Assembly: GCF_015326965.1 (NCBI RefSeq) | Contig: NZ_CP017659.1 | Location: forward strand, 5,150,001-5,214,000 | Direction of reading: 5' to 3' | Length of the DNA stretch: 64,000 nt | From: Paenibacillus sp. JZ16 | Lineage (GTDB): Bacteria > Bacillota > Bacilli > Paenibacillales > Paenibacillaceae | Shown: positions 1 through 64,000 of the stretch, one piece after another | Numbering within the stretch: position 1 is the first letter of the stretch | How the letters are laid out: every line of letters begins with the position of its first letter | The notes under the pieces: generated by a model | What the model was told of the DNA's origin: nothing | The model's database searches: none | What the model saw: the letters and a program-made list of their open reading frames with translations, nothing else | Made by a program: the position numbers and the translations under genes

Positions 1-927
1 AAGTCCAAATTCGATGCCGCCGGCATTCCTTATCCTCCAACCAAGGTGGAAGATGCCTGGGACTGGGATACCTTCGTGAACTATGCCAAGGCATTGACTA
101 CCGATACGAGTGGCAAAACGGCGGCAGATCCCGGCTTTGAAGCTGCCAAAACGCAAGATTACGGGCTTGGCTTTACCGCAGGCCGCGAATTCCATCATTT
201 CTGGGCGGCGAACGCAGCCGGCAGCGGCGTTGTCTCTGCGGACGGCCAGCAGTTCTTATGGGATTCCCCGGAATCGATTGAGGGCATTCAGAAGCTAGCG
301 GATCTGGTCAATAAAGACAAGGTGACCTCCAGCTTCTCCTATACGTGGAACTCGGGTATCGGTTCGGCGGTAGATGCGCTCAGCGGCGGTTATGCCATGG
401 TGATCAGCGGTTCTTGGGACCTCGCCAATATCAAGGGGAACGAAGATATCGGCGTTGGAGTGCTGCCGAAAATAAAGCAGGCCGTGACGATGAATTGCGG
501 AGCACCGCTCGTTGTGTACAACACATCCGAGCATATTGAAGAAGCCAAGAAATTCTATGCCTATATGGTCAACCCGGAGAACAGCTTGAGCCTGCTGAAG
601 TCCGGCGCCTGGCTGCCCAATCAGGCGGATTGGTACACCGATCCCGAGCTGATCGACAAGTGGACGGCGGATCTGCCTGTCAGCGCCAAAGAAACGATAT
701 TGAGCTACTCCACGACCAAGGATGCCATCGTACAATGGCCGGCCTATTATGTTCCCGCTTATCTCCGAATGAACACGGAATACGAGAAGAACATCGATCA
801 GGCCCTATTCGGTGAGAAATCGGTCCAGGAAGTGTACGATTCCGTCATGCCGACCATCAAAACCATGTGGAGAGCGGAAAAGTGTCTGAATAGCCGACAA
901 AATGACGATTACAGGAAAGGGCTATGA
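1..927 (+). CDS. ABC transporter extracellular sugar-binding protein, 3' part
   Basis: The reading frame is open from base 1, so the gene starts before the window; about 308 C-terminal residues are present. The segment resembles family 1 extracellular solute-binding lipoproteins (maltose/sugar type): an early Trp-Asp-Thr-Phe stretch, a mid-protein GGYAMVISGSWDLANIK segment where such proteins carry a Met-x-x-x-Gly-Ser-Trp core, and a late Ala-Tyr-Tyr-Val-Pro-Ala-Tyr region. It would capture a sugar outside the membrane and deliver it to permeases, but no permease gene follows. Downstream lie the 72-bp repeat and a broken tyrS. The last dozen residues (ending ...DDYRKGL) look atypical, so the original 3' end may have been altered. 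Family assignment is fairly safe; the substrate is unknown. Confidence 0.8.
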   Translation, partial: KSKFDAAGIPYPPTKVEDAWDWDTFVNYAKALTTDTSGKTAADPGFEAAKTQDYGLGFTAGREFHHFWAANAAGSGVVSADGQQFLWDSPESIEGIQKLADLVNKDKVTSSFSYTWNSGIGSAVDALSGGYAMVISGSWDLANIKGNEDIGVGVLPKIKQAVTMNCGAPLVVYNTSEHIEEAKKFYAYMVNPENSLSLLKSGAWLPNQADWYTDPELIDKWTADLPVSAKETILSYSTTKDAIVQWPAYYVPAYLRMNTEYEKNIDQALFGEKSVQEVYDSVMPTIKTMWRAEKCLNSRQNDDYRKGL

Positions 928-963
928 ACATGGAGATCGAACGCAAAACTTCGGCCCCGCCAG

Positions 964-1035
964 CTTCCATAAATTCCTTCACAAATCGACGAACTGCTCT
1001 AACGGTCGATCACCGGTAATAAAAGGGATGTAAGC
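964..1035. repeat. left copy of 72-bp perfect direct repeat
   Basis: This 72-base stretch is identical, base for base, to 13031-13102 in the same orientation. In the right copy it is the 3' end of a solute-binding-protein remnant read on the minus strand; here only the 72 bases remain. The two copies bracket the whole peptide-biosynthesis block. Bases 928-963 and 1036-1206 show nothing recognisable. Confidence 0.95.
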
Positions 1036-1206
1036 ATGAATTTCGAAAGCGCATAAGATCAATGCAAGATGCTAAAGCAGTGGCGACTTAAGATGTAAAA
1101 ATGTAGGAGTTTCCCATGCCCGGTAGAGACGGAAGCTTACAGCGGATGGGCGCAGCTGTTCGTTACGATCAAGATGCTCAATTGAAAATGGTAAAGGACT
1201 CATTCT

Positions 1207-1773
1207 AAAACAGCTGGCGGTGCCATCTAGCTGGACCCTGCCAAGACCTCGCCTTACGAGTTCTAACAGTTCTGGCTGAATACCGGTGATCGTGACGTTA
1301 TCAAATACCTGAAATATTTCACCTTCTTGTCCAAGGAAGAGATTGAAGAGCTGGCAGTTAAGGTAGAGACAGATTCAGGCAAGCGCGAAGCGCAAAAGAT
1401 ACTGGCTGAAGAAATGACCAAGTACGTCCATGAGGAAGAAGCGCTGGCACAAGCGCTTAAAATCTCTCAAGCCTTGTTCAGCGGAGATATTAAATCTCTA
1501 ACAGCGGATGAAATCGAGCAGGGCTTCAAAGAAATGCCTACATTCGAATCAACGAAGGAAGCTAAAAATATCGTGGATTGGCTGATAGATCTGGGTATCG
1601 AGCCAACCAAGGGCCAGGCAAGAGAAGACATCAACAATGGTGCGATCTCCATGAATGGTTAAAAGGTCACCGATCTAAATACAGAAGTGAGTGCAGATAC
1701 CTCCTTCGACGGCCGCTTCGCCATCATCCGTAAAGGGAAGAAGAAATACAGCCTTGTAAGATTGGTGGACTAG
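1207..1773 (+). pseudogene. tyrS: tyrosyl-tRNA synthetase C-terminal fragment (degenerate)
   Basis: One continuous frame from about 1207 to the natural stop at 1771 reads as the C-terminal half of TyrS: KTAGGA then LDPAKTSPYEF, QFWLNT, the helical linker, and the S4-like RNA-binding tail with LGIEPTKGQAREDINNGAISMNG and FAIIRKGKKKYSLVRL. Three codons are replaced by stops: TAG at 1228 (normally Trp), TAA at 1264 (normally Tyr) and TAA at 1660 (normally Glu). The N-terminal catalytic half with the HIGH motif is absent. It cannot give a working enzyme, so a functional tyrS must lie elsewhere. It may mark a former recombination point beside the peptide cluster. Confidence 0.9.
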
Positions 1774-1797
1774 GTTCATTTCATTTTGATGAATATG

Positions 1798-1847
1798 CAC
1801 CCCTTAGGAAGACAGGAGAATCTACAGTCTACCTAGGGGGTGTTTTA
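1798..1847 (+). terminator. terminator after tyrS remnant
   Basis: CACCCCTTAGG pairs with CCTAGGGGGTG with one mismatch, followed by a T-rich run. It lies 25 bases after the tyrS stop and is probably the old tyrS terminator. Confidence 0.7.
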
Positions 1848-1973
1848 TCCTTCTGCTGGTATCAGTAACAATCAGTGGAAAAAATCAGGTACTGCATTCG
1901 TCTGTGGATTGGTAGAAGAGGGGGGCCAAGTAGGAAGAGCAGCCCTGTTTCTCGTAAAAGGGGATATGATCAT

Positions 1974-2025
1974 CATAGGGCTGTCCTAACTAGTCAAGAA
2001 ATGGCTAATTGGAACAGCCTTTTTT
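1974..2025 (+). terminator. degenerate hairpin, GGCTGTCC...GGAACAGCC plus T-run
   Basis: An imperfect inverted repeat (GGGCTGTCCTAACTAG and its mate AATTGGAACAGCC) ends in six T. This shape is typical of terminators at insertion sequence ends in Paenibacillus/Bacillus. A related GGGACAGCCC lies at about 13385, in inverse orientation, on the far side of the peptide cluster. Confidence 0.55.
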
Positions 2026-2208
2026 GTTGAGAGCTGAGTATCAAATAGATTATTAGTTTAGCTGTAAAGCGTATTCACTGCATTTATAGAGAAAAAATAA
2101 ATATAACACCAAAAATTGTAAATGTAAATGATAGATTACACATAAAATAGAATTATTATGTATTATTATGTATTTAAAGGTTGAATATGGTTAACGGAGC
2201 TGATGGCT

Positions 2209-3198
2209 ATGAAAGTACATATTTTTGTTACAAATGATTGTAATTTGAGCTGCGATTACTGTTATGTATCTGGACTAAGAGAGAAACTGTATTTCGGTTC
2301 AGAGCTTGTTAATTCGTTGATCACTTTCATTAATAACGTGTTAGAACTTAATAAATCTGAGAGTGTAACCCTGAATTTTTTTGGGGGAGAACCTTTACTT
2401 AATAAGCGTGTGATAGAAGACATTATTAAAGCATCAAACAAAATAAAAGTAAAAACATATTTTATGATGACAACAAACGGAACATTATTGACGAAAAGTA
2501 ACATAGATTTTCTTGTAAAACATAATTTTATTTTATCAGTTAGCATTGATGGTACACCAGAGGTTCACAATCGATACAGAACTTATTCTAATGGAGAACC
2601 TTCTTGGGAGAAAATAGCACCTAATTTAGAGTATTTATTAGAGAAGCTCCCTCATGTGACTGCGCGAATAACTTATAATACTGAAAGTGTCTCTAAGCTT
2701 TATCCCAGTGTTGTATTTGTATCTGAACTAGGTTTTCAAGAAATTAAACCCATACCTGATTTTTTTGATGAAAAATGGGATGAGGAGCATTTTTTAATAC
2801 TTAGAGAACAATTTAAGTATCTTGAAAGCTTCTCACAGAATAATAAAAATATCCATCTTTCCGTTTTGGATAGAACTTTAAAAATACAAGGAGATTGTAG
2901 TGGAGGAGTCAGTAGTTTCGCAGTTAATGCCAATGGAGATATATATCCTTGTAACTATGTTGTAGGTGAAGAACAGTTTTGCATAGGAAATATTAAAGAT
3001 AGTGAAAAGTATGAATTGCATACCTTTCCTACTGATCATTCAGAACGATTTGAGTGTGAAGGTTGTTCTTATTTTAAATCATGTACAAGCTCTAGATGTA
3101 TATTTGTGAATTATAAAATGACTGGCGAAATGTGCAAACCGAGTGGATTCTTTTGCGCTTATGAGCGTTTGGAATGCTCTTATGCTAAGACAAAATAG
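2209..3198 (+). CDS. radical SAM/SPASM peptide maturase 1
   Basis: A 329-residue radical SAM enzyme. The N terminus holds the [4Fe-4S] motif C-x3-C-x2-C (CNLSCDYC), followed by the SAM-binding FFGGEP segment. The C-terminal third carries a Cys-rich SPASM-type region (DCSGG, YPCNY, CEGCSYFKSC, SRC, MCKP, FFCAYERL) for auxiliary clusters. Such enzymes install thioether or other radical crosslinks on ribosomal peptides. GGAG sits 9 bases before the ATG at 2209 and only 3 before the ATG at 2203, so 2209 is preferred. It lies 68 bases upstream of the 49-residue precursor and is the first gene of the cluster. Base composition is very AT-rich, unlike the genes after 13.5 kb, which suggests acquisition. 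The exact chemistry cannot be read from sequence. Confidence 0.9.
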   Translation: MKVHIFVTNDCNLSCDYCYVSGLREKLYFGSELVNSLITFINNVLELNKSESVTLNFFGGEPLLNKRVIEDIIKASNKIKVKTYFMMTTNGTLLTKSNIDFLVKHNFILSVSIDGTPEVHNRYRTYSNGEPSWEKIAPNLEYLLEKLPHVTARITYNTESVSKLYPSVVFVSELGFQEIKPIPDFFDEKWDEEHFLILREQFKYLESFSQNNKNIHLSVLDRTLKIQGDCSGGVSSFAVNANGDIYPCNYVVGEEQFCIGNIKDSEKYELHTFPTDHSERFECEGCSYFKSCTSSRCIFVNYKMTGEMCKPSGFFCAYERLECSYAKTK

Positions 3199-3266
3199 TT
3201 ATCTTATAGCTTGATAATTTTGAAAAGCTATATGATATAGAGCCTGATTTGAAAGGAGGTGAGAAG

Positions 3267-3416
3267 ATGAAAATTAATCCTGAGAAAAAGGAAGATTTGA
3301 AGTTAGATGTTAAAGGTTTTGGTTGTTGGAATGATTGTAATGTTTATTACGCTAATGATACAAGTACTTATGGATGTGGGTGGAAACCAACTCCTCATAA
3401 TAGTTGGTTTTCATAG
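3267..3416 (+). CDS. candidate RiPP precursor peptide, 49 aa, three Cys
   Basis: A small gene with an excellent ribosome site (AAAGGAGGTGAGAAG then ATG). The product has 49 residues: a charged, Lys/Glu/Asp-rich leader (residues 1-16), then a Gly-Phe-Gly break and a Cys/Trp/Tyr/Asn-rich core with Cys20, Cys24 and Cys37 (C-x3-C-x12-C), ending in ...HNSWFS. A split between a polar leader and an aromatic/Cys core, placed between two radical SAM/SPASM genes, is what a thioether-type RiPP precursor should look like. A strong terminator follows 14 bases after the stop, which would let the precursor transcript outnumber the maturase transcript. I do not recognise the core as any characterised peptide. 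Clusters of the CLI_3235-type Cys-rich bacteriocin class have a comparable gene set, but membership is my inference. Confidence 0.85.
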   Translation: MKINPEKKEDLKLDVKGFGCWNDCNVYYANDTSTYGCGWKPTPHNSWFS

Positions 3417-3429
3417 TAAGTTTGTAAAA

Positions 3430-3465
3430 AGGTGCGTTGTGACTGCAACGCACCTTTTTACTTAA
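3430..3465 (+). terminator. terminator/attenuator after precursor gene
   Basis: AAGGTGCGTTG and CAACGCACCTT form a perfect 11-bp stem with a short loop, followed by TTTTTACTT. It separates the precursor from the next radical SAM gene, a usual way to make more precursor than enzyme. Confidence 0.9.
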
Positions 3466-3575
3466 TGTATTGTAGATCTAATGAGCAGCCCATTCCTGAT
3501 AATTTTTCAACCTGTCAGTCAGTGAAGTATGAGTGAGAAACAATGATCTGTTAATTTATAATGGGGTGAAAATTA

Positions 3576-4805
3576 ATGATGCCAAGTCCTAGAGTTAGAT
3601 TTAATAAAAACTATAGAAAATTAATAAAGAACGAATACATGATTTTAGGAAACATTTTTAATGGTCTTTGGATAAAATGTCCAACATATGTATATGAGTT
3701 TCTAAATAATTGGATTGAAAAAGAATATACTGTTAGCAATATGCTTGATGAATGTATGGATGTAGATACAAAGGAATATCTAAGTAATATGATCAAAACA
3801 TTGGTTGGTATTGAAATCATTGATTATTATGACAAACATACACCAGATAATAAAGCAATAAAACATGTAACATTTGAGTTAACTACTGGTTGTAATTTAA
3901 GATGTAGCCATTGTTGTGTAAGTTGTGGGGAAATTGCCCGAGAGGATATGAGTTTTGAACTGTTAAAACAATTAATTAAATGGTGTGAGAAAAATGAAAT
4001 TCGGAGTATTGCGTTGACTGGTGGAGAAATATTCATTCGGCATGACATTTGGGATATTTTAAACTATGTAAGAGCAAATTTCACTGGTTCAATTGAAATT
4101 ATGACTAATGGAACTTTATTAAGGGAAAAGATGATTCCTGATCTTAAAGCCCTGGTTGATTACATTTCGATCAGTCTTGACGGTTATGATGAAGAAAGTG
4201 TATTGAAGATTCGTGGTCCAAAGGTTTTCAACAAAGTTAAGAGCACCATAAAAAGTTTGCAACAATCGGGACTTGAAAATATTAGTCTTTCTATGGTTTT
4301 GACCAAGGACATGATAACACACCAAAACAAGTTCCGAGAATTATGTTTATCTCTAGGTGTTACCCCCATTATGAGAGTTTTTACTCCTGAAGGTAGGGCA
4401 GATAGTAATTACGAGACCCTGAGTCCCCCATTCAAAATAAAGAACAAGAATGAACTTACAGAAGTAGAGCTAACTAGTCTTCAGAATGCTATAAATTTTA
4501 AATGTAGCTGTAATCTTAGCTCTAAAATATTCGTATGTTGTGATGGGTCCATATATCCCTGCTTTTTGACTAAAAATGAGAAGAATAGATTAGGGAGTAC
4601 CAATGATTTGTTAGACGGTAAGTTAAAAGAAGCTGAGATAGTTCCGATTGTAGATACAATAGACGAATGCCGAGATTGTGATGTGAGGTATTTCTGCGCT
4701 ACAGCATGTCCGGGACATGATAGAAATATTTTTATGAATGAGAAATATAGAAGTGAGATGTGTGATCAAATGAAGCCTTATTACAATATGATTGTATGGA
4801 AATGA
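3576..4805 (+). CDS. radical SAM/SPASM peptide maturase 2 with N-terminal recognition domain
   Basis: A 409-residue enzyme in three parts. Residues 1-90 resemble a PqqD-like peptide recognition element. Residues 95-300 are the radical SAM barrel, with CNLRCSHC giving Cys106, Cys110 and Cys113, then LTGGE and the ISISLDG strand. The C-terminal SPASM/twitch region has CSCNL, FVCC, YPCF, CRDCDVRYFC, CPG and MCDQ for auxiliary Fe-S clusters. The built-in recognition domain suggests that this enzyme binds the leader of the 49-residue precursor 160 bases upstream. Its last codons overlap the following protease gene by 10 bases, so translation is probably coupled. AT-rich like its neighbours. It resembles the maturases of Cys-rich clostridial peptides; the type of crosslink is unknown. 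Confidence 0.9.
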   Translation: MMPSPRVRFNKNYRKLIKNEYMILGNIFNGLWIKCPTYVYEFLNNWIEKEYTVSNMLDECMDVDTKEYLSNMIKTLVGIEIIDYYDKHTPDNKAIKHVTFELTTGCNLRCSHCCVSCGEIAREDMSFELLKQLIKWCEKNEIRSIALTGGEIFIRHDIWDILNYVRANFTGSIEIMTNGTLLREKMIPDLKALVDYISISLDGYDEESVLKIRGPKVFNKVKSTIKSLQQSGLENISLSMVLTKDMITHQNKFRELCLSLGVTPIMRVFTPEGRADSNYETLSPPFKIKNKNELTEVELTSLQNAINFKCSCNLSSKIFVCCDGSIYPCFLTKNEKNRLGSTNDLLDGKLKEAEIVPIVDTIDECRDCDVRYFCATACPGHDRNIFMNEKYRSEMCDQMKPYYNMIVWK

Positions 4806-5764
4806 ATAGCACTACTCCAATTCTATATGAAAAGAAAATTACGGTAGCAGTTATTGATAGTGGACTCAGTAGTTTGCAGGTCAATACTAAAATCAAATTT
4901 TCATGCAGCTTGTTAGGGGACGATAGTATTGAAGATGGACATGGACATGGTACTGGTTTGGTAGGTATGTTAAGTGAATTTTGTGGCAACAGGATAGAAT
5001 TCATAATTATTAAAGTTTTAGACGATAACTGCAGAGGTTCATCAAAAACACTCATAAAAGCGATGGATATTGCCATTGACTTGCAACCGGATATTATAAA
5101 TCTTAGTTTGGGCACTGAAGACATGTCTTTGAGAAGCGAATTTGTAACAAAATGCAAACTAGCTATCACTAAAGATATTCTTCTAATAACGACAACGAAT
5201 GAGAATGAAAGAAGTCTACCTTTTATATTAGATGAAACTATAAGAATAAAATCGAGTAAACAAATCGTTGATACTGAACAATTATATATAGATCAATATT
5301 CTACATTTTATACTTTAGGCATCCCGCACATCGTTCCTTGGAAAAATGGCAAGTACGTTTTTATTAATCGAAATAGTTTCGCTCCCCCTTATTTCATTCG
5401 TAAGTTTTTGGATTATAAATTGAGAAATTCCTTGAATAACTATAGCACTGTGACTGAAATTAAGAAAAATTGTTCCAATATTGCTGAACTTAAAACTAAG
5501 GAATTAAAATTTGAGATCCCATCTGATTTTGATTTTTACAGAAGTCTACTTGAAATCACACAAAGGTATATTCCTCAGTTTGAAGAACAAAAAATAACAT
5601 TTGCTCAAGGTTTAAAAATGAATGACTGTATAGACATATTAGTAGATACAGAAAAAAAATTTGGGATAAAGATACCTTTTACCTATTTCAACATTAATGA
5701 CTTTACTTATATCTCAAATTTATCTAACAAAATTAATAAAGTGCTCTATTTTCATCTTTCTTAG
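4796..5764 (+). CDS. subtilisin-like (S8) protease fused to an acyl-carrier-like domain
   Basis: A 322-residue protein without a signal peptide. Residues 12-200 keep a compact subtilase fold: Asp21 in AVIDSG, His51 in GHGHGTG, a possible oxyanion Asn135 in TTTNEN, and Ser194 in RNSFAPP in place of the usual GTSMAAP. Residues about 240-322 resemble a small carrier protein (DILVDTEKKFGIKIP, then NDFTYISNLSNKI), but the phosphopantetheine Ser of the DSL motif is absent (NDCID). Inference: it removes the leader from the modified peptide, and the tail docks it to the maturase or substrate. The ABC exporter of the cluster lacks a C39 peptidase domain, so a separate leader protease is needed. Acyl-carrier-related proteins are known as separate genes in some Cys-rich peptide systems; a fusion to a protease is unusual. 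Confidence 0.8.
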   Translation: MEMNSTTPILYEKKITVAVIDSGLSSLQVNTKIKFSCSLLGDDSIEDGHGHGTGLVGMLSEFCGNRIEFIIIKVLDDNCRGSSKTLIKAMDIAIDLQPDIINLSLGTEDMSLRSEFVTKCKLAITKDILLITTTNENERSLPFILDETIRIKSSKQIVDTEQLYIDQYSTFYTLGIPHIVPWKNGKYVFINRNSFAPPYFIRKFLDYKLRNSLNNYSTVTEIKKNCSNIAELKTKELKFEIPSDFDFYRSLLEITQRYIPQFEEQKITFAQGLKMNDCIDILVDTEKKFGIKIPFTYFNINDFTYISNLSNKINKVLYFHLS

Positions 5765-5772
5765 GAGGAACT

Positions 5773-7442
5773 ATGAGCAAACATAAGCGAATGATCATCG
5801 ATCAAATAAAAAAACTGAAGATGCAGATTATAGGGATTATTTTCTTAACGATAATTGCCGCAATAATCGAGCTATCTATTCCATACCTTACTCAGAAGAT
5901 TATCGATTTAGGAATATTGCATAAGGATTTTCAATTTGTAGTTCTATTAACATGTCTAATAATTGTGCTTTATATTATGTTATCCGTAATGAATTCTTGC
6001 ATTAATCTAATGTTTGCAAAGGCAAGTGTAGAAGTTATTACTAATCTAAAAAAGGACATAATTACAAGGTTGCTCAGGTTTCCGGTTTCGTTTTTTGATA
6101 AGAATAAAACAGGATATGTCATTTCCAGAGTAGAAGAAATTGATACACTTAATGCATTGTTTTCTCCCGTTTTGATGGTTTTTTTAAAAAGTGTTATTTC
6201 ATTTATCGGAGCATTTTTTGTAATTCTGGCTATACGTTGGGAGTTGCTCCTGTTTGCACTAGTTTGTTTACCTGTTCTCTTTTTTATCACTAGATATACT
6301 TCCAAACAAGTATTAAACACATCAAAGGAATTAAATGAATCAGCTGCAGAAGTTCAAGGTGAAATTCATGAAGATATTGCAGGTTTATCTGAAATGAAAA
6401 ATTTCAATCTTGAAGAACATAAAGAATCTGAAATTAAGAAGTATTTTAGTGTGATTGCGAAAAAGTTAATGAGAAGGAATGTTTTTACAGTTGTTGGCAA
6501 TGAGGCGAATTCCTTATTTGCCCTTATATCAAGGTCGATGTTTATCATTTTAATAAGCTATTACATTATTAATGGGGAGCTGACGGTTGGATCATACTTT
6601 TCATTGTTATCGTATATATCCAATTTGTTTACTCCTGTACAGATGTTCTCATCCATTAGTCTCTCCATTCAACCTGCCATTGCAGTCTTATCCAGAATGA
6701 GCTTTTTTATGGACAACGAAATTGAAGAAGGAAGCAAAGGGACAGTATTAATTAACAATATTAATACTATTCAGTTCAAAAAGGTTTACTTCTCCTACCC
6801 TGACAACGAGCGAGAAGTCTTACGTGATATAAATATAGAACTAAGTGAAGGAAAAAATTTGTTTGTGTATGGGCCTAATGGAAGCGGGAAGTCAACAATT
6901 GTAAAATTATTACTGGGGTTTTATACTAATTATGGCGGAGAAATTTTAGTGAATGGATACAATCTCAAGGACATAAATATTAATGATTTGAGAAGAAAAA
7001 TAGGAATTGTTTCTCAGAAAATATACTTATTTTCTGGTAGTATCATGGATAATATTAAACAATGGGATGGGGGAATCACAGACGAGGAAGTTTATCGTGT
7101 TTTGGAGGAGTATGGATTATCAAGTGTTTTGAAAGATGAAAGTTATCATCATATTGGTGAGTCAGGAAAGAACTTATCAGGTGGTCAAATGCAAGAGATT
7201 GCACTCTCAAGAGCAGTTTTGAGACGACCGAGTTTATTTATTTTTGATGAGCCGACTTCGAACTTAGATATACAAAAAAAGAAAAATTTGTACAGCTCTT
7301 GAATAAGCTAAAAAACAACTTATGTATAATTATAACACACGACGATTACTTGATGTCAAAAATGGATCGTGAGCAAGATATACTTTTAGATATATCCGAT
7401 CCTGAGCTGTTGCGAAAGAGGAATGAGGTATGTCAAATCTAA
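5773..7442 (+). CDS. ABC exporter (TMD-NBD), last 56 codons in the -1 frame
   Basis: Start ATG is 4 bases after TTAGGAGGAA. The zero frame (5773-7302, 509 aa) gives a six-helix exporter domain (residues about 15-310) and a nucleotide-binding domain with GPNGSGKST, the Q-loop, LSGGQ and LFIFDEPTS, then stops soon after the D-loop. The -1 frame from 7281 continues the same domain: a linker, the switch His in ITHDDYL, and a tail that ends at 7440-7442, overlapping the next gene by 13 bases. The joined product is 556 aa, a normal size. The switch point is A-AAA-AAG in the zero frame. Either a programmed -1 frameshift makes two forms, or one A has been lost from the run by mutation or misreading. 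Likely role: export of the finished peptide. Confidence 0.85.
7275..7281 (+). promoter_or_regulatory. slippery heptamer A-AAA-AAG
   Basis: In the zero frame the codons are CAA-AAA-AAG, so tRNAs can slip back one base, as at E. coli dnaX. Slippage puts the ribosome exactly into the frame that completes the ABC domain. I see no strong upstream Shine-Dalgarno stimulator or downstream stem, so a plain indel in the A-run is an equally good explanation. Confidence 0.5.
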
Positions 7443-8104
7443 TCTTGATTGCTGATGATGAAATAGATATCGTGAATCTACTCCAAAATTATTTCGAAAT
7501 CAATGGTTATCGGGTTATCACAGCAAGGAGTGGGACCGAAGTATTGCAGCAAGTTGAGTTTGATCCAGATCTTATTTTACTGGATATTCATATGCCAGAT
7601 CTGGATGGCATTGAGGTTTGTACACGGATACGCAATTTTGTGTCCTGTCCTATTCTGTTTTTAACGGCAAAGGTAGAAGAGGCCGATAAGCTCAATGGAT
7701 TCCGTGTCGGTGGGGACGACTATATTGTCAAGCCATTCAGCATTGAGGAGGTAGGGGCTAGAGTATCTGCACACTTGCGTCGCGAGCAGAGGCAGCGTTA
7801 TAAGACCCAATCGAAATTCATTGATGATTTAGTCGTTGATTATTCTGCACGTGCTGTTTATTATCAAAACGGACCAATTTCATTTGCCAAAAAAGAATTT
7901 GATATTATTGAATTGCTATCCATGAACAAGGGTCAGATTTTTGATAAAGAGCGGATTTATGAACGAGTATGGGGGTATGACAGCGAGGGAGACAGCGCCG
8001 TTGTCGTTGAGCATATTCGAAGAATTCGAGCCAAATTAGCTTCGGTGAACAGTCATACGTATATTGCAACCATATGGGGTGTGGGATACAGATGGGTAGG
8101 ATAA
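7430..8104 (+). CDS. OmpR-family response regulator
   Basis: A 224-residue two-domain regulator. The receiver domain (1-115) has the acidic pair in IADDEID, the phosphorylated Asp in LLDIHMP and the conserved Lys in VKPFS. A winged-helix DNA-binding domain follows (about 125-222), ending in TIWGVGYRWVG. The start overlaps the -1-frame tail of the exporter gene and the end overlaps the sensor kinase start, so the three are co-transcribed and translationally linked. It probably controls the MacB/FtsX transporter downstream, as in Bce-type peptide-resistance modules. Base composition begins to return to normal here compared with the AT-rich maturase genes. Confidence 0.93.
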   Translation: MSNLILIADDEIDIVNLLQNYFEINGYRVITARSGTEVLQQVEFDPDLILLDIHMPDLDGIEVCTRIRNFVSCPILFLTAKVEEADKLNGFRVGGDDYIVKPFSIEEVGARVSAHLRREQRQRYKTQSKFIDDLVVDYSARAVYYQNGPISFAKKEFDIIELLSMNKGQIFDKERIYERVWGYDSEGDSAVVVEHIRRIRAKLASVNSHTYIATIWGVGYRWVG

Positions 8105-9273
8105 TAGCAGGAATCCGCAACCTTTCGATTAGAAAGAGCTTTATGCTATATATGTTCATATTTCTAATGATGGCGGCTCTGCTTAGCTCTGTTGCAATTG
8201 GAGCTTCAAATGGAGTTAGAAACGATCTCTATCATAAATATAACGCTCCGAACAAGAATAGTTCTGAGCCTATAAATAATCATTATACGCCGAATGATGA
8301 AATTATTCTTCAAATTTGCGATATTGTTGAAGCATGGTCTATTCCGATATTTCTTGGACTGTGCAGCATGTTGTCCTCGTTTGTATTTTATCGCCATAAA
8401 CTGAAAAAACCTATTGCACTATTAGGCATGGCTTCTGAAAAAATAGCGAATCATGACTTGAATTTTCATATCCATTATGAGAGCAAGGACGAGATGGGGA
8501 AGCTCTGCGATTCCTTCGAGAAAATGCGAGCTGCATTGGATGACAACACTCGGCAAATGTGGCGTTCTATGGAGGAGCGCAAACAATTGAATGCTGTTTT
8601 TTCCCATGACCTGCGCACACCGCTCACGGTACTTAGGGGATCTACGGATTTCTTGGTGAACTATCTGCCCCAAGGTAAGATCAGTGCAGACAAAGTGATG
8701 TCTACCGTATCTGCAATGTCCGCACATATTTTACGGCTGGAGAACTATGTTCAATTGATGAGCGAGATTCAAAGATTGGAAGACAGCAGCATTTACACAA
8801 CAAACGTAAATATAGATCATTTTATCAAACAGCTTAACAGTATTGCCGAGGTGTTAGTAGAGGGACGTCATCTTAAAATGACATTTGAAAACCATATTGC
8901 CCAAACAGAACTGCACTTTGATGCTGACACGGTTATACGGATATTCGAAAATATGCTTAGCAATGCAATTCGTTATGCTGACAAGACAATATCCATAGGT
9001 TTGGAATCCATGAATGGCATGCTGTGCATTACAGTTAGTGATGATGGCGAAGGTTTCTCGGAGGAGGATCTCGAACAAGCGACTAAACCGTTCTACAAAC
9101 GTAAAGCAATAAACGGGAGTGGCGGTTTTGGTTTGGGACTACATATATGCAAGATTTTATCTGAAAAGCATGGTGGAGGACTTAGAATAGCTAACAATGA
9201 GACATGCGGAGCGAGAGTAACTGTCATGTTCCAATGTAAAAGTACCAATACACCTAACATCGATATTCGTTGA
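8092..9273 (+). CDS. sensor histidine kinase
   Basis: The start at ATG 8092 is preferred to 8074 because it follows a G-rich ribosome site. Topology: one membrane helix near the N terminus, an outside loop of roughly 45-50 residues, a second helix (WSIPIFLGLCSMLSSFVFY), a HAMP linker, a dimerisation domain with phospho-His in FSHDLRTPL, and an ATPase domain with N-box NMLSNAIRYA, DDGEGF and GFGLGLHICK. The short sensor loop is more like antibiotic-responsive kinases that sense through a partner transporter than like ligand-binding sensors. It pairs with the response regulator it overlaps. A terminator separates it from the transporter genes, which fits those genes having their own regulated promoter. 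Confidence 0.92.
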   Translation: MGRIIAGIRNLSIRKSFMLYMFIFLMMAALLSSVAIGASNGVRNDLYHKYNAPNKNSSEPINNHYTPNDEIILQICDIVEAWSIPIFLGLCSMLSSFVFYRHKLKKPIALLGMASEKIANHDLNFHIHYESKDEMGKLCDSFEKMRAALDDNTRQMWRSMEERKQLNAVFSHDLRTPLTVLRGSTDFLVNYLPQGKISADKVMSTVSAMSAHILRLENYVQLMSEIQRLEDSSIYTTNVNIDHFIKQLNSIAEVLVEGRHLKMTFENHIAQTELHFDADTVIRIFENMLSNAIRYADKTISIGLESMNGMLCITVSDDGEGFSEEDLEQATKPFYKRKAINGSGGFGLGLHICKILSEKHGGGLRIANNETCGARVTVMFQCKSTNTPNIDIR

Positions 9274-9296
9274 TAAAAAATAGATAATTATTAGAT

Positions 9297-9338
9297 ATCC
9301 TTTTCTCAGCAGACAGCTAAGGGAAGGATGTTTTTTTG
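9297..9338 (+). terminator. terminator after kinase gene
   Basis: ATCCTT...AAGGAT closes a long hairpin followed by GTTTTTTT. It separates the peptide/two-component operon from the ABC transporter genes. Confidence 0.75.
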
Positions 9339-9391
9339 CTTTAAGTGGAGCATTCCTGAAATGGATTCTTTGAGTTTACCCGGAGGGGGCG

Positions 9392-10072
9392 TTGGATTTG
9401 ATTCTGGAAGGAAAGAAATTGTGCAAGTATTATGGCACAGGAGAAAGCCAAGTAAAGGCCATACATGAAATTGATTTCACTGTGGAGAAAGGAGAGTTTA
9501 TCTCCATTGTCGGGCAGTCAGGTGCGGGTAAAAGTACTTTAATGCACATCATTGGTGGTTTGGATGCACCGACAAGCGGCGAAGTCATCATGAATGGAAC
9601 TTCTATTTATACACTACCGGCAAATCAACTAGCCGTGTTCCGCCGTCGTGAAATCGGTTTTGTCTTCCAATCATTTAATCTCGTGCCATCACTTAACGTA
9701 TGGGAAAATATCATATTACCCATTGGACTTGACGGAAAAAAGGCTGACGTTGAATACATCAAAGATATTTTAAACACGCTGGATATTTATGAGAAACGAA
9801 CTAGTCTACCAACGGCGTTGTCAGGGGGACAGCAGCAGCGCGTTGCCATCGCCCGTGCGATTGCTGCTAAACCGTCGATCATCCTTGCCGATGAACCTAC
9901 TGGGAATCTGGACAGTCGTTCCAGTAGAGACGTCCTGAATCTCCTGAGATTGTCGATACAGAGGTATAACCAGACATTAATTATCGTTACGCATAATGAG
10001 GATATCGCATCATTGTCCGACCGAACGGTTCGGGTAGTTGATGGTTCGATCGTTGTGGAGGCATCGCAATGA
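9392..10072 (+). CDS. MacB/LolD-type ABC transporter ATPase
   Basis: TTG start 5-6 bases after CGGAGGGGG. The 226 residues hold a complete ATPase: GQSGAGKSTLMH Walker A, Q-loop FVFQSFNLVPSL, signature LSGGQQQRVAIARA, Walker B IILADEPTGNLD, and switch His in IIVTHNE. The VFQSFNLV and DEPTGNLD forms are typical of the family that drives mechanotransmission permeases (MacB, LolCDE, BceA). It overlaps the FtsX permease gene by 4 bases (ATGA). Likely role with its partner: removal of antimicrobial peptide from the membrane, for self-immunity or resistance, under the two-component system upstream. Confidence 0.93.
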   Translation: MDLILEGKKLCKYYGTGESQVKAIHEIDFTVEKGEFISIVGQSGAGKSTLMHIIGGLDAPTSGEVIMNGTSIYTLPANQLAVFRRREIGFVFQSFNLVPSLNVWENIILPIGLDGKKADVEYIKDILNTLDIYEKRTSLPTALSGGQQQRVAIARAIAAKPSIILADEPTGNLDSRSSRDVLNLLRLSIQRYNQTLIIVTHNEDIASLSDRTVRVVDGSIVVEASQ

Positions 10073-12498
10073 AAGATACTGTATCCGTACGAGACATAGC
10101 ATGGAAAAATATAAGCCACTACAAAGGCAGAACCCTGTTAACTATATTTACAACAGCCCTATCCGTTGCCTTAGTATTTGTCGTGTTCACGTACTTTCAC
10201 TCTGAAGATAACCGCAATAAGAGGGCAGCTATGAATGAAATTGGTGCCTTTCATGTGCAATATGAGGAATTGTCATTGAAGCAACAACAGCAGATCGTGA
10301 GTAACCCTAAGATCAAGGAGTATTATCTTTCGTATAACAGCAGAAATATTAGCTCCACTACATTTGAGAAACTGAATATCCATATGGCTATTGGTTACAT
10401 GGAGGGAATAAATAACGGACTGATTGAACTGAGGCGAGGCCGTGCGCCAGAGGCTGATCATGAAATTGTATTGGATGAATGGCTCCTTCATGAATTAGGT
10501 TATTCTTCTGAGTTAGGACAAAGAATCGCGTTAGATTTGCAGGTTATAAGTGATGATCAGACTAAAGAAATAACGAAAACCCTTGAACTGGTAGGTATTA
10601 CTGAAGACATTGCTATTCGAAAGGCTGCAAGAGCCGGATTGATGTTTGTATCAAAAAGCTTCTCGGAGCAGTATAGTCCGGATCCGGAAGTAACGGTTTT
10701 TGCACTACTGAAATCCAACTTAAACGCTGCCTCGGTCGCGGAGGATATAGGTAAACAAGCAGGCTTGTCAGATAAGCAAATTAAAATAAATGAACGCTAT
10801 ACAGGCGCTTATGAACAGAATCCGACAACTATTCTGCAGTCTGCATTAGCTGTGTTGGTTATCGTTTTAAGCTCTGGAATGGTTATTTATAATATTTTCA
10901 ACATTTACATTTCACAACAAATACGTTTGTTTGGCATGATGAAAGCGATTGGCATGACTCCAAGACAATTACGACGCATGATTCTAATAGAGGGACTGAT
11001 TATTTCTTTCATCGGCAGTATTGTTGGAATTCTACTGGGAATAGGTTGCAGCTTGGCATTCATTCCGTTTCTCGGAAATGCGGGCTCTACCGATCTTTCT
11101 CTGTATGTAGAGATATCTCCATTTCATGTTGGCGTAGCATTCTTATCAGGTCTGCTTTTCGTCATTCTTTCAATCCAATTTCCAGCCAGAAGAGTAGGGA
11201 GAATCTCGGAGATTGCAGCGACCCGCTATAATCCGGTTGCTGACGCATGGAGGAAGAGAAAAACAACCAGAAATCAATTGAACAATTCCCTTAGCAGCTT
11301 CACCTTGGTATCTGCGCAAGTTATACGTCATCGCAAACGTACTTGGATTACTATCACTTCAATCACTTTGACAGGGCTGATCTTTATCGTTACAAGCAGT
11401 ATCCTGAACAGTATGAATATGGGCAATGTAGCCGCGAGTATGGTGCCAGGCGATTACAAGCTGAGTGTTAACTCTTACCGAGGAGTGGATGAGCATCTCG
11501 ATTTGTTGAACGAAGGAATCGTGAAGCAGATACATGATATGAATGGGATTCAGTCTTTGTATACGGAAATGTATGATGAGTTCCTCTATAACAAGCAGGA
11601 TGCGGCAGTTCATCTTAAAAACATAGAGGATATCCGAAATCCTGCGATTACTTCAGAAATCTATGGCTATGACGATGCTCTAATGCAAAAGACACTACAT
11701 GCACTAGGGAATAACAGACACGCATTAGAGGAGATGAAGAATGGGAACGTGCTTATTGCCATCGCCGAGGATGGGACCTATAAGGTCGGTGATAAGATCA
11801 GAATGACCCCGCTTGGAGAACAGCGGGCAGAGCTTGAATTCACAATCGTCGGCGTTCTTCCTAGTTATATTACTTATAAAGGAGACTCTGCTTATGGAGG
11901 GACTTTCATTGTCCATCAGGATATGTTTAAGCGCCTAGGGCTGGATCAGCGTGTCAAGCAAGTCAGTGTGACCGTGCCTAAAAAGGAATTCGAGCATGTA
12001 GAACAACGCTTAAAAGAAATTGCTGCGGCCGATCATAGAATTGGGTTTACTTCATTCCAAGAGATTTATCAGGAATTTCATGAGGCGAAACGGTTGATCG
12101 AGTTATCCGCCTATGGTTTTATTGCAACGCTGCTCGTCATTAGCATATGTAATCTGGTCAATTCAAATCTGACAAGCATGATAGCTAGAAAAAGGGAGAT
12201 CAGCGTGATTGAGGCAATTGGGTTGTCACAAAACCAATTAGCAATACAACTTGGTAGCGAAGGATTAGTAGTTATATTGGTTAGTCTGTTGTTGACTTTT
12301 ATTGTGGGCATACCCACAGGATATATTATCGTTGATATTTTTAAGCGCGAAGCCACCTATGCCCAATATCAATTTCCGATTGGTGCTATGTTGATAATAA
12401 TAGGTGCCTACATTGCGGTTCAGTTGTTTACGACCTACTATATGCATCGACGCTTTAGAAAGGAAAGCCTGATCGAACGAATTCGGTTTAGTATATGA
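10069..12498 (+). CDS. FtsX-domain ABC permease, two FtsX modules
   Basis: 809 residues. A membrane helix near residue 20-40 is followed by an extracellular region (about 45-260), then three helices forming the first FtsX domain (about 265-390, with QIRLFGMMKAIGMTPRQL). A second helix (about 425-445) precedes another extracellular region, and a C-terminal FtsX domain follows (about 685-800, with ARKREISVIEAIGLSQNQL). The duplicated layout matches large SalY/MacB-like permeases rather than ten-helix BceB. The ATGA overlap with the ATPase shows a fixed pair. Inference: protects the producer against its own peptide. It could alternatively export a peptide or lipid. Confidence 0.9.
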   Translation: MKDTVSVRDIAWKNISHYKGRTLLTIFTTALSVALVFVVFTYFHSEDNRNKRAAMNEIGAFHVQYEELSLKQQQQIVSNPKIKEYYLSYNSRNISSTTFEKLNIHMAIGYMEGINNGLIELRRGRAPEADHEIVLDEWLLHELGYSSELGQRIALDLQVISDDQTKEITKTLELVGITEDIAIRKAARAGLMFVSKSFSEQYSPDPEVTVFALLKSNLNAASVAEDIGKQAGLSDKQIKINERYTGAYEQNPTTILQSALAVLVIVLSSGMVIYNIFNIYISQQIRLFGMMKAIGMTPRQLRRMILIEGLIISFIGSIVGILLGIGCSLAFIPFLGNAGSTDLSLYVEISPFHVGVAFLSGLLFVILSIQFPARRVGRISEIAATRYNPVADAWRKRKTTRNQLNNSLSSFTLVSAQVIRHRKRTWITITSITLTGLIFIVTSSILNSMNMGNVAASMVPGDYKLSVNSYRGVDEHLDLLNEGIVKQIHDMNGIQSLYTEMYDEFLYNKQDAAVHLKNIEDIRNPAITSEIYGYDDALMQKTLHALGNNRHALEEMKNGNVLIAIAEDGTYKVGDKIRMTPLGEQRAELEFTIVGVLPSYITYKGDSAYGGTFIVHQDMFKRLGLDQRVKQVSVTVPKKEFEHVEQRLKEIAAADHRIGFTSFQEIYQEFHEAKRLIELSAYGFIATLLVISICNLVNSNLTSMIARKREISVIEAIGLSQNQLAIQLGSEGLVVILVSLLLTFIVGIPTGYIIVDIFKREATYAQYQFPIGAMLIIIGAYIAVQLFTTYYMHRRFRKESLIERIRFSI

Positions 12499-12542
12499 AC
12501 AAACGAGGAAATCGACTTACTTCATGAAGGAGGTGTCTTAAT

Positions 12543-13001
12543 ATGCATGGGTATAGAGGAGTGTTCAGGAACCATTGTTGGCGTAGTTTTACTGTATTGT
12601 TCTTCATTGTACTGTTTTTAACAGCGTGCAGTAAAAACAGCGAGGAGGGTTTTTATCCAGAATATAACGGAGTAAAGTACACAGGTGAAGGGACGCTCGA
12701 AACAGAAGTTGATGTAGCAATCTTCAATGAAGATGAGGCTTTGTTTGTGCAGACAGTTAAGATTATGGATGACCATCCTACCGTGGGGAAGGTCATGCAA
12801 GCCATTTCAGACGACGATGAACAGGGGGTGCTGATAGAAAAAGACCAGGAAGGGCAAATATTAAGCGTTGATGGTATCGTGAATGACGAAAACAAACATT
12901 GGGTGCTTTCTATTAACAACGTAATTGACGAAGGGAACACGGAAGAGATTGAAATTGGCGAGGACCAGTCATTGACGCTAATTTACACTGCCGATCCTTA
13001 A
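12543..13001 (+). CDS. DUF4430-type lipoprotein
   Basis: ATG follows GAAGGAGGTG by 7 bases. The product (152 aa) has a basic N terminus, a hydrophobic stretch and a lipobox LTAC with Cys29, so it is a membrane-anchored lipoprotein. The mature part contains a domain resembling DUF4430 (transcobalamin C-terminal-like): TVGKVMQAISDD, a central VDGIVNDENKHWVLSINN segment and a closing GEDQSLTLIYT strand. The function is unknown. It is co-directional with the FtsX transporter (44-base gap), so it may be an accessory or immunity lipoprotein for the peptide. It is the last gene before the right 72-bp repeat. Confidence 0.75.
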   Translation: MHGYRGVFRNHCWRSFTVLFFIVLFLTACSKNSEEGFYPEYNGVKYTGEGTLETEVDVAIFNEDEALFVQTVKIMDDHPTVGKVMQAISDDDEQGVLIEKDQEGQILSVDGIVNDENKHWVLSINNVIDEGNTEEIEIGEDQSLTLIYTADP

Positions 13002-13027
13002 AGAAATCTAGCAGCTCAGTTAGGTAC

Positions 13028-13243
13028 CAACTTCCATAAATTCCTTCACAAATCGACGAACTGCTCTAACGGTCGATCACCGGTAATAAAAGGGATGTAA
13101 GCTTTGTTTCTTAGCTCGAGAAGCGCCGGTCCATTCTGGACCAGGGAGAGCGTCGCCACTTCCAAGCCATTATAGATCCTGTCCTGATCCGGATTTAAGG
13201 CCCATTGCTCTCTTCTTTCAGTTGGCAGAGAGGGAACCATCAT
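13028..13243 (-). pseudogene. 3' remnant of an LplA-like solute-binding protein gene
   Basis: On the minus strand 65 residues read like the C-terminal end of peptide/oligosaccharide-binding lipoproteins (LplA type): ...YNGLEVATLS, GPALLELRNKAYIPFITGDRPLEQFVD. In that family the equivalent segment ends ...IIMG..P.D.FD.FV..W..LG. The frame then stops, but one base further the continuation FVKEFMEVG can be read in the next frame, so the remnant is both truncated and frameshifted. The last 72 bases are the sequence repeated at 964-1035. Confidence 0.7.
13031..13102. repeat. right copy of 72-bp perfect direct repeat
   Basis: Identical to 964-1035 without a mismatch, same orientation, 12,067 bases away. 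It forms the right boundary of the block that holds the peptide pathway. Confidence 0.95.
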
Positions 13244-13275
13244 GCCAATATTGGCGCCGATGACATTCTGATATA

Positions 13276-13330
13276 AAGAAATGACGGTACAGGGTTGACC
13301 TCCCTGGCACCGCCATTTCTTTATTTTTTG
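13276..13330 (+). terminator. strong hairpin terminator
   Basis: AAAGAAATGACGGT pairs with ACCGCCATTTCTTT (one mismatch), followed by ATTTTTT. Between here and 13536 there is also a short AAGTAA/TTACTT hairpin with GGGGACAGCCCT, a possible insertion sequence scrap; nothing else is seen. Confidence 0.75.
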
Positions 13331-13535
13331 CTGTCTTTTTTATCAATTGAACCGTCTCATTAAGTAAGCAGACTTACTTTGGGGACAGCCCTGTTATATG
13401 CATGAAACCTTTATTGGAGTATGGACGAAATGGTGAAACAAATTCATAATGGAACTATATGTTGAAACCGAAGGCACGGCACGTGCGTATTTTTTTTGTG
13501 AAATATAGTCATGCAAAGAGAAGTGGGGTACAGTC

Positions 13536-14318
13536 ATGAGAGAATCGTTCAAGCGATTGGTGGAGCACCGTTATTTTCAACCTATTATTATTGGAATCAT
13601 CTTTTTGAACGGCGTGATCATTGTCGCCGAAACGTACAGCACGAGTCAGTTTCTGGTCTACCTTGACAAAATTATCCTCGGGATTTTTGTATTGGAGATT
13701 CTTTTGAAGATTACCGGTCTCGGATTTAAGCGATATTTCTCGAGCGGGTGGAACTGGTTTGATTTCTTGATCGTTGCCTGCAGCCTGATCTTCCTGACCA
13801 CACCGTTCGTAAGCTCGCTGCGTCTGGTCCGGGTTCTGCGCCTATTCCGAATGATCCCTGCGATTCCGGCACTGCGCAAAATTATCGACTCGTTAATCCG
13901 GTCGATGCCGGCTTTAACCGGGGTGCTCGGATTGACGCTGCTTATTTTTACGATTTATGCGATTATTGGCACTACATTTTTTAAGGATGTGCTTCCGTAC
14001 GAATTTTTTGGCAGCTTCCATAATTCTCTATTCACATTGATGCAGGTGGTCACCTTTGAGTCGTGGGCGAGCCAAGTGGCCAGGCCGGTCATCGCGGAAA
14101 TGCCATGGGCTTGGATTTATTTTATAACGTTTATTATTGTTGGGGCGCTTGTCATCTTAAACCTCGTAGTTGCTGTTATTCTAAGTTACTTGGGACAGGA
14201 AGAGGAAGAGAGTCGGGACGAGCGGCTGGATCAGCTGTTGAAAGAAAATATGGAGCTGAAGAAAGACGTACAGGAAATCAAGCAGCTGCTGCTTGAGCAA
14301 TACAGGTCGAATCGTTAG
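13536..14318 (+). CDS. voltage-gated sodium channel, NaChBac type
   Basis: 260 residues forming one six-helix channel subunit; four would make the pore. S1-S3 occupy about 15-90. S4 carries regularly spaced arginines (Arg96, 99, 102, 105). The pore loop holds TFESWAS at 173-179, nearly the NaChBac filter TLESWAS, which points to Na+ selectivity. S6 is about 192-218, followed by a charged C-terminal coiled coil (DERLDQLLKENMELKKDVQEI) that assembles the tetramer. It stands alone between terminators. In alkaliphilic Bacillus such channels supply Na+ for motility and pH control; its role here is inferred. Confidence 0.93.
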   Translation: MRESFKRLVEHRYFQPIIIGIIFLNGVIIVAETYSTSQFLVYLDKIILGIFVLEILLKITGLGFKRYFSSGWNWFDFLIVACSLIFLTTPFVSSLRLVRVLRLFRMIPAIPALRKIIDSLIRSMPALTGVLGLTLLIFTIYAIIGTTFFKDVLPYEFFGSFHNSLFTLMQVVTFESWASQVARPVIAEMPWAWIYFITFIIVGALVILNLVVAVILSYLGQEEEESRDERLDQLLKENMELKKDVQEIKQLLLEQYRSNR

Positions 14319-14348
14319 TCCCGTCCGTGTGTCAAAAGCAAGATTTTT

Positions 14349-14378
14349 GCAGGGCCCTCATCGAAGGGTCTTTTTTTC
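14349..14378 (+). terminator. terminator after sodium channel gene
   Basis: A short GCCCT/AGGGT hairpin followed by CTTTTTTT, 30 bases after the channel stop codon. Confidence 0.65.
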
Positions 14379-14404
14379 ATGGAAGAAAGCTATAGTCGCT
14401 TGCA

Positions 14405-14860
14405 TCAGATCACCCAGCACAACAGGGGAACGATCAAGGCAAAGAACGGGGTGGCCAGAGAATTGCTGGAGAACGTATGCTTCCCCCACAAGAAGATGAG
14501 CAGGGTTAAGGCTCCCGCTGCTGCGCGCAGCCAGAGCTGCTCCGGATTTCCGCCTGTGAATAAGGCGAAGAACAGAAATCCGACCGCTCCGTAAACGGCG
14601 GCTTGTTTAGCCTTATGCAGGGAAGGCAAGAACGAGAGTATGGCATCTGCCGCAAGGGATGCAGTGAGCGCGTAACCGTATACCCAGTGCTCTTGCGGCA
14701 GATAGAGGCCTAACCATTCCGAAGCTCGATCAGCGCCGGGAGGCCACACCCAATCGAGCAGGCTCAGCAGCAGCACAACGATGCCGGCGCTGGCCAGCTT
14801 GTTTAATGCATAAAATCCCATGTCCATCCGGCCGGACCGTTTAGGAATTCCCGTGTTCAT
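14405..14860 (-). CDS. small multi-pass membrane protein, unknown function
   Basis: 151 residues from the ATG at 14860, chosen because AGAGG lies 9 bases upstream; another ATG lies 3 codons earlier. The sequence has about four hydrophobic helices: LASAGIVVLLLSLLDWVW, a Tyr/Ala-rich pair around VYGYALTASLAADAILSFL and AAVYGAVGFLFFALF, and a last LATPFFALIVPLLCWVI. A basic start (PKRSGR) suggests the N terminus inside. I do not recognise the family. It is divergent from no close partner and lies just downstream of the short-chain dehydrogenase on the same strand. Confidence 0.65.
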   Translation of the reverse strand: MNTGIPKRSGRMDMGFYALNKLASAGIVVLLLSLLDWVWPPGADRASEWLGLYLPQEHWVYGYALTASLAADAILSFLPSLHKAKQAAVYGAVGFLFFALFTGGNPEQLWLRAAAGALTLLIFLWGKHTFSSNSLATPFFALIVPLLCWVI

Positions 14861-14915
14861 GGTACACATCCTCTGCTTGTTATTCGTAGCTTCTCGAACG
14901 CTTAAGGCACCGCTG

Positions 14916-15824
14916 TTAACTGGTCACCATCTGTCCCCCGTTGACGTGAATAGCCTGACCCGTGACAAAAGAGGAACAGATGGACGACGCCAAGTAAACA
15001 TAGGCAGGCGCCAGCTCATAGGGTTGTGCCGCCCGCTTCATCGGTGAATCCGTTCCGAACACGGCGACCTCTTCGGCTGGGAAGCTGGATGGGATGAGCG
15101 GCGTCCAGACCGAGCCGGGAGCGACGGAATTGACGCGGATGCCTTGATCGACGAGCGAAAGGGCAAGGGATCGGGTAAGGGAAACGATGGCGCCTTTAGT
15201 GGAAGAATAGTCGATGAGCTCCTTAAATCCCTGATAGGCGGTAATGGAGGCCGTGTTGATGATCGACGCTCCGGATTTCATGTGGGGCAGCGCAGCTTGG
15301 ATCATGAAGAAAAAGGGAAAGATATTCGTTTGATAGGTATGATGCAGCTGTTCCTCCGTGATGTCCAAGATGCTGCGCTGAACATACTGGACGGCATGGT
15401 TGTTTACAAGCACATCCAGCTTGCCGAAGTGGGCTATCGTCTCGTTTACTACGGCTTCGCAGTTCTTTTTATACCGCAGGTCGATCTTCATTAAGAGGCA
15501 GCGTCTGCCGAGCGACTCAATCCGCTGCTTCGTTACTTCCGCATCCGAAGTTTCATATAAGTATGGGATGACCAGATCGGCACCTTCCTTGGCAAAAGCA
15601 ATGGCCGCCGCTTTGCCGATGCCGCTGTCCCCTCCGGTTACAATGGCGATTTTGCCATCCAGTTTACCGCTGCCCCGGTAGGCGGGATCCTCGCTGATCG
15701 GACGCGGTGACATGAGGCTTTCAAGACCGGGCTGGCAGTTTTGATGCTGGGGAGGGAACGCGATGGGCTGTTCCTTGCATTCGGTTTTGGAGCCTACGTA
15801 TGGAATGGGCTGCTGGGGATTCAT
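14916..15824 (-). CDS. short-chain dehydrogenase/reductase, YhdF/YghA type
   Basis: 302 residues with a 45-residue N-terminal extension typical of the YhdF/YghA group of stress-related SDRs. The Rossmann motif TGGDSGIG is near residue 64, NNHAVQ near 140, and the catalytic Ser and Tyr-x3-Lys are in SITAYQGFKELIDYSSTKG. The C-terminal VNGGQ is also present. Expected reaction: NAD(P)-dependent oxidation/reduction of a sugar alcohol or aldehyde. The substrate is not known; members are often stress-induced. The ribosome site AAAGGAGGAAGG lies directly before the ATG. Confidence 0.93.
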   Translation of the reverse strand: MNPQQPIPYVGSKTECKEQPIAFPPQHQNCQPGLESLMSPRPISEDPAYRGSGKLDGKIAIVTGGDSGIGKAAAIAFAKEGADLVIPYLYETSDAEVTKQRIESLGRRCLLMKIDLRYKKNCEAVVNETIAHFGKLDVLVNNHAVQYVQRSILDITEEQLHHTYQTNIFPFFFMIQAALPHMKSGASIINTASITAYQGFKELIDYSSTKGAIVSLTRSLALSLVDQGIRVNSVAPGSVWTPLIPSSFPAEEVAVFGTDSPMKRAAQPYELAPAYVYLASSICSSFVTGQAIHVNGGQMVTS

Positions 15825-16037
15825 TTCCTTCCTCCTTTGATATACAGAGTGTTTTCGTTGAACGCCGATGCTTTATCTCTATGCATCCGCCCAGTCGGGG
15901 GTGCCGTTTATGAACAGAATAGGAGAAAGGTCGTGCGCAAACGCGCGGGTTACAGATTTTTACGCTGTCTTTCGGGCTATTGGAGCGAAGTGTAATGGTT
16001 GGCGAATTGCCAAGGTTCAATTGCCGGAGCTGCTGCA

Positions 16038-16067
16038 TTGACAAAAGCGCAGACACATTGATACGAT
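16038..16067 (+). promoter_or_regulatory. sigma-A-like promoter
   Basis: TTGACA (16038-16043), an 18-base spacer and TACGAT (16062-16067), 110 bases before the FMN reductase gene. The rest of 15825-16182 shows no gene. Confidence 0.6.
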
Positions 16068-16182
16068 GATACTAATTCTGACAAGTTTGCTCTGATTTAT
16101 ATGGGTTGACGTTCGAGAGGACCTTACATAGCGATCTTATGAATGGATGGCGACACTATAACATAAGCCGAGGTGAATGATT

Positions 16183-16728
16183 ATGGCGAAAGCTGTTATT
16201 ATTAACGGAAGTCCTACAGCCGGATCCCGCTTGAATGCGGTTATGGAATATGCGGAGCAGGCATTGACTGCTGCGAATTTCGAGGTTAGCCGGATCGACG
16301 TGGCCGCCCTGCCGCCTGAGGATTTGATTCATACCAAGTTTGAGAGTGAGCATATTGTCAAAGCGAACGGGCTTGTGGCCGAGGCCGATGCCGTGATTGT
16401 GGCAAGTCCGGTTTATAAAGCTTCGTTTACCGGTGTTCTGAAGACCTTTTTAGACCTGATTCCGCAAAAAGGCTTGGCCGGCAAAATCGTGCTTCCGATG
16501 TTTATCGGCGGCAGTCTCGCACATCTGCTGGCAATTGATTATTCGCTCAAGCCCGTGCTTTCTTCGATCGGGGCCCGTCATATTCTTGGCGGCGTGTACG
16601 CGGTGGATGCCCAGGTGGCACGTACCGAGGATGGCGGATTTGACGTAGCGGACGTGCTTCAGGAACGCTTGACCTCCGCGATGGAGGAATTAATTGAAGA
16701 AACCCGTTACCGGACAGAACGCGCATAA
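16183..16728 (+). CDS. NADPH-dependent FMN reductase (SsuE-like)
   Basis: 181 residues. GAGGTG is 7 bases before the ATG at 16183 and only 1 before the ATG at 16177, so the later one is chosen. The flavodoxin-like fold shows the phosphate loop INGSPTAGSRL, a middle ASPVYKASFTGVLKTFLDLIPQKGLAGK segment and FIGGSLAHLLAIDYSLKPVLSSIGA, all characteristic of SsuE/MsuE reductases. These supply reduced FMN to two-component monooxygenases such as alkanesulfonate monooxygenase. No ssuD or sulfonate transporter is adjacent, so the partner is unknown. It may be cotranscribed with the kinase gene that starts 62 bases later. Confidence 0.88.
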   Translation: MAKAVIINGSPTAGSRLNAVMEYAEQALTAANFEVSRIDVAALPPEDLIHTKFESEHIVKANGLVAEADAVIVASPVYKASFTGVLKTFLDLIPQKGLAGKIVLPMFIGGSLAHLLAIDYSLKPVLSSIGARHILGGVYAVDAQVARTEDGGFDVADVLQERLTSAMEELIEETRYRTERA

Positions 16729-16789
16729 GGATGGCATGAGTGGACGGCAGGGATATGAAAGCGATAGAGATCATATGGAGGGATACCAT

Positions 16790-17380
16790 TTGCAAAAGCT
16801 AGTATTTTTTGTCGGCGTGGCCGGTACAGGCAAGACAACCGTAGCCAAGAAGCTTGCAGTCCGTATACCGGCTGCATTTCTCGACCGTGATACGGTGGGG
16901 GGACGCTTTGTTGAGAAGTTCCTGGAAAGTAACGGACTGGATCCGAATGACCGCGATTCTTCCTTTTATAAAGAGAACCTGCGCGATCTGGAATATGATA
17001 CGACCAAGGATATTTGCATCGAGAACCTGGGTGCCGGACAAAATGTTTTTATGATTTCTCCGTTTACCGCGGAGCTCAAGAACCGCGAATGGATTGAAGA
17101 AGTCATTGCATCGGCAGGGTTAACGAAAAGCGACGTTGACGTGAAGGTCATCGTGGTTGCGCTCAAAGACATGGATTTGCAGAAGGAGCGCATCATTGAC
17201 AGACAGACCGAGCGGGATCAGTGGAAGCTGGATCATTGGGACGACTTCAAGAAGCGCGTCGATTTCGTGCCGGAAGTGAACTGGGACATTCCGCAGACAT
17301 CCATTAAGGTATTCGATAACAGCGGCGATTTGACGGAAGAGAAGGTTGAGGAGCTCTATCAGTTTATCGTAAGCGAGTAG
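16790..17380 (+). CDS. P-loop kinase-like ATPase
   Basis: 196 residues from TTG at 16790, chosen because GGAGGG ends 7 bases before it. Walker A GVAGTGKTT at residues 8-16 is followed by a kinase-like layout: LDRDTVGGRFVEKF after the first helix, a lid-like region (ERIIDRQTERDQWKLDHWDDF) and a final IKVFDNSGDLTEEKVEELYQFI. The shape fits small-molecule kinases related to chloramphenicol phosphotransferase/zeta-like or AAA_33 proteins. The substrate is unknown. It directly follows the FMN reductase and ends in a strong terminator. Confidence 0.75.
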   Translation: MQKLVFFVGVAGTGKTTVAKKLAVRIPAAFLDRDTVGGRFVEKFLESNGLDPNDRDSSFYKENLRDLEYDTTKDICIENLGAGQNVFMISPFTAELKNREWIEEVIASAGLTKSDVDVKVIVVALKDMDLQKERIIDRQTERDQWKLDHWDDFKKRVDFVPEVNWDIPQTSIKVFDNSGDLTEEKVEELYQFIVSE

Positions 17381-17410
17381 CATATCAGAATAACACCATT
17401 CGATATCGTA

Positions 17411-17467
17411 TAAAAAAAGTGCGTCATACCAGGTGCCCGGCTAGCCCTGTGATGGCGCATTTTTATT
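17411..17467 (+). terminator. terminator
   Basis: AAAGTGCGTCAT pairs with GTGATGGCGCATTTTT; a T-run follows. It closes the reductase/kinase unit. Confidence 0.8.
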
Positions 17468-17666
17468 GAGTATCGACGAGGCATCAACATCTCGAGGCAA
17501 TACCCCCTATTATGGCGTGAAAAAGGATGTTCGTATTCACCCTTCAGGGAAACGCCCCATGCTTATGCTCGGAAATATCGAGCGATGGTCCTGAATTGGA
17601 ACCATTGCTGGAATGATATATAGTAGAGTAGTAATTATAGGTTTCACAATCGAGGAGGGAAAGCGC

Positions 17667-18410
17667 TTGGATAACGCTGCTATGCTTGCCTATCTACGAA
17701 GCGTTGTGTTAATGAGGGATCGCATCCCTTCATTTCATGAATATCCTTTTAATTTGCCGGCCGTTGCGGCTTTGGACGGTCTTCATTTTCATCCGAAGGT
17801 TACTTATATCGTAGGCGAGAATGGCATGGGCAAATCCACGCTGCTGGAGGCGATTGCTGTAGCATTGGGTTTCAATCCGGAGGGGGGCACCATCAATTTC
17901 TCTTTTTCCACGGCGGAGACGCATTCTGTGCTGTATCAATATATCCGTACGGTTCGAGGAGTCCGGAAGCCGCGGGACGGTTTCTTTTTCAGGGCGGAAA
18001 GCTATTATAATGTGGCCTCCGAGGTTGATTCACTGGCGCTTTGGCATTCCTATGGCGGAAAGTCGCTGCATCATCAATCCCATGGTGAGTCCTTCTTTGC
18101 GACGTTTCTGCACCGCTTCGACGGCAACGGACTGTACATCATGGACGAGCCGGAAGCGGCCTTGTCGCCATTTCGCCAAATGGCGCTGCTCAGACGCATC
18201 CATGACCTGGTCCAGGAAGACTCGCAGTTTATTATTTCCACCCATTCGCCAATTGTTATGGCTTATCCCGATTCCATCATCTACAAGCTGACTTCCGAAG
18301 GGGTAGAAGAGTCGAGCTTGGAGGAAACGGATCATTATATGATTACGAAGGAATTCGTAAATCGCCGGGAAGCGATGCTGCACGAATTGTTTGCAGACGA
18401 TGAGGAATAA
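17667..18410 (+). CDS. AAA-type ATPase, single-domain ABC-like
   Basis: 247 residues from TTG 17667, which follows GAGGAGGG by 7 bases. Walker A is GENGMGKSTL near residue 53; SHGESFFATF takes the place of the ABC signature; Walker B is LYIMDEPEAAL; and ISTHSPIVM carries the switch His. This architecture (RecF/OLD-like, without a long coiled coil) occurs in small stand-alone AAA proteins of unknown job and in ATPase partners of nuclease systems. No nuclease gene is adjacent. The gene stands alone and ends at a clear terminator. Confidence 0.8.
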   Translation: MDNAAMLAYLRSVVLMRDRIPSFHEYPFNLPAVAALDGLHFHPKVTYIVGENGMGKSTLLEAIAVALGFNPEGGTINFSFSTAETHSVLYQYIRTVRGVRKPRDGFFFRAESYYNVASEVDSLALWHSYGGKSLHHQSHGESFFATFLHRFDGNGLYIMDEPEAALSPFRQMALLRRIHDLVQEDSQFIISTHSPIVMAYPDSIIYKLTSEGVEESSLEETDHYMITKEFVNRREAMLHELFADDEE

Positions 18411-18423
18411 ACGGGAAAGATAA

Positions 18424-18463
18424 GGACTTGTAAGATCGCATAGATCTTGCGAGTCCTTTTTAT
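18424..18463 (+). terminator. terminator
   Basis: AAGGACTTGTAAGATC pairs with AGATCTTGCGAGTCCTT around a 4-base loop, then TTTTATG. Confidence 0.85.
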
Positions 18464-18701
18464 GTAGGAGCCTTTATCGTACCGAGCGTTTCGAGTCAGG
18501 GGAATGATTAGGAGTTTTCCATCCGTAGATATTTCTGATGTTAAGAATCATGGATATTCGAAATCCTGAAATAAACTTAGAACAATTTAAGTAATTAGTC
18601 AGTTATACCTCGATAAATGGGATAAAATAGAATTATAATCATGAAAATGGTGTTTACAAGTTAGAATCATTGAACTAAAATAAGAAGCGAGGTGAAAAAC
18701 T

Positions 18702-19151
18702 CTGGAGAACGGAAGAGAAGCAAGCGTCGAGAGACTCATGGAGATGTATCGTGAGTTATCGGATAAAATGACGAGCCATCGGGTCGTATCTTTTTTGAGT
18801 CACTTGAGAAAGAACGATTTAACGATGAATCAGTATAAGATCTTAAGTTTGATCGAGCAGCAGGGTCCACTGCTTCCCAACCGGTTGGCTGAGCATATGG
18901 AGCTTAAGGCTGCAACGATCACGTATTTGGTGGACGCTCTGGGACAGCGGGGGCTGGTGGTTCGAACGCCAAATCCCAGTGATGGACGCAGCCACTATGT
19001 CAATCTTACGGCAGAAGGCCGGCAGCTTGTGCTCGATGCCCGCAGCGAAGGAGATTATGCCGTCATGGAATCCTTCAAGCAGCTGGATGAGGACGAGGCG
19101 GATAACCTGTATATTTTACTGCGATTGCTTGGCAAGAAATTATTTCCATAA
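18702..19151 (+). CDS. MarR-family regulator (probable CTG start)
   Basis: Winged-helix regulator with the MarR layout: an N-terminal helix, a recognition region (LPNRLAEHMELKAATITYLVDALGQRGLV), wing VRTPNPSDGRSHYVNLT and a C-terminal dimerisation helix. The first ATG (18738) has no ribosome site. GAGGTG lies 7 bases before a CTG at 18702 in the same frame, giving 149 residues and a more normal MarR length, so I prefer the CTG start, with limited certainty. The gene ends 83 bases before a multidrug-type transporter on the same strand. Inference: it represses that transporter and is released by a drug-like ligand. Confidence 0.85.
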   Translation: MENGREASVERLMEMYRELSDKMTSHRVVSFLSHLRKNDLTMNQYKILSLIEQQGPLLPNRLAEHMELKAATITYLVDALGQRGLVVRTPNPSDGRSHYVNLTAEGRQLVLDARSEGDYAVMESFKQLDEDEADNLYILLRLLGKKLFP

Positions 19152-19234
19152 CACCAAAGACCAAACTCTTTGAATCCCGCCTCCAGCTCTGTTAACCAGA
19201 TCCGGGCGGGGTTACTTTGTTTAGGAGGCTTCAT

Positions 19235-20653
19235 GTGAATACACAAGATAAATCTTCATTTTGGCTTATAATGAGCGCTATCTTTTTCGGTAATTTTCTG
19301 GCGGTGCTCAGCATTACGACCATCAACGTGGCTTTTCCCGTTGTCATGGAGCAGTTCGATGCCACGCTGAGCACAACTCAATGGCTGATGGCCGGGTATC
19401 TGCTGGCAACGGGCATTGTGGCTCCCATCGTAGGTTACATGGGGGACCAGCTCAGTTATAAGAGGCTGTTTGTCCTGGCCTTGTTGGGCTTTACGCTCTC
19501 GTCGGTATTATGCGTTGTAGCCTGGAACATCGAGACTTTGATTGCTTTCCGGATTACGCAAGGCGTGTTCGGCGGGATGATCATCCCGATTACGATGACC
19601 ATCATATACCAGGTATTCCCCCGGGAGCGGCAAGCCTACGCCATGGGACTATGGAGCCTGGCCTCTATGCTGGCACCGGTGATCGGGCCGACACTTGGCG
19701 GATGGCTGGTGCAATATTTTGGATGGAAATCGATTTTCATTCTAAATATTCCGATCGGTCTGATCTCGATGGTCATCGTAAGCAAATTCATTCCTTTTTA
19801 TCGACTGACCGGGAAGAAGAGGTTCGATCTCCTCGGATTCTTGACGGTGGTGGCGGGCAGTTCTCTTTTGCTGCTCTCCTTCAGCCACGGCAACGACTGG
19901 GGCTGGGGATCCTGGAAGACCCTGTCCCTGCTCATCTCCGGAATTTTACTGCTGCTGTTCTTCATTAAGTGGGAGCTGCGGATTTCATCCCCGTTATTGC
20001 AGCTTAAAGTGTTCAAATTCCCCCGATTTCGGTACAGCTTGATCCTGAACTGCATCGTGACGATATCGCTGTATACGGGAACCTTGCTGGTGCCGCTTTA
20101 TTTACAGACCGTGCTGAAGCTGTCTCCGATGGATACCGGACTTATCATGCTGCCGGGCGCGGTTGTCATGGCCGCTGCGTCGCCGATTATCGGCAAATTT
20201 TATGATCGGATCGGTCCATTCCGGCTGGTGATCACGGGGGTTCTCATCATTGTGGCCGCCACGCTCGCTTTCAGCGGAATCGGCATCCATACCTCGGTTC
20301 TGTACATTTCCTTGCTGCAGCTGGTTCGCTGCCTCGGCATTGCTTTATGCAATATGCCGTTAACGAACGCAGCGATGAGCGCGGTGTCCAGCGAATATTC
20401 AGGCCACGCATCGTCCATCACGAACTGGGCGCGCCAAGGGCTCGCTTCGTTATCGATCGGCATATTCAGCGCACTGGTGGTATCCAGAACGTCCTACTAC
20501 ATGGGTGCGGGGGCTTCGACCCAGCGTGCGGCGACAACGATGGGCATTGATGACGTGTTTATGATCGGAACGATGGTGGCTGTTATTGCCATACCTCTTA
20601 CATTTTTGTTACGGGTCAAAAAGAAAAAAACGGCTCACCCTGTCGCGCTCTGA
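19235..20653 (+). CDS. MFS drug exporter, DHA2 (14-helix) family
   Basis: 472 residues from GTG 19235, six bases after AGGAGG. The N-terminal half has the EmrB/QacA hallmarks: NVAFPVVMEQFDATLSTTQWLMAGYLLA, motif A GYMGDQLSYKRLF, and motif C-like GLWSLASMLAPVIGPTLGGWLVQYFGW. About fourteen membrane helices can be followed to residue 465. Expected role: proton-driven export of hydrophobic drugs. It is preceded by a MarR regulator, a standard pairing. A GC-rich inverted repeat (CCCGCC...GGGCGGG) between the two genes could be an operator or attenuator. Confidence 0.92.
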   Translation: MNTQDKSSFWLIMSAIFFGNFLAVLSITTINVAFPVVMEQFDATLSTTQWLMAGYLLATGIVAPIVGYMGDQLSYKRLFVLALLGFTLSSVLCVVAWNIETLIAFRITQGVFGGMIIPITMTIIYQVFPRERQAYAMGLWSLASMLAPVIGPTLGGWLVQYFGWKSIFILNIPIGLISMVIVSKFIPFYRLTGKKRFDLLGFLTVVAGSSLLLLSFSHGNDWGWGSWKTLSLLISGILLLLFFIKWELRISSPLLQLKVFKFPRFRYSLILNCIVTISLYTGTLLVPLYLQTVLKLSPMDTGLIMLPGAVVMAAASPIIGKFYDRIGPFRLVITGVLIIVAATLAFSGIGIHTSVLYISLLQLVRCLGIALCNMPLTNAAMSAVSSEYSGHASSITNWARQGLASLSIGIFSALVVSRTSYYMGAGASTQRAATTMGIDDVFMIGTMVAVIAIPLTFLLRVKKKKTAHPVAL

Positions 20654-20820
20654 CCGGGCGTTCATCGGCCAAGTGGAGAAGATAATCCTGCGGGCCGTTG
20701 AAGCCTGGCGTAAGATAGGGAAACTCGAAAGGTATCAAGCGATTGAATGGGGTATGTTGAGCTACATCGTTGGCGTCAAGGATAACCTCAAGCATGGGCA
20801 AATAGGACGTTAACGGGTAA

Positions 20821-20851
20821 GAGGGCAGCTGAAGGGCTGCTCTCTTTTTTT
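20821..20851 (+). terminator. terminator after MFS gene
   Basis: GAGGGCAGC pairs with GCTGCTCTC around a short loop; seven T follow. Bases 20654-20820 show no convincing gene. Confidence 0.8.
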
Positions 20852-20962
20852 GCATTACACCCGTCAATGGATTGCACGAATTATGACAACGCTGTTCTTT
20901 TATTGAAATCGCGGTCTGTGGTAGGGTGAAGTATACGAATGTGCAGGTGGTAGGAGGAGCTT

Positions 20963-21760
20963 ATGGAATTTATACGGAAGCTGTGGATTTTCGGTTATCA
21001 GCAGGCGTTGTCCTGCATATTTCCGGTTATGATCTTCGGTGCGCTGGGACTGACCAAGGTGGTTGAGATTCCCGGCTTGGCGCGGTATGATCTCATCCTT
21101 CTCATATGTGTGCTGGCGCAAATCGGGATGCTGGTGAGCAAACTGGAGACATGGGATGAGCTGAAGGTCATCTGCGTCTTTCACGTCATCGGTTTGATGC
21201 TGGAGCTGTATAAAGTGCACATGGGCTCGTGGTCTTACCCGGAGGAAGGCTGGAGCAAAATTGGCGGCGTCCCGCTGTACAGCGGCTTTATGTACGCCAG
21301 TGTGGCCAGTTATATATGCCAGGCATGGCGCCGAATGCATTTGCGTATAACGGGCTGGCCGCTGCCCGTGCTGACCGTGCTGATCAGCGCAGCGATCTAT
21401 GCCAACTTCTTTACCCATCACTATGTGTGGGATGCACGCTGGCTTCTCACGGCATTGTTATTCGTGGTGTTCGGCAGAACCATGGTGTATTTTGACGTGG
21501 ACGGAAAAACGCTGCGGATGCCGCTGGTGCTGTCGTTTCTGCTGATTGGCTTTTTTATCTGGATCGCTGAGAACATTTCTACGTTTCTTGGAGCCTGGAC
21601 TTATCCGGGTCAGGAGCGCACATGGAGCCTTGTGCATATCGGCAAAATCAGCTCGTGGTTTCTGCTGGTCGTGATCAGTGTCATCATTGTAGCTCAGCTG
21701 AAGCATCTGAAGCAGGGCAGAGGACCGTCCCAAGGCAATCCGAAGGGAACGGTTATGTGA
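20963..21760 (+). CDS. DUF817 family membrane protein
   Basis: 265 residues with eight to nine hydrophobic helices. Recognisable DUF817 features are FGYQQALSCIFPV near the start, MGSWSYPEEGW in an outside loop with a second aromatic Trp/Tyr/Pro loop GAWTYPGQ, and FFTHHYVWDARW in the middle, whose His/Asp residues could bind a ligand. The molecular function of the family is not known. AGGAGG lies 7 bases before the ATG. The gene is flanked by terminators and appears monocistronic. Confidence 0.85.
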   Translation: MEFIRKLWIFGYQQALSCIFPVMIFGALGLTKVVEIPGLARYDLILLICVLAQIGMLVSKLETWDELKVICVFHVIGLMLELYKVHMGSWSYPEEGWSKIGGVPLYSGFMYASVASYICQAWRRMHLRITGWPLPVLTVLISAAIYANFFTHHYVWDARWLLTALLFVVFGRTMVYFDVDGKTLRMPLVLSFLLIGFFIWIAENISTFLGAWTYPGQERTWSLVHIGKISSWFLLVVISVIIVAQLKHLKQGRGPSQGNPKGTVM

Positions 21761-21924
21761 GCCCAGTTTAGCGGATTTGACCATTTATGCCTAATCATAT
21801 ATCCTATGGTTAATTAGATGATGGAAAGCTAACGTTGCGACTCGAGCTTAAGGCAAGAGACTTTGTATGAACATAGATGTTTGGCATAGATGAACCGCGC
21901 GAAGCAGAAGGGAGGAGGATCCAC

Positions 21925-22068
21925 ATGAAAAAAAGATCATTGGCGTCTTTGGCAAAAGGCATGGGATACTCCACCGCTGTTTTCTTTGATCCGTCCGATG
22001 ATGGGAGAAGTGTGTCCAAAATCGGATATTCGGGCGATCAAGGGTCCTTCCATTCGATGACCGAATGA
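21925..22068 (+). CDS. small basic protein, 47 aa
   Basis: GGGAGGAGG lies 7 bases before the ATG at 21925. The product begins MKKRSLASLAKGMGYS and has a Ser/Gly/Asp-rich second half (FFDPSDDGRS...). No membrane helix or known motif is seen. The good ribosome site and the terminator pair that follows support a real gene. Function unknown. Confidence 0.55.
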   Translation: MKKRSLASLAKGMGYSTAVFFDPSDDGRSVSKIGYSGDQGSFHSMTE

Positions 22069-22084
22069 GGATGCAGTGGAATTA

Positions 22085-22157
22085 AACACCACAGGTCGCT
22101 TGCTTGTGGTTGCATAGATCGGCATGTACACCACAGGTGCGCTGTGGTGTTTTTTTG
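22085..22157 (+). terminator. tandem hairpins with shared CACCACAGGT arm, last one a terminator
   Basis: ACCACAGG...CTTGTGGT forms a first hairpin. CACCACAGGTGCGCTGTGGTG forms a second, followed by seven T. The two share the same 10-base arm, so they could be alternative structures. Confidence 0.75.
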
Positions 22158-22193
22158 TGCTTCTAATGATTCAAACAGAGGAGAGGGATACGT

Positions 22194-23135
22194 ATGTTCA
22201 TGCAAGGGAAACAGATTTATGTGAAGTCGGTAGAGGAATTGGATGTGGACGCACTTCTGAAGCTCGAGAAGGATAACCGGGATTTTTTCCAGCGGTTCAC
22301 GGGCTTAAGGGAAGAGAGCTTCTACACCCATCAGGGACAGCTTGAGCGGATCCGAAAGGCCATGGAAGCCAGCAAGGCAGATCAAGGGTATGTCTATGTG
22401 ATTGGGCTGCGGGACACCGGAGTGATCATCGGGGAGATTATGCTTACCGAAGTGGTGCGGGGGGATCTGCAGAGCTGCTGGATCGGTTATTTTTTGGACC
22501 AAGACCATAACGGAAAGGGGTATATGACCGAAGCGGTTCAATTGGTCGTGAGGTTTGCCTTTCAGGAATTGAAGTTTCACCGGATTGAGGCGGGCGTGAT
22601 GCCGCACAACCTGGCCTCGATCCAAGTGCTTTTGAAAGCCGGATTCCATAAAGAAGGGATTGCCCGAAAAAACGTGAAAATCAACGGAACGTGGGAGGAC
22701 CATCAGACGCTGGCTATTTTGAATGAAGCCGATGAGCAGCAGCCGTCTTCAATTCAGCGGTACAATCCACCTGTTATTGCCCCGCCGATCGGACCTTATA
22801 CCCATATAACCAAGGTTCCGAGAGGGAGCGAGCTGCTGGTCTTCTCCGGTCAGGTGGGAACCGACAGCGAGGGGAACCTGCCGGACGATATGAAGCAGCA
22901 GGTGGAGAACACCCTGGCGAACATTGAGAGGTTATTGGCTGCGGAAGCGATGTCGGTGGATCATATCGTCAAAATCAACATTTGGGCGGCTCAGGAGGTC
23001 GACTGGGATCACTTCCATCAGATATGGGAGAAATTCCACGGGGGGAAGGCCCCGGCCATGACGATGGCCTACGTGCCGGCATTGGCGATGCCGTCCATTC
23101 TGGTGGAGATCGAGGTATGGGCAGCAAAGGGATAG
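22194..23135 (+). CDS. fused GNAT acetyltransferase - RidA-like protein
   Basis: 313 residues in one frame. Residues 1-178 form a RimJ-type GNAT N-acetyltransferase: IGEIMLTEVV, then GYFLDQDHNGKGYMTEAVQLVVRFAF (acetyl-CoA loop) and GVMPHNLASIQVLLKAGFHKEGIARKNV. Residues about 188-313 form a complete RidA/YjgF domain: APPIGPYTH, LLVFSGQVGTD, QQVENTLANIERLL, VKINIWA and ILVEIEVWAAKG. The Arg that holds the imine substrate in true RidA (family motif PAR.T) is Met here (APAMTM), so deaminase activity is doubtful. Such proteins usually occur as separate genes. No frameshift or linker defect is seen. Inference: a metabolite- or peptide-acetylating enzyme with a sensing or stabilising RidA trimer. 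Confidence 0.9.
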   Translation: MFMQGKQIYVKSVEELDVDALLKLEKDNRDFFQRFTGLREESFYTHQGQLERIRKAMEASKADQGYVYVIGLRDTGVIIGEIMLTEVVRGDLQSCWIGYFLDQDHNGKGYMTEAVQLVVRFAFQELKFHRIEAGVMPHNLASIQVLLKAGFHKEGIARKNVKINGTWEDHQTLAILNEADEQQPSSIQRYNPPVIAPPIGPYTHITKVPRGSELLVFSGQVGTDSEGNLPDDMKQQVENTLANIERLLAAEAMSVDHIVKINIWAAQEVDWDHFHQIWEKFHGGKAPAMTMAYVPALAMPSILVEIEVWAAKG

Positions 23136-23195
23136 CATTGATGAACCGTAAGTAAGAGCTGTAGACTTGGACTGCGGCCGATCATATGCAGTTAC

Positions 23196-23240
23196 AAAAA
23201 AACCTCCGTGGATTCCTGTTAAGGGATCACGGAGGTTTGT
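23196..23240. terminator. bidirectional terminator between convergent genes
   Basis: AACCTCCGTGGATTCC pairs with GGGATCACGGAGGTT, with T- and A-runs outside. It serves the GNAT-RidA gene and the opposing nrdB gene. Confidence 0.88.
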
Positions 23241-23255
23241 TATATGGAGAGGAGC

Positions 23256-24287
23256 TTATAGATCGTCAAACCCGTTGTCGTCGCCAACTTTGCCGTAGTT
23301 ACGGGATTTGGCTTCGAAGAAGTCGGTCTTCGTCGCGTTGAGGGCTTCATCGGAGAAAGGCTTGATCCATGGCATGCAGTTAACGTCCACGCCTTCATAA
23401 GCTTTTTCCAGACCCATCATGGTGATACGACGGTTCGCGATGTACTTGATGTAATCGCCCAATTCGTTCAGATCGATGCCGCGCACATTGCTGAGTGTGT
23501 AGTGAGCCCAATTGGTCTCAAGCTCAACCGCACGGTCAATGGTGCGGTACAGGTAGTCGATGTTCTCTTTCGTGTTCAGCTCAGGGAAGTCCTTGAGCAG
23601 CTGCTTGAACACTTCAGCGAAGAAGTAGCAGTGCTGGTTCTCGTCACGCTGAATATAGGAAATCATCTGGCTGGTTGCCATCATCTTCTGGTCACGGGCC
23701 AAGTTGTAGAAGAAGGCAAACGTGCTGTAGAAGAAGATGCCTTCCAGGATCAGGTCAGCCACCATCGCTTCGAAGAAGGACTGCGGCGACGGATTGTCAC
23801 GGAAGTTTTGATAGATGTCCGAAATGAACTGATTGCGCTCGAGCAGAACCGGATCATGCTTCCAGTACTCGAAGATTTCCTTCTGTTCCTGATCCGAAAC
23901 GATGGAAGAGAGCACATAGGAATAGGATTGGTTGTGAACCACCTCTTGCTGACCGATGATGGCCGAGATGGCTTCGAGCGACGAATCCGTGAAGTAACGC
24001 TTCACGTCGCTTACAAACATCGTCTGCATGGAATCCAGAACAGCCAGCAGGGAGATGTTGATCTTGAAGGTGCGCTGCTCTTCAGGGTCCAGGCGCGGGA
24101 ACTGCTGCGCATCCTTGGACATCGGAATCTCGTCCGCGATCCAGTGGTTCAGCAGCAGGACCTTGTACAGCTTATACATATGAGGCATCCGAATGTCGTT
24201 CCAGTTCAGAATCCCGGAGCATTCACCTTCAATAACACGCGTGGAGCGGTTGGGTGCTTCGGTGTTAAATATCTTTTGCATTTGCAT
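23256..24287 (-). CDS. nrdB: class I ribonucleotide reductase beta subunit
   Basis: 343 residues from ATG 24287, which follows AAGGAGAG. The frame is open 48 codons further upstream, but that part is unlike the family and lacks a ribosome site. Ligands of the di-metal centre are visible: Asp in AVLDSMQT, Glu and His in GQQEVVHNQ, Glu in DLILEGIFF, and Glu/His in RDENQHCYFF. The radical Tyr is in QSYSYVLS. The N terminus MQMQKIFNTEAPNRSTR is typical of NrdB. The protein makes the Tyr radical that NrdA uses to reduce ribonucleotides to deoxyribonucleotides. It is the distal gene of the operon, but 959 bases, including six tandem repeats, separate it from nrdA. Confidence 0.95.
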   Translation of the reverse strand: MQMQKIFNTEAPNRSTRVIEGECSGILNWNDIRMPHMYKLYKVLLLNHWIADEIPMSKDAQQFPRLDPEEQRTFKINISLLAVLDSMQTMFVSDVKRYFTDSSLEAISAIIGQQEVVHNQSYSYVLSSIVSDQEQKEIFEYWKHDPVLLERNQFISDIYQNFRDNPSPQSFFEAMVADLILEGIFFYSTFAFFYNLARDQKMMATSQMISYIQRDENQHCYFFAEVFKQLLKDFPELNTKENIDYLYRTIDRAVELETNWAHYTLSNVRGIDLNELGDYIKYIANRRITMMGLEKAYEGVDVNCMPWIKPFSDEALNATKTDFFEAKSRNYGKVGDDNGFDDL

Positions 24288-24558
24288 GCCGATTTTCTCT
24301 CCTTGTATATCATAGTAGGGCGGCGCATAGGTGGAGCTGAGGGATATTGGTCCAGCATATTCACGGGACGGGTATCCATCTCCAGACGCTTGTTGTCCGC
24401 CCTTTGCCTGAATGTATTGTAAAGGTTGCAAAGGGCTCCCAAAGGCGGACGTAAACTCTTCCGATTGGATACCCTTACCCTTGTAGTCTTCTATTTAGAA
24501 AGCTTATCCACTCCTGCTAAGCGGGAACACCCGCATGCAGCCGTTCGATGCTTGTTTG

Positions 24559-25102
24559 CACCACATGAAAAGCGATTCCCTAAGGGAGAGCAATCCACGT
24601 AGGCAGTAACTTAACAATCGCCACGAAGTAACTCACGGTCCCTGCGCCGCATGAGAAGCGATTCCCAAAGGGAGAGCGATCCACGCAGGCAGTAACTCAA
24701 CAAAGCGCACGAAGTAACTCATTAGCCTCGCACCACATGAAAAGCGATTCCCAAAGGGAGAGCGATCCACGCAGGCAGTAACTCAACAAAGCGCACGAAG
24801 TAACTCATTAGCCTCGCACCACATGAAAAGCGATTCCCAAAGGGAGAGCGATCCACGTAGGCAGTAACTTAACAAATCGCACGAAGTAACTCATTAGCTT
24901 CGCACCACATGAGAAGCGATTCCCAAAGGGAGAGCAATCCACGCAGGCAGTAACTCAACAAACCGCACGAAGTAACTCATTAGCCTCGCACCACATGAGA
25001 AGCGATTCCCAAAGGGAGAGCAATCCACGCAGGCAGTAACTCAACGAACCGCACGAAGTAACTCATTAGCTTCGCACCATATTCCAGCGTTCCCGAAGGG
25101 AG
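24559..25102. repeat. 86-bp tandem repeat, six copies plus a partial seventh
   Basis: Units begin at 24559, 24645, 24731, 24817, 24903 and 24989 (exactly 86 bases apart), and a degenerate partial unit begins at 25075. Each starts CACCACATGA/G and contains GCGATTCCC-AAA-GGGAGAGCG, an imperfect hairpin, and two CGAAGTAACT or GGCAGTAACT blocks. Units 3 and 4 are nearly identical; the first and last differ most. The array lies in the nrdA-nrdB gap, inside a predicted operon. It codes for nothing obvious. On the minus strand the gap also has a GC-rich hairpin close to the nrdA stop (CCTCCCTTCCAAGGGAGG, near 25192-25212). Confidence 0.95.
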
Positions 25103-25246
25103 AAAGCGCTTCTGGCCACTAAAGTAACTATAGAAGCGCATCATTCACGCCATGCACACCTTGCGGGTGTCCAGAGGGCAGCGCCCTTGGGGCCCTCCCT
25201 TGGAAGGGAGGGTTTGGGTGGGTTCGAAAAAGGTTAGACTAAACTC

Positions 25247-27580
25247 TTAGCTTGCGCACGACTCACACTCTTCAATCGTCAGCGCACGGCTGCGTACATA
25301 GTACGTGGACTTGATACCGGCTTTCCAAGCATGCAGGTGCAGCTCCAGGAATTCCGAAGCACGGATATCAGGGCGGACATACAGGTTAAAGCTTTGTGCC
25401 TGGTCAACGTGACGCTGACGGGCGGCAGCCATTTTGATGGACCAATGCTGGTCGATCAAGAAAGCCGTTTTATAGTACCAGATCGTTTTTTCGGATAGAT
25501 CCGGAGCCGGGTTAGCCACTTTATAGGTGGTTTTTTCTTCATAAGAAAGAAGTTCGTACAATGGATCGATGCTCGCCGTGGAACCCGCGATGATCGAGGT
25601 GGAGCCGTTCGGTGCGATGGCAAACAGCCATGCGTTACGGACACCGTTCGCTTGTACTTCTTGCTGCAATTCGCGCCATTGTTCGGTGGTTACGAACTTG
25701 CCTTCATGCTCGCCGTCGGTGTAACCGCGGAACGTAAAGTACTCGCCGCTCTCCCAGTCGGAGCCTTTGAATTTCGGATAATGGCCTTTTTCCTTGGCCA
25801 GCTCCATGCTGGATTTAACGAGCAGGTAGTTGATGTGCTCATACAGGTTGTCATTATAGGCAACGGCTTCGTCGGATTCCCAGCGAATGCCTTCCAGCGC
25901 CAGCAAGTGATGCAGACCGAAGGTGCCGAGACCGACCGCACGATATTGACTGTTGGTATATTGAGCTTGCAGAACTTCAATATTGTTAATGTCGATGACG
26001 TTATCCAGCATGCGAACCTGAATTGGAACGAGACGCTCCAATACACCGGCAGGTACAGCACGAGCCAAGTGGATAGAGTTCAGGTTGCAGACAACGAAAT
26101 CGCCAGGGATTTTGGAAATGACGATTCGAGTTTGCCCGTCTTTCGTAACCAGCTCTTCTTGCTCAACGACTGTCGGAGATTGGTTCTGCATGATCTCCGT
26201 ACACAGGTTGGAGGAGTAGATCATGCCATGCGCAGAGTTCGGGTTCGCACGGTTGACCGTGTCGCGGTAGAACATGTACGGTGTACCCGTTTCAAGCTGG
26301 GATTTCATGATGCGCTTCATAATGTCGATGGCTTGTACCGTAATCCGCGGCAGCAGCGGGTTCGCCACGGCTTCAGCATATTTTTGACGGAATTCGCCTT
26401 CGCCTTGTCCTTGATCATAGAAGTCTTCCAGGCCCAGCGGACGGCCATTCTCGTCTTTCCAGCCCATGATTTTCTTCACTTCATGCGGACAGAACAGGCT
26501 CCACTCTTCACGTGCTTCTACAGCCTCCATGAACAAGTCAGGCAGACATACGCCATGGAACACGTCATGTGCTCTCATACGCTCGTCACCGTTGTTCAGC
26601 TTCAGATCCAGGAAGGACAGAATGTCTTTGTGGAACACATCCAGATAAACCGCGATGGCACCTTTACGAGTTCCCAATTGGTCAACGCTAACAGCGGTGT
26701 TGTTCAACTGGCGAATCCAAGGGATAACGCCGGAGCTGGTATTCTTGTGACCGCGGATGTCAGAGCCGCGTGCACGGACTTTACCGAGGTATACCCCGAT
26801 GCCGCCGCCCATTTTGCTGAGACGGGCGATATCCGTATTGGAATCGAAGATCCCTTCCAGGGAGTCGTCTACGGTATCGATGAAGCAGCTGGAAAGCTGG
26901 CCGGCTACCTTTTTGCCTGCATTGGACATTGTCGGCGTAGCCGCCGTCATGTACAGGTTACTCATGGCCCAGTAGGCTTCTTTGACAAGGTCAAGACGCT
27001 TGTCGGCAGGCTCGTTATGCATGAGGAACATCGCGATGACCATGTAGCGTTCTTGCGGAAGTTCCATAACGCGACCGTCAAAATCGTTTGCCAGGTAACG
27101 CTCAGCCAGCGTCAACAGACCGATGTAATCAAACAGCAGATCGCGGCTTGGATCGATGCACTCGCCGAGCTCTTCGATTTGTTCTTTGGTATAGCTGGTC
27201 AGAAGATCCTCGCGATAGATGCCTTTTTGTACAAGCTCCGTAATGAGCGGATAGAAGGCACCGTATGGTTCTTCCGGGTAGGCTTTGTATCGGCGGTTGG
27301 TGGCCGCTTTTTTATATAAAGAGGTGAGAAACGAACGGGCAGCTGCAAACTTCCAATTCGGCTCCTCTTTGGTGACAAGCTCAAGGGCGGACATCGTGAA
27401 GGCGTTGCTGATTTCTTCGCCGGTAACTTGCTCGCCGCGCAATTTGGCATTGACGCCGCGAAGCAGGCGCTCTTTATCGAGCATGTCCAATCCTTTCAGA
27501 GTCCGATCGGCATAGACGGAGAGGCGAATTTCATCAAAGGCGAGCTGACGGTTGTTCGGTTTAACTACGAGCTGGGGCAT
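25247..27580 (-). CDS. nrdA: class I ribonucleotide reductase alpha subunit
   Basis: 777 residues from ATG 27580 (GAGG upstream; the 16 further codons are unlike the family). Domains: an N-terminal ATP-cone (about 1-90, PNNRQLAFDEIRLSVY...) for overall activity control, then the ten-stranded barrel. Catalytic residues visible: Cys in QLSSCFID, the NSSNLCTEI-like segment (SSNLCTEIMQ), the thiyl-radical region VCNLNSIHL, and C-terminal shuttle cysteines in ECESCAS. It reduces NDPs together with NrdB. Expression appears to be controlled by two NrdR boxes and a cobalamin riboswitch upstream, which suggests that this B12-independent enzyme replaces a B12-dependent one when cobalamin is short. Confidence 0.95.
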   Translation of the reverse strand: MPQLVVKPNNRQLAFDEIRLSVYADRTLKGLDMLDKERLLRGVNAKLRGEQVTGEEISNAFTMSALELVTKEEPNWKFAAARSFLTSLYKKAATNRRYKAYPEEPYGAFYPLITELVQKGIYREDLLTSYTKEQIEELGECIDPSRDLLFDYIGLLTLAERYLANDFDGRVMELPQERYMVIAMFLMHNEPADKRLDLVKEAYWAMSNLYMTAATPTMSNAGKKVAGQLSSCFIDTVDDSLEGIFDSNTDIARLSKMGGGIGVYLGKVRARGSDIRGHKNTSSGVIPWIRQLNNTAVSVDQLGTRKGAIAVYLDVFHKDILSFLDLKLNNGDERMRAHDVFHGVCLPDLFMEAVEAREEWSLFCPHEVKKIMGWKDENGRPLGLEDFYDQGQGEGEFRQKYAEAVANPLLPRITVQAIDIMKRIMKSQLETGTPYMFYRDTVNRANPNSAHGMIYSSNLCTEIMQNQSPTVVEQEELVTKDGQTRIVISKIPGDFVVCNLNSIHLARAVPAGVLERLVPIQVRMLDNVIDINNIEVLQAQYTNSQYRAVGLGTFGLHHLLALEGIRWESDEAVAYNDNLYEHINYLLVKSSMELAKEKGHYPKFKGSDWESGEYFTFRGYTDGEHEGKFVTTEQWRELQQEVQANGVRNAWLFAIAPNGSTSIIAGSTASIDPLYELLSYEEKTTYKVANPAPDLSEKTIWYYKTAFLIDQHWSIKMAAARQRHVDQAQSFNLYVRPDIRASEFLELHLHAWKAGIKSTYYVRSRALTIEECESCAS

Positions 27581-27624
27581 GAATAAATTCCTCGCTTTCT
27601 TCGGGGGAAATATGAAAAAGGACA

Positions 27625-27670
27625 TCAAAAAAACATTTTCTAAAACCCGCGGGCAGGCTTGAAAATGTCC
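27625..27670 (-). terminator. riboswitch expression-platform terminator
   Basis: On the minus strand ACATTTTC pairs with GAAAATGT around an inner CCCGCGGG hairpin, followed by TTTTTT, about 50 bases before the nrdA start. This would be the switchable terminator of the cobalamin riboswitch. Confidence 0.8.
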
Positions 27671-27780
27671 GTGCGCTGTGATTCGAAAATGACGTTTGCC
27701 ATAAGCCCATGAACGGGCATGATGTTATGTACAGACGCAAGTTTAACGAACACTTACCTAAAACCCCGTAGGTTGGTGTC

Positions 27781-27992
27781 TACTGCATATAGGCAGGTCT
27801 CCTGACTTGAGCTTCTTCCCTCGGAATTGCCTTTCCCGAGACCTTGCTCCGGTTCCTCGGTGGCATATGTCGGATGTGGATGGCTGATAGATCATAAACA
27901 GCCTTAGAGCCCTTACAGTGGCGGGACCGTGATGGATTTGCACCATGCTTCCCTATTAAGCCGGACTGCCTTATAGGTTGATCCGGCACCTA
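27781..27992 (-). ncRNA. cobalamin riboswitch
   Basis: Read on the minus strand this leader has the conserved parts of a B12 aptamer in order: a GGTGCCGG start, GGAAGCATGGTGCAAATCC, the GCGGTCCCGCCACTG-like core (ACGGTCCCGCCACTGTAAGG), a paired arm with GCCACC, and the B12 box AGTCAGGAGACCTGCC at the 3' end. It lies between the NrdR boxes and nrdA. When adenosylcobalamin is plentiful it should favour the terminator at 27625-27670 and shut off nrdAB. The boundaries are approximate. Confidence 0.93.
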
Positions 27993-27995
27993 TAT

Positions 27996-28043
27996 ACACT
28001 ATATTTGGTTGTTGTTAATCTAATTTAACCCAATATATTGTGT
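27996..28043 (-). promoter_or_regulatory. two NrdR boxes
   Basis: ACACTATATTTGGTTG (27996-28011) and ACCCAATATATTGTGT (28028-28043) match the NrdR consensus (ACACWATATATWGTGT), the second better. Their starts are 32 bases apart, about three helical turns, as usual for cooperative NrdR binding. They overlap the probable nrd promoter. The rest of 28044-28367 shows no gene. Confidence 0.85.
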
Positions 28044-28367
28044 TTGTAAACCATATTCTTAAAATTGAACGCAAAATGAATTATAGCAAACGAGCGGTCA
28101 TTGTGCCAGTTAAGAAACTGCCAAAAGGCCATAACATTTCCTGAATTGTGACCAAATGCGACCTTTTCTGCGCAGATACCACGTATATTATCGTTTTGAC
28201 AAAATAGGATATATTCGTATGGACGAAACGAGGAAGGTACACCATATCTTGTGTGAAGCTAAAGGCAGACGGACTTTGATATGGAGGGCCAGAATTGTTA
28301 TGATAACAGTATTCGGAAATTTAGAGCATTCCATATAAATGGGATGGGAACGAGGGAGGTTTTTAAG

Positions 28368-28673
28368 ATGGCAATAGCGGAGGTAACGGTGATTCCAATC
28401 GGAACCGCAACAACGAGTTTGAGCTCTTATGTTGCTGAGATGCAGCGTGTATTGAAACAACAGGATGGAATATCCTATGAGCTGACTTCGATGAGCACCA
28501 TCATCGAGGGAGAGCTTAACATGATCTGGCGGGCGATAGAGGCTTTGCATGAAGCGCCTTTTCTGTCCGGTGCGCAGCGCGTATCGACTTCCGTGAAGAT
28601 CGACGACCGCAGGGATCAAGTTTCCTCAAGCAAACAGAAGATCCAGTCCGTACAGGAGAAATTAGGCGGGTAA
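28368..28673 (+). CDS. MTH1187/YqgV-family thiamine-binding protein
   Basis: 101 residues from ATG 28368 (GGGAGG upstream). The sequence AEVTVIPIGTATTSLSSYVAEMQRVLKQQ, then YELTSMSTIIEGELNMIWRAIEALHEAPF and TSVKIDDRRD, is typical of the MTH1187 family, small tetrameric ferredoxin-like proteins that bind thiamine or its pyrimidine part. The C-terminal tail is Ser/Gln/Lys-rich and flexible. No thiamine transport or biosynthesis gene is adjacent. Monocistronic. Confidence 0.88.
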   Translation: MAIAEVTVIPIGTATTSLSSYVAEMQRVLKQQDGISYELTSMSTIIEGELNMIWRAIEALHEAPFLSGAQRVSTSVKIDDRRDQVSSSKQKIQSVQEKLGG

Positions 28674-28781
28674 TGCCACCAGTTTCGGGGGATATTTCCG
28701 TAAGAATTGGGCTTGCATTTTGCTGCTGAAGTATTATAATAATTTTTGTTGTTTCGTGAGGAATAACATCGAACCACATGT

Positions 28782-28853
28782 GCTGGTGTAGCTCAGGGGT
28801 AGAGCAACGCACTCGTAATGCGTAGGTCGGGGGTTCAATTCCCTTCACCAGCA
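28782..28853 (+). tRNA. tRNA-Thr (anticodon CGT)
   Basis: 72 bases fold as a cloverleaf: acceptor GCTGGTG/CACCAGC with discriminator A, D-arm GCTCAGGGGTAGAGC, anticodon arm ACGCA-CTCGTAA-TGCGT, and T-loop GTTCAAT. The anticodon CGT reads the Thr codon ACG. CCA is not encoded. An integrase remnant lies 127 bases downstream, so this gene probably served as a phage attachment site. Confidence 0.95.
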
Positions 28854-28867
28854 TCTTCATAAAGTCA

Positions 28868-28916
28868 ACAACGGCGCGGTTTTCTGAGTTTTCGGAATCG
28901 CGCCATTTTTGTTGTT
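28868..28916 (+). terminator. terminator after tRNA-Thr
   Basis: A GGCGCG...CGCGCC stem, extended by partly complementary CAAC/GTTG sequences, with a T-run. It closes the tRNA transcript. Confidence 0.7.
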
Positions 28917-28979
28917 TAACCCGTTCTTCTACCATTTTTCTACCCTTTAGTCTAGTAAAGTGGGTTTTTCGTCCTCGAT

Positions 28980-29100
28980 TTACTTCCCTAAGATTGAGTC
29001 ACCAATTGTATTTAGAACAGCTTCTTGCAAGTTGGGCAGCACGTGGGAATAGGTATCTAATGTAATACTTGCTCCCTTTTTTGGCGATATGTCCTCTCAT
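28980..29100 (-). pseudogene. phage integrase reduced to its two ends
   Basis: A good ribosome site (AAGGAGG) precedes ATG and MRGHIAKKGSKYY, the usual beginning of tyrosine-type phage integrases. After a frame change the next words are TLDTYSHVLPNLQEAVLNTIG...LGK and a stop, the usual end of the same family (the catalytic Tyr lies in DTYSHV). Everything between, about 330-350 codons, is missing. The sequence is thus one internal deletion that fused codon 14 to the last 25 codons out of frame. With the tRNA-Thr gene beside it, this is the boundary of a former prophage. Confidence 0.85.
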
Positions 29101-29112
29101 CAAAGATCCTCC

Positions 29113-29400
29113 TTAAAAATCTTCTCCATAAAACTGCAGCAATTGCTCGATATCTTTCCTTTGCACGAAGGCAGAATTATAGTACCTACTGGCAGGATGA
29201 CTGAGCTTTAAGCCGATCCGTCCGTCCATCGTGTAATCCAAATCATGAAACTTTACAGGTTTACTGTCTGTGAAATTCATAAGCTGGCCATCCTCAACTA
29301 ACTCCAATGGACCATCCAAGGAGAAGATAAGTTCCTCTCGAGTATGTAAAGTTTCATAGTCTACATGAATGATAAATTGTGAGGGGAGATCAAATCATCA
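29113..29400 (-). pseudogene. 5'-truncated hypothetical gene, phage region
   Basis: On the minus strand a frame open from about 29400 to the stop at 29113 encodes ...FIIHVDYETL, REELIFSLDGPLELV and a C-terminal VQRKDIEQLLQFYGEDF. The composition is protein-like, but no start with a ribosome site is present: the 68 codons with a possible TTG start (29319) are only the end of a longer frame. The family is not recognised. The 5' part has been lost into the decayed sequence next door. Confidence 0.5.
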
Positions 29401-30300
29401 TGAGCGGAGGAGTTCAGGAAGGTTCCGAACTCCCGGAATGGATGCAAGACCAGCAGCATGAGGAAAAATCGGATGGGCAGGAAATGACCTTGAGGAAGCT
29501 GATCAAAAGTCGCAGCGAACGGTACCTCTGAATCTGAGGAAAGCCAGTTATCCAGCGATGAAGAGATTAGCAAGGAGGAGCTGGAACGGTTCTTCCTGAA
29601 AGAACGCCTCTTTTGAAGATATTCCATTGGATTTCCCGTTGTTCTTGGAAAAAAGTCTGAGTGAGGGTAAGACATGGGTTGAGATTTCAAAAAAATGCTG
29701 GCATTCCTTCCAGCCAAATTCAGCCGAAGTGGAAGAAGTATAAGGAAAAGGTCACAAAAATGATAAAGGCGGCGGAGCCGCTTAATAGAGACCAGGGTCA
29801 CAATCCCGGTTGATTCAGGCCGGGGTACCTAAATACACGGTTAATGTTAAAAGAACCAATCAAGTTTAATCCCGGTAGCTAAAAATTAATATAATCCAAC
29901 CCCAGAGAATCAATAAACGGAAGGGGCGGCGATGGCGTGGGGACAAGGAGAATTCTTTCCAAAAGCAAAACGAAGCGGAGATCCAGCGTACAAAATTCCT
30001 GCTCGTAAAATATAAAGAGATGGCAATGCTCATGCAGGATTTTGAAAAATTCGAAGACGATTTAAAACAGCGGTCGTTGATGGCAAAGTTGCTCGCCGCA
30101 TCGATCAGGAGGATCTTCATGCTGATAAGACTGCCAACACTACGATTCTGATAGAAAAGCAGCGTTGGGTGTATCAACGGTATCGGTTCTATACGCAGCA
30201 GCTTGAAAGGGCTTTTGGTTTGATACTTCAGGGAACCTAGAGTATGGCCAATCGTTGAAACTAATGGGGTTCTTTGAGCAGGATCATGAGGAGTTTTAAG
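29401..30300 (+). pseudogene. decayed phage-type coding sequence
   Basis: Short plus-strand frames with many breaks. Around 29399-29615 the text reads like an acidic phage protein end (EESQLSSDEEISKEELERFFLKERLF). At 29930-30240 separate frames give YKEMAMLMQDFEKFEDDLKQ and TTILIEKQRWVYQRYRFYTQQLERAFGLI, reminiscent of small helical phage regulators. None has an intact start and stop. The opposite-strand frames here are probably shadows. Between 30300 and 30526 only an A/T-flanked hairpin (about 30313-30342) is seen. Confidence 0.45.
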
Positions 30301-30526
30301 AATAGGAAAGTAAAAAAAACTGTCCTCATCGTACAGCTTTTTTGTTCTATATTTAAAATAAATGTTTTCTAAAAAATATGACCAATGTCCTATTATCATC
30401 ATACTTTTCCTAAAAACGACAAATAGAAAGAAATAACTACGAAAAATGAGTCTCGAGATCCTAACTTATGATTCTCTTATAATATAATTTAAATCTAATG
30501 GTTAATTTTCTCAAAAAATACATGCT

Positions 30527-30664
30527 CGTACGATAAAGGCAAACCCATTGAAAAATGGGGACGCAAAGCTAGAGGGGCTAACGGATTTACTGAAATCCTA
30601 TGTCAGCCAGCTATCGAATACGACGGAAACCTCCGTCTGCTTTAGGACGGAGGTTTTCTTTTTG
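30527..30664 (+). ncRNA. c-di-GMP-I (GEMM) riboswitch with terminator
   Basis: The aptamer core is clear: AAAGGCAAACC, a first hairpin CCATTGAAAAATGG, GGGACGCAAAGC, GGGGCTAACGG, a second hairpin (GGATTTACTGAAATCC), then TATGTCAGCCAGCTATCG. The outer stem is CGTACGATA with TATCGAATACG. A terminator (AACCTCCGTC...GACGGAGGTT plus T-run, 30627-30664) follows at once. The gene below, 255 bases on, is a cell-wall-anchored adhesin, a frequent target of this riboswitch class. Whether binding turns expression on or off cannot be told by eye. Confidence 0.93.
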
Positions 30665-30918
30665 AGATATTTAAAATTTGAATTAGTGATAGTCGGGGCT
30701 TTTAGCTTTGTCTATAGATAATGATGATAAACGAGGGGGGAAAAAAGTAAAGCAGTTGAGGCGAATGAAAAATACATATGAATGCCTCCCCATTTGAATT
30801 GAGAACTGATAGAGTCACATCATGAAAAATCTCGAATGTCTGCTATTATCAGCTAACTTTAATGCTTTAGGCTCTAGAAAAAAGACTTCGTGATTGAACT
30901 TAAATAGGAGGTTGAAAA

Positions 30919-33720
30919 ATGAACCTGCGGTTAATGAAACGGGCTGCTATCACAGCGGCGACAGCTTTAATAGTCAGCAACTGGCTGCCATTTGCGCCGC
31001 TTGGGATTCAAACAACATTTGCAGATCCAACTCAGAATTCATGCGGGAATAGGGTTGCTTTAGTTAACGGTAGTTTTGAAGAGCCAGCAAATAATAGACC
31101 TTTCCCTGATCCTACTGCCCCTTCTGGTGTATATTCGTTAATTCATGAGGATGAAGTCCCCGGGTGGGAAACAACAGCGTCTGATCATTTACTGCAGATA
31201 GAGAGGTATGAAAATGGTTATGTAAATATCTCTCGTGCGCATGGAAATCAATTTGCAGAATTGAATGCAATGGAAGCATCCACCTTATATCAAGATGTGA
31301 AAACGACACCGGGACAAACGATTTATTGGCGGTTAGCCCACAGGGGAGATCAAGGTATAGACACGATGCAAGTTAAAATCGGTCCATCCACTGTATCAAT
31401 CGGAGATTTAAATACCGTGAGAGAAATAAGCTCCGGGAATAAAGAATGGACGTATTATTCCGGTACGTATACCGTTCCAGTTGGGCAGGAGGTAACACGC
31501 TTCGCGTTTGAATCGGTTAGTAGTGCCGATGGAAGACAAGATGCAGGGAACTTCTTAGACGACATCTTCCTTGGTACGGAACCATGTGGTGTTGTAACAA
31601 AGTCCGTAGACCCCGTTGACAATGTACAAGAAGGGGATGACTTAACTTACACCGTTAACTTTAAAAATGACGGTGGAGACCATTCGGGCAACACAGTATT
31701 TACGGATAACATTCCTGAGGGAACCGAATACGTCCTTGGATCTTTAGAGATTGTATCGGGCCCGAATGCCGGTCAGTTGACCGATGCAAGCGGCGATGAC
31801 CAAGGGGAATTTATTGCAAACGAAAATCGGGTTATCGTTCGGTTAGGGAACGGAGCGGACGGAAGCCAGGCAGGCAGAATTCCGAACGTCGACGTCTTAC
31901 CTGACGGGACAACGGTCCAATTTAAAGTTAAAATCCTCTCGAAATACAAAACGACAGGCGTCTCCAACCAAGCGACTGTGGAATACGACAATTTGTTGTC
32001 AGGGGATCATGAAACCCGGACATCCAACGGTGTTACGGTCGATGTGAATCGTCCGCCGATCGTCCCGGATTTCGAAGAAACGACATGGAAAGACACAACC
32101 GTAACAGGAAGCGTGTATGGCGTGGACGCAAACGGTGATCCGCTGACATTCACCAAAGGAACAGACCCGCAAAATGGTTCGGTGACCGTCAATCCGGACG
32201 GGACGTGGGAGTACGTGCCGGATCCTGATTTTACCGGAACCGATAGCTTTGAGGTTACGGTAAGCGACGGCAAAGGTGGGACCTCCACCTCGACGGTGAC
32301 GATTCACGTAGAGGACCCGCCAAACCAAGCGCCTGAGACTAAAAATTACGATGTAACGACGGAGAAGGATACATCGGTAACTGGCAGTGTTTATGGAACC
32401 GACCCGGATGGGGATACGCTTACGTTTGTCATCGAAAGTAATCCGAAGCACGGTACGGTGATCGTCAATACCGACGGAACGTGGGAGTACGTGCCGCATC
32501 CCGGATATGTTGGTCCGGATATCTTTACAGTCACAGTGAGCGACGGTAAGGGCGGTGTTACGACATCGACGGTGACGGTGGACGTAACGGACAAGCCGAA
32601 TAACCCTCCAGTATCTTCTGGTAAAGAAGTAACAACGGAAAAAGGTACTTCCGTGACAGGCGATGTTTATGGTACGGATCCGGATGGAGATCCATTAACG
32701 TATACCCCTGGCAAGCAACCGGGGAACGGAACCGTCATTGTGAATCCGGACGGGAGCTGGAAGTATACCCCAGATCCCGACTTTGTCGGCGAGGATAGCT
32801 TCACGGTTATCGTGGACGACGGCAGGGGCGGCAAAACTGAGGTTGAGATTATCGTTGATGTGACGGAAGCAACGACTCCACCACCAACAAATCAACCTCC
32901 AGTATCTCCGGATAAAGAAGTAACGACGGACAAAGGTACATCCGTAACGGGCGATGTATATGGTACGGATCCGGATGGAGATCCATTGACGTATACCCTA
33001 GGCAAGCAACCGGGGAACGGAACCGTCATTGTGAATCCGGACGGAAGCTGGAAGTATACCCCAGATCCTAACTTTGTCGGTGAGGATAGCTTTACCGTTA
33101 TCGTGGATGACGGCAAGGGCAACAAAACCGAGGTTACAGTTAGCGTTCGAGTAACAGAACCGAATACGCCGCCAACAAATCCAGGGAACGGCACGAACCC
33201 AACAGATCCGGGCAACGGCACGAATCCAACAGATCCAGGGAACGGCACGAACCCAACAGATCCGGGCAACGGCACGAATCCAACAGATCCAGGGAACGGT
33301 ACGAACCCAACGGATCCAGGCAGCGGCACCAACCCAACAGACCCGGGAAATGGAACGAATCCAACGGATCCAGGGGACGGTACCAATCCGACAGATCCAG
33401 GTAATGGAACAAACCCTACTGATCCAGGGAACGGCACGAACCCAACAGATCCAGGTAACGGTACGAATCCAACGGATCCAGGGAACGCTGCAACTCCTGA
33501 AGATTCTGGAGATGGGGCTGGCCAGTCAGACTCAGCACAAGATAACAATGAAATGACCGCAGGAGAATCTGGTAGAGTTCCTTCATCTGCAGACCAATCT
33601 GGTACACCTCAAGGCAACAAGTTGCCGAATACATCAACAAACCTCTTCAACTTAGGACTCGCAGGACTCATCGCCTTGTGCGCTGGCTTGGTTCTCATGT
33701 TCAGAAAAAGAAATGCTTAA
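30919..33720 (+). CDS. LPXTG-like cell-wall-anchored surface protein with tandem Ig-like repeats
   Basis: 933 residues. Signal peptide at 1-35. Residues 40-220 resemble a DUF642/carbohydrate-binding jelly-roll ([18 protein letters not shown] ... NFLDDIFLG). Residues 222-375 match DUF11 ([30 protein letters not shown]). Four Ig/cadherin-like repeats follow (about 378-755), each with VTGxVYGxDxxGDPLT, a GTV.VN.DG.W.Y.P core and D.F.V.V.DG.G. Eleven NPTDPG nonapeptides form a wall-spanning stalk. The C terminus is LPNTS, a hydrophobic helix and RKRNA, a sortase signal with Ser instead of Gly. Inference: a surface adhesin for biofilm, controlled by the c-di-GMP riboswitch upstream. It lies inside the phage-derived region but is itself intact. 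Confidence 0.92.
33177..33485 (+). repeat. 27-bp tandem repeat encoding NPTDPGNGT
   Basis: Eleven in-frame copies with synonymous changes, and Ser or Asp replacing Asn in two. Such arrays change length by slippage and would lengthen or shorten the stalk of the surface protein. Confidence 0.92.
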
Positions 33721-33727
33721 TTGACGA

Positions 33728-33776
33728 AAGATAGCAAACACAATTTCCTTTGGGAAGGTGTTTGCTTTTCTTTTTT
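33728..33776 (+). terminator. terminator after surface protein gene
   Basis: AGCAAACAC pairs with GTGTTTGCT (TTTCC/GGGAA further in); TTTTCTTTTTT follows. Confidence 0.88.
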
Positions 33777-33881
33777 AATTGAGAATTAAGTAGAGCGCTG
33801 AATATTTAGAGAATAAAGACAAGCATGAACTAATCCACCCCGCTCATTTGCAGATCAGTCAATATCAATGCGTATGGGTAA

Positions 33882-34317
33882 AGAACGCAGCTTCATTCGG
33901 TTGGTCGTAGTACCGCTGGCAGCATGAACCGGTATTTTACGCTCATTTAAAAGGGAAGGCTCCGGCTTGGTATGGCGACCGCCGACAGACCTCGGTATGG
34001 CGCGCGCTGGCCTCCCTTTGGAGGAACCTGAACCATCCACGGTCTGGGAAGTGTCCCGTGGTGACGTCGGCAAGTACGTTCATCCGACACAAAAGCCGCT
34101 GGAGTTGCTGGCCATACCGATCAAGAACAGTAGTCGTCCAGGCAACACAGTGGCAGATTTCTTCGGCTGAAGCGGGTCTACTTTGATGACTTGTGACCAA
34201 CTGGACCGGCCCTGCCGTACCATGGAGATTGATCCGAAGTTCTGCGACGTCATTAAAAAACGGTACAAGGAAGCTACCGGCATAGAGCCAGTCCTCATTT
34301 CTCGTATCAATTCTTAG
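33882..34317 (+). pseudogene. phage-type DNA methyltransferase remnant
   Basis: Fragments in different frames spell the end of a phage-type DNA methyltransferase of the ParB-linked/N6-adenine type: WVKNAASFGWS then a stop (normally Asp) then YRWQHEPVFYAHLKG, next TVWEVSRGDVGKYVHPTQKPLEL, AIPIKNSSRPGNTVADFFG, a TGA at 34168 where Gly is expected, SGSTLMTCDQL and TMEIDPKFCDVIKKRYKEATG. HPTQKP and DFF.GSGST are the SAM-binding signatures. At least two stops and one frameshift make it inactive. The N-terminal half is gone. It belongs to the decayed prophage. Confidence 0.85.
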
Positions 34318-34390
34318 TATAGAAAGAGGATATAGTTCGTATTTATTGAATGGATATATATGGGTTGAAGAACGCTTTAAGGAGGCTAGA

Positions 34391-34567
34391 ATGGATCCAG
34401 AGAAAGAAATACAAGAACTTAAAGATCGACTTGATTCAGTGGAGAGGAAAGTTGGGAAGAGACCACATGGTGGTTCGAAGGGGTTGAACTTAGGTTTTTT
34501 AATTATAATTATTGTTTATCTATTGTTAGTTCTTATTGGGATAATCCAATTTGTGAACGCAGGATAA
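34391..34567 (+). CDS. small single-pass membrane protein, 58 aa
   Basis: AAGGAGG lies 6 bases before ATG 34391. The N-terminal half is a charged helix likely to be a coiled coil (DPEKEIQELKDRLDSVERKVG), followed by a basic linker and one membrane helix (LGFLIIIIVYLLLVLIGIIQF). It ends at a good terminator. The form recalls small phage holin or hemolysin XhlA-like proteins, with a coiled coil and one C-terminal helix, but I cannot assign it firmly. Intact, in contrast to its decayed neighbours. Confidence 0.7.
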   Translation: MDPEKEIQELKDRLDSVERKVGKRPHGGSKGLNLGFLIIIIVYLLLVLIGIIQFVNAG

Positions 34568-34592
34568 AGACCGCCAAGGGGCGGTCTTTTCT
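34567..34592 (+). terminator. terminator
   Basis: AGACCGCC-AAGG-GGCGGTCT with TTTCTTT. Confidence 0.88.
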
Positions 34593-34730
34593 TTGTCCAT
34601 AATAAAGAAGGACGCTGACACGTCCTCCTATTCGACTATCCCCCGGCTGAGATAGCGGCCCGCCACGCGTGGCATTTTGCAGACATCCTCATCTCGCATT
34701 CCATCATAACGGAAAGCCGAGGGAACGACA

Positions 34731-34946
34731 ATGGGAACACCTGAGAATAAAGATTTGCTTCTGCAGCATGAGCTCGCAGTCATGGAAGGTATCCTCGAGA
34801 GCAAGGAACAATACCGAAAAATAGTCAAAGCTGGCCTAGCCAAGTGGGTTAAGGACCTTCAAGATGGCCGGATCGAGATCAAGACGGTGGATGACCTGAA
34901 AAAGTTGATAGAAATTGATATCGAACTGCAGAAGGATAATTTTTAA
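34731..34946 (+). CDS. small helical protein, probably phage-derived
   Basis: 71 residues, almost all predicted helical and charged (LLLQHELAVMEGILESKEQYRKIVKAGLAKWVKDLQDGRIEIKTVDDLKKLIEIDIELQKD). GAGGG lies 7 bases before the ATG. The preceding 100 bases carry no complete frame, and the gene may be the C-terminal part of a longer one, for instance a terminase small subunit, whose ends often look like this. Function not established. Confidence 0.5.
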   Translation: MGTPENKDLLLQHELAVMEGILESKEQYRKIVKAGLAKWVKDLQDGRIEIKTVDDLKKLIEIDIELQKDNF

Positions 34947-35098
34947 AGGAGCTCTTTCTCGATTTCATTAATTATTGTGAGATGACGCTTATAGAGGCTT
35001 TTTTTCTTATAACTTAACAGAGTATGATTTGTAGTTACTGAACAAAGAACTATCCTGATAAATACTATAGTAAGATAAGCATTCGAACAAAATGACAC

Positions 35099-35139
35099 GA
35101 AAAAAGGAACCTCTGGCTATGCCAGCAGGTTCCTTTTTT
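35099..35139. terminator. bidirectional terminator
   Basis: AAAAAAGGAACCT...AGGTTCCTTTTTT, a perfect inverted repeat around TGGC-TATGCCA. It ends the minus-strand gene at 35117-35341, whose last codons lie within it. Confidence 0.85.
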
Positions 35140-35341
35140 CGTCTAGTCGTATTAATCGACTCACATGCTTTATTTCCTCTAATGGAACCCAGACTGGCCC
35201 ATAAGCACTCCGCATCTCTAAGCGATCTGTACAAGTATCTGGTATGCCTTGTAATACTTCGCCATTGATGAGGTATATCGTCACGATGTGCTTCTTCTTA
35301 ATGGCTATTTTTAGTTCTTTATCCCACATTTGATTGATCAC
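35117..35341 (-). CDS. small protein, possibly Sm-like beta fold
   Basis: 74 residues from a GTG at 35341 (an ATG lies four codons in; neither has a strong ribosome site). The centre, IVTIYLINGEVLQGIPDTCTDRLEMRS then GPVWVPLEEIKHVSRLI, reads like a small five-stranded barrel of the Sm/Hfq-like kind, where a regulatory or RNA/protein interaction role would be expected. I do not recognise a named family. It sits alone between prophage remnants and its own terminator. Confidence 0.55.
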   Translation of the reverse strand: MINQMWDKELKIAIKKKHIVTIYLINGEVLQGIPDTCTDRLEMRSAYGPVWVPLEEIKHVSRLIRLDEKRNLLA

Positions 35342-35530
35342 GCACCCATGACTAAAGTAATGATGTCAGTATATCAAATTCAGGTAAAATTCACTATGGT
35401 TTCATTTGAACACGAGTAGATCTTATCTGAAAAGGAACGGGACTCGCGAAAGGGAACCTCGCTGCTGCAAAGTGTGTTGACTCAAAAGGGCCGATCTTGA
35501 CCAGGGAGGACTCTGCGATTGGTGAAAGAA

Positions 35531-35570
35531 ATAATAAAATCCCGCTCGAATGAGCAGGATTTTATTATAT
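35531..35570. terminator. bidirectional hairpin terminator
   Basis: ATAAAATCC-GCTC-GAAT-GAGC-GGATTTTAT-type inverted repeat; on the minus strand it ends the WGxxGxxG gene. Confidence 0.8.
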
Positions 35571-35585
35571 TACTTCAACAGGTCT

Positions 35586-35828
35586 TTAATGACGTTCAGG
35601 ATTGCGACGTCTCAGACCTACGAGGCCGGCAAGACCGAGCAAACCGAGCCAGCCCCAGTCTGTATCGTTGTCATTGCCTACAGCATTCGTGTTATAGCCG
35701 TTTGTGTTCACGTTATTGGTTCTCATATCGTTTGAATTCATGTTGTTGTTGTTTTCTGCAAAAGCAGGAACCGCAAGAATCAAAGCAATACTAATACCGG
35801 CTAAAAATGTGGCGAGGATTTTCTTCAC
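35586..35828 (-). CDS. WGxxGxxG-tail secreted small protein
   Basis: 80 residues. Signal peptide MKKILATFLAGISIALILAVPAFA, an Asn-rich linker (NNNNMNSNDM...NTNGYNTNAVG) and a C-terminal tail DWGWLGLLGLAGLVGLRRR, which matches the WGxxGxxG-type sorting tail seen in Paenibacillus and related bacteria (Trp-Gly, a Gly-spaced helix, then an Arg cluster). Such tails are thought to be recognised by a dedicated protease or sorting enzyme. The function of the exported part is unknown. GGAAAGGAG lies before the ATG. Confidence 0.85.
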   Translation of the reverse strand: MKKILATFLAGISIALILAVPAFAENNNNMNSNDMRTNNVNTNGYNTNAVGNDNDTDWGWLGLLGLAGLVGLRRRNPERH

Positions 35829-36103
35829 GATTTGAACTCCTTTCCGTAATAATGTTGATTATTTAGCGGGACAGGTACCAGAATTATGGTGCCCTTTACG
35901 GATATTATTATTCGTTACTGAACAACGAAGGACATCCTCATCGTTATAGCGGAAATACGGATATGAACAGGGCTAAACAGTAATCGCATCTTCGATAGTT
36001 CTTGTTTTTATAAAATATGTCCTTGACTATTACCTCTTGCCTTTGCGTTATCAGACGCCCTTACATACTATGTATTATTCCAATGTGGAAGGGGTAGGGA
36101 AAA

Positions 36104-36202
36104 ATGAGTGGATACGAAGGTTCTGGGTATGGAAGTAGTATTGGTGTTATTCTCGTTCTCTTTATTCTACTTGTAATTATACTGCGTACTTGGGGATTTT
36201 AA
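36104..36202 (+). CDS. YjcZ-family sporulation miniprotein, 32 aa
   Basis: ATG after GGAAGGGG. The product is a Gly/Tyr-rich start (MSGYEGSGYGSS) followed by one hydrophobic helix (IGVILVLFILLVIIL) and a short end RTWGF. This is the pattern of the YjcZ/SscA family of tiny sporulation-associated proteins (B. subtilis SscA helps spore assembly). A terminator follows 60 bases later. Probably transcribed in the mother cell, but I cannot identify its promoter with certainty. Confidence 0.85.
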   Translation: MSGYEGSGYGSSIGVILVLFILLVIILRTWGF

Positions 36203-36260
36203 GTAAATACCTTGTATAAGGACCCACTTGCGTGAATGGAATGTTCCAGAATTATATTTG

Positions 36261-36293
36261 AAGGCATCCAGACAAATCTGGGTGCCTTTTCCA
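36261..36293 (+). terminator. terminator
   Basis: AAGGCATCCAGA-CAAA-TCTGGGTGCCTTTT, 60 bases after the YjcZ-like gene. Confidence 0.85.
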
Positions 36294-36423
36294 TAACACA
36301 GTGCAATAAGGAAGAGGGTTCTTTTGTCGATCGTTTCATGATTTCATTTCATAGATTAGTAGTCCAATCATTCTCGCAGATGCTGCATATAATGCAATAT
36401 CTTCTGTGAAGGGAGGATTTCTT

Positions 36424-36519
36424 ATGAAAAAACATCATCATAAGGTTAAAGTTATCGTCCTCAAACCTGGGCAAAAAATCATCGTAAAGTGTAAAAAGCA
36501 TAAGAAGAATCACGCATAA
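36424..36519 (+). CDS. very basic 31-aa peptide
   Basis: GAAGGGAGG lies 6 bases before the ATG. The product (MKKHHHKVKV..., VLKPGQKIIVKCKKHKKNHA) is almost half Lys and His with one Cys. A hairpin terminator follows at once. Its position beside a YjcZ-like sporulation gene suggests a spore-related small protein, but no family is recognised. The ribosome site and terminator are the main evidence that it is real. Confidence 0.6.
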   Translation: MKKHHHKVKVIVLKPGQKIIVKCKKHKKNHA

Positions 36520-36531
36520 AAAGTCTGTAAT

Positions 36532-36566
36532 GCAGTGGTGAACCTTAACAAAGGTTCACCACTATC
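36532..36566 (+). terminator. hairpin terminator
   Basis: GTGGTGAACCTT-AACAA-AGGTTCACCAC, perfect apart from the outermost bases; only a weak T-run follows. Confidence 0.65.
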
Positions 36567-36693
36567 CATAGAGCTACAACTTGAGAATGAAATGGAATTG
36601 ACTATCTGCCGCTTTTCCGTTGATAGGATGTAATAACCGTTGATAAAGGCGAGAAGGTGTGTGGGGGCTCGCTATTATGCTTGGAGAGAGGGA

Positions 36694-36903
36694 TCATAGC
36701 AGAACAATCAGAATTCCAGCCACGAATAAAATGGATCCGAGGACCAGCAGAAGAAGCCCACTCGATTTAATATATTGAATGTAGTCCGAACTTGGCTCAG
36801 ACTCATACTTTACTTTCCAGATTCTATATAAGGAACCCCAAGTGGGTTTGCGTATTCTCAATACACCACGTACCAAAAAAACGACAGCAAACAAGATAAG
36901 CAC
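36694..36903 (-). CDS. DUF6199-like small membrane protein
   Basis: 69 residues from GTG 36903. A first helix (LILFAVVFLVRGVL) leads to KPTWGSLYRIWKVKYESEPSSDYIQYIKSSG, which matches the P...W...W..K....EPS..Y.......G pattern of DUF6199 proteins, and a second helix (LLLLVLGSILFVAGILIVLL). The family is widespread in Firmicutes and its function is unknown. The gene stands alone; it could extend a few codons upstream, because GAGGAG lies about 28 bases before the GTG. Confidence 0.7.
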   Translation of the reverse strand: MLILFAVVFLVRGVLRIRKPTWGSLYRIWKVKYESEPSSDYIQYIKSSGLLLLVLGSILFVAGILIVLL

Positions 36904-37101
36904 AAATCCAGATATATTAACCAGCTCCTCACCAAAAGCCCAATGAAAATAGTTAATCCGAGTAATACATATTACAAGCTAAATAGGTGGATAACTCCAC
37001 CAGATCTACAGTCATCCGGATTGCTATTTCGTCGGATTTCCGAATATTAATAGACCAAGCCAGATATGAATGGCATCGACGAACATAGAGACTGTATCTA
37101 G

Positions 37102-37301
37102 GCCATCCAATATAGGCTTAAGCAAACACCGAATGTACCAGATTGGAGTATCTTATATATTATACTCGTCCTTGCAGTAGGACTTACAGTTGCTTGCCTA
37201 ATATAAGCGTGCCCAAGCATTGGTGGAAGGAATTGCTGCAGTTGCCTTCGCTGTAATGGAACACCGGGCTATTCAACAACCTACAAAGGCGGTGAATGAT
37301 C
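37102..37301 (+). pseudogene. broken A118-like phage holin gene
   Basis: One frame gives YRLKQTPNVPDWSILYIILVLAVGLTVACLI then a stop; a shifted frame continues VEGIAAVAFAVMEHRAIQQPTKAVNDR up to the amidase start. The order and wording match the intact holin at 43363-43638 (VLKQTPKVPNWSIVYLVMVVSILF..., then IIQGILAGAFAVFGHQAVKQT). The N-terminal helix is missing and a stop plus frameshift interrupt the rest. It is the expected partner of the amidase gene that follows, so this was a holin-endolysin pair. Confidence 0.85.
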
Positions 37302-38030
37302 GTGAAAAAGGTTTGGATTGACGCAGGGCATGGCGGGAAGGATTCCGGAGCAACCGGAAATGGCCTGCAGGAGAAAGACGTCGTGTTAGCGGTGTCTCTT
37401 GCTGTGAAGAAACGATTGGAAGCTGATTATGGCGATGTCCAAGTACTACTCTCCCGGTCTTCAGATGTGTTCCTTGAATTGGCTGAACGGACTCATAAGG
37501 CAAACGCTGCTGGCGCAGATATCCTAGTTAGCATCCATTGTAACGCGGGTGGAGGTGCAGGGGGCTTTGAGTCATATCGATATACCTCGGCAAGCTCCGG
37601 TTCGGTAAAATTGCAGAACGTTATGCATACGGAGGTCATGAATGCCATTAAAACCTTCGGAGTCATCGATCGGGGGCAGAAGGCCGCTAACTTGCATATG
37701 GTCCGTGAATCTAAAATGCCTGCCGTCTTAACCGAAAACTTGTTTATCGATGTCGCGGCAGATGCAGCTAAGCTTAAACGGCAGGATGTAATAGATTCTA
37801 TTGCGATCGGGCATGTGAATGGCATTGCTAAATATTTGGGGCTTCAGAAGAAAGAGGGGGCTGGTACAGTGGAGGATAAGGTACATGTCGTCGTCAACGG
37901 AAAGCAGATCGCGGATGGCAAGCTTGAGAATGGCGTGACCTATGTGCCGCTTCGGGCCATCGGTGAAGCATTAGGCGCCAGAGTGAGCTGGGATAATAAG
38001 ACCAAGACGGCTACAGTTACGACCGAATAA
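37296..38030 (+). CDS. N-acetylmuramoyl-L-alanine amidase (Amidase_3) with stalk domain
   Basis: 244 residues. Residues 5-180 are an Amidase_3 domain with the zinc ligands His12 (IDAGHGGKDSG), Glu26 (LQEKDVV) and His81 (SIHCNAG), and catalytic Glu147 (VLTENLFI). Residues about 195-244 (VHVVVNGKQIADGKLENGVTYVPLRAIGEALGARVSWDNKTKTATV) form a copper-amine-oxidase-N-like stalk domain used by Paenibacillus cell-wall proteins. There is no signal peptide, so release would require a holin, which fits a phage endolysin origin. The adjacent holin is broken. The start is ATG 37296; a GTG 6 bases later is also possible. Confidence 0.9.
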   Translation: MIVKKVWIDAGHGGKDSGATGNGLQEKDVVLAVSLAVKKRLEADYGDVQVLLSRSSDVFLELAERTHKANAAGADILVSIHCNAGGGAGGFESYRYTSASSGSVKLQNVMHTEVMNAIKTFGVIDRGQKAANLHMVRESKMPAVLTENLFIDVAADAAKLKRQDVIDSIAIGHVNGIAKYLGLQKKEGAGTVEDKVHVVVNGKQIADGKLENGVTYVPLRAIGEALGARVSWDNKTKTATVTTE

Positions 38031-38215
38031 ACACCTGATTATTTGGAGATAGGAAGTATGGTTCTCCTCCATGGATATGCAAACCTCCACTTGTTGGGGG
38101 TGTGCAAAAGAGCAGTGCTATTTGTGCCCCATCGAACAATTTATGTCCCTTTAATCCTAATTTAAGCTTCCATTAATATTCGGAGCTTATGATATAAGCA
38201 CCCCTTAAAAAATAT

Positions 38216-38256
38216 ATCAGAAGCCCCTCTAACATCGGTTAGAGGGGCTTCTTTGG
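38216..38256. terminator. terminator
   Basis: AGAAGCCCCTCTAAC-ATCG-GTTAGAGGGGCTTCT, a perfect 15-bp stem with TTTGG on the plus side and an A-run on the other. Confidence 0.85.
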
Positions 38257-38303
38257 TTGTCTTCCCTCATCTGAGGCAAAGCCCAGGCCTTAGGATGAGC
38301 TAT

Positions 38304-38636
38304 TTACAATCCCAGCCATTTCGTGATATAAGCCGATACGGCTAATTCCTGGAAATCCTGCCAGCTGCGAAATGGGGTATGTTCAACGATAAACGGGTTA
38401 ATCGTATGTCCTTGTATGAATTCGTCAAACTCTTCATCTGTGCTTCCCTCATAACCTGCGGCTTTCAGCAAGTGACCGATTGAAGAAAACTTGGTATGTC
38501 TTTGAATAAATGATTCCGAGAACAATTCTTCCACGGGCACTTCTTGTTTCATGTCCGAGAGCCTTGCGGCATTTTCGCGAATTTCTGATAGCTTCTCTTC
38601 ATCCAGTCCGTCTAATCCACTGATCCCAGTATTCAT
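38304..38636 (-). CDS. hypothetical acidic protein, 110 aa
   Basis: ATG 38636 follows GGAGGTGGG; an upstream extension of 14 codons lacks a ribosome site. The sequence is acidic and mixed helical, starting MNTGISGLDGLDEEKLSEIRE and ending FRSWQDFQELAVSAYITKWLGL. No signal peptide, membrane helix or metal motif is seen. The repeated TINPFIVEHTPFRSWQDF region recalls small Paenibacillus proteins of unknown function, but I cannot name a family. Confidence 0.65.
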   Translation of the reverse strand: MNTGISGLDGLDEEKLSEIRENAARLSDMKQEVPVEELFSESFIQRHTKFSSIGHLLKAAGYEGSTDEEFDEFIQGHTINPFIVEHTPFRSWQDFQELAVSAYITKWLGL

Positions 38637-38898
38637 TATGCCCACCTCCAAAAAGTTGCACGTCACTCTATTATACATATACGAGTATGCTGAATTATCG
38701 GATTCGCTTTTTTTTGAAGCAGGTATTGACTTGCTATTTTTATATAAAGGGAGAAGGTTTAGTACATATTTATAATTATTCTTTACCTAGGAATGACGGT
38801 CGATATCATGTAGACTGGTAATGATTTACTGCCGCCACACCTTGCTTTATGGGGGATGGAGGTCCGTACATACTTGCTTGCATATGGGGGTGGGCACT

Positions 38899-40644
38899 GT
38901 GCCCAAACAAGAAAAGGTTTCAATGTCATGGCTGCTGCGGTATTTGAAACCGGTAAAAGGACGGTTAATACTGCTGCTCGTGTTGCTGTTGACGTCGACG
39001 GGCTTGCAGCTTTTGAATCCGCAAATTGTCAAACGATTTATTGACACGGCAGCCGAAGGCGGGGTTATAGCCGCGCTGATTCAGCTGGCGGGATTGTTTC
39101 TGGTCGTGGCTGTTTTTAACCAGCTGATAACCGTGGCTGTCAGCTATATGGGGAACGATATTTCATGGCGAGCGACAAACCGACTTCGCGGCGATCTCTT
39201 GAAGCATTGCTTGCGGCTGGATATGCGATTTCATAATGTCAAAACGCCCGGCGAGATGATCGAGCGGGTGGACGGCGACGTGACGAATATTTCGAACTTC
39301 TTCGCGATGTTCATCGTGCAGGTTATCGGAAGTTTTGTGCTGCTCGCCGGCATACTAGGATTTATGTTTACGGTCAATCTGCCGATCGCGATCGTCATGA
39401 CGGTGTTTACGCTGCTGTCCATTTTGTTCATGGTGTTCATCCGGAATATGGGCGTCAATTCTTCGAAGAATGAACGCGAAGCCAGCGCTTCGCTGTTCGG
39501 GTTAATTGAGGAACGCATCGCCGGCATTGAGGATGTACAGGCGAACGGCAATGTGCCGTATGTGATGAATCGGTTTCACCGGATGATGCGCACCGTGTTT
39601 CTGAAAGGGAGAAAAGCCTGGATGCTCCGCGTTGTCCCTTGGAATACCACGGTGATTCTGTTTGCCCTTGCGGTTACCGCTGTCCTGTTACTAGGGGTTC
39701 GCTATTATCTGATCGGTGAAATTACGCTGGGGACCCTGTTCTTAATCTACCAGTATACGCAGATGCTGAATGATCCGATCGAGATGCTGGGTGACCAAGT
39801 GCAGGAGTTCCAAAAAGCAAAATCCGGCATGCTGCGCTCCAGAGAGTTGTTGTCCAACAAGAGCGAGATTGTGGACGGAGAGCAAGAGGAGCTTCCGGAA
39901 GGGGCGCTCGGTTTGGAATTTGAAGGCGTCAGCTTCAGTTATAACGAAGATAAACCGGTGTTAAAAGACATCAACTTTGAAGTCAAACCAGGCGAACGCC
40001 TGGGCATTATCGGTCGTACCGGCAGCGGAAAGTCGAGTCTCAGCCGTATTCTGCTTCGACTGTATAACATCGACAGCGGCGTGATCCGCGTTGGGGGGAC
40101 CGATATCACGAAGCTGAAGCTGCCTGCGCTTTACCGCCGGGTGGGGATGGTCACACAGGATGTGCAGCTGTTCGATGGCTCGCTGCGTGACAACCTGACG
40201 TTGTTTGATCACGGCGTGTCGGATGCATTCATTCTGGAAACGACGGAGCGTTTGGGGCTTCGGCAATGGATCGATGCGCAGCCGGAAGGCCTGGATACGC
40301 ATCTGACAGCAGGCGGAGCTTCGCTGTCCGCGGGAGAAGCTCAGCTATTCGCTTTAACCCGGGTATTTTTGACGCAACCAAGCTTGGTGATTCTGGATGA
40401 ACCGTCTTCACGTCTGGATGCCGCAACGGAAACGATGCTGCAGGTAGCCGTGGATCAGCTGATGAGCAGCTGTACGGGCATCATCATCGCGCACCGGCTG
40501 GCTACGCTGGAGCAGGTGGATAAAATTATGGTGCTGGGTGACGGGCGAATTATGGAATTCGGCGCACGGGAAGCACTTGCGTTAGATCCGGCATCACATT
40601 ATGCCAGACTGCTGAGCACAGGCAGAGAGGAGGAACTGGCATGA
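38899..40644 (+). CDS. ABC exporter half A
   Basis: About 581 residues. GTG 38899 is chosen because GGGGGTGG lies 5 bases upstream; ATG 38884 or 38821 are alternatives. The exporter membrane domain with six helices spans about 20-300. The ATPase has GRTGSGKSSLSR (Walker A), TQDVQLFDGSL (Q-loop), LSAGEAQLFALTRV (the signature has Ala-Gly-Glu for Gly-Gly-Gln), LVILDEPSS with its catalytic Glu, and AHRLATL (switch His). It overlaps the second half gene by 4 bases (ATGA), so the two form a heterodimer. Type: drug/lipid or peptide exporter; no substrate can be given. Confidence 0.9.
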   Translation: MPKQEKVSMSWLLRYLKPVKGRLILLLVLLLTSTGLQLLNPQIVKRFIDTAAEGGVIAALIQLAGLFLVVAVFNQLITVAVSYMGNDISWRATNRLRGDLLKHCLRLDMRFHNVKTPGEMIERVDGDVTNISNFFAMFIVQVIGSFVLLAGILGFMFTVNLPIAIVMTVFTLLSILFMVFIRNMGVNSSKNEREASASLFGLIEERIAGIEDVQANGNVPYVMNRFHRMMRTVFLKGRKAWMLRVVPWNTTVILFALAVTAVLLLGVRYYLIGEITLGTLFLIYQYTQMLNDPIEMLGDQVQEFQKAKSGMLRSRELLSNKSEIVDGEQEELPEGALGLEFEGVSFSYNEDKPVLKDINFEVKPGERLGIIGRTGSGKSSLSRILLRLYNIDSGVIRVGGTDITKLKLPALYRRVGMVTQDVQLFDGSLRDNLTLFDHGVSDAFILETTERLGLRQWIDAQPEGLDTHLTAGGASLSAGEAQLFALTRVFLTQPSLVILDEPSSRLDAATETMLQVAVDQLMSSCTGIIIAHRLATLEQVDKIMVLGDGRIMEFGAREALALDPASHYARLLSTGREEELA

Positions 40645-42445
40645 CCATCACGGGTTTTATAGGACGCCTCTTTCGATTCAGGCCTTCATTATTTTTAATC
40701 AACGGTCTGCTGTGGTGCATATTTCATTCCTTGCCGCTATTGATCGGACTGGGGATGCAGTGGTTTTTTGACCGGGCGACGGCCAGTTCCACGGATTATG
40801 TATGGCTGGCGGTGCCCTTGATCTTTATTGCCGTTGTAAGGGTTGCGCGGGTAGGGACGTTCTTTGCGGCCTTCTATCAATGGGTAACGTATATTTATCA
40901 CATTCAGGCCATTCTGCGCACGAACATGCTGGCCGGGATTATGCGCTGGCCGGGGCGTAATTTGCCAGCTTCTCCAGGGGAGGCGATGAGCCGCTTCCGC
41001 GATGACGTGGATGAAGTTGTGGAATACGTGGAATCCTGGGTGGATTTCTGGGGACGTCTCGTTTTTGCCCTCGTATCCGTTGTCATTATGGCGAGCATTA
41101 ACTGGAAGATCATGCTGGTGGCCGTGCTGCCGCTCGTGGTGGTCACGCTCCTGAACAATCTGTCCGGCAACCGCGCGCGTCGTTACGGCCTAAAGAACCG
41201 GGAAGCTACAGGGCGCATAACCAGCTTTATCGCGGAAACCTTCGGTGCGGTTCAAGCCTTGAAGCTTGGGCAGGCCGAGGATCATGTACATGAGCGCTTT
41301 ATGAAGCTGAACGAAGACCGCCGGCAGGCAGCGCTGAAGGATAATCTGTTCAAACAATGGATGCGATCCTTGAATCAGCATGTGCTTAGCATCTGTACGG
41401 GACTGATTCTGCTGATGTGCGCAGCTGAAATGCAGGCCGGGCATTTTACCGTCGGGGACTTTGCTTTGTTCACGTCTTACCTGGCCAATATCGGCTTCAG
41501 CATTTCCTTATTCGGTTATATGGTATTTCAGCACAAGCGGCTGAAGGTTTCCTTTGACCGGATGCGCTCGCTGTTTCGCCCTGGTGAGGAAGACCGGATC
41601 ATTGAGGCACGGGAAACGTATCTGAACGAAGAGCCGCCGGAACTGCCCGTCATTCACAGAGAACCAGGAGAGAAGCTGAAGGAGCTGGAAGTCAAGAATT
41701 TATCGTACCATTATCCGAATTCGGAGAATGGCATAACGGATATTAATTTCCGCCTGGAGCGCGGCAAGTTTCTGGTGGTGACCGGACGAATCGGGGCGGG
41801 GAAATCGACGCTTGTCCGGACATTGCTGGGACTGCTGCCGAAACAGGAAGGAACGATCCGCTGGAACGGGGAAGAGGTGGATCCGGCAACCTTCCTTATG
41901 CCTCCTCGGGCGGCCTATACTCCGCAGGTTCCAAGGCTGTTTAGCGATCCCTTGAGAGAGAACATCGTGCAAGGGAAGAAAGAGCGGACCGAGGAAGCTC
42001 TGGAACGGGCTGTTCGGCTGGCGGTCATGGAGAAGGATATCGAGAATCTGGATCAGGGACTGGAGACGTTTGTCGGTCCGAGAGGCGTTATGCTGTCGGG
42101 GGGACAAATCCAGCGGGCGGCTACGGCACGCATGCTGATCACGGGCGCGGATTTATTCATTTTTGATGATCTGTCCAGCGCGTTGGACGTGGAGACGGAG
42201 CAGCAGGTATGGGATGGGTTGTCAAGGAGCAGGGCGTCACTTGCATCGCGGTATCGCATCGGAGGGCAGCTCTTTCGAAAGCCGATCATATCATCGTCAT
42301 GAAGGATGGGCGGATCGAAGCGGAGGGCAGCTTGACGGAGCTGCTCGCCACGAGCGAAGAGATGCAGCTGTTATGGCAGGGCGAGCAGTCCGCTGTCGAG
42401 GCTCAGGCCCCCGCAGAGGATGAAGCTGAAGTTAGTAAGGTATAA
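40641..42445 (+). pseudogene. ABC exporter half B, frameshifted near its end
   Basis: The partner of the preceding gene, in ATGA overlap. Frame one (40641-42302) gives the membrane domain, GRIGAGKSTLVR, PQVPRLFSD, LSGGQIQRAATARM and [12 protein letters not shown] (Asp instead of the catalytic Glu, so one ATP site is degenerate, as is usual in heterodimers). Near 42218 one base is missing (TTGTCAAG where TTGTTCAAG would fit). Normal text then continues in another frame to 42445: [35 protein letters not shown]. Without the shift the switch His and the C-terminal 75 residues are lost. Either a recent mutation or a read error. The rest is intact. Confidence 0.88.
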
Positions 42446-42508
42446 CATCAAGTTTGGTTTGGAATTGGGGATGTAAGAACAGGTTTCGACAGGTTTAGAT
42501 AGGTTTAG

Positions 42509-42552
42509 AGCAGGGCAGCTTCCGTTGGTGTGGAGGCTGCCTTTTTTTGTAT
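42509..42552 (+). terminator. terminator, preceded by AGGTTT repeats
   Basis: GGGCAGCTTCC and GGAGGCTGCC form the stem, with TTTTTTT after. Three short AGGTTT blocks (42479-42508, CAGGTTT/TAGGTTT) stand directly before it. Confidence 0.85.
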
Positions 42553-42608
42553 AATATTTATGGGAAATAATGGGTCGGCATTCAGATGTATAAGGGAGAG
42601 AGATCTAT

Positions 42609-43150
42609 ATGAAGAATCGCAAATTCTTGGTAACGTTCGGTTATAACCTGGACCATAGCAATATCGATTACCTTGTGTCCGATCGCCTGTCCCGCCATAA
42701 GGGCTGGATTCAGAAGGATTACTTTGATCCGGTGCTGCACACAGGGGCTGCGTTTATTCTAAACTACCAGATCATCGACACGAATGCTGCCAGAGTCTCG
42801 CAGCGCTATTACTTGGATGATTACCACGTCACGGAAGCCAAGCTGCAAGGCTTTCTTTACTCGCTAAACAAGCTGAAGGGTACGCATGTGTTGTGCAATC
42901 CCAGGGTACAAGGACATCACTGGACCGTTATTGATGGGCACGAGTACAGCTGTTATGCCTATCAGACACTGGATGGAAGGGATCTGCGCTTCTTGCAGTA
43001 CGAAGAGGATTCAGAAGAAGCTTCTCTTAAGAAGGGGGGGCCCCGGATTCCTACCTAGCCTTTCCCTCTGATTGCAGTCAAGAAGAGAAGGATCGGCGGC
43101 TGACCGACTGGATCATCGGAATTACTGAAGCGGGTAGGCAGCAGCCTTAA
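42609..43150 (+). pseudogene. hypothetical protein with one-base loss in a seven-G run
   Basis: The first 149 codons (to 43058) read as an ordinary protein: MKNRKFLVTFGYNLDHSNID, then LDDYHVTEAKLQGFLYSLNKLKGTHVL, NPRVQGHHWTVIDGHEY and RDLRFLQYEEDSEEASLKKGG. The frame ends shortly after a run of seven G (43034-43040). In the -1 frame a natural ending follows: PDSYLAFPSDCSQEEKDRRLTDWIIGITEAGRQQP and a stop at 43148-43150. An eight-G run would join them into about 180 residues. This may be a phase-variable homopolymer, a mutation or a read error. The family is not recognised. GAGAG lies before the ATG. Confidence 0.75.
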
Positions 43151-43362
43151 GTGTCACCGCCATTCATGATGGATACTCACTGCGTATTTCCACCACCGGG
43201 AGCAACGTAATTCGTTGCTGCGTCTGCATATCGTCAAACCTATCGTAAATTCCGTTTCGCTTATTCTATTATTTTACTTGCGAGAATAAGGATATAAATA
43301 CAAGCCGATCGATAGGCTCGGGGAATAGGATGTAGAAGATGAATGGAAAGGGTGGGTTTACC

Positions 43363-43638
43363 ATGGAATGGAGCGTCATTTTTCAATTGATCGACCCGCG
43401 GCTCTTCATGGTCGTTGCTGCCTGTTGGGTAATCGGATATGTGCTGAAGCAAACGCCGAAGGTTCCGAATTGGAGCATTGTATATTTGGTTATGGTCGTA
43501 TCGATTCTGTTCACAACCGGCTTGATCGGCTGGAGCGTGGAAAATATCATTCAAGGCATACTTGCAGGGGCGTTTGCGGTATTCGGCCATCAGGCCGTTA
43601 AACAAACGGCAGAGGCGATTGCGACTAGAAAGAAGTAA
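43363..43638 (+). CDS. A118-like phage holin
   Basis: 91 residues from ATG 43363 (GGTGGG upstream). Three helices: FMVVAACWVIGYVL, WSIVYLVMVVSILFTTGLIGW and IIQGILAGAFAVFGHQAV, with a basic C-terminal tail (ATRKK). This matches the Hol118-type holin family (holin 5-1) that forms pores for endolysin. No endolysin gene lies beside it; a broken copy of the same gene does stand next to the amidase at 37.3 kb, some 6 kb away. It may be a domesticated copy. Confidence 0.85.
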   Translation: MEWSVIFQLIDPRLFMVVAACWVIGYVLKQTPKVPNWSIVYLVMVVSILFTTGLIGWSVENIIQGILAGAFAVFGHQAVKQTAEAIATRKK

Positions 43639-43751
43639 GAACGGCTGAACGGCCCGGGATGATTTTTGCCTAAACCGAACTTTACCTGGCAGTCTGCCGC
43701 TTGAACCTGTTACTCTTAAGTCCATAAGATGATTTAAGGGAGCGTGAAGAT

Positions 43752-44270
43752 TTGCAGAGAAAAACGTTGACGGTTGAGGCCCTGCCTGGATTTGAGCCGG
43801 AGATCGGCCGCTGGATATGGGGACTTGAGGATGTGCGGCGAACGATATTGAAACGGCTGGAAGGGATTCGGTATGAGCAGTTGAACCATAGGGCGGACGG
43901 TCGGCAGTCGATCGGTTCGTTGTTGTACCATATTGCTTATATTGAAGCGGACTGGCTATACGCTGAGGTGCTTGAATCCGATTGGGATCCGAAAATAAAG
44001 GTCAGCTTTCCGTGGGACCACCGTACCGAAGATAACCGTCTTTCTGAAGTCCCGGATCAGTCACTGGATGAACACCTTCACCGTATGCAGAAGGTACGTC
44101 ATGAACTGCTTACCCACTTCAAAAGCATGGACCTCTCGGACTGGAGGAAGGTCAGACAACTGGAACCTTACGATGTAACACCGGAATGGGTCATCTATCA
44201 TCTGATTGAGCATGAGTCCCACCATCGGGGACAGATATTTCAGCTGTTAAGAGAATTAGAGCAATCTTAA
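43752..44270 (+). CDS. DinB-family putative metalloenzyme
   Basis: 172 residues from a TTG start with AAGGGAGCG upstream. A four-helix bundle with the usual His triad positions: LLYHIAYIEADW (first His), then IYHLIEHESHHRGQIFQLLRELE (two more). N-terminal LEDVRRTILKRLEGIRYEQLNHR also fits DinB_2 proteins. These bind a divalent metal and include thiol-dependent transferases (bacillithiol S-transferases). The substrate is unknown. Monocistronic. Confidence 0.85.
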   Translation: MQRKTLTVEALPGFEPEIGRWIWGLEDVRRTILKRLEGIRYEQLNHRADGRQSIGSLLYHIAYIEADWLYAEVLESDWDPKIKVSFPWDHRTEDNRLSEVPDQSLDEHLHRMQKVRHELLTHFKSMDLSDWRKVRQLEPYDVTPEWVIYHLIEHESHHRGQIFQLLRELEQS

Positions 44271-44458
44271 AGAATCGAAAGTCCACTCCGATGAGAGTTT
44301 TGGCCTTCGCGGCTAAAGAAAGAGCTTTTTGAGGCTGCTGCTATTCACGTTCATATTCCCCGGGCAGGGAGCTTTCCTTGCTCTTTTTTTGTATACCCTG
44401 CAACGATCCAGATGTCAAAACGTAATAAGCATATAAAGAGCACGGTATCGGAGGAGAT

Positions 44459-44616
44459 ATGATGAATAATGAATTTTACGTCGGGTGGGGAACGCTGGCA
44501 TTAATCAATGCGGGTTTGGCTCAAGGGAAAAATAGAACGGATTAAACTGGTTTCTGCTATCCTTATTGCTAGGCCCGCTGGCAACCCTGATTCTTGTCCT
44601 GTCAGCTAAAAGGTAA
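44459..44616 (+). pseudogene. small two-helix membrane protein with frameshift
   Basis: GGAGGA precedes ATG. The first frame gives MMNNEFYVGWGTLALINAGLAQGKNR and then stops at 44545; in the -1 frame it continues GLNWFLLSLLLGPLATLILVLSAKR to 44616. Together they form a typical two-part membrane miniprotein of about 51 residues. One base appears to be missing in the A-rich stretch GGGAAAAATAG. Function unknown. Confidence 0.7.
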
Positions 44617-44628
44617 TCTGAATAATTA

Positions 44629-44664
44629 AAGAGCCGCCTCCCGGCATGGGAAGCGGCCTTTATC
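44629..44664. terminator. terminator between convergent genes
   Basis: GAGCCGCCTCCC-GGCAT-GGGAAGCGGCCTTT; serves the small membrane gene and the opposing gene that ends at 44668. Confidence 0.8.
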
Positions 44665-44667
44665 GGT

Positions 44668-44898
44668 TTACATCCGTTGAAACATAGCGGTGTCACGGCT
44701 GTAGTGCGTCAGATAACCTGTCTCTTCGTTGCGGATGCGGACGACATCCGGTGTGTAGCATTCAATGTAACCCCGCTCGATCTCCACGTATACGCTTGCG
44801 GGATCCTCTTCCCATACGGAAACCACCGTTTCCGATAAGGCGGCCGCGAAAAAATGGATGTCTTGCGATAGGTACCGGCTATTGCGGTCTGTATTCAT
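44668..44898 (-). CDS. hypothetical protein, 76 aa
   Basis: Short beta-rich protein (DIHFFAAALSETVVSVWEEDPASVYVEIERGYIECYTPDVVRIRNEETGYLTHYSRDTAMFQRM). Its ATG follows the stop codon of the HAD gene directly, with no gap, so translation is coupled. No motif is recognised. The tight link suggests a role with the nucleotidase-like partner. Confidence 0.7.
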   Translation of the reverse strand: MNTDRNSRYLSQDIHFFAAALSETVVSVWEEDPASVYVEIERGYIECYTPDVVRIRNEETGYLTHYSRDTAMFQRM

Positions 44899-45474
44899 TT
44901 ATTTCATATCCCCTTGATGGTTAGAATCAGATAAAATGCGGTCTACTAGCTCGTTCATTCCCTTCCAGGAATCCTTCAGAATAAATTCATGCTGAATATG
45001 CGCGTTCCACGGACGCGGAATCAGAATGGTTTGTTTTCCGGCTTTTCTGGCGGCAATCGCATTATGGGGACCATCGTCAATCAGAAGATCAAATTCCACT
45101 AAATCCTTGCGTTTGGCCACGAAAAAATTCTCGAACGGAATAAAAGGCATATGCCGCTGCAGCCATCTCCATTTCTCGGGCACCGAGGAGGGGCGGGCTG
45201 CGGTAACAACAATGACGTCATAATCATGCGTCATTCTGTGGACTTCGTCAATCGTATATTCATCAAATAGTTCAAGTTCTTCATATAAACCCGGCTTTCC
45301 GAAGAAAAACTCCTCCGAGCATTCAGGATGCCAGATTTGGTGCAGGTTATAATCGGTAATCTGATCCAGCGTCAGCTGAGGATCCTTGTACTGCAGATTG
45401 TGATAATGAATGGCCTTGGGTATGAGATGGCAGATGGTATCATCCATATCGATGGCGACTATTTTTTTGCTCAT
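44899..45474 (-). CDS. HAD-superfamily 5'(3')-nucleotidase-like protein
   Basis: 191 residues. Motif I DMDDT (residues 9-13) with nucleophile Asp9 and acid/base Asp11; motif II VVTAARPS; a Lys in the KRKDLVEFD region; and motif IV LLIDDGPHN. This is the layout of the NT5C/5'(3')-deoxyribonucleotidase branch of HAD phosphatases, which dephosphorylate deoxynucleoside monophosphates. The true substrate is not known. It forms a two-gene unit with the 76-residue protein directly downstream. The start is ATG 45474 with GGAGAG upstream. Confidence 0.85.
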   Translation of the reverse strand: MSKKIVAIDMDDTICHLIPKAIHYHNLQYKDPQLTLDQITDYNLHQIWHPECSEEFFFGKPGLYEELELFDEYTIDEVHRMTHDYDVIVVTAARPSSVPEKWRWLQRHMPFIPFENFFVAKRKDLVEFDLLIDDGPHNAIAARKAGKQTILIPRPWNAHIQHEFILKDSWKGMNELVDRILSDSNHQGDMK

Positions 45475-45693
45475 ATCGTCATTACTCTCCTGTTAATCAT
45501 GAATTCTAAGAAACGATGATGTTCCGTAAATTGTAAGGGACAGGATGCTTGTTGGCAAACCGGAATCAAAAATGGGAGGGAGTAACATTTTCTTTCTCCT
45601 GACTCATTATAAACTAAGTATAGCATTAATGCGGCAACAACCTTCCTGATATTTCGCGGTTACGGGAATAACTTAATAAAGCCTTCATCCATT

Positions 45694-45727
45694 ATGACAG
45701 TACATGTCATGATTACCCTTTTATAAT
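45694..45727 (+). promoter_or_regulatory. inverted repeat and -10 box upstream of UvrA-like gene
   Basis: ATGACA-GTACA-TGTCAT (45694-45710) is an inverted repeat placed just upstream of TATAAT (45722-45727). It could bind a dimeric repressor or activator that controls the UvrA-like gene. Confidence 0.5.
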
Positions 45728-45760
45728 AAGAACACTACAGGGTACAAGGGAGGAACGGCC

Positions 45761-48013
45761 ATGGTGCAAGAATATATCAACATTCGTGGAGCTAGAGAGA
45801 ATAACCTGAAGAATGTGACGCTGCAAATTCCTAAACGAAAAATCACGGTCTTTACCGGCGTATCCGGGTCGGGCAAATCGTCCATCGTGTTCGATACCAT
45901 CAGCTCGGAAGCTCAGCGGTTGCTGAATGAGACGTTTACCGCTTTTGTCCGCAACCGACTTCCACGGCACAGTCAGCCGGACGTCGATTCGATCGAGAAC
46001 TTGTCGACGGCCATCGTCATCGACCAGAAGCGTCTGGGGGGCAATTCGCGATCCACGCTAGGGACGATTACGGATCTGTACGCCATACTCCGTCTGTTGT
46101 TTTCCAGGGTGGGACAGCCATTTGTGGGATATTCCAACGTCTTTTCTTTTAACGATCCACAAGGCATGTGTCCGGAATGTCAGGGAATCGGCAGGAAGGT
46201 TGAGCTGGATCTTAATAAACTGCTGGATACAAGCAAGTCTTTGAATGAGGGAGCGGTCCGATTCCCTATTTTCTCCGTAGATAGCTGGTATATGAAGAAT
46301 TACACCATGTCCGGTTTCTTTGATAACGACAAGAAGCTGGCCGACTATTCCGAAGCGGAATGGGATCTCTTTCTGTACGGCAAGGAGGGGAAGGTGACGT
46401 TCCCGTCCAAGGGAGGACCGGTACAGTCCGACTTCGAAGGTCTCGTGTTGAAGTTTAACCGGCTTTATATTCAGAGAGACAGCAGTGAATTGTCGGAACG
46501 CACCTTGAATCACGTCAAAAATTTTATTACGCATGGCACATGCCCTTTATGCAAGGGGACGCGGCTTAGTCAAGCAGCATTAAGCTGCAGGATCAACGGC
46601 TATAATATCGCCGATTGTGCGGCTATGGAGATCGGGGAGTTAAGAGAGGTCATCCTGAATATCAAAGTGCCCGTGGCTGCCAGTATGGTGGCCAGCTTGG
46701 CCGAGCGGCTGCGGCACTTGATGGATATGGGGCTGGATTACCTGACGCTGAATCGGGAGACGACCACGCTCTCCGGGGGCGAGTCGCAGCGGGTGAAGAT
46801 GGTTAGGCATCTGGGCAGCAGCCTGACGGATATGATGTATGTTTTTGATGAGCCTAGCGTGGGTCTGCATCCACGGGATGTTCACCGGCTGAACGACATG
46901 CTCAGGAAGCTTCGCGACAAGGGCAACACGGTGCTGGTCGTGGAGCATGACCGTGACGTGATTGAAATTGCCGACCATGTGGTGGACGTGGGGCCGAATG
47001 CCGGTACCCGGGGAGGGGAAATTGTCTTCGAGGGCACGGTTGAGCAGCTGTGCAGCCAAGATTCTACGTTAACCGGGCAGTATATGAAACGTTTCATGCC
47101 GATGAAAGAACAGTTCCGGGTACCGACAGGACAGATGCGGATTGCCAATGCCAATCATCATAATCTGAACAATGTAACGGTGGATATCCCGGAAGGCGTG
47201 TTGACCGTGATCACGGGCGTAGCGGGGTCAGGCAAGAGCTCGCTGATTCATCACGCCTTCCTGTCCCAGCATCCCGAGGCTGTCGTCATCGACCAGTCTG
47301 CCGTCAGCACCTCGATCCGTTCCAATCCTGCTACCTATACGGGCATCATGGATGACATCCGGAGTTTGTTCGCCAAAGCTAACGATCAGAGTCCATCCCT
47401 GTTCAGCTTCAATTCCAAAGGGGCCTGCCCCGACTGCCACGGGCTTGGTTTCATCTATACGGACCTGGCGTTCATGGAAGGCATCAAGTCTCCGTGCGAC
47501 ACCTGTGACGGCAGGCGCTTTAAGGATGATGTACTGCAGTATAAGCTCCATGGAAAAATGATTACCGATGTGCTGGATATGACCGTGCTGCAGGCGCTCG
47601 ATTTTTTCGAGAAAAAAGAAATCAGGCGGCGGCTGGAGGCTTTGCACGATGTGGGCCTGCACTATCTGACCCTCGGACAGCCGCTAAGCACTCTGTCCGG
47701 GGGCGAAAGCCAGCGCATCAAGCTGGCCAGCGAGCTGCACAAGCAGGGAAAGATCTACGTGATGGACGAGCCGACGACCGGACTGCATATGTCGGATGTC
47801 GGGCATTTGCTGGACATGATGAATCGGCTCGTTGATAATGGCAGCTCGGTGATCGTGATCGAGCACAATCTGGATGTGATCCGTCAGGCGGACTGGATCA
47901 TTGATCTCGGACCCGAGGGCGGCAGCAGGGGAGGCAGGGTCATGTTCGAAGGAACGCCTGCTGAACTGATCACGGCGGAACAATCGCTGACTGCGAAGTA
48001 TGTACGGGGTTAG
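45761..48013 (+). CDS. UvrA-like ABC ATPase (UvrA paralogue)
   Basis: 750 residues, shorter than genuine UvrA (about 940-950). Two ABC cassettes: [12 protein letters not shown] ... [17 protein letters not shown] ... [15 protein letters not shown], and [15 protein letters not shown] ... [15 protein letters not shown] ... [15 protein letters not shown]. Zinc-finger parts remain (CPECQGIG and [16 protein letters not shown] and CDTCDGRR). The missing length removes much of the UvrB- and DNA-binding insertions. Paralogues of this size occur in Firmicutes and actinobacteria, some linked to resistance to DNA-binding antibiotics; a role in repair of that kind is inference. GGGAGG lies 8 bases upstream. 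Monocistronic. Confidence 0.9.
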
Positions 48014-48131
48014 CGGGAATCCAAGGGGGCGAAGGCCGGTTCTTACCGGAGTCTGACCGAACCCATGCAGTATGTAACATGGGAGCAGGGAGGATTCGCT
48101 TTTCGTAGTTTTATAATGGACTTGCCAAAGG

Positions 48132-48165
48132 CCATGCCGCATACCCCCGCGGCATGGCTATTCTA
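48132..48165 (+). terminator. terminator
   Basis: GCCATGCCGC-ATACCCC-CGCGGCATGGC, a near-perfect 10-bp stem, followed by a weak T-rich tail. It follows the UvrA-like gene; the rest of 48014-48302 has no gene. Confidence 0.7.
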
Positions 48166-48302
48166 TGGTTGTTAGGCTTATAAGATCGCTTAAACGGCAA
48201 TACTGTATGCTGCGACAGACCAAGTTGGTTAATGATGCGTGTAACGACTCGGTCTGCATTTCTAAATAAGCAGCATCTTTATTGTAAACGGGGGATACGA
48301 CA

Positions 48303-49979
48303 ATGCAGAAAGTATGGTGGAAAGAAGCCGTTGCTTACGAAATCTATCCGCGCAGCTTTATGGATTCGAATGAAGACGGCATCGGGGATCTGCAAGGGGT
48401 TATATCCCGCCTGGATTATTTGAAGGATCTCGGGATTGATGTTATATGGGTATGCCCCATCTATCGTTCGTCCAATAACGACAACGGTTACGATATCAGC
48501 GATTATCAGGATATTATGACGGAGTTCGGGTCCATGGCCGACTTCGATCAGCTGCTGGCCGAAATCCATAACCGCGGCATGCGGCTTATTATGGATCTGG
48601 TGCTCAATCATACCTCGGATGAACATCCGTGGTTTATTGAATCCCGTTCCTCAAGGACCAATTCGAAGCGGGATTACTATATCTGGCGGAATGCGAGGGA
48701 TGGAGCGGAGCCGAACAATTGGGAATCCGTATTCACCGGCTCCGCTTGGGAATATGACGAGTTAACGGATCAATATTATCTCCATCTCTATTCCAAGAAG
48801 CAGCCTGATTTAAACATGGAGAATCCGGCGGTCAGGGATGATCTGGTCAAGATGATCCGTTGGTGGCTGGATAAAGGGATTGACGGTTTCCGCGTGGATG
48901 CGATTACCCATATTAAGAAGCTTCCGGGTTTGCCGGATATGCCGAATCCGAATCACCTTCGTTATGTCGACTCGAATCCCGGACATCGGAATATCGCGGG
49001 CATCCATGAATTTCTTCAGCAATTCAAACGCGAGGCGTTCGCTCATTATGACATTATGACGGTTGGCGAAGCGAGCGGCATTCCGATAGCGGAAGCAGAC
49101 CGCTGGATCGGGGAAGAGAACGGGTCGCTGAACATGATTTTTCAATTTGAGCATGTCAATCTTGATTTCGGACTGGAAGGACGCTGGGATTATGCGGTCT
49201 GGGACTTGGCCGAATTGAAGCAGATCATGCATAAATGGCAGACGGGCCTTGAAGGCGTGGGCTGGAATGCCCTCTATATGGAGAATCACGATCAGCCGCG
49301 GTCCGTATCCCGTTTTGGCGATCCGGTCCATTATCATAAGGAATCGTCTAAGATGCTGGCTACTTTTTTTATGCTGATGCAGGGGACGCCGTTTATTTAT
49401 CAGGGACAGGAAATCGGAATGACGAATGTCGAGTTTGCAGAGCTGAGTGATTATCGGGACGTGGAGATCTACAATTATTATCGCGAGCGGCTTCTGGACG
49501 GGAAAGACGTGTCCGAGACGATGCGTAGAATCGCGTACCGGGCTAGGGACAATGCAAGAACGCCGATGCAGTGGGATGACACGCTCTATGGCGGCTTCTC
49601 AACGGTTGTGCCGTGGATCCGCTGCAATCCGAATTATCATGAAATCAACGTAGAGCAGCAGCTAACCGATCCCGACTCCATTCTGAATTACTATAAAGCC
49701 TTGATCCGACTGCGCAAATCCAGTGAGGCGCTGATCTACGGAAAATATGAAGCCGTGCTTAAAGAGCATTCAGAAATTTTCGCCTATTCCAGATCGCTCG
49801 GGAACGAGACGTACTTGATTGTTCTCAACTTTTATAGCGGAACACCGGATTTTCAGTTCCCGGCGGAATGGAGTGAGCATCAACCGGAAGTTGTACTCTC
49901 GAATTACGAGCGCTCGGACCGAAGCTTCGACGAATTCGCGCTACACCCTTATGAAGCGATAGTTTATCGTGTAAACTAA
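48303..49979 (+). CDS. GH13 alpha-glucosidase / oligo-1,6-glucosidase
   Basis: 558 residues with the GH13 layout. WWKEAVAYEIYPRSFMDSNEDGIGDLQG at the N terminus is typical of the oligo-1,6-glucosidase/trehalose-6-phosphate hydrolase subfamilies. The nucleophile Asp is in DGFRVDAI, the acid/base Glu in TVGEASG, and the transition-state Asp in MENHDQPR. DLVLNHTSDEH is conserved region I. It hydrolyses alpha-1,4/1,6-linked glucosides in the cytoplasm; no signal peptide is present. Exact specificity (isomaltose, maltose, sucrose or trehalose-6-P) needs residue comparison. The next gene, a sugar-alcohol dehydrogenase, starts 39 bases later and is probably cotranscribed. Confidence 0.92.
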   Translation: MQKVWWKEAVAYEIYPRSFMDSNEDGIGDLQGVISRLDYLKDLGIDVIWVCPIYRSSNNDNGYDISDYQDIMTEFGSMADFDQLLAEIHNRGMRLIMDLVLNHTSDEHPWFIESRSSRTNSKRDYYIWRNARDGAEPNNWESVFTGSAWEYDELTDQYYLHLYSKKQPDLNMENPAVRDDLVKMIRWWLDKGIDGFRVDAITHIKKLPGLPDMPNPNHLRYVDSNPGHRNIAGIHEFLQQFKREAFAHYDIMTVGEASGIPIAEADRWIGEENGSLNMIFQFEHVNLDFGLEGRWDYAVWDLAELKQIMHKWQTGLEGVGWNALYMENHDQPRSVSRFGDPVHYHKESSKMLATFFMLMQGTPFIYQGQEIGMTNVEFAELSDYRDVEIYNYYRERLLDGKDVSETMRRIAYRARDNARTPMQWDDTLYGGFSTVVPWIRCNPNYHEINVEQQLTDPDSILNYYKALIRLRKSSEALIYGKYEAVLKEHSEIFAYSRSLGNETYLIVLNFYSGTPDFQFPAEWSEHQPEVVLSNYERSDRSFDEFALHPYEAIVYRVN

Positions 49980-50018
49980 GTGGGTAAGCGATTTCTTGAG
50001 ATGAGAGGTGAAAGCAGC

Positions 50019-51080
50019 TTGTCACAATTCAATATGATGTCTGCCGCCGTTCTTGATCGCCCGTTATCCATCGGGGTGAAGCAGGTTCCCATTCCCGAGC
50101 CGAAGCCGGATGAAGCCTTGATTCAGGTATACTGCATCGGCATATGCGGCTCGGACGTGCATTACTATGAGCATGGACGGATTGGCAGGTATGAGGTGAA
50201 GGAACCGCTGATTCTGGGGCATGAGCTTGCCGGCGTTGTGGTAAGGACGGGGGAGAAGGTAAGAAATGTCTCCGTTGGTGACCGCGTGGCCGTGGAACCG
50301 GGCGTAACGTGCGGGCGCTGCTCTTATTGTAAAAGCGGACGTTACAACCTGTGTCCGGATGTTGTATTTATGGCAACCCCGCCGGTTGACGGAGCTTGGG
50401 CCGAATACGTTGCGGTGCGAAGCGACTTCCTGTTCCGGCTGCCGGATGAAATGTCCTTTGAGGAAGGCGCTTTGCTTGAACCGCTGTCCGTAGGACTCCA
50501 TGCCGTACGACGGGGGCGTATCCGGCCAGAGGACCGGGTGCTCGTGCTCGGACTGGGGCCGATTGGCTTGCTTGCCATGGAGGCGGCCAAAATGTCCGGA
50601 GCCTCTCAGGTATATGGCAGCGACGTCGTGGAATACCGGCGTGATCTGGCCCTGCAGATGGGAGCCTCCGGCGTGATCAATCCGATGGGCGAATCCGTTT
50701 CGCAGCGATTGAACGAACTGACGGACGGCAATGGCATTGATCTTATTATTGAAACGTCGGGCAACGCCGGGGCCATCGCGGATTCGATCGGATATGTGAA
50801 CCGGGGAGGCCGGATCGTGTTTGTAGGTCTGCCCACAAAGGATGCGATCCCGGTGGATATTGGCGCTTTGGTTGACGCCGAGCTGGATGTATACGGCGTG
50901 TTCCGCTACGCAAACACGTACCCGGCGGCTATTCAGATGCTGCAAAACAAGGCCAGCCGCATACGCGACATCATCACCCACCAATTTTCCTTGGATCAGA
51001 TCGAGGAAGCCGTAGAGCTTGCTCGCACGCACAAGGACACCAGCGTAAAAGTCATGATCTATCCTCATCCAAACGCTTAA
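50019..51080 (+). CDS. zinc-dependent sugar-alcohol dehydrogenase (sorbitol/L-iditol DH-like)
   Basis: 353 residues from TTG 50019 (AGAGGTGA, 7 bases upstream); an earlier GTG at 49980 has no ribosome site. Catalytic zinc ligands: Cys in CGICGSDVHYYEHGRIG, then His/Glu in GHELAG. The structural zinc site C-x2-C-x2-C-x7-C is in CGRCSYCKSGRYNLC. The Rossmann motif VLGLGPIGLLA binds NAD. The YEHGRIG segment is typical of sorbitol/xylitol/L-threonine-type MDR enzymes. It probably oxidises a polyol released by, or taken up with, the alpha-glucosidase pathway. Confidence 0.9.
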   Translation: MSQFNMMSAAVLDRPLSIGVKQVPIPEPKPDEALIQVYCIGICGSDVHYYEHGRIGRYEVKEPLILGHELAGVVVRTGEKVRNVSVGDRVAVEPGVTCGRCSYCKSGRYNLCPDVVFMATPPVDGAWAEYVAVRSDFLFRLPDEMSFEEGALLEPLSVGLHAVRRGRIRPEDRVLVLGLGPIGLLAMEAAKMSGASQVYGSDVVEYRRDLALQMGASGVINPMGESVSQRLNELTDGNGIDLIIETSGNAGAIADSIGYVNRGGRIVFVGLPTKDAIPVDIGALVDAELDVYGVFRYANTYPAAIQMLQNKASRIRDIITHQFSLDQIEEAVELARTHKDTSVKVMIYPHPNA

Positions 51081-51156
51081 GGTTGTTCGCGGCCTGGAGA
51101 GTCGCTTCCGGAGCTGGCGTGTAACAAACGCGCCAATGCAGCGTAATGGACCATCA

Positions 51157-51203
51157 TCAAAAAGCACCGCTCCAATACTTGTCGGAGCGGTGCTTTTTTT
51201 CGT
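51157..51203. terminator. bidirectional terminator
   Basis: AAAAAGCACCGCTCC...GGAGCGGTGCTTTTTTT, a perfect 15-bp stem between the dehydrogenase and the opposing anti-sigma gene. Confidence 0.9.
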
Positions 51204-51211
51204 GTTACCGG

Positions 51212-52060
51212 TTAGTTCGGGCGTTCATTACTCATCCAGCTGTCGATGCGGAGATCATCGCCGTAGCTGTCGCGGGCCGAAATTTCGCCGAGCTTCTGCT
51301 CGGCTTCCTCGCGGGTATCGAACCCGCCGATGACCGCGAGGAAGTCGTTGCTGGTCGTCTTAATGAAGGTCACGTCGTCTTCCATATAAATCTCTTCAAG
51401 GATGGCGAGGGATTCCCCTTGCGGCATGGCTTCACTGCGGATATAGAAGACCTCGCGCGGGGTGACCGGCTCTCCGGTTGAAGTGAGCTTCAGCTCAATA
51501 TAGCCGGGGTCTTTATATTCGGATACGGTATGTTTCACGCCATCCTTCAGTTCAACAACAAAACGCATGGCCGAGTCGTCCAGAATCACATTTTCATAGA
51601 CATCCTTCACCAGCGGCAGAGCCAGCATGTCTTTCTTGAGGGTTTCATAATCAAAATTTCGTACTCCGTTAAACGTGAAGATCAGACGGTTTGGCGCATC
51701 CCGATGATCCACTGTGTAGGCCGGGACACTGGAAACGGACTTGCCTTCCTGGTTAAATTGAATTTTTAATACGTCTTCGGAAGCTTCCGTGCCCACGGTA
51801 ACACCGTCGGTCCGCTCGCCTCCGCCCCCGAACTGCAGAACCTGAACGATGCTGCCCACCACAGGGACTTTGGATAGGGCGTTGGCCACCGTCGGGATGT
51901 TGACCACGAATAGCAGGGCAACGGCAGCTGCAACAACGGAAGAGTATCTCGTCAAGCGCATGGAACGTTTGCGGGCAGCCGCCTTTTTCTGTGCAGCATC
52001 GATAACGCCGGTTAGCTGGGCGGGGATTTCAATGTGTTCGTAGCGTTCTTTTCCTGTCAT
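51212..52060 (-). CDS. membrane anti-sigma factor-like protein (DUF4179 type)
   Basis: 282 residues. Residues 1-35 are basic and cytoplasmic (IEIPAQLTGVIDAAQKKAAARKRS), followed by one membrane helix (SSVVAAAVALLFVVNIPTVANALSKVPVVG) and a large outside domain of about 210 residues with FNGVRNFDYETLKKDML and a closing VIGGFDTREEAEQKL. The helix and the following ...ALSKVPVVG.. stretch match the DUF4179 start of anti-sigma factors partnered with ECF sigma factors. It overlaps the sigma gene by 4 bases (ATGA), a standard sigma/anti-sigma arrangement, so it should hold the sigma factor inactive until an envelope signal acts. Confidence 0.85.
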   Translation of the reverse strand: MTGKERYEHIEIPAQLTGVIDAAQKKAAARKRSMRLTRYSSVVAAAVALLFVVNIPTVANALSKVPVVGSIVQVLQFGGGGERTDGVTVGTEASEDVLKIQFNQEGKSVSSVPAYTVDHRDAPNRLIFTFNGVRNFDYETLKKDMLALPLVKDVYENVILDDSAMRFVVELKDGVKHTVSEYKDPGYIELKLTSTGEPVTPREVFYIRSEAMPQGESLAILEEIYMEDDVTFIKTTSNDFLAVIGGFDTREEAEQKLGEISARDSYGDDLRIDSWMSNERPN

Positions 52061-52575
52061 AGGCTATCGACCTCTCCCTCGATTAGATATGATTTTAATT
52101 TTCCGATAATACGATAAAACCTGGTCTTGACGGTACTTTCGGACACGGATAACACATCCGCCATTTCTCGAAAGCGCAGGTCTTCAAAAAACTTCAAAAT
52201 GATGTAGGTTTTCTCCTCCGGCAGCAGTCTGTCCAGCGCATCGTACAGATCCATCTTCTCTTCCAGCGGTACGGCATGCTCTTCGGCTGCATAGTCCTGC
52301 GTCTGGTCTTCCATATAAGTAACCCGCTTCTTGCGACCGAGATGGTCGATGGCAGCGTTAATGACGATCCGGGTCATCCAGGAATCAAAATACTGCGGCG
52401 TGTTCATCCGATCGTAAGCGAGATATCCCTTATAGGTTGCCTCGGAGACGATATCCAGTGCCTCCTGTTCATTTTTGACATAGCAATAGGCTACCCGGTA
52501 CAACTTGTTTTTGCATTTCTCCATATTTTCGCTGAACTGTTGCTGCTTCGACTCTTTCGCTCTCAGTTCACTCAC
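52057..52575 (-). CDS. ECF sigma factor
   Basis: 172 residues from GTG 52575; a start at the ATG 19 codons later (MEKCKNKLYRVAY) is also possible. Region 2: LYRVAYCYVKNEQEALDIVSEATYKGYLAYDRMNTPQYFDSWMTRIVINAAIDHLGRKKR. Region 4: ALDRLLPEEKTYIILKFFEDLRFREMADVLSVSESTVKTRFYRIIGKLK, a helix-turn-helix for -35 recognition. It is the partner of the overlapping anti-sigma gene. Upstream on the minus strand there is TTGACA (52624-52619) and an ACTAGTGCTAGT palindrome at about 52585-52597, candidates for its promoter or a regulator site. The regulon is not known. Confidence 0.9.
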   Translation of the reverse strand: MSELRAKESKQQQFSENMEKCKNKLYRVAYCYVKNEQEALDIVSEATYKGYLAYDRMNTPQYFDSWMTRIVINAAIDHLGRKKRVTYMEDQTQDYAAEEHAVPLEEKMDLYDALDRLLPEEKTYIILKFFEDLRFREMADVLSVSESTVKTRFYRIIGKLKSYLIEGEVDSL

Positions 52576-52855
52576 CCCTAACTACTAGCACTAGTATTCA
52601 TGTCATGGCACGAATTCGTGTCAACTATTCATTCATTGGCCGGATTGGATCATGCTCAAGTACTTGAGTGCGCTTGACTGATCATTAGACCGTGGAGGGG
52701 GCCAAATAGTTTTAACCGGGGATAAAAAAATCCATGAACTTAACAGAAGTCCTTAACGGTGTTACTATATTAACCATATAAAATGTACGGAGGCCAGAAC
52801 ATGTAGGTTTTTCTACCCTAACCCATACAACTAAATACAGAATTGGGGTAGAAAG

Positions 52856-54106
52856 ATGAAGAGGAAATCTTTTCGATATCTCTGGATCGGTCAGGCGCTC
52901 GCCAATAGCGGCGATTTATTTTACATTGTCGGTCTGATGGCTATGATCCATGAGATTACAGGATCTGCCATGCTGATGGCTATGGTACCCTTTCTCACGA
53001 CGATGGCACGGTTTATAAGCGGGAGCTTTGCACCCGTATTAATGGATAAATACAGCCTCAAGTCACTGCTTGCTTCGTCTCAGATCGGAAAAACGGCCAT
53101 GCTGTTTCTGTTGTTGGTAACCTGCTATGTGCTGGGAGAGCTGGAGGTGACGGTTTATGCAATTCTCGGATTCGTATTCCTCATCTCTCTGCTCGATGGC
53201 TGGGCTGCACCTGCAAGTCATGCCATGCTGCCGCGTCTGGTGGATGCCGCTGAGCTGACGAAAGCGAACAGCTTTGTTGCCATCGTGGATCAGTTGATCC
53301 AACTGGGAGGCTGGGCCGTTGGGGGACTGCTGGTCGCAGCCTTGGGCGGAAGCAACGTGATATGGTTGACCTTTGCTCTGGCCCTGGCAGCCGCTGTCTG
53401 CATGAAGATGATCGAGGATCGGCATGAATCCACTCCGGAACAGAATGAGAAGGCGCGCGTTTCGAATTGGCGTTCCATTCAGGAAGGGTGGACACTCATT
53501 TGGAAACAGCCTTCTATTCGGGCGATTCACGTGATTTATGTATTGGAGACGATGGCGGGCGTGATTTGGATCGCGGCGACCATCTACGTGTATGTAGCCG
53601 ATGTGTTGCACAGGGAAGAGGCATGGTGGGGATATATCAACGCAAGCTTTTTCCTGGGACTTATGCTGGGCGGACTGTTTGGCATGAGAGGCGCAGGGCT
53701 GATCGACCGCAACATCCGCAAGTTCGTTATCTGCTCTTCCTTCGGCATCAGTATCATGACGTTCGGTTTTGGATTGACCTCGGTGCCTTGGCTGGCCCTG
53801 GTGTTCTCGGCAGGCTTCGGCGTTTTTGAACAGCTTAAGGCAGTCTCGCTTCAGACTACACTGCAGCGGGGCGTATCTGTCCATGTATTGCCGAAAGTGT
53901 ACGCTGCCCAAAGCGCGCTAGTTTCGCTGGTATTCGGCTTATCCACCCTGTTATTTGGTTTCATAACCGATGAATTCGGCGTTCGGGCTACGTATATCAT
54001 CGCTGCCACGGTGCTGTTCATCTCGGGATGCTACGCATTACGGATACGAACGAGATTGCCGGAGTCAGGGGAGGGGCTTGAACAAGGACGGATCGGCATC
54101 GAATAA
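52856..54106 (+). CDS. MFS exporter, EntS/MFS_3-like
   Basis: 416 residues, twelve helices. The start is ATG 52856 with GGGGTAG upstream. The N terminus RKSFRYLWIGQALANSGDLFYIVGLMAMIHEITGSA is typical of MFS_3 (enterobactin exporter-like) proteins; VLMDKYSLKSLL takes the place of motif A. The central loop is charged. Members export siderophores, macrolides or lipids; the substrate is not known here. Single gene with its own terminator. Confidence 0.88.
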   Translation: MKRKSFRYLWIGQALANSGDLFYIVGLMAMIHEITGSAMLMAMVPFLTTMARFISGSFAPVLMDKYSLKSLLASSQIGKTAMLFLLLVTCYVLGELEVTVYAILGFVFLISLLDGWAAPASHAMLPRLVDAAELTKANSFVAIVDQLIQLGGWAVGGLLVAALGGSNVIWLTFALALAAAVCMKMIEDRHESTPEQNEKARVSNWRSIQEGWTLIWKQPSIRAIHVIYVLETMAGVIWIAATIYVYVADVLHREEAWWGYINASFFLGLMLGGLFGMRGAGLIDRNIRKFVICSSFGISIMTFGFGLTSVPWLALVFSAGFGVFEQLKAVSLQTTLQRGVSVHVLPKVYAAQSALVSLVFGLSTLLFGFITDEFGVRATYIIAATVLFISGCYALRIRTRLPESGEGLEQGRIGIE

Positions 54107-54114
54107 TCATTAAA

Positions 54115-54145
54115 AAAGGCGAGCTTAAGGCTCGACTTTTTTGCA
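54115..54145 (+). terminator. terminator after MFS gene
   Basis: GGCGAGC-TTAA-GGCTCGAC followed by TTTTTT. Confidence 0.8.
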
Positions 54146-54362
54146 TGCATAAATGGATCCGGACACGAGCTACAGCAAGCATCATCAATACGGTTTACTG
54201 AACGTGAAACCTTAATAATCGCGGGGCAATACTGGTTTTGAAAATCTTTCGAGAATCCGGTTGACAATCCATCTACTACGTATTACGATATACCTGTAGT
54301 AGGTCACACTGAATACCGACAACACTGAGCAATGAGGTTGCAAAAATATTTTAAAGAAATTG

Positions 54363-54403
54363 TTGACATCCCTTACTACTTAGTATTACAATGTACATGT
54401 AAT
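54363..54403 (+). promoter_or_regulatory. promoter with overlapping palindromic operator (PadR unit)
   Basis: TTGACA (54363-54368), an 18-base spacer and TACAAT (54387-54392). The inverted repeat ATTACA-ATGTACA-TGTAAT (54385-54403) covers the -10 box, with ATGTACAT at its centre, as for PadR-family operators. It lies about 125 bases before padR; autorepression is likely. The TAGTAT/TAATACT repeats downstream may be further sites. Confidence 0.7.
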
Positions 54404-54526
54404 GAGTAATACTTAATAGCGTGTTTTTCCAAATGCTATTAAGTAAAAAATTCCCTTAGTACTATGTTATACTGAATATAGGTAATACTGAATAGGGGAG
54501 GGACGAAATAAAGGAGGCTTTCCAAT

Positions 54527-54847
54527 ATGGAAAATTTAACTGAAATGCTGAAGGGTTCGCTGGAAGGCTGCGTGCTGGAAATCATCAGCCGCCGTGAAAC
54601 CTATGGCTATGAGATTACCCGCCGTCTGAACGAGCTTGGCTTTACCGAAGTCGTGGAAGGGACGGTCTACACCATACTCGTGCGGTTAGAAAAGAAAAAG
54701 CTGGTGAACATTGAAAAGAAACCGTCAGATATGGGGCCGCCGCGCAAGTTTTACTCACTTAATGAGGCTGGCCGTCAGGAGCTTGAATTGTTTTGGGAAA
54801 AATGGGATTTCTTATCCTCCAAAATCAACGTCTTGAAGTCAAATTAG
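54527..54847 (+). CDS. PadR-family transcriptional repressor
   Basis: 106 residues. MLKGSLEGCVLEIISRRETYGYEITRRLNELGFTEVVEGTVYTILVRLEKKKLVNIEKKPSDMGPPRKFYSLNEAG is the full winged-helix PadR domain, and the C-terminal helix (ELELFWEKWDFLSSKINVLK) is the dimerisation helix, as in LmrR/PadR_s1. The ribosome site is AAGGAGG. It opens the DUF1048/ABC-2 module and presumably represses the whole group until a toxic hydrophobic compound binds it. Confidence 0.92.
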   Translation: MENLTEMLKGSLEGCVLEIISRRETYGYEITRRLNELGFTEVVEGTVYTILVRLEKKKLVNIEKKPSDMGPPRKFYSLNEAGRQELELFWEKWDFLSSKINVLKSN

Positions 54848-54918
54848 CTTCATAAGATATTCCGTCCGATATTTGTGTGGTGCCTTGGTCAGCTTTATAT
54901 AAAAGGAGGGAAAATAAT

Positions 54919-55260
54919 ATGTTGGAAATGTTCAAAAAAATGATTGGTGATAAAAAAGAGTACAAAATGATGATGGCACGGGTTGAAGCCCTTCCAGAGG
55001 ACTACCAGTTTGTGTTTAAGAAAATTCAAAACTACATGTGGAATTTCTCAACGGGCAACGGGATGGATATGCTGCACATGCAGTATGAATTAATCGAGTT
55101 GTTCGAAGCCGGTGCGGCCGATGGCAGACAAGTGCTGGAGATCACTGGTGACGACGTGGCGTCCTTTGCCGATGAACTAGTGGCAAACGCTAAAACCTAT
55201 GTAGCCAAGTATCGGGAAGATTTGAATCAGGATATCTTGAACCGATTGGGAAAAAAATAA
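54919..55260 (+). CDS. DUF1048 family protein
   Basis: 113 residues from ATG 54919 (AAAGGAGGG upstream). MLEMFKKMIGDKKEYKMMMARVEALPEDYQFVFKKIQNYMW at the N terminus and a helical remainder (HMQYELIELFEAGAADGRQVLEITGDDVASFADELV) are typical of DUF1048, small helical bundles found almost always with PadR and ABC-2 exporters. The role is unknown; perhaps a regulator or adaptor of the exporter. Confidence 0.9.
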   Translation: MLEMFKKMIGDKKEYKMMMARVEALPEDYQFVFKKIQNYMWNFSTGNGMDMLHMQYELIELFEAGAADGRQVLEITGDDVASFADELVANAKTYVAKYREDLNQDILNRLGKK

Positions 55261-55429
55261 CTCCAATAGATAATACGACTGATTAGCTGGTTATCAAATG
55301 TGACTTACCGCCTTCGCTATTCAGTTAATTTTTGACCTGGTAGTAAGTTATACAGATTATCAGTCATACTAAATAGATGAGTGTAGGTAATCCAGCTCCG
55401 CAAGGCGCTTATTATAAGGAGGATAAAAT

Positions 55430-56191
55430 ATGAGAAATGCAGCGATTTCTGTAAAAGGGTTAAAAAAATCCTTTAAAGACAAAGAAGTCTTAAAGGGGGT
55501 GGATTTTGAGGTGCAGCGCGGCGAAATTTTCGCACTGCTGGGCTCCAATGGAGCGGGCAAGACGACGACAGTCAATATCCTCTCGACGCTGATGAAGCCC
55601 GATGGCGGGGAAGTGGGTATTTGCGGCTTTGACGTCCAGCGTCAACCGGATCATGTTCGCCAGAGCATTAGTCTGACAGGGCAGTTTGCAGCTTTGGACG
55701 GCATGCTCACCGGGCGGGAAAACCTGATGATGATCGCCAAGTTGCGGGGAGTTTCCAATCCTGCTCAAGTTGCCGACAATCTGCTTGCAAGATTCAGCCT
55801 GACCGATGCGGCTAATCGCCGGGCAGACCAGTATTCCGGCGGGATGAAGCGCCGGATTGACATCGCCATGAGCCTGATCGGGACGCCAGCCGTCATTTTT
55901 CTCGACGAACCGACGACAGGGCTTGATCCCGAAGCGCGAATTGAAGTCTGGGATACCGTCAAGGAGCTTGCCGGCGGCGGCACGACCATCTTGCTGACGA
56001 CCCAGTATCTGGAGGAAGCCGAACAGTTGGCGGACCGTATCGCCATCTTGCATAGCGGAAAAATCATCACGACCGGTACGCTTGCCGAACTCAAGGCGAT
56101 GTTCCCGCCAGCGAAAGTGGAATACATTGAGAAGCAGCCGACGTTGGAGGAAATTTTCCTCGCGATCATCGGCAACAAGGAGGCGATGTAA
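55430..56191 (+). CDS. ABC-2 type exporter ATPase (DrrA-like)
   Basis: 253 residues. Walker A LGSNGAGKTTTVN, Q-loop LTGQFAALDGMLTGREN, signature YSGGMKRRIDIAMSLIG, Walker B VIFLDEPTTGLDPEAR, and switch region LTTQYLEEAEQLADR (Gln in the switch position, as in DrrA). The C terminus (KVEYIEKQPTLEEIFLAIIGN) is also DrrA-like. It pairs with the permease that starts directly after its stop. Drug export controlled by PadR is the usual function of this module. Confidence 0.93.
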   Translation: MRNAAISVKGLKKSFKDKEVLKGVDFEVQRGEIFALLGSNGAGKTTTVNILSTLMKPDGGEVGICGFDVQRQPDHVRQSISLTGQFAALDGMLTGRENLMMIAKLRGVSNPAQVADNLLARFSLTDAANRRADQYSGGMKRRIDIAMSLIGTPAVIFLDEPTTGLDPEARIEVWDTVKELAGGGTTILLTTQYLEEAEQLADRIAILHSGKIITTGTLAELKAMFPPAKVEYIEKQPTLEEIFLAIIGNKEAM

Positions 56192-56941
56192 ATGAAAAAC
56201 AAAACAGGGACATTACTAGGACGTTTAATGCGCAACATCTTGCGCAGCCCGGATACGATTATCACGGTGGCGATTACGCCGATTATGATGATGCTGCTGT
56301 TTGTCTACGTATTTGGCGGTGCCATAGAGACAGGTACGAACAACTACGTCAATTATTTATTGCCGGGAATCCTGTTGATGGCTGTCGCATCCGGCGTCGC
56401 TTACACTTCACTGCGGCTGTTTACGGATATAAAAAGCGGGTTGATGGCGCGTTTCGTTACCATGCCCATCAAGCGCTCTTCGATATTGTGGGCTCACGTG
56501 TTGACCTCGCTAGTTTCTAATGCACTTACTGTTGTTGTGGTTTTCCTTGTCGCGCTGCTGATGGGCTTCCGTTCAAGCGCGAGTATCCTGGATTGGCTTG
56601 CGGTAGCGGGGATACTAGGGTTGTTTACGCTGGCGCTGACATGGCTGGCGGTCATCCCTGGATTGACAGCGAAGTCTATGGAAGGGGCGACAGCCTACTC
56701 GTATCCGCTGATTTTCCTGCCGTTTATCAGTTCGGCCTTTGTCCCCACCGAAACCATGCCTAAAATGGTTCGGGCGTTTGCAGAGAACCAACCCGTGACA
56801 TCTATCGTGAATACGATTCGTTCCCTCTTGTATGAAGGGTCTGTTGGGAACGGGATCTGGGTTGCGCTTGGCTGGTGCGTCGGCATCATGGTCATCGCTT
56901 ACTTCTTCGCCAGTAAACAATTTAAACGCCAGTTAGGGTAA
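56192..56941 (+). CDS. ABC-2 type exporter permease (DrrB-like)
   Basis: 249 residues, six helices. LMRNILRSPDTIITVAITPIMMMLLFVYVFGGAI at the start, a second segment with LRLFTDIKSGLMARFVTMPIKRSSILWAHVLTSLV, and YPLIFLPFISSAFVPTETMP near the end are typical of DrrB/ABC2 membrane proteins. The ATG follows the ATPase stop codon without a gap. The last part is FFASKQFKRQLG, a cytoplasmic tail. A terminator follows. Confidence 0.93.
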   Translation: MKNKTGTLLGRLMRNILRSPDTIITVAITPIMMMLLFVYVFGGAIETGTNNYVNYLLPGILLMAVASGVAYTSLRLFTDIKSGLMARFVTMPIKRSSILWAHVLTSLVSNALTVVVVFLVALLMGFRSSASILDWLAVAGILGLFTLALTWLAVIPGLTAKSMEGATAYSYPLIFLPFISSAFVPTETMPKMVRAFAENQPVTSIVNTIRSLLYEGSVGNGIWVALGWCVGIMVIAYFFASKQFKRQLG

Positions 56942-56985
56942 GTACACCATGATGAAATAGCCATATCAATAGTCAGCCGCTAGTG

Positions 56986-57023
56986 AAAGAGGCCCTCCCT
57001 TGTTATGCAGGGGAGAGCCTTTT
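56986..57023. terminator. terminator between permease and WIAG gene
   Basis: GGCCCTCCC...GGGGAGAGCC with eight T on the plus side. The opposing WIAG gene ends at 57042. Confidence 0.85.
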
Positions 57024-57041
57024 TTTTGGATTGCTATGTTG

Positions 57042-60000
57042 TTATCGTGAAGGGCCGATGGCTATCCAGGACATGAAACCATAGGCGAGATTGCAGTTAG
57101 GCTGGCGGCTTACTTCTAGGACGGCGGCATCCTCACGCTGGGATTTCAAGGAGATCTGGAAGCCAGGATTATTGCTCATTCCCACAATGATATAGTTGAT
57201 CCCAGCAAAAGCCTCCTCGAATTGGACGGTCACCTCGGTCAAGGCTTCAGCTCCAAATACAAAAGGCGTCATGCCGAATTGCTGCAGCTTCGGCTGGCCG
57301 GCTGCGCTGCGTATTGGCGCAAAGCTTAAATGTTCTGCCGTTACGGCACCTTTAGTCAATTGTTGTCCGGTAACGGCTCCGTCGGCCAGATGGGCGCTTG
57401 TGACGGCGCCGTTTGCAAGTTTATCGCTATCAATGGAGCCTTCGGCTAACGTAAAGTTATTGAAGGCATCCGGTCCAAGATGCTTGCTGCCGATGGTTCC
57501 GTCGGCAATTTGCGCTCCGGTAAGTGAGCCGTCAGCAATGTGCGTGCTCGTGATGGAAGCCTCTGCAATCTTGCTGCCGTCAACCGATCCTTCGGCCAAC
57601 GTGAAGTTATTGAAGGCATCCGGTCCGAGATGCTTGCTGCCGATGGCCCCGTCGGCAATCTGGATACCAGTAAGCGAACCATCAGCAATGTGCGTGCTCG
57701 TGATGGAAGCCTCTGCAATCTTGCTGCCGTCAACCGATCCTTCGGCCAACGTGAAGTTATTGAAGGCATCCGGTCCGAGGTGTCTGCTGCCGATGGCTCC
57801 GTCGGCAATCTGGGCGCCAGTCAGCGAGCCGTCAGCAATGTGGGCGCTCGTGATGGAAGTCTTGGCAATCTGGCTACCCGTCACCGATCCTTCGGCCAAC
57901 GTGAAGTTAATGAAGGCATCCGGCCCGAGGTGCTTGCTGCCGATGGCCCCGTCGGCAATCTGTGCGCCAGTCAGCGAGCCTTCAGCAACGTGCTTGCCGG
58001 TGATGGAAGCCTCAGCAATCTTGCTGCCAGTAACCGATCCTTCGGCCAACGTGAAGTTATTGAAGGCATCCGGTCCGAGGTGCTTGCTGCCGATGGCTCC
58101 GTCGGCAATTTGCAATCCAGTGAGGGAGCCGTCAGCAATGTGAGCGCCTGTAATGGAAGCCTCAGCAATCTTACTGCCTGTGACCGATCCTTCGGCCAAC
58201 GTGAAGTTATTGAAGGCATCCGGTCCGAGGTGCCTGCTGCCGATGGTTCCGTCGGCAATTTGCGCTCCAGTGAGGGAGCCGTCAGCAATGTGAGCGCCTG
58301 TAATGGAAGCCTCGGCAATCTTGCTGCCGTCAACAGATCCTTCGGCCAACGCGAAGTTATTGAAGGCATCCGGTCCGAGATGCTTGCAGCCGATGGCCCC
58401 TTCGGCAATCTGGATACCAGTAAGCGAACCTTCAGCTACATGCAATCCAGTGATGGAAGCCTCAGCAATCTTGCTGCCAGTAACCGATCCTTCGGCTAAC
58501 GTGAAGTTATCGAAAGCATCCGGTCCAAGATGCTTGCAGCCGATGGCTCCGTCGGCAATCTGTGCGCCCGTCAGCGATCCTTCAGCAACGTGCTTGCCGG
58601 TGATGGAATCGTCAGCAATCTTGCTGCCTGTAATTCCACCGTCCTGCACAAGTTCCGTTGTGATTGCGCCGGCTTCGATATGCTGCGAACCGATGCTGGA
58701 AATTTGCAGGTGATGGGGAAGAACGGCACCCTCCGCCAGCTGCCTCGATTTTACGGCCCCCGGCTGCAATTGATCGACGCCAACGCTGTCCGGCTGCAGG
58801 TGGACATGACCGACAGACTGATTTCCAAGATGCGCTGCGTTGATCGAGTACGGCGCCAGGTGATGGCTTTGAATCGAGAATAACTCAATATGCTTGGAGT
58901 TCACAGCGCCTTCGGCAAGATGTCCGCTCTGGATCGACTCTCCGGCGATATGCTCAGGAAGGACAGCGTCGTTCGTGATATGTGCGGACTCTATGCTTTC
59001 GGCTTGAATGTGCCGGGCATTGACAGAGCCGGAAGCAAGATGGCGTCCAGTCACCGATCCTTCATCCATATGCTGTGACTTCACAATATCCACACCCAGA
59101 TGGTCAGACTGGACGCTCGCTTCTTGCAGATGCACTGCTGAAATGGAAAGAGGCTTGATCTTGTCACCACTCACGGCGTTCGCCTGCAGCGCGGATCCCG
59201 AGACCGACGAAGGCGAGAGATGGGCTTCCGTAATCGATTGCGACCCGATTTTTACGCCCGGTATGCTGCCGTCGGCAAACAACGCTTCCGCCGAGCGGCT
59301 TTCATCGGCCAAATGGCTTAACATGATGGATTTTTTCTTCAAGTGATAACCATGAATAGCTTCCTGCACGATATGTTTGCCCAGGATGGATTCCAGTCCC
59401 AGATGTGCGCCCTCTACAGCTTGCGGAGCGATTTTTTCCGAAGTAACGGCCTTGTTCTGAATTGCTTCGGAAGTCACCGCACTCGGCGAGAGATGAGTGG
59501 ATTGAACGGCCTTTGGAGCTATTTTGCCAGCAGAGACACTGCTCTCAGCCAGTTTATTAGAAGTTACGGCAAGGTCTGTCAGTTTATCCGTGGTCACGCT
59601 TTCCGGAGACAGCTTCGGTGAGGTTACGGCGTGGTCCCCCAGATGTCGAGGCGCAATAACCCCATCGCCGATCGAGGACTCCGCGATGCTGCCTGCGGCA
59701 ATTTTATCTGTCGTTACCGCACCCTGGGCGAGCGCTTGAGTCCGTACGCTTCCCTTCTGCAGATGACGGCTGGCAATAGAGCCATCGGCCAGATGCTGCT
59801 CGCGAACCGCACCGTTTTGCAGAGCTTCGGCGCCTACACTGCCCCCTGACAGATGCTGCTGCTGAATGGCCTCACTGGCAATATTGCCGGAGGTCACGCC
59901 ATGCTTAGCAATAATGGCTCCGCCAACCGATCCAAGCGCAAGCTTTTGGCTCGTCACGCTCTCAGGGGCCAGCGTCTCTTCTCCGACGGATGCGGGTTGA

Positions 60001-61540
60001 AGATGCTGTTTTCCGATCGCTCCGTCAGCCAGATGCTGCTCCGCTATCGTTTTGGGATGAATGGCGCGCCCTATGACGCTTTGAGGCGCGAGATGCTTAG
60101 GTAAGATGCTGCCCTCGGCAATGTGCTCGGCGTTTACTGCATCCGCAGCGAGATGCCGGGTTTGAATGGCATTCGATGCAATTTGGTCCGATTCCACCGT
60201 GCCCTTAGCCAGATGACGCGTTTGGACGGCTTCATTGGCAATTTTGTTAGGAAGTATGCTCTGATCCGCGATTTTCGAAGCCGTCACCGCCTGTTCCACC
60301 AGCTTCACCGTATGGACGGATTGATCGGCAAGCTTGGAGCTTGTGACACTGGAATCAGCCAGATGGCGGGCGGATACTGCATTGATGCTGATCTGATCGG
60401 AACCGATAGAGCCAGGCCGGATTTGCTCTGAGCCTATGGCTCCGTCCGCTAAATGGCGGGCGCTGAGCGAGCCTTCTTCAATATGTCCGGCATTGATGGC
60501 ACCATCTGCAATTAGGCCTGACCCGATGCTGCCGGCAGCAATATGCTCTGCAGTTACAGCTTCGCTTGCCAAATGCTTACTTTCGATGCTTTGCGGTTTT
60601 ATGTGGGACGCTGAGATGGCGTCATCGGCGATTTTTTTTCCTGTTACGGCACCTTCACGGATTTTGGTCGAAGTGACTGCATCCTCTGCAAGCTTGGAGC
60701 TATGGACGCTCTCATTAGCGAGATGTCGGGTTTCTACGGCGCTGGATGCGATTTTGTCTCCTTGAACCGCTTGGTCTTCGAGCAGGTCGGTTGTCACGAG
60801 AAGCTGTTGAAGATGACGTGCAGTAATAGCCCCATCCGCGATTTTATCGCTAACTACGGCGTGGTCTGCCAGCTTCTGCGAGGTTATACTGCCATCCTTG
60901 ATCTTGCTGGCATTCACGGAACCGTCTCGAAACTTGCGCGTAGATAAGATGCCATCCATTAGATGTTCACCCGTGACCGATAATGGCGCAATTTTTCCTG
61001 AGGTCACGGCTTCGTCGGCAATGTGCAGACTGGTGATGCTGTAGTCTTGTATGGCTTCAGGCCCAACGGCACCACGCGACAGCTTGGATGCTGTGACTGC
61101 TCTCGAAGCGATCCGGCTTTCGGTTACCGCATATTCCCCTATATCCTCTGTATATATGAATGCGCCCTTAATTTCAGGCATTTCCTTCTCCATAATCAGC
61201 TGCACATGCTCGATCTCCATCTCGGGAAGGGAGGGGGATCGGTAGGCACGGTCAGGGTGTCAGCGGCTACAGCCTCTTCTGTAGGTAAGCTGGAATCTTC
61301 GTCAGATCTCGATAATGGGATGTTTTCTTTGTTTTCTTTTTCTTCTTGTTTTAATTCCATGATGCCGATAAGATCCTCATCCAGATCCATAATGGTTGCT
61401 GCTGAAAGAATGTGGGCATCTTTATCTTTTTTTGGGCTGCGTCCTTTATTTCGCTCGAGCAGATCGAGTTCCCTCGTAGTGGGATCTACCCTGTAGGGCT
61501 GGGAAGAGGAAGATGATGGGCTTTTCTTCTTTTTCTTCAA
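57042..61540 (-). CDS. WIAG-tail repeat protein, N-terminal frameshift
   Basis: The long frame (57042-61220, 1392 codons) consists of hundreds of short collagen-like/beta-helical motifs of the form G(A/S)(V/I)x(S/T)xxIA(D/E), ending in a C-terminal domain (VFGAEALTEVTVQFEEAFAGINYIIVG...) that finishes SWIAIGPSR, the WIAG-type tail. A second frame lies upstream (61540-61196): TTG after AAGGAG gives MKKKKKSPSSSSSQPYRVDPTTRELDLLERNKG, then acidic text, and it runs into the first through the C-rich stretch at about 61215-61240, where one base seems to be lost. Together they form about 1,500 residues. No signal peptide; likely a surface or spore-surface fibre, as the repeats suggest. Promoter at 61969-61997. 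Confidence 0.85.
57430..58560 (-). repeat. 150-bp tandem repeats, eight copies
   Basis: Within the WIAG-tail gene a 50-residue unit (GSVTGSKIAEASITG.HIADGSLTGAQIADG.IGSKHLGPDAFNNFTLAE) is repeated with few changes; HLGPDAF occurs eight times at intervals of 50 codons. Near-identical DNA suggests recent amplification and possible copy-number change. Confidence 0.93.
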
Positions 61541-61651
61541 AACAACACGCTCCTTCCGAATACTCATCGTCTCCGGTATCATATGCAGCCGTTTAGGCGG
61601 CTGTCACTGGTCTTTTGGGATTCGACAAACGAAAGGGCAGCGTAACATGGA

Positions 61652-61686
61652 AAAGGACCCGGCCAAAGGCCGAGTCCTTGATTGAG
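61652..61686 (-). terminator. hairpin in the leader of the WIAG gene
   Basis: AAGGACTCGGCC-TTT-GGCCGGGTCCTT with TTTCC on the minus strand. It lies between the promoter (61969-61997) and the gene start (61540), so it could attenuate transcription. Confidence 0.6.
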
Positions 61687-61968
61687 CGCTAGAAAGCACA
61701 TATAAAATTTAACCCCTGACGGCCGGTAACGGCTGTACAGTCGGTTCCGTATTTGAAGTTTCTTCAAGAATCTTTGCTTCTAAAACGACAAAAGCCCTGC
61801 CTCTCTTTCGTCCTTGCGGCTCCGATGACCGCGCCAGTGTGAATCAGAAATCCGTTCCATAAAACTCTTACTCTTAGGGTCATAAAATAGGAATTTGCAC
61901 TTCAACAGAGATGTAAATAACCATGTTTCGAGGAACTAACGGGGTTAAACTTCATATAACAATTACTT

Positions 61969-61997
61969 ATTATAGCACAGGTACTCGTAATAAGCAA
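61969..61997 (-). promoter_or_regulatory. sigma-A-like promoter for WIAG gene
   Basis: On the minus strand TTGCTT (61997-61992), a 17-base spacer and TATAAT (61974-61969). It would give a leader of more than 400 bases. The rest of 61687-62191 has A/T-rich sequence without a gene. Confidence 0.65.
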
Positions 61998-62191
61998 AGA
62001 TATTCAAATGTATATTAGAATGTTATGCAAAAACGCTTGATTTTTTCTGGAAATCCAACGATATTCATATTAACAGTTTTTTCTTGCAAATTCTGCTGTT
62101 GGGATCTTAAGTTGTAGCATCATGTCGAATACGTTCGGATTCACACCTGCCTTGCCGATGTTTATTATCTGTTAATGAAAGTAGGCGAACG

Positions 62192-63697
62192 ATGCAACTG
62201 TATAAGTCTTTTCTTAAACAGCTAATCCGGAACTATATGATCGGGTCCATTGCAGCTGTGCTTGTTGTGGGTGGCGTATTAATGGTAACGACTCTGGAAA
62301 TTCCTATTGAGGAAGGCGCGCGCCTTGTGGTCATACTGACCATTTCATTCATGGTGATGATTGCGTCCGAGCTGACCGTCTTTCTTCGGCATTTACGACC
62401 GATTCACGCGGGGTTTCATGAAGGCCATACGGATTTGGAAACGTTGGAAAAAGCATATTTGAGCATACACCGTATGCCGCGTTTGGCGGTATACCGTATA
62501 TTCGGACCTCATCTGCTCGGCTTGTCGCTTCCGGCCATTCTGCTGACGGTTTGGATGATGGAGCAGGGCAAACTGAATTTTTCGCCGTTCTATATATGGC
62601 TGGCTTGCCTGGGGGCGGTCCTGCTAGCCAGCTGTCACGCCATGATCGAATTTTTTCTGACGATAGCCGCCATTCGCCCATTGATCAAGGAGATTCGGCG
62701 GCAGGCGTTATCTCGTTATGGCGTGGACTTCTCCCTTGAGGGCCATGTATTCATGGCGATTCGGACAAAATTTTTGCTCAGCACGATGTTAATCGGCACT
62801 TTTCCGCTGTTTTTGTTTAGTCTGGCGGTCCAGATTCGTCTGGAGGGGCTCAGCCAGATCGTAGCTCAGCAGTACTGGGGCTGGGCGGGATTTATATTGC
62901 TGCTTGGCGTCGGTTTTGCTTATATCGGCGCCTGGCTCTTGACCCAGGATTTACAGCGGCCGATCCGGCAGCTGTACCGGGCGATGAATGAGATTAAGGA
63001 GGGGCGTCTGATTCAGACCTCCAATCTCTATTCTGATGAATTTTCCAATCTGATCGCGGGTTTCAATATGATGGTTCGCGGGCTGCAGGTGCGCGAGGAG
63101 CGAAACCGCAAGCTGCTGGACAGTTATTTTGCCGCCCTGGCAGCGGCGCTGGATGCCAGAGATCCTTACACGGCCGGCCATTCGCTTCGGGTAGCGGAGT
63201 ATTCGGTGTTAATCGGCCGTCTGGCGGGACTCAGCGAAGAGCAGGTTGATCTGCTGCACAAGACGGCATTGCTGCATGATATCGGCAAGATCGGAGTTCG
63301 GGACAATATTTTGCTGAAGGAAGGGAAACTGACGGCAGAGGAGTTCGATCAGGTAAAGGCCCACCCGGCTCAAGGAGAGAACATTCTGCTGCAAATCGAG
63401 CCTGCCGATGCCATGGCTCCTTATCTGGAAGGGGTACGGTCCCATCATGAGCGCTATGATGGAGGCGGGTATCCTGACGGGTTGAAGGGGAAGGAGATTC
63501 CGTTGTTTGGACGGATTATTGCCGTGGCCGATGCCTATGATGCCATGACGTCGGACAGGCCGTACCGCAGCGGCATGAAATCGGCGGATGCCTTGAACAT
63601 ACTGGAAGCCGGCAGGGGAACCCAGTGGGACCCCGATTATGCGGGCATATTCGTTAAATATATGAAAGCGGAGAAGAAGGTCATTACGATCCGCTAG
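62192..63697 (+). CDS. membrane HD-GYP c-di-GMP phosphodiesterase
   Basis: 501 residues. Five to six helices in the first 255 residues, in two groups (about 15-65 and 110-160, then 195-255), followed by a HAMP linker (LLTQDLQRPIRQLYRAMNEIKEGRL). The HD-GYP domain spans about 310-495: AGHSLRVAEYS, LLHDIGKIGVRDNIL, HPAQGENIL, RSHHERYDGGGYPDGLKGKEIP and AVADAYDAMTSDRPYR. All metal-binding His/Asp of active HD-GYP enzymes are present, as is GYP in GGYPDG. It should hydrolyse c-di-GMP, linking it to the c-di-GMP riboswitch at 30.5 kb. Ribosome site weak (GTAGG). Confidence 0.93.
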   Translation: MQLYKSFLKQLIRNYMIGSIAAVLVVGGVLMVTTLEIPIEEGARLVVILTISFMVMIASELTVFLRHLRPIHAGFHEGHTDLETLEKAYLSIHRMPRLAVYRIFGPHLLGLSLPAILLTVWMMEQGKLNFSPFYIWLACLGAVLLASCHAMIEFFLTIAAIRPLIKEIRRQALSRYGVDFSLEGHVFMAIRTKFLLSTMLIGTFPLFLFSLAVQIRLEGLSQIVAQQYWGWAGFILLLGVGFAYIGAWLLTQDLQRPIRQLYRAMNEIKEGRLIQTSNLYSDEFSNLIAGFNMMVRGLQVREERNRKLLDSYFAALAAALDARDPYTAGHSLRVAEYSVLIGRLAGLSEEQVDLLHKTALLHDIGKIGVRDNILLKEGKLTAEEFDQVKAHPAQGENILLQIEPADAMAPYLEGVRSHHERYDGGGYPDGLKGKEIPLFGRIIAVADAYDAMTSDRPYRSGMKSADALNILEAGRGTQWDPDYAGIFVKYMKAEKKVITIR

Positions 63698-63744
63698 TAG
63701 GTGGATAAGCAGGGAATCGCAGCTGATTCTATGGATAGGAATGA

Positions 63745-63785
63745 GAAGAGACCGTACCTGTACAGGTAAACGGCCTCTTTTTTGT
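63745..63785 (+). terminator. terminator after HD-GYP gene
   Basis: AGAGACCGT-ACCTGTACAGGT-AAACGGCCTCT with TTTTTT; the inner ACCTGTACAGGT is a perfect palindrome. Confidence 0.85.
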
Positions 63786-63880
63786 GCGCCTGTCGTTAAA
63801 ATATCACTGCCCTCAGGGCAGCCAATAAATGGGTACTCGGCTGCTTCGAGAGTCGGCGAGGAGTGAATACGGAAATTAGA

Positions 63881-64000
63881 TCATCTGGTGAGCCGTATCG
63901 ATTCCGTGCTTTCTTCATGTTTCACATGCTTCTGTTTGCGATGCATCCAGCTTGCCAGCCATGTGCTGATCTCATACAGACCGATGAGCGGGATGGCAAC
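63881..64000 (-). CDS. tatC: Sec-independent translocase TatC, C-terminal end
   Basis: The last 39 codons and the stop (63881-63883) are in the window; the rest lies beyond its end. The visible part reads VAIPLIGLYEISTWLASWM then HRKQKHVKHEESTES, which matches the sixth helix and charged cytoplasmic tail of TatC (family text ...P...LYE.S........). TatC is the signal-recognising part of the twin-arginine system. A hairpin at about 63809-63825 may be its terminator. Confidence 0.78.
   Translation of the reverse strand, partial: VAIPLIGLYEISTWLASWMHRKQKHVKHEESTESIRLTR

Follow-up and report, generated by a model that had tools for sequence, protein, structure and literature searches.

PapB, a radical SAM enzyme known from freyrasin, links Cys to Asp/Glu over n = 0–6 residues, and for Asp placed before Cys the portion of the work drawn on here records no product (PMC9413430). 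QhpD, QhpE and QhpF are described, in the section used, as forming Cys-to-Asp/Glu thioethers, cleaving off the leader in the cytoplasm and exporting by an ABC transporter (PMC7876137). For thuricin CD, two radical SAM enzymes are reported to act together as a complex (PMC12093266).

The window, 64,000 nucleotides of the 7.42-Mb single-contig genome of Paenibacillus sp. JZ16 (close relatives: Paenibacillus), has ten consecutive genes at 2203–13001, all on the plus strand (Table 1). Two encode radical SAM enzymes, rSAM1 and rSAM2, and flank the gene for a 49-aa peptide; rSAM2 is followed by genes for an S8 protease, an ABC exporter lacking a peptidase domain, a two-component system, an ABC/FtsX pair and a lipoprotein. 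With a probability of roughly 0.7, the proposed route included, the locus serves biosynthesis, export and self-protection for an unnamed family of CxxDC cross-linked RiPPs. Judged from its sequences, the two-maturase family is real and unnamed; in the open-access PMC literature no paper describing it was found (subscription journals were outside that scope).

Table 1. Features of the locus, in window coordinates
Feature	Position	Strand	Basis or remark
rSAM1, PapB-like radical SAM/SPASM maturase	2203 or 2209 to 3198	+	PapB NF047865 is the best NCBIfam model
Precursor peptide, 49 aa	3267–3416	+	21 aligned peptides
17-bp hairpin with A-run and T-run, probable (partial) terminator	3424–3461	+	directly 3′ of the precursor gene
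rSAM2, radical SAM maturase with SPASM-like Cys pattern and N-terminal RRE-like domain (~residues 1–88)	3576–4805	+	
Subtilisin-like S8 protease (~residues 9–233) with carrier-protein-like helical tail (~245–321)	4796–5764	+	
ABC exporter, membrane and ATPase parts, no C39 peptidase	5773–7302	+	Pfam
Out-of-frame continuation of exporter ATPase with H-loop stretch	7299–7442	+	
OmpR-type response regulator	7430–8104	+	Response_reg and Trans_reg_C
Sensor histidine kinase with HAMP domain	8074–9273	+	HAMP/HisKA/HATPase
ABC ATPase, MacB/LolD type, presumed self-protection transporter	9392–10072	+	NCBIfam DarD, LolD
FtsX/MacB-type permease, 809 aa, two FtsX stretches	10069–12498	+	PF02687 4.6e-31, PF12704 6.8e-10
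Lipoprotein, weakly DUF4430-like, presumed immunity lipoprotein	12543–13001	+	homologues in L039, L040, L086

The locus and its relatives

A first-pass annotation of this DNA had placed all the named genes on one strand, and its order, coordinates and numbering of Cys20, Cys24 and Cys37 are correct. G+C content is 29–38% at 2001–8000, against 53% at 1–1000 and 52–54% at 14001–16000, and the AT-richness of the first half of the locus suggests that this half is acquired DNA. The same gene order recurs with homologous peptides, at 41–84% protein identity, in L039, L086 and L040, the last without a matching response regulator or histidine kinase; a matching two-component system was likewise not seen in several other loci.

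The window also holds a tyrosyl-tRNA synthetase C-terminal piece just upstream of the locus (1327–1662; PF22421, 1.8e-18), which spans only part of the domain and is apparently a broken remnant, a cobalamin riboswitch (27775–28008), a c-di-GMP-I riboswitch (30528–30618) and a BsrC sRNA (61775–61862).

A peptide profile, A2, made from 12 peptides and searched in 394 genomes of the family, matched 20 of them at E<=0.01; matches below 1e-8 came from 13 genomes and gave 14 loci. In 13 of the 14 the two radical SAM genes are no more than 3 kb away from that for the peptide, L052 having the widest spread; at the 14th, G077, the contig ends 441 bp upstream. The lack of co-occurrence that would have spoken against the first-pass reading was thus not found. 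The S8 protease is found in the same 13 loci, that of L052 beginning, as read, downstream of the catalytic Asp. Seven genomes with weak matches (G024, G248, G255, G278, G281, G287 and G295; E 8.8e-4 to 0.0094) had no maturase within the 17–20 kb examined, and were set aside as chance. The rSAM2 profile found 13 places at 525 bits or more in the 394 genomes, all at peptide loci, though 12 of the 13 had been used to build it. The next tier, seven places at 266–370 bits, is a sister group; five are accompanied by rSAM1 (L099–L103), and no different, assigned substrate was found for any of these five next-nearest pairs. The pairs of L101 and L103 have small peptides with CxxDC and four Cys, and the L103 peptide, when scanned, had no NCBIfam match. 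L104 and L105 have an rSAM2-like gene and an S8 gene but neither rSAM1 nor peptide; the rSAM2-like stretch is interrupted by an internal stop in the former and is partial in the latter, and both look decayed.

Among 398 genomes of the class the peptide profile matched only its own genome, and rSAM2 at 1e-60 did the same among 398 genomes of the phylum (with up to four candidates scored per genome), so the gene set is rare or patchy. A single-protein S8 query had no match in the genome contig collection; an rSAM2 alignment succeeded as query and, against a collection of 84,980 species, gave 95 relatives, 80 loci being kept. Where rSAM2 scores at least 240 bits (47 loci), rSAM1 is present in 40, S8 in 38 and both in 36; the peptide is counted in 26 by a profile that itself contained such peptides and that did not find it in 21, in some of which it was seen by eye or by looser search. 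Where rSAM2 is below 200 bits (33 loci), rSAM1 is present in none at the set limit, S8 in one and the peptide in none, a looser search giving one peptide (L185, E 7.7e-4). One sequence occurs among the 47 under two names (L111, L146), and four of the loci (L109, L110, L116, L122) come from genomes that the family search had also found, so the cases are not independent. Eleven of them are without rSAM1 or S8 at the set limits: L129, L138, L150 and L151 are contigs below 9 kb, in L127 and L136 one partner or both appear only as weak matches, L134 has rSAM1 and peptide and no S8, and in the longer stretches of L114, L115, L118 and L156 neither rSAM1 nor S8 was found. L114, L115 and L118 are from Clostridium, and their rSAM2-like gene, at 355–360 bits, stands without a known peptide too in the stretch covered.

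Comparable gene sets are found in further Paenibacillus species and in Clostridia. Full sets occur in Lachnospiraceae, Neofamilia, Peptoniphilus, Clostridium oryzae, Ruminococcus and others. The mobilizable Clostridioides difficile plasmid p_TW11 carries rSAM2, rSAM1, a 59-aa peptide (annotated as hypothetical), S8 and ABC genes in that order, and rSAM2 is present in 3 of 72,556 plasmids at 1e-30. No phage record has rSAM2 at 1e-20, the Clostridia peptide P0082 as query matched nothing in plasmids or phages, and the peptide pattern gave nothing confirmed in viral contigs. A 68.8-kb contig of a viral collection, L190, has rSAM1, rSAM2, S8 and a CxxDC peptide, and may be a misassigned contig or a host-flanked provirus.

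Distances between pairs of loci for rSAM1, rSAM2 and S8 are correlated at 0.48–0.55 over 45 loci (the 47 minus two duplicates), beyond 2000 of 2000 permutations; as the permutation disregards the species tree, host descent and a unit moving together are not separated by it. With 25 peptides as queries against 5.8 billion proteins, 89 of 298 candidates were at E<=0.01. Where it is publicly named at all, the peptide family is called hypothetical or uncharacterized, as are all the names listed among the 89. One member, 'MULTISPECIES: hypothetical protein [Clostridia]' in its source, is listed on 1000 contigs; natural communities may thus commonly contain such products.

The CxxDC precursor and its two maturases

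The window peptide would be divided into a leader of about residues 1–19 and a core of about 20–49, the latter beginning C20 W21 N22 D23 C24 and including C37. L13, G17, G19, C20, D23, C24 and C37 are invariant in the 21 aligned peptides, all of which thus have the Cys-first Cys-Xn-Asp motif C20-x-x-D23. In two wider sets, collected by profiles built on motif-bearing peptides, so that conservation of the motif is partly by construction and its fractions are upper estimates, CxxDC is present in 55 of 57 unique peptides (the others having CxxEC and CxxNC, one each) and in 88 of the 89 database proteins. Exactly three Cys are found in 45 of 56 peptides counted in the first set, the third being after the motif in 39 and before it in six, and in 64 of the 89 proteins, four of which have only two. 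No NCBIfam model is matched by any of 28 family peptides at E<=0.1, and the window peptide has no match in Pfam, NCBIfam or PHROGs. Pfam matches at 0.048 and 0.082, of one family peptide each, are at chance level, and an nqrC match at 0.026, of one peptide in an earlier and looser scan, is below the cut-off of that model; all were rejected.

The hairpin behind the peptide gene (−26.2 kcal/mol, z −6.84, equalled by 0 of 200 shuffles) was not listed by a consensus scan. Hairpins likewise follow the peptide gene of L040 (z −5.3) and, in L039 (z −2.7) and L086 (z −5.4), the last full peptide copy, and none stands out downstream of the first copies in these two; the hairpins are consistent with the precursor being transcribed in excess. 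Elsewhere, L139 (uncultured Ruminococcus MAG) has four tandem divergent family peptide genes between maturases and protease at 9423–10379, and L042 is another S8-linked locus, which L048 resembles, with several radical SAM genes, one of them B12-binding, and a CxxDC peptide (CYHDC) at 6484–6636.

The first-pass description of two radical SAM/SPASM genes bracketing the peptide stands for the bracketing and for the Pfam Radical_SAM domain in both; SPASM is among the Pfam domains of rSAM1 only, and the SPASM-like Cys pattern of rSAM2 was read from its sequence by eye. Both maturases stay below the cut-off of every NCBIfam model among the matches listed, so their chemistry is assigned by analogy. 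rSAM1 matches PapB NF047865 at 1e-55 with 189.3 bits (cut-off 340), and both the PapB and the QhpD models match 12 of 12 rSAM1 homologues. Ten of its Cys, the CX3CX2C of the core and seven more, are identical in the 12 aligned homologues, and these all begin at the radical SAM core without space for an RRE domain; some ORFs extend upstream, by at most about 52 residues (L041), which is too short for one. Ten Cys of rSAM2 are likewise identical in 12 of 12 homologues. Its N-terminal domain is predicted to have strands and three helices with an RRE-like look, and the model, searched whole with this domain included, aligns with CteB from residue 13 and with TigE from residue 3 (rmsd 7.5–9.5).

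The RRE-like domain of rSAM2 would grip the conserved leader and so serve both maturases; if true, the family is a case of a maturase borrowing the leader-binding domain of its partner. By analogy with PapB, the RRE-less rSAM1, acting with rSAM2, probably links the sulphur of Cys20 to the Asp23 beta carbon. This link is proposed because Cys20-Asp23 is the sole invariant pair that fits the PapB rule, and it gives the CxxDC family a clear prediction of a two-residue cross-link. A second modification would be made by rSAM2, with a thioether that starts at Cys24 or Cys37 as the likeliest candidate. With three Cys an even pairing is impossible, and in the 21 aligned peptides neither Cys24 nor Cys37 has an invariant acidic acceptor.

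The likeness of rSAM2 to sactipeptide maturases could be taken to mean that both enzymes form Cys-to-alpha-carbon thioethers, as an obligate pair like TrnC/TrnD, with Asp23 structural only. The top solved structure for the rSAM2 model is SkfB (viperin and SuiB being tied within 1 Z), the StsB model matches 11 of 12 rSAM2 at E<=1e-15, at 76.5 bits for the window protein against a cut-off of 625, and the cited thuricin CD extract describes a two-enzyme complex (PMC12093266). Since rSAM1 sides with PapB, and since residue 23 is Asp in 55 of 57 peptides and Glu in one, as for an Asp/Glu acceptor, this is considered unlikely. A very improbable alternative is that the shared chemistry is a C–C cyclophane (triceptide-like, Trp21-x-Asp23) or an epimerisation, the Cys forming disulphides after export. 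The C-W-N-D-C of the window peptide and a likeness of rSAM2 to the epimerase EpeE/YydG speak for it, but Trp is at position 21 in only 10 of the 21 aligned peptides, the rest having Lys, Gly, Asp, Leu or Thr. A Trp-based link was therefore rejected as the step common to the family, and an epimerisation, though improbable, is untouched by this count.

Proposed leader removal, export and self-protection

Following the cross-linking proposed above, a cytoplasmic S8 protease bearing the carrier-like tail would remove the leader near Gly17–Gly19. A subtilase with such a tail, overlapping the second maturase, had been recognised in the first pass, and Pfam Peptidase_S8 and a gene overlap of 10 bp agree with this. 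The QhpE model NF049966 matches 20 of 20 S8 proteins (56.1 bits for that of the window, below the cut-off of 165), and the catalytic His and Ser are present in all 20 and the Asp in 19; the comparison of the model with PDB folds spanned residues 9–233. TIGR04069 matches the fused tail in 4 of the 20, at best at 1.1e-5 and 25.8 bits (cut-off 70), and the window tail weakly matches a different carrier model, at 0.0033. Position 278, assigned by eye as the phosphopantetheine attachment site, holds Cys in all 12 close sequences, the window protein among them, and in 14 of the 20 proteins as a whole; none has the Ser of a phosphopantetheine carrier there. By sequence, the tail appears similar to the carrier-related protein that SacP23-type clusters encode as a gene of its own. 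In L047 a TIGR04069 acyl-carrier-related gene adjoins the S8 gene, and the peptide there reaches 34.8 bits with TIGR04065, over the cut-off of 26. The fused protease had been thought unlike known systems, and it has precedent in parts: TIGR04069 and S8 are separate in SacP23, as far as the account used describes it, and adjacent in L047.

A tentative extension, given somewhat less than even odds, is that these loci form a separate RiPP class of Paenibacillaceae and Clostridia in which one RRE is shared, the RRE-less enzyme sets the near-invariant Cys-Asp thioether of CxxDC, the other enzyme closes a further ring to the third Cys, on whichever side it lies, and the carrier-like domain of the protease, without attachment Ser, holds and releases the product. 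The family may also suggest a function for the puzzling carrier-like proteins seen in radical SAM peptide systems.

The peptide would then be carried out by the exporter, in which Pfam finds ABC_membrane and ABC_tran and, as the first-pass annotation had it, no C39 peptidase. Its reading frame shifts in or close to an A7 run (7274–7280), which moves the H-loop stretch to the following ORF, and qualifies the word 'complete' in the earlier description of a complete biosynthesis-export-immunity locus; that description is otherwise supported overall, with roles that we infer for the genes. The L039 exporter changes frame at another A7 run (10076–10082), and the frame is intact in L086 and L040. 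The changes may reflect sequencing error, slippage or decay. Decay of the locus in this strain, with a broken exporter in a family itself real, is decidedly unlikely: both affected genomes are single contigs in which run-length errors are possible, transcriptional slippage is possible at A7 runs, and the conserved residues of peptide, maturases and protease are intact.

The two-component system, the ABC/FtsX pair and the lipoprotein would shield the producer. The response regulator and the HAMP/HisKA/HATPase kinase, and the MacB/FtsX transporter (FtsX and MacB_PCD in Pfam), are present as first annotated. The ABC ATPase matches DarD at 3.2e-64 and LolD at 5.9e-64, both below the NCBIfam cut-offs. 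A Bce-type module consists of a short kinase without HAMP and a BceB-type permease. The kinase here has HAMP and none of the listed NCBIfam or Pfam matches points to such a module; the label 'Bce-like' has no support in them. The DUF4430 lipoprotein named in the first pass is there as a gene, and its domain appears only below threshold and only in the L086 orthologue (21.7 bits, cut-off 23.8); there is none in the orthologues of L039 and L040, and DUF4430 is not listed for the window protein in a scan that filters out most weak matches.

On a Paraclostridium sordellii plasmid (L223), annotated Agr-type genes neighbour a relative of the locus, and ORFs named by eye as LytTR/AgrC-like lie near L089 and L099. 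These would suit a signalling peptide rather than a bacteriocin, with the two-component system as its sensor and the ABC/FtsX genes as transport or response parts. This is on the unlikely side, as a transporter and lipoprotein adjoining the exporter fit self-protection, and SacP23, of similar cluster make-up, yields an antibacterial peptide according to the part of the study used (PMC10731318).

Comparison with described systems

The freyrasin/PapB ranthipeptides share with the present family a Cys N-terminal to a fixed Asp, and PapB is the closest to rSAM1 (189 bits). They differ in that the family has one CX2D, directly before a second Cys, where the PapB substrate is described in the source excerpt as having six CX3D, and in that rSAM1, below the PapB cut-off, is paired with a second maturase. 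Qhp (QhpD, QhpE, QhpF) has in the account used Cys-to-Asp/Glu thioethers, a cytoplasmic S8 leader protease and an ABC exporter; its substrate is an enzyme subunit, it has one maturase, and the QhpE model, at 219 positions, is too short to take in the tail.

Two radical SAM enzymes, TrnC and TrnD, serve the precursors of thuricin CD, which differs in its sactipeptide chemistry and its two peptides. The sactipeptide maturases SkfB and StsB share a fold with rSAM2, whose StsB score is below the cut-off of that model. The SacP23/CLI_3235 bacteriocins (TIGR04065, 04066, 04068, 04069), which in the descriptions drawn on occur in Paenibacillus too, have in common with the family a radical SAM maturase, an S8 protease, an ABC transporter and, if the fused tail is indeed such a domain, an acyl-carrier-related protein. 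They are there described with a single CcpM maturase, a Cys-rich peptide and the carrier-related protein as a gene of its own. CcpM TIGR04068 reaches 129 bits in the window, below its cut-off of 500, TIGR04066 is not among the listed matches of the ten genes, and the precursor model TIGR04065 is matched by 0 of 28 family peptides at E<=0.1.
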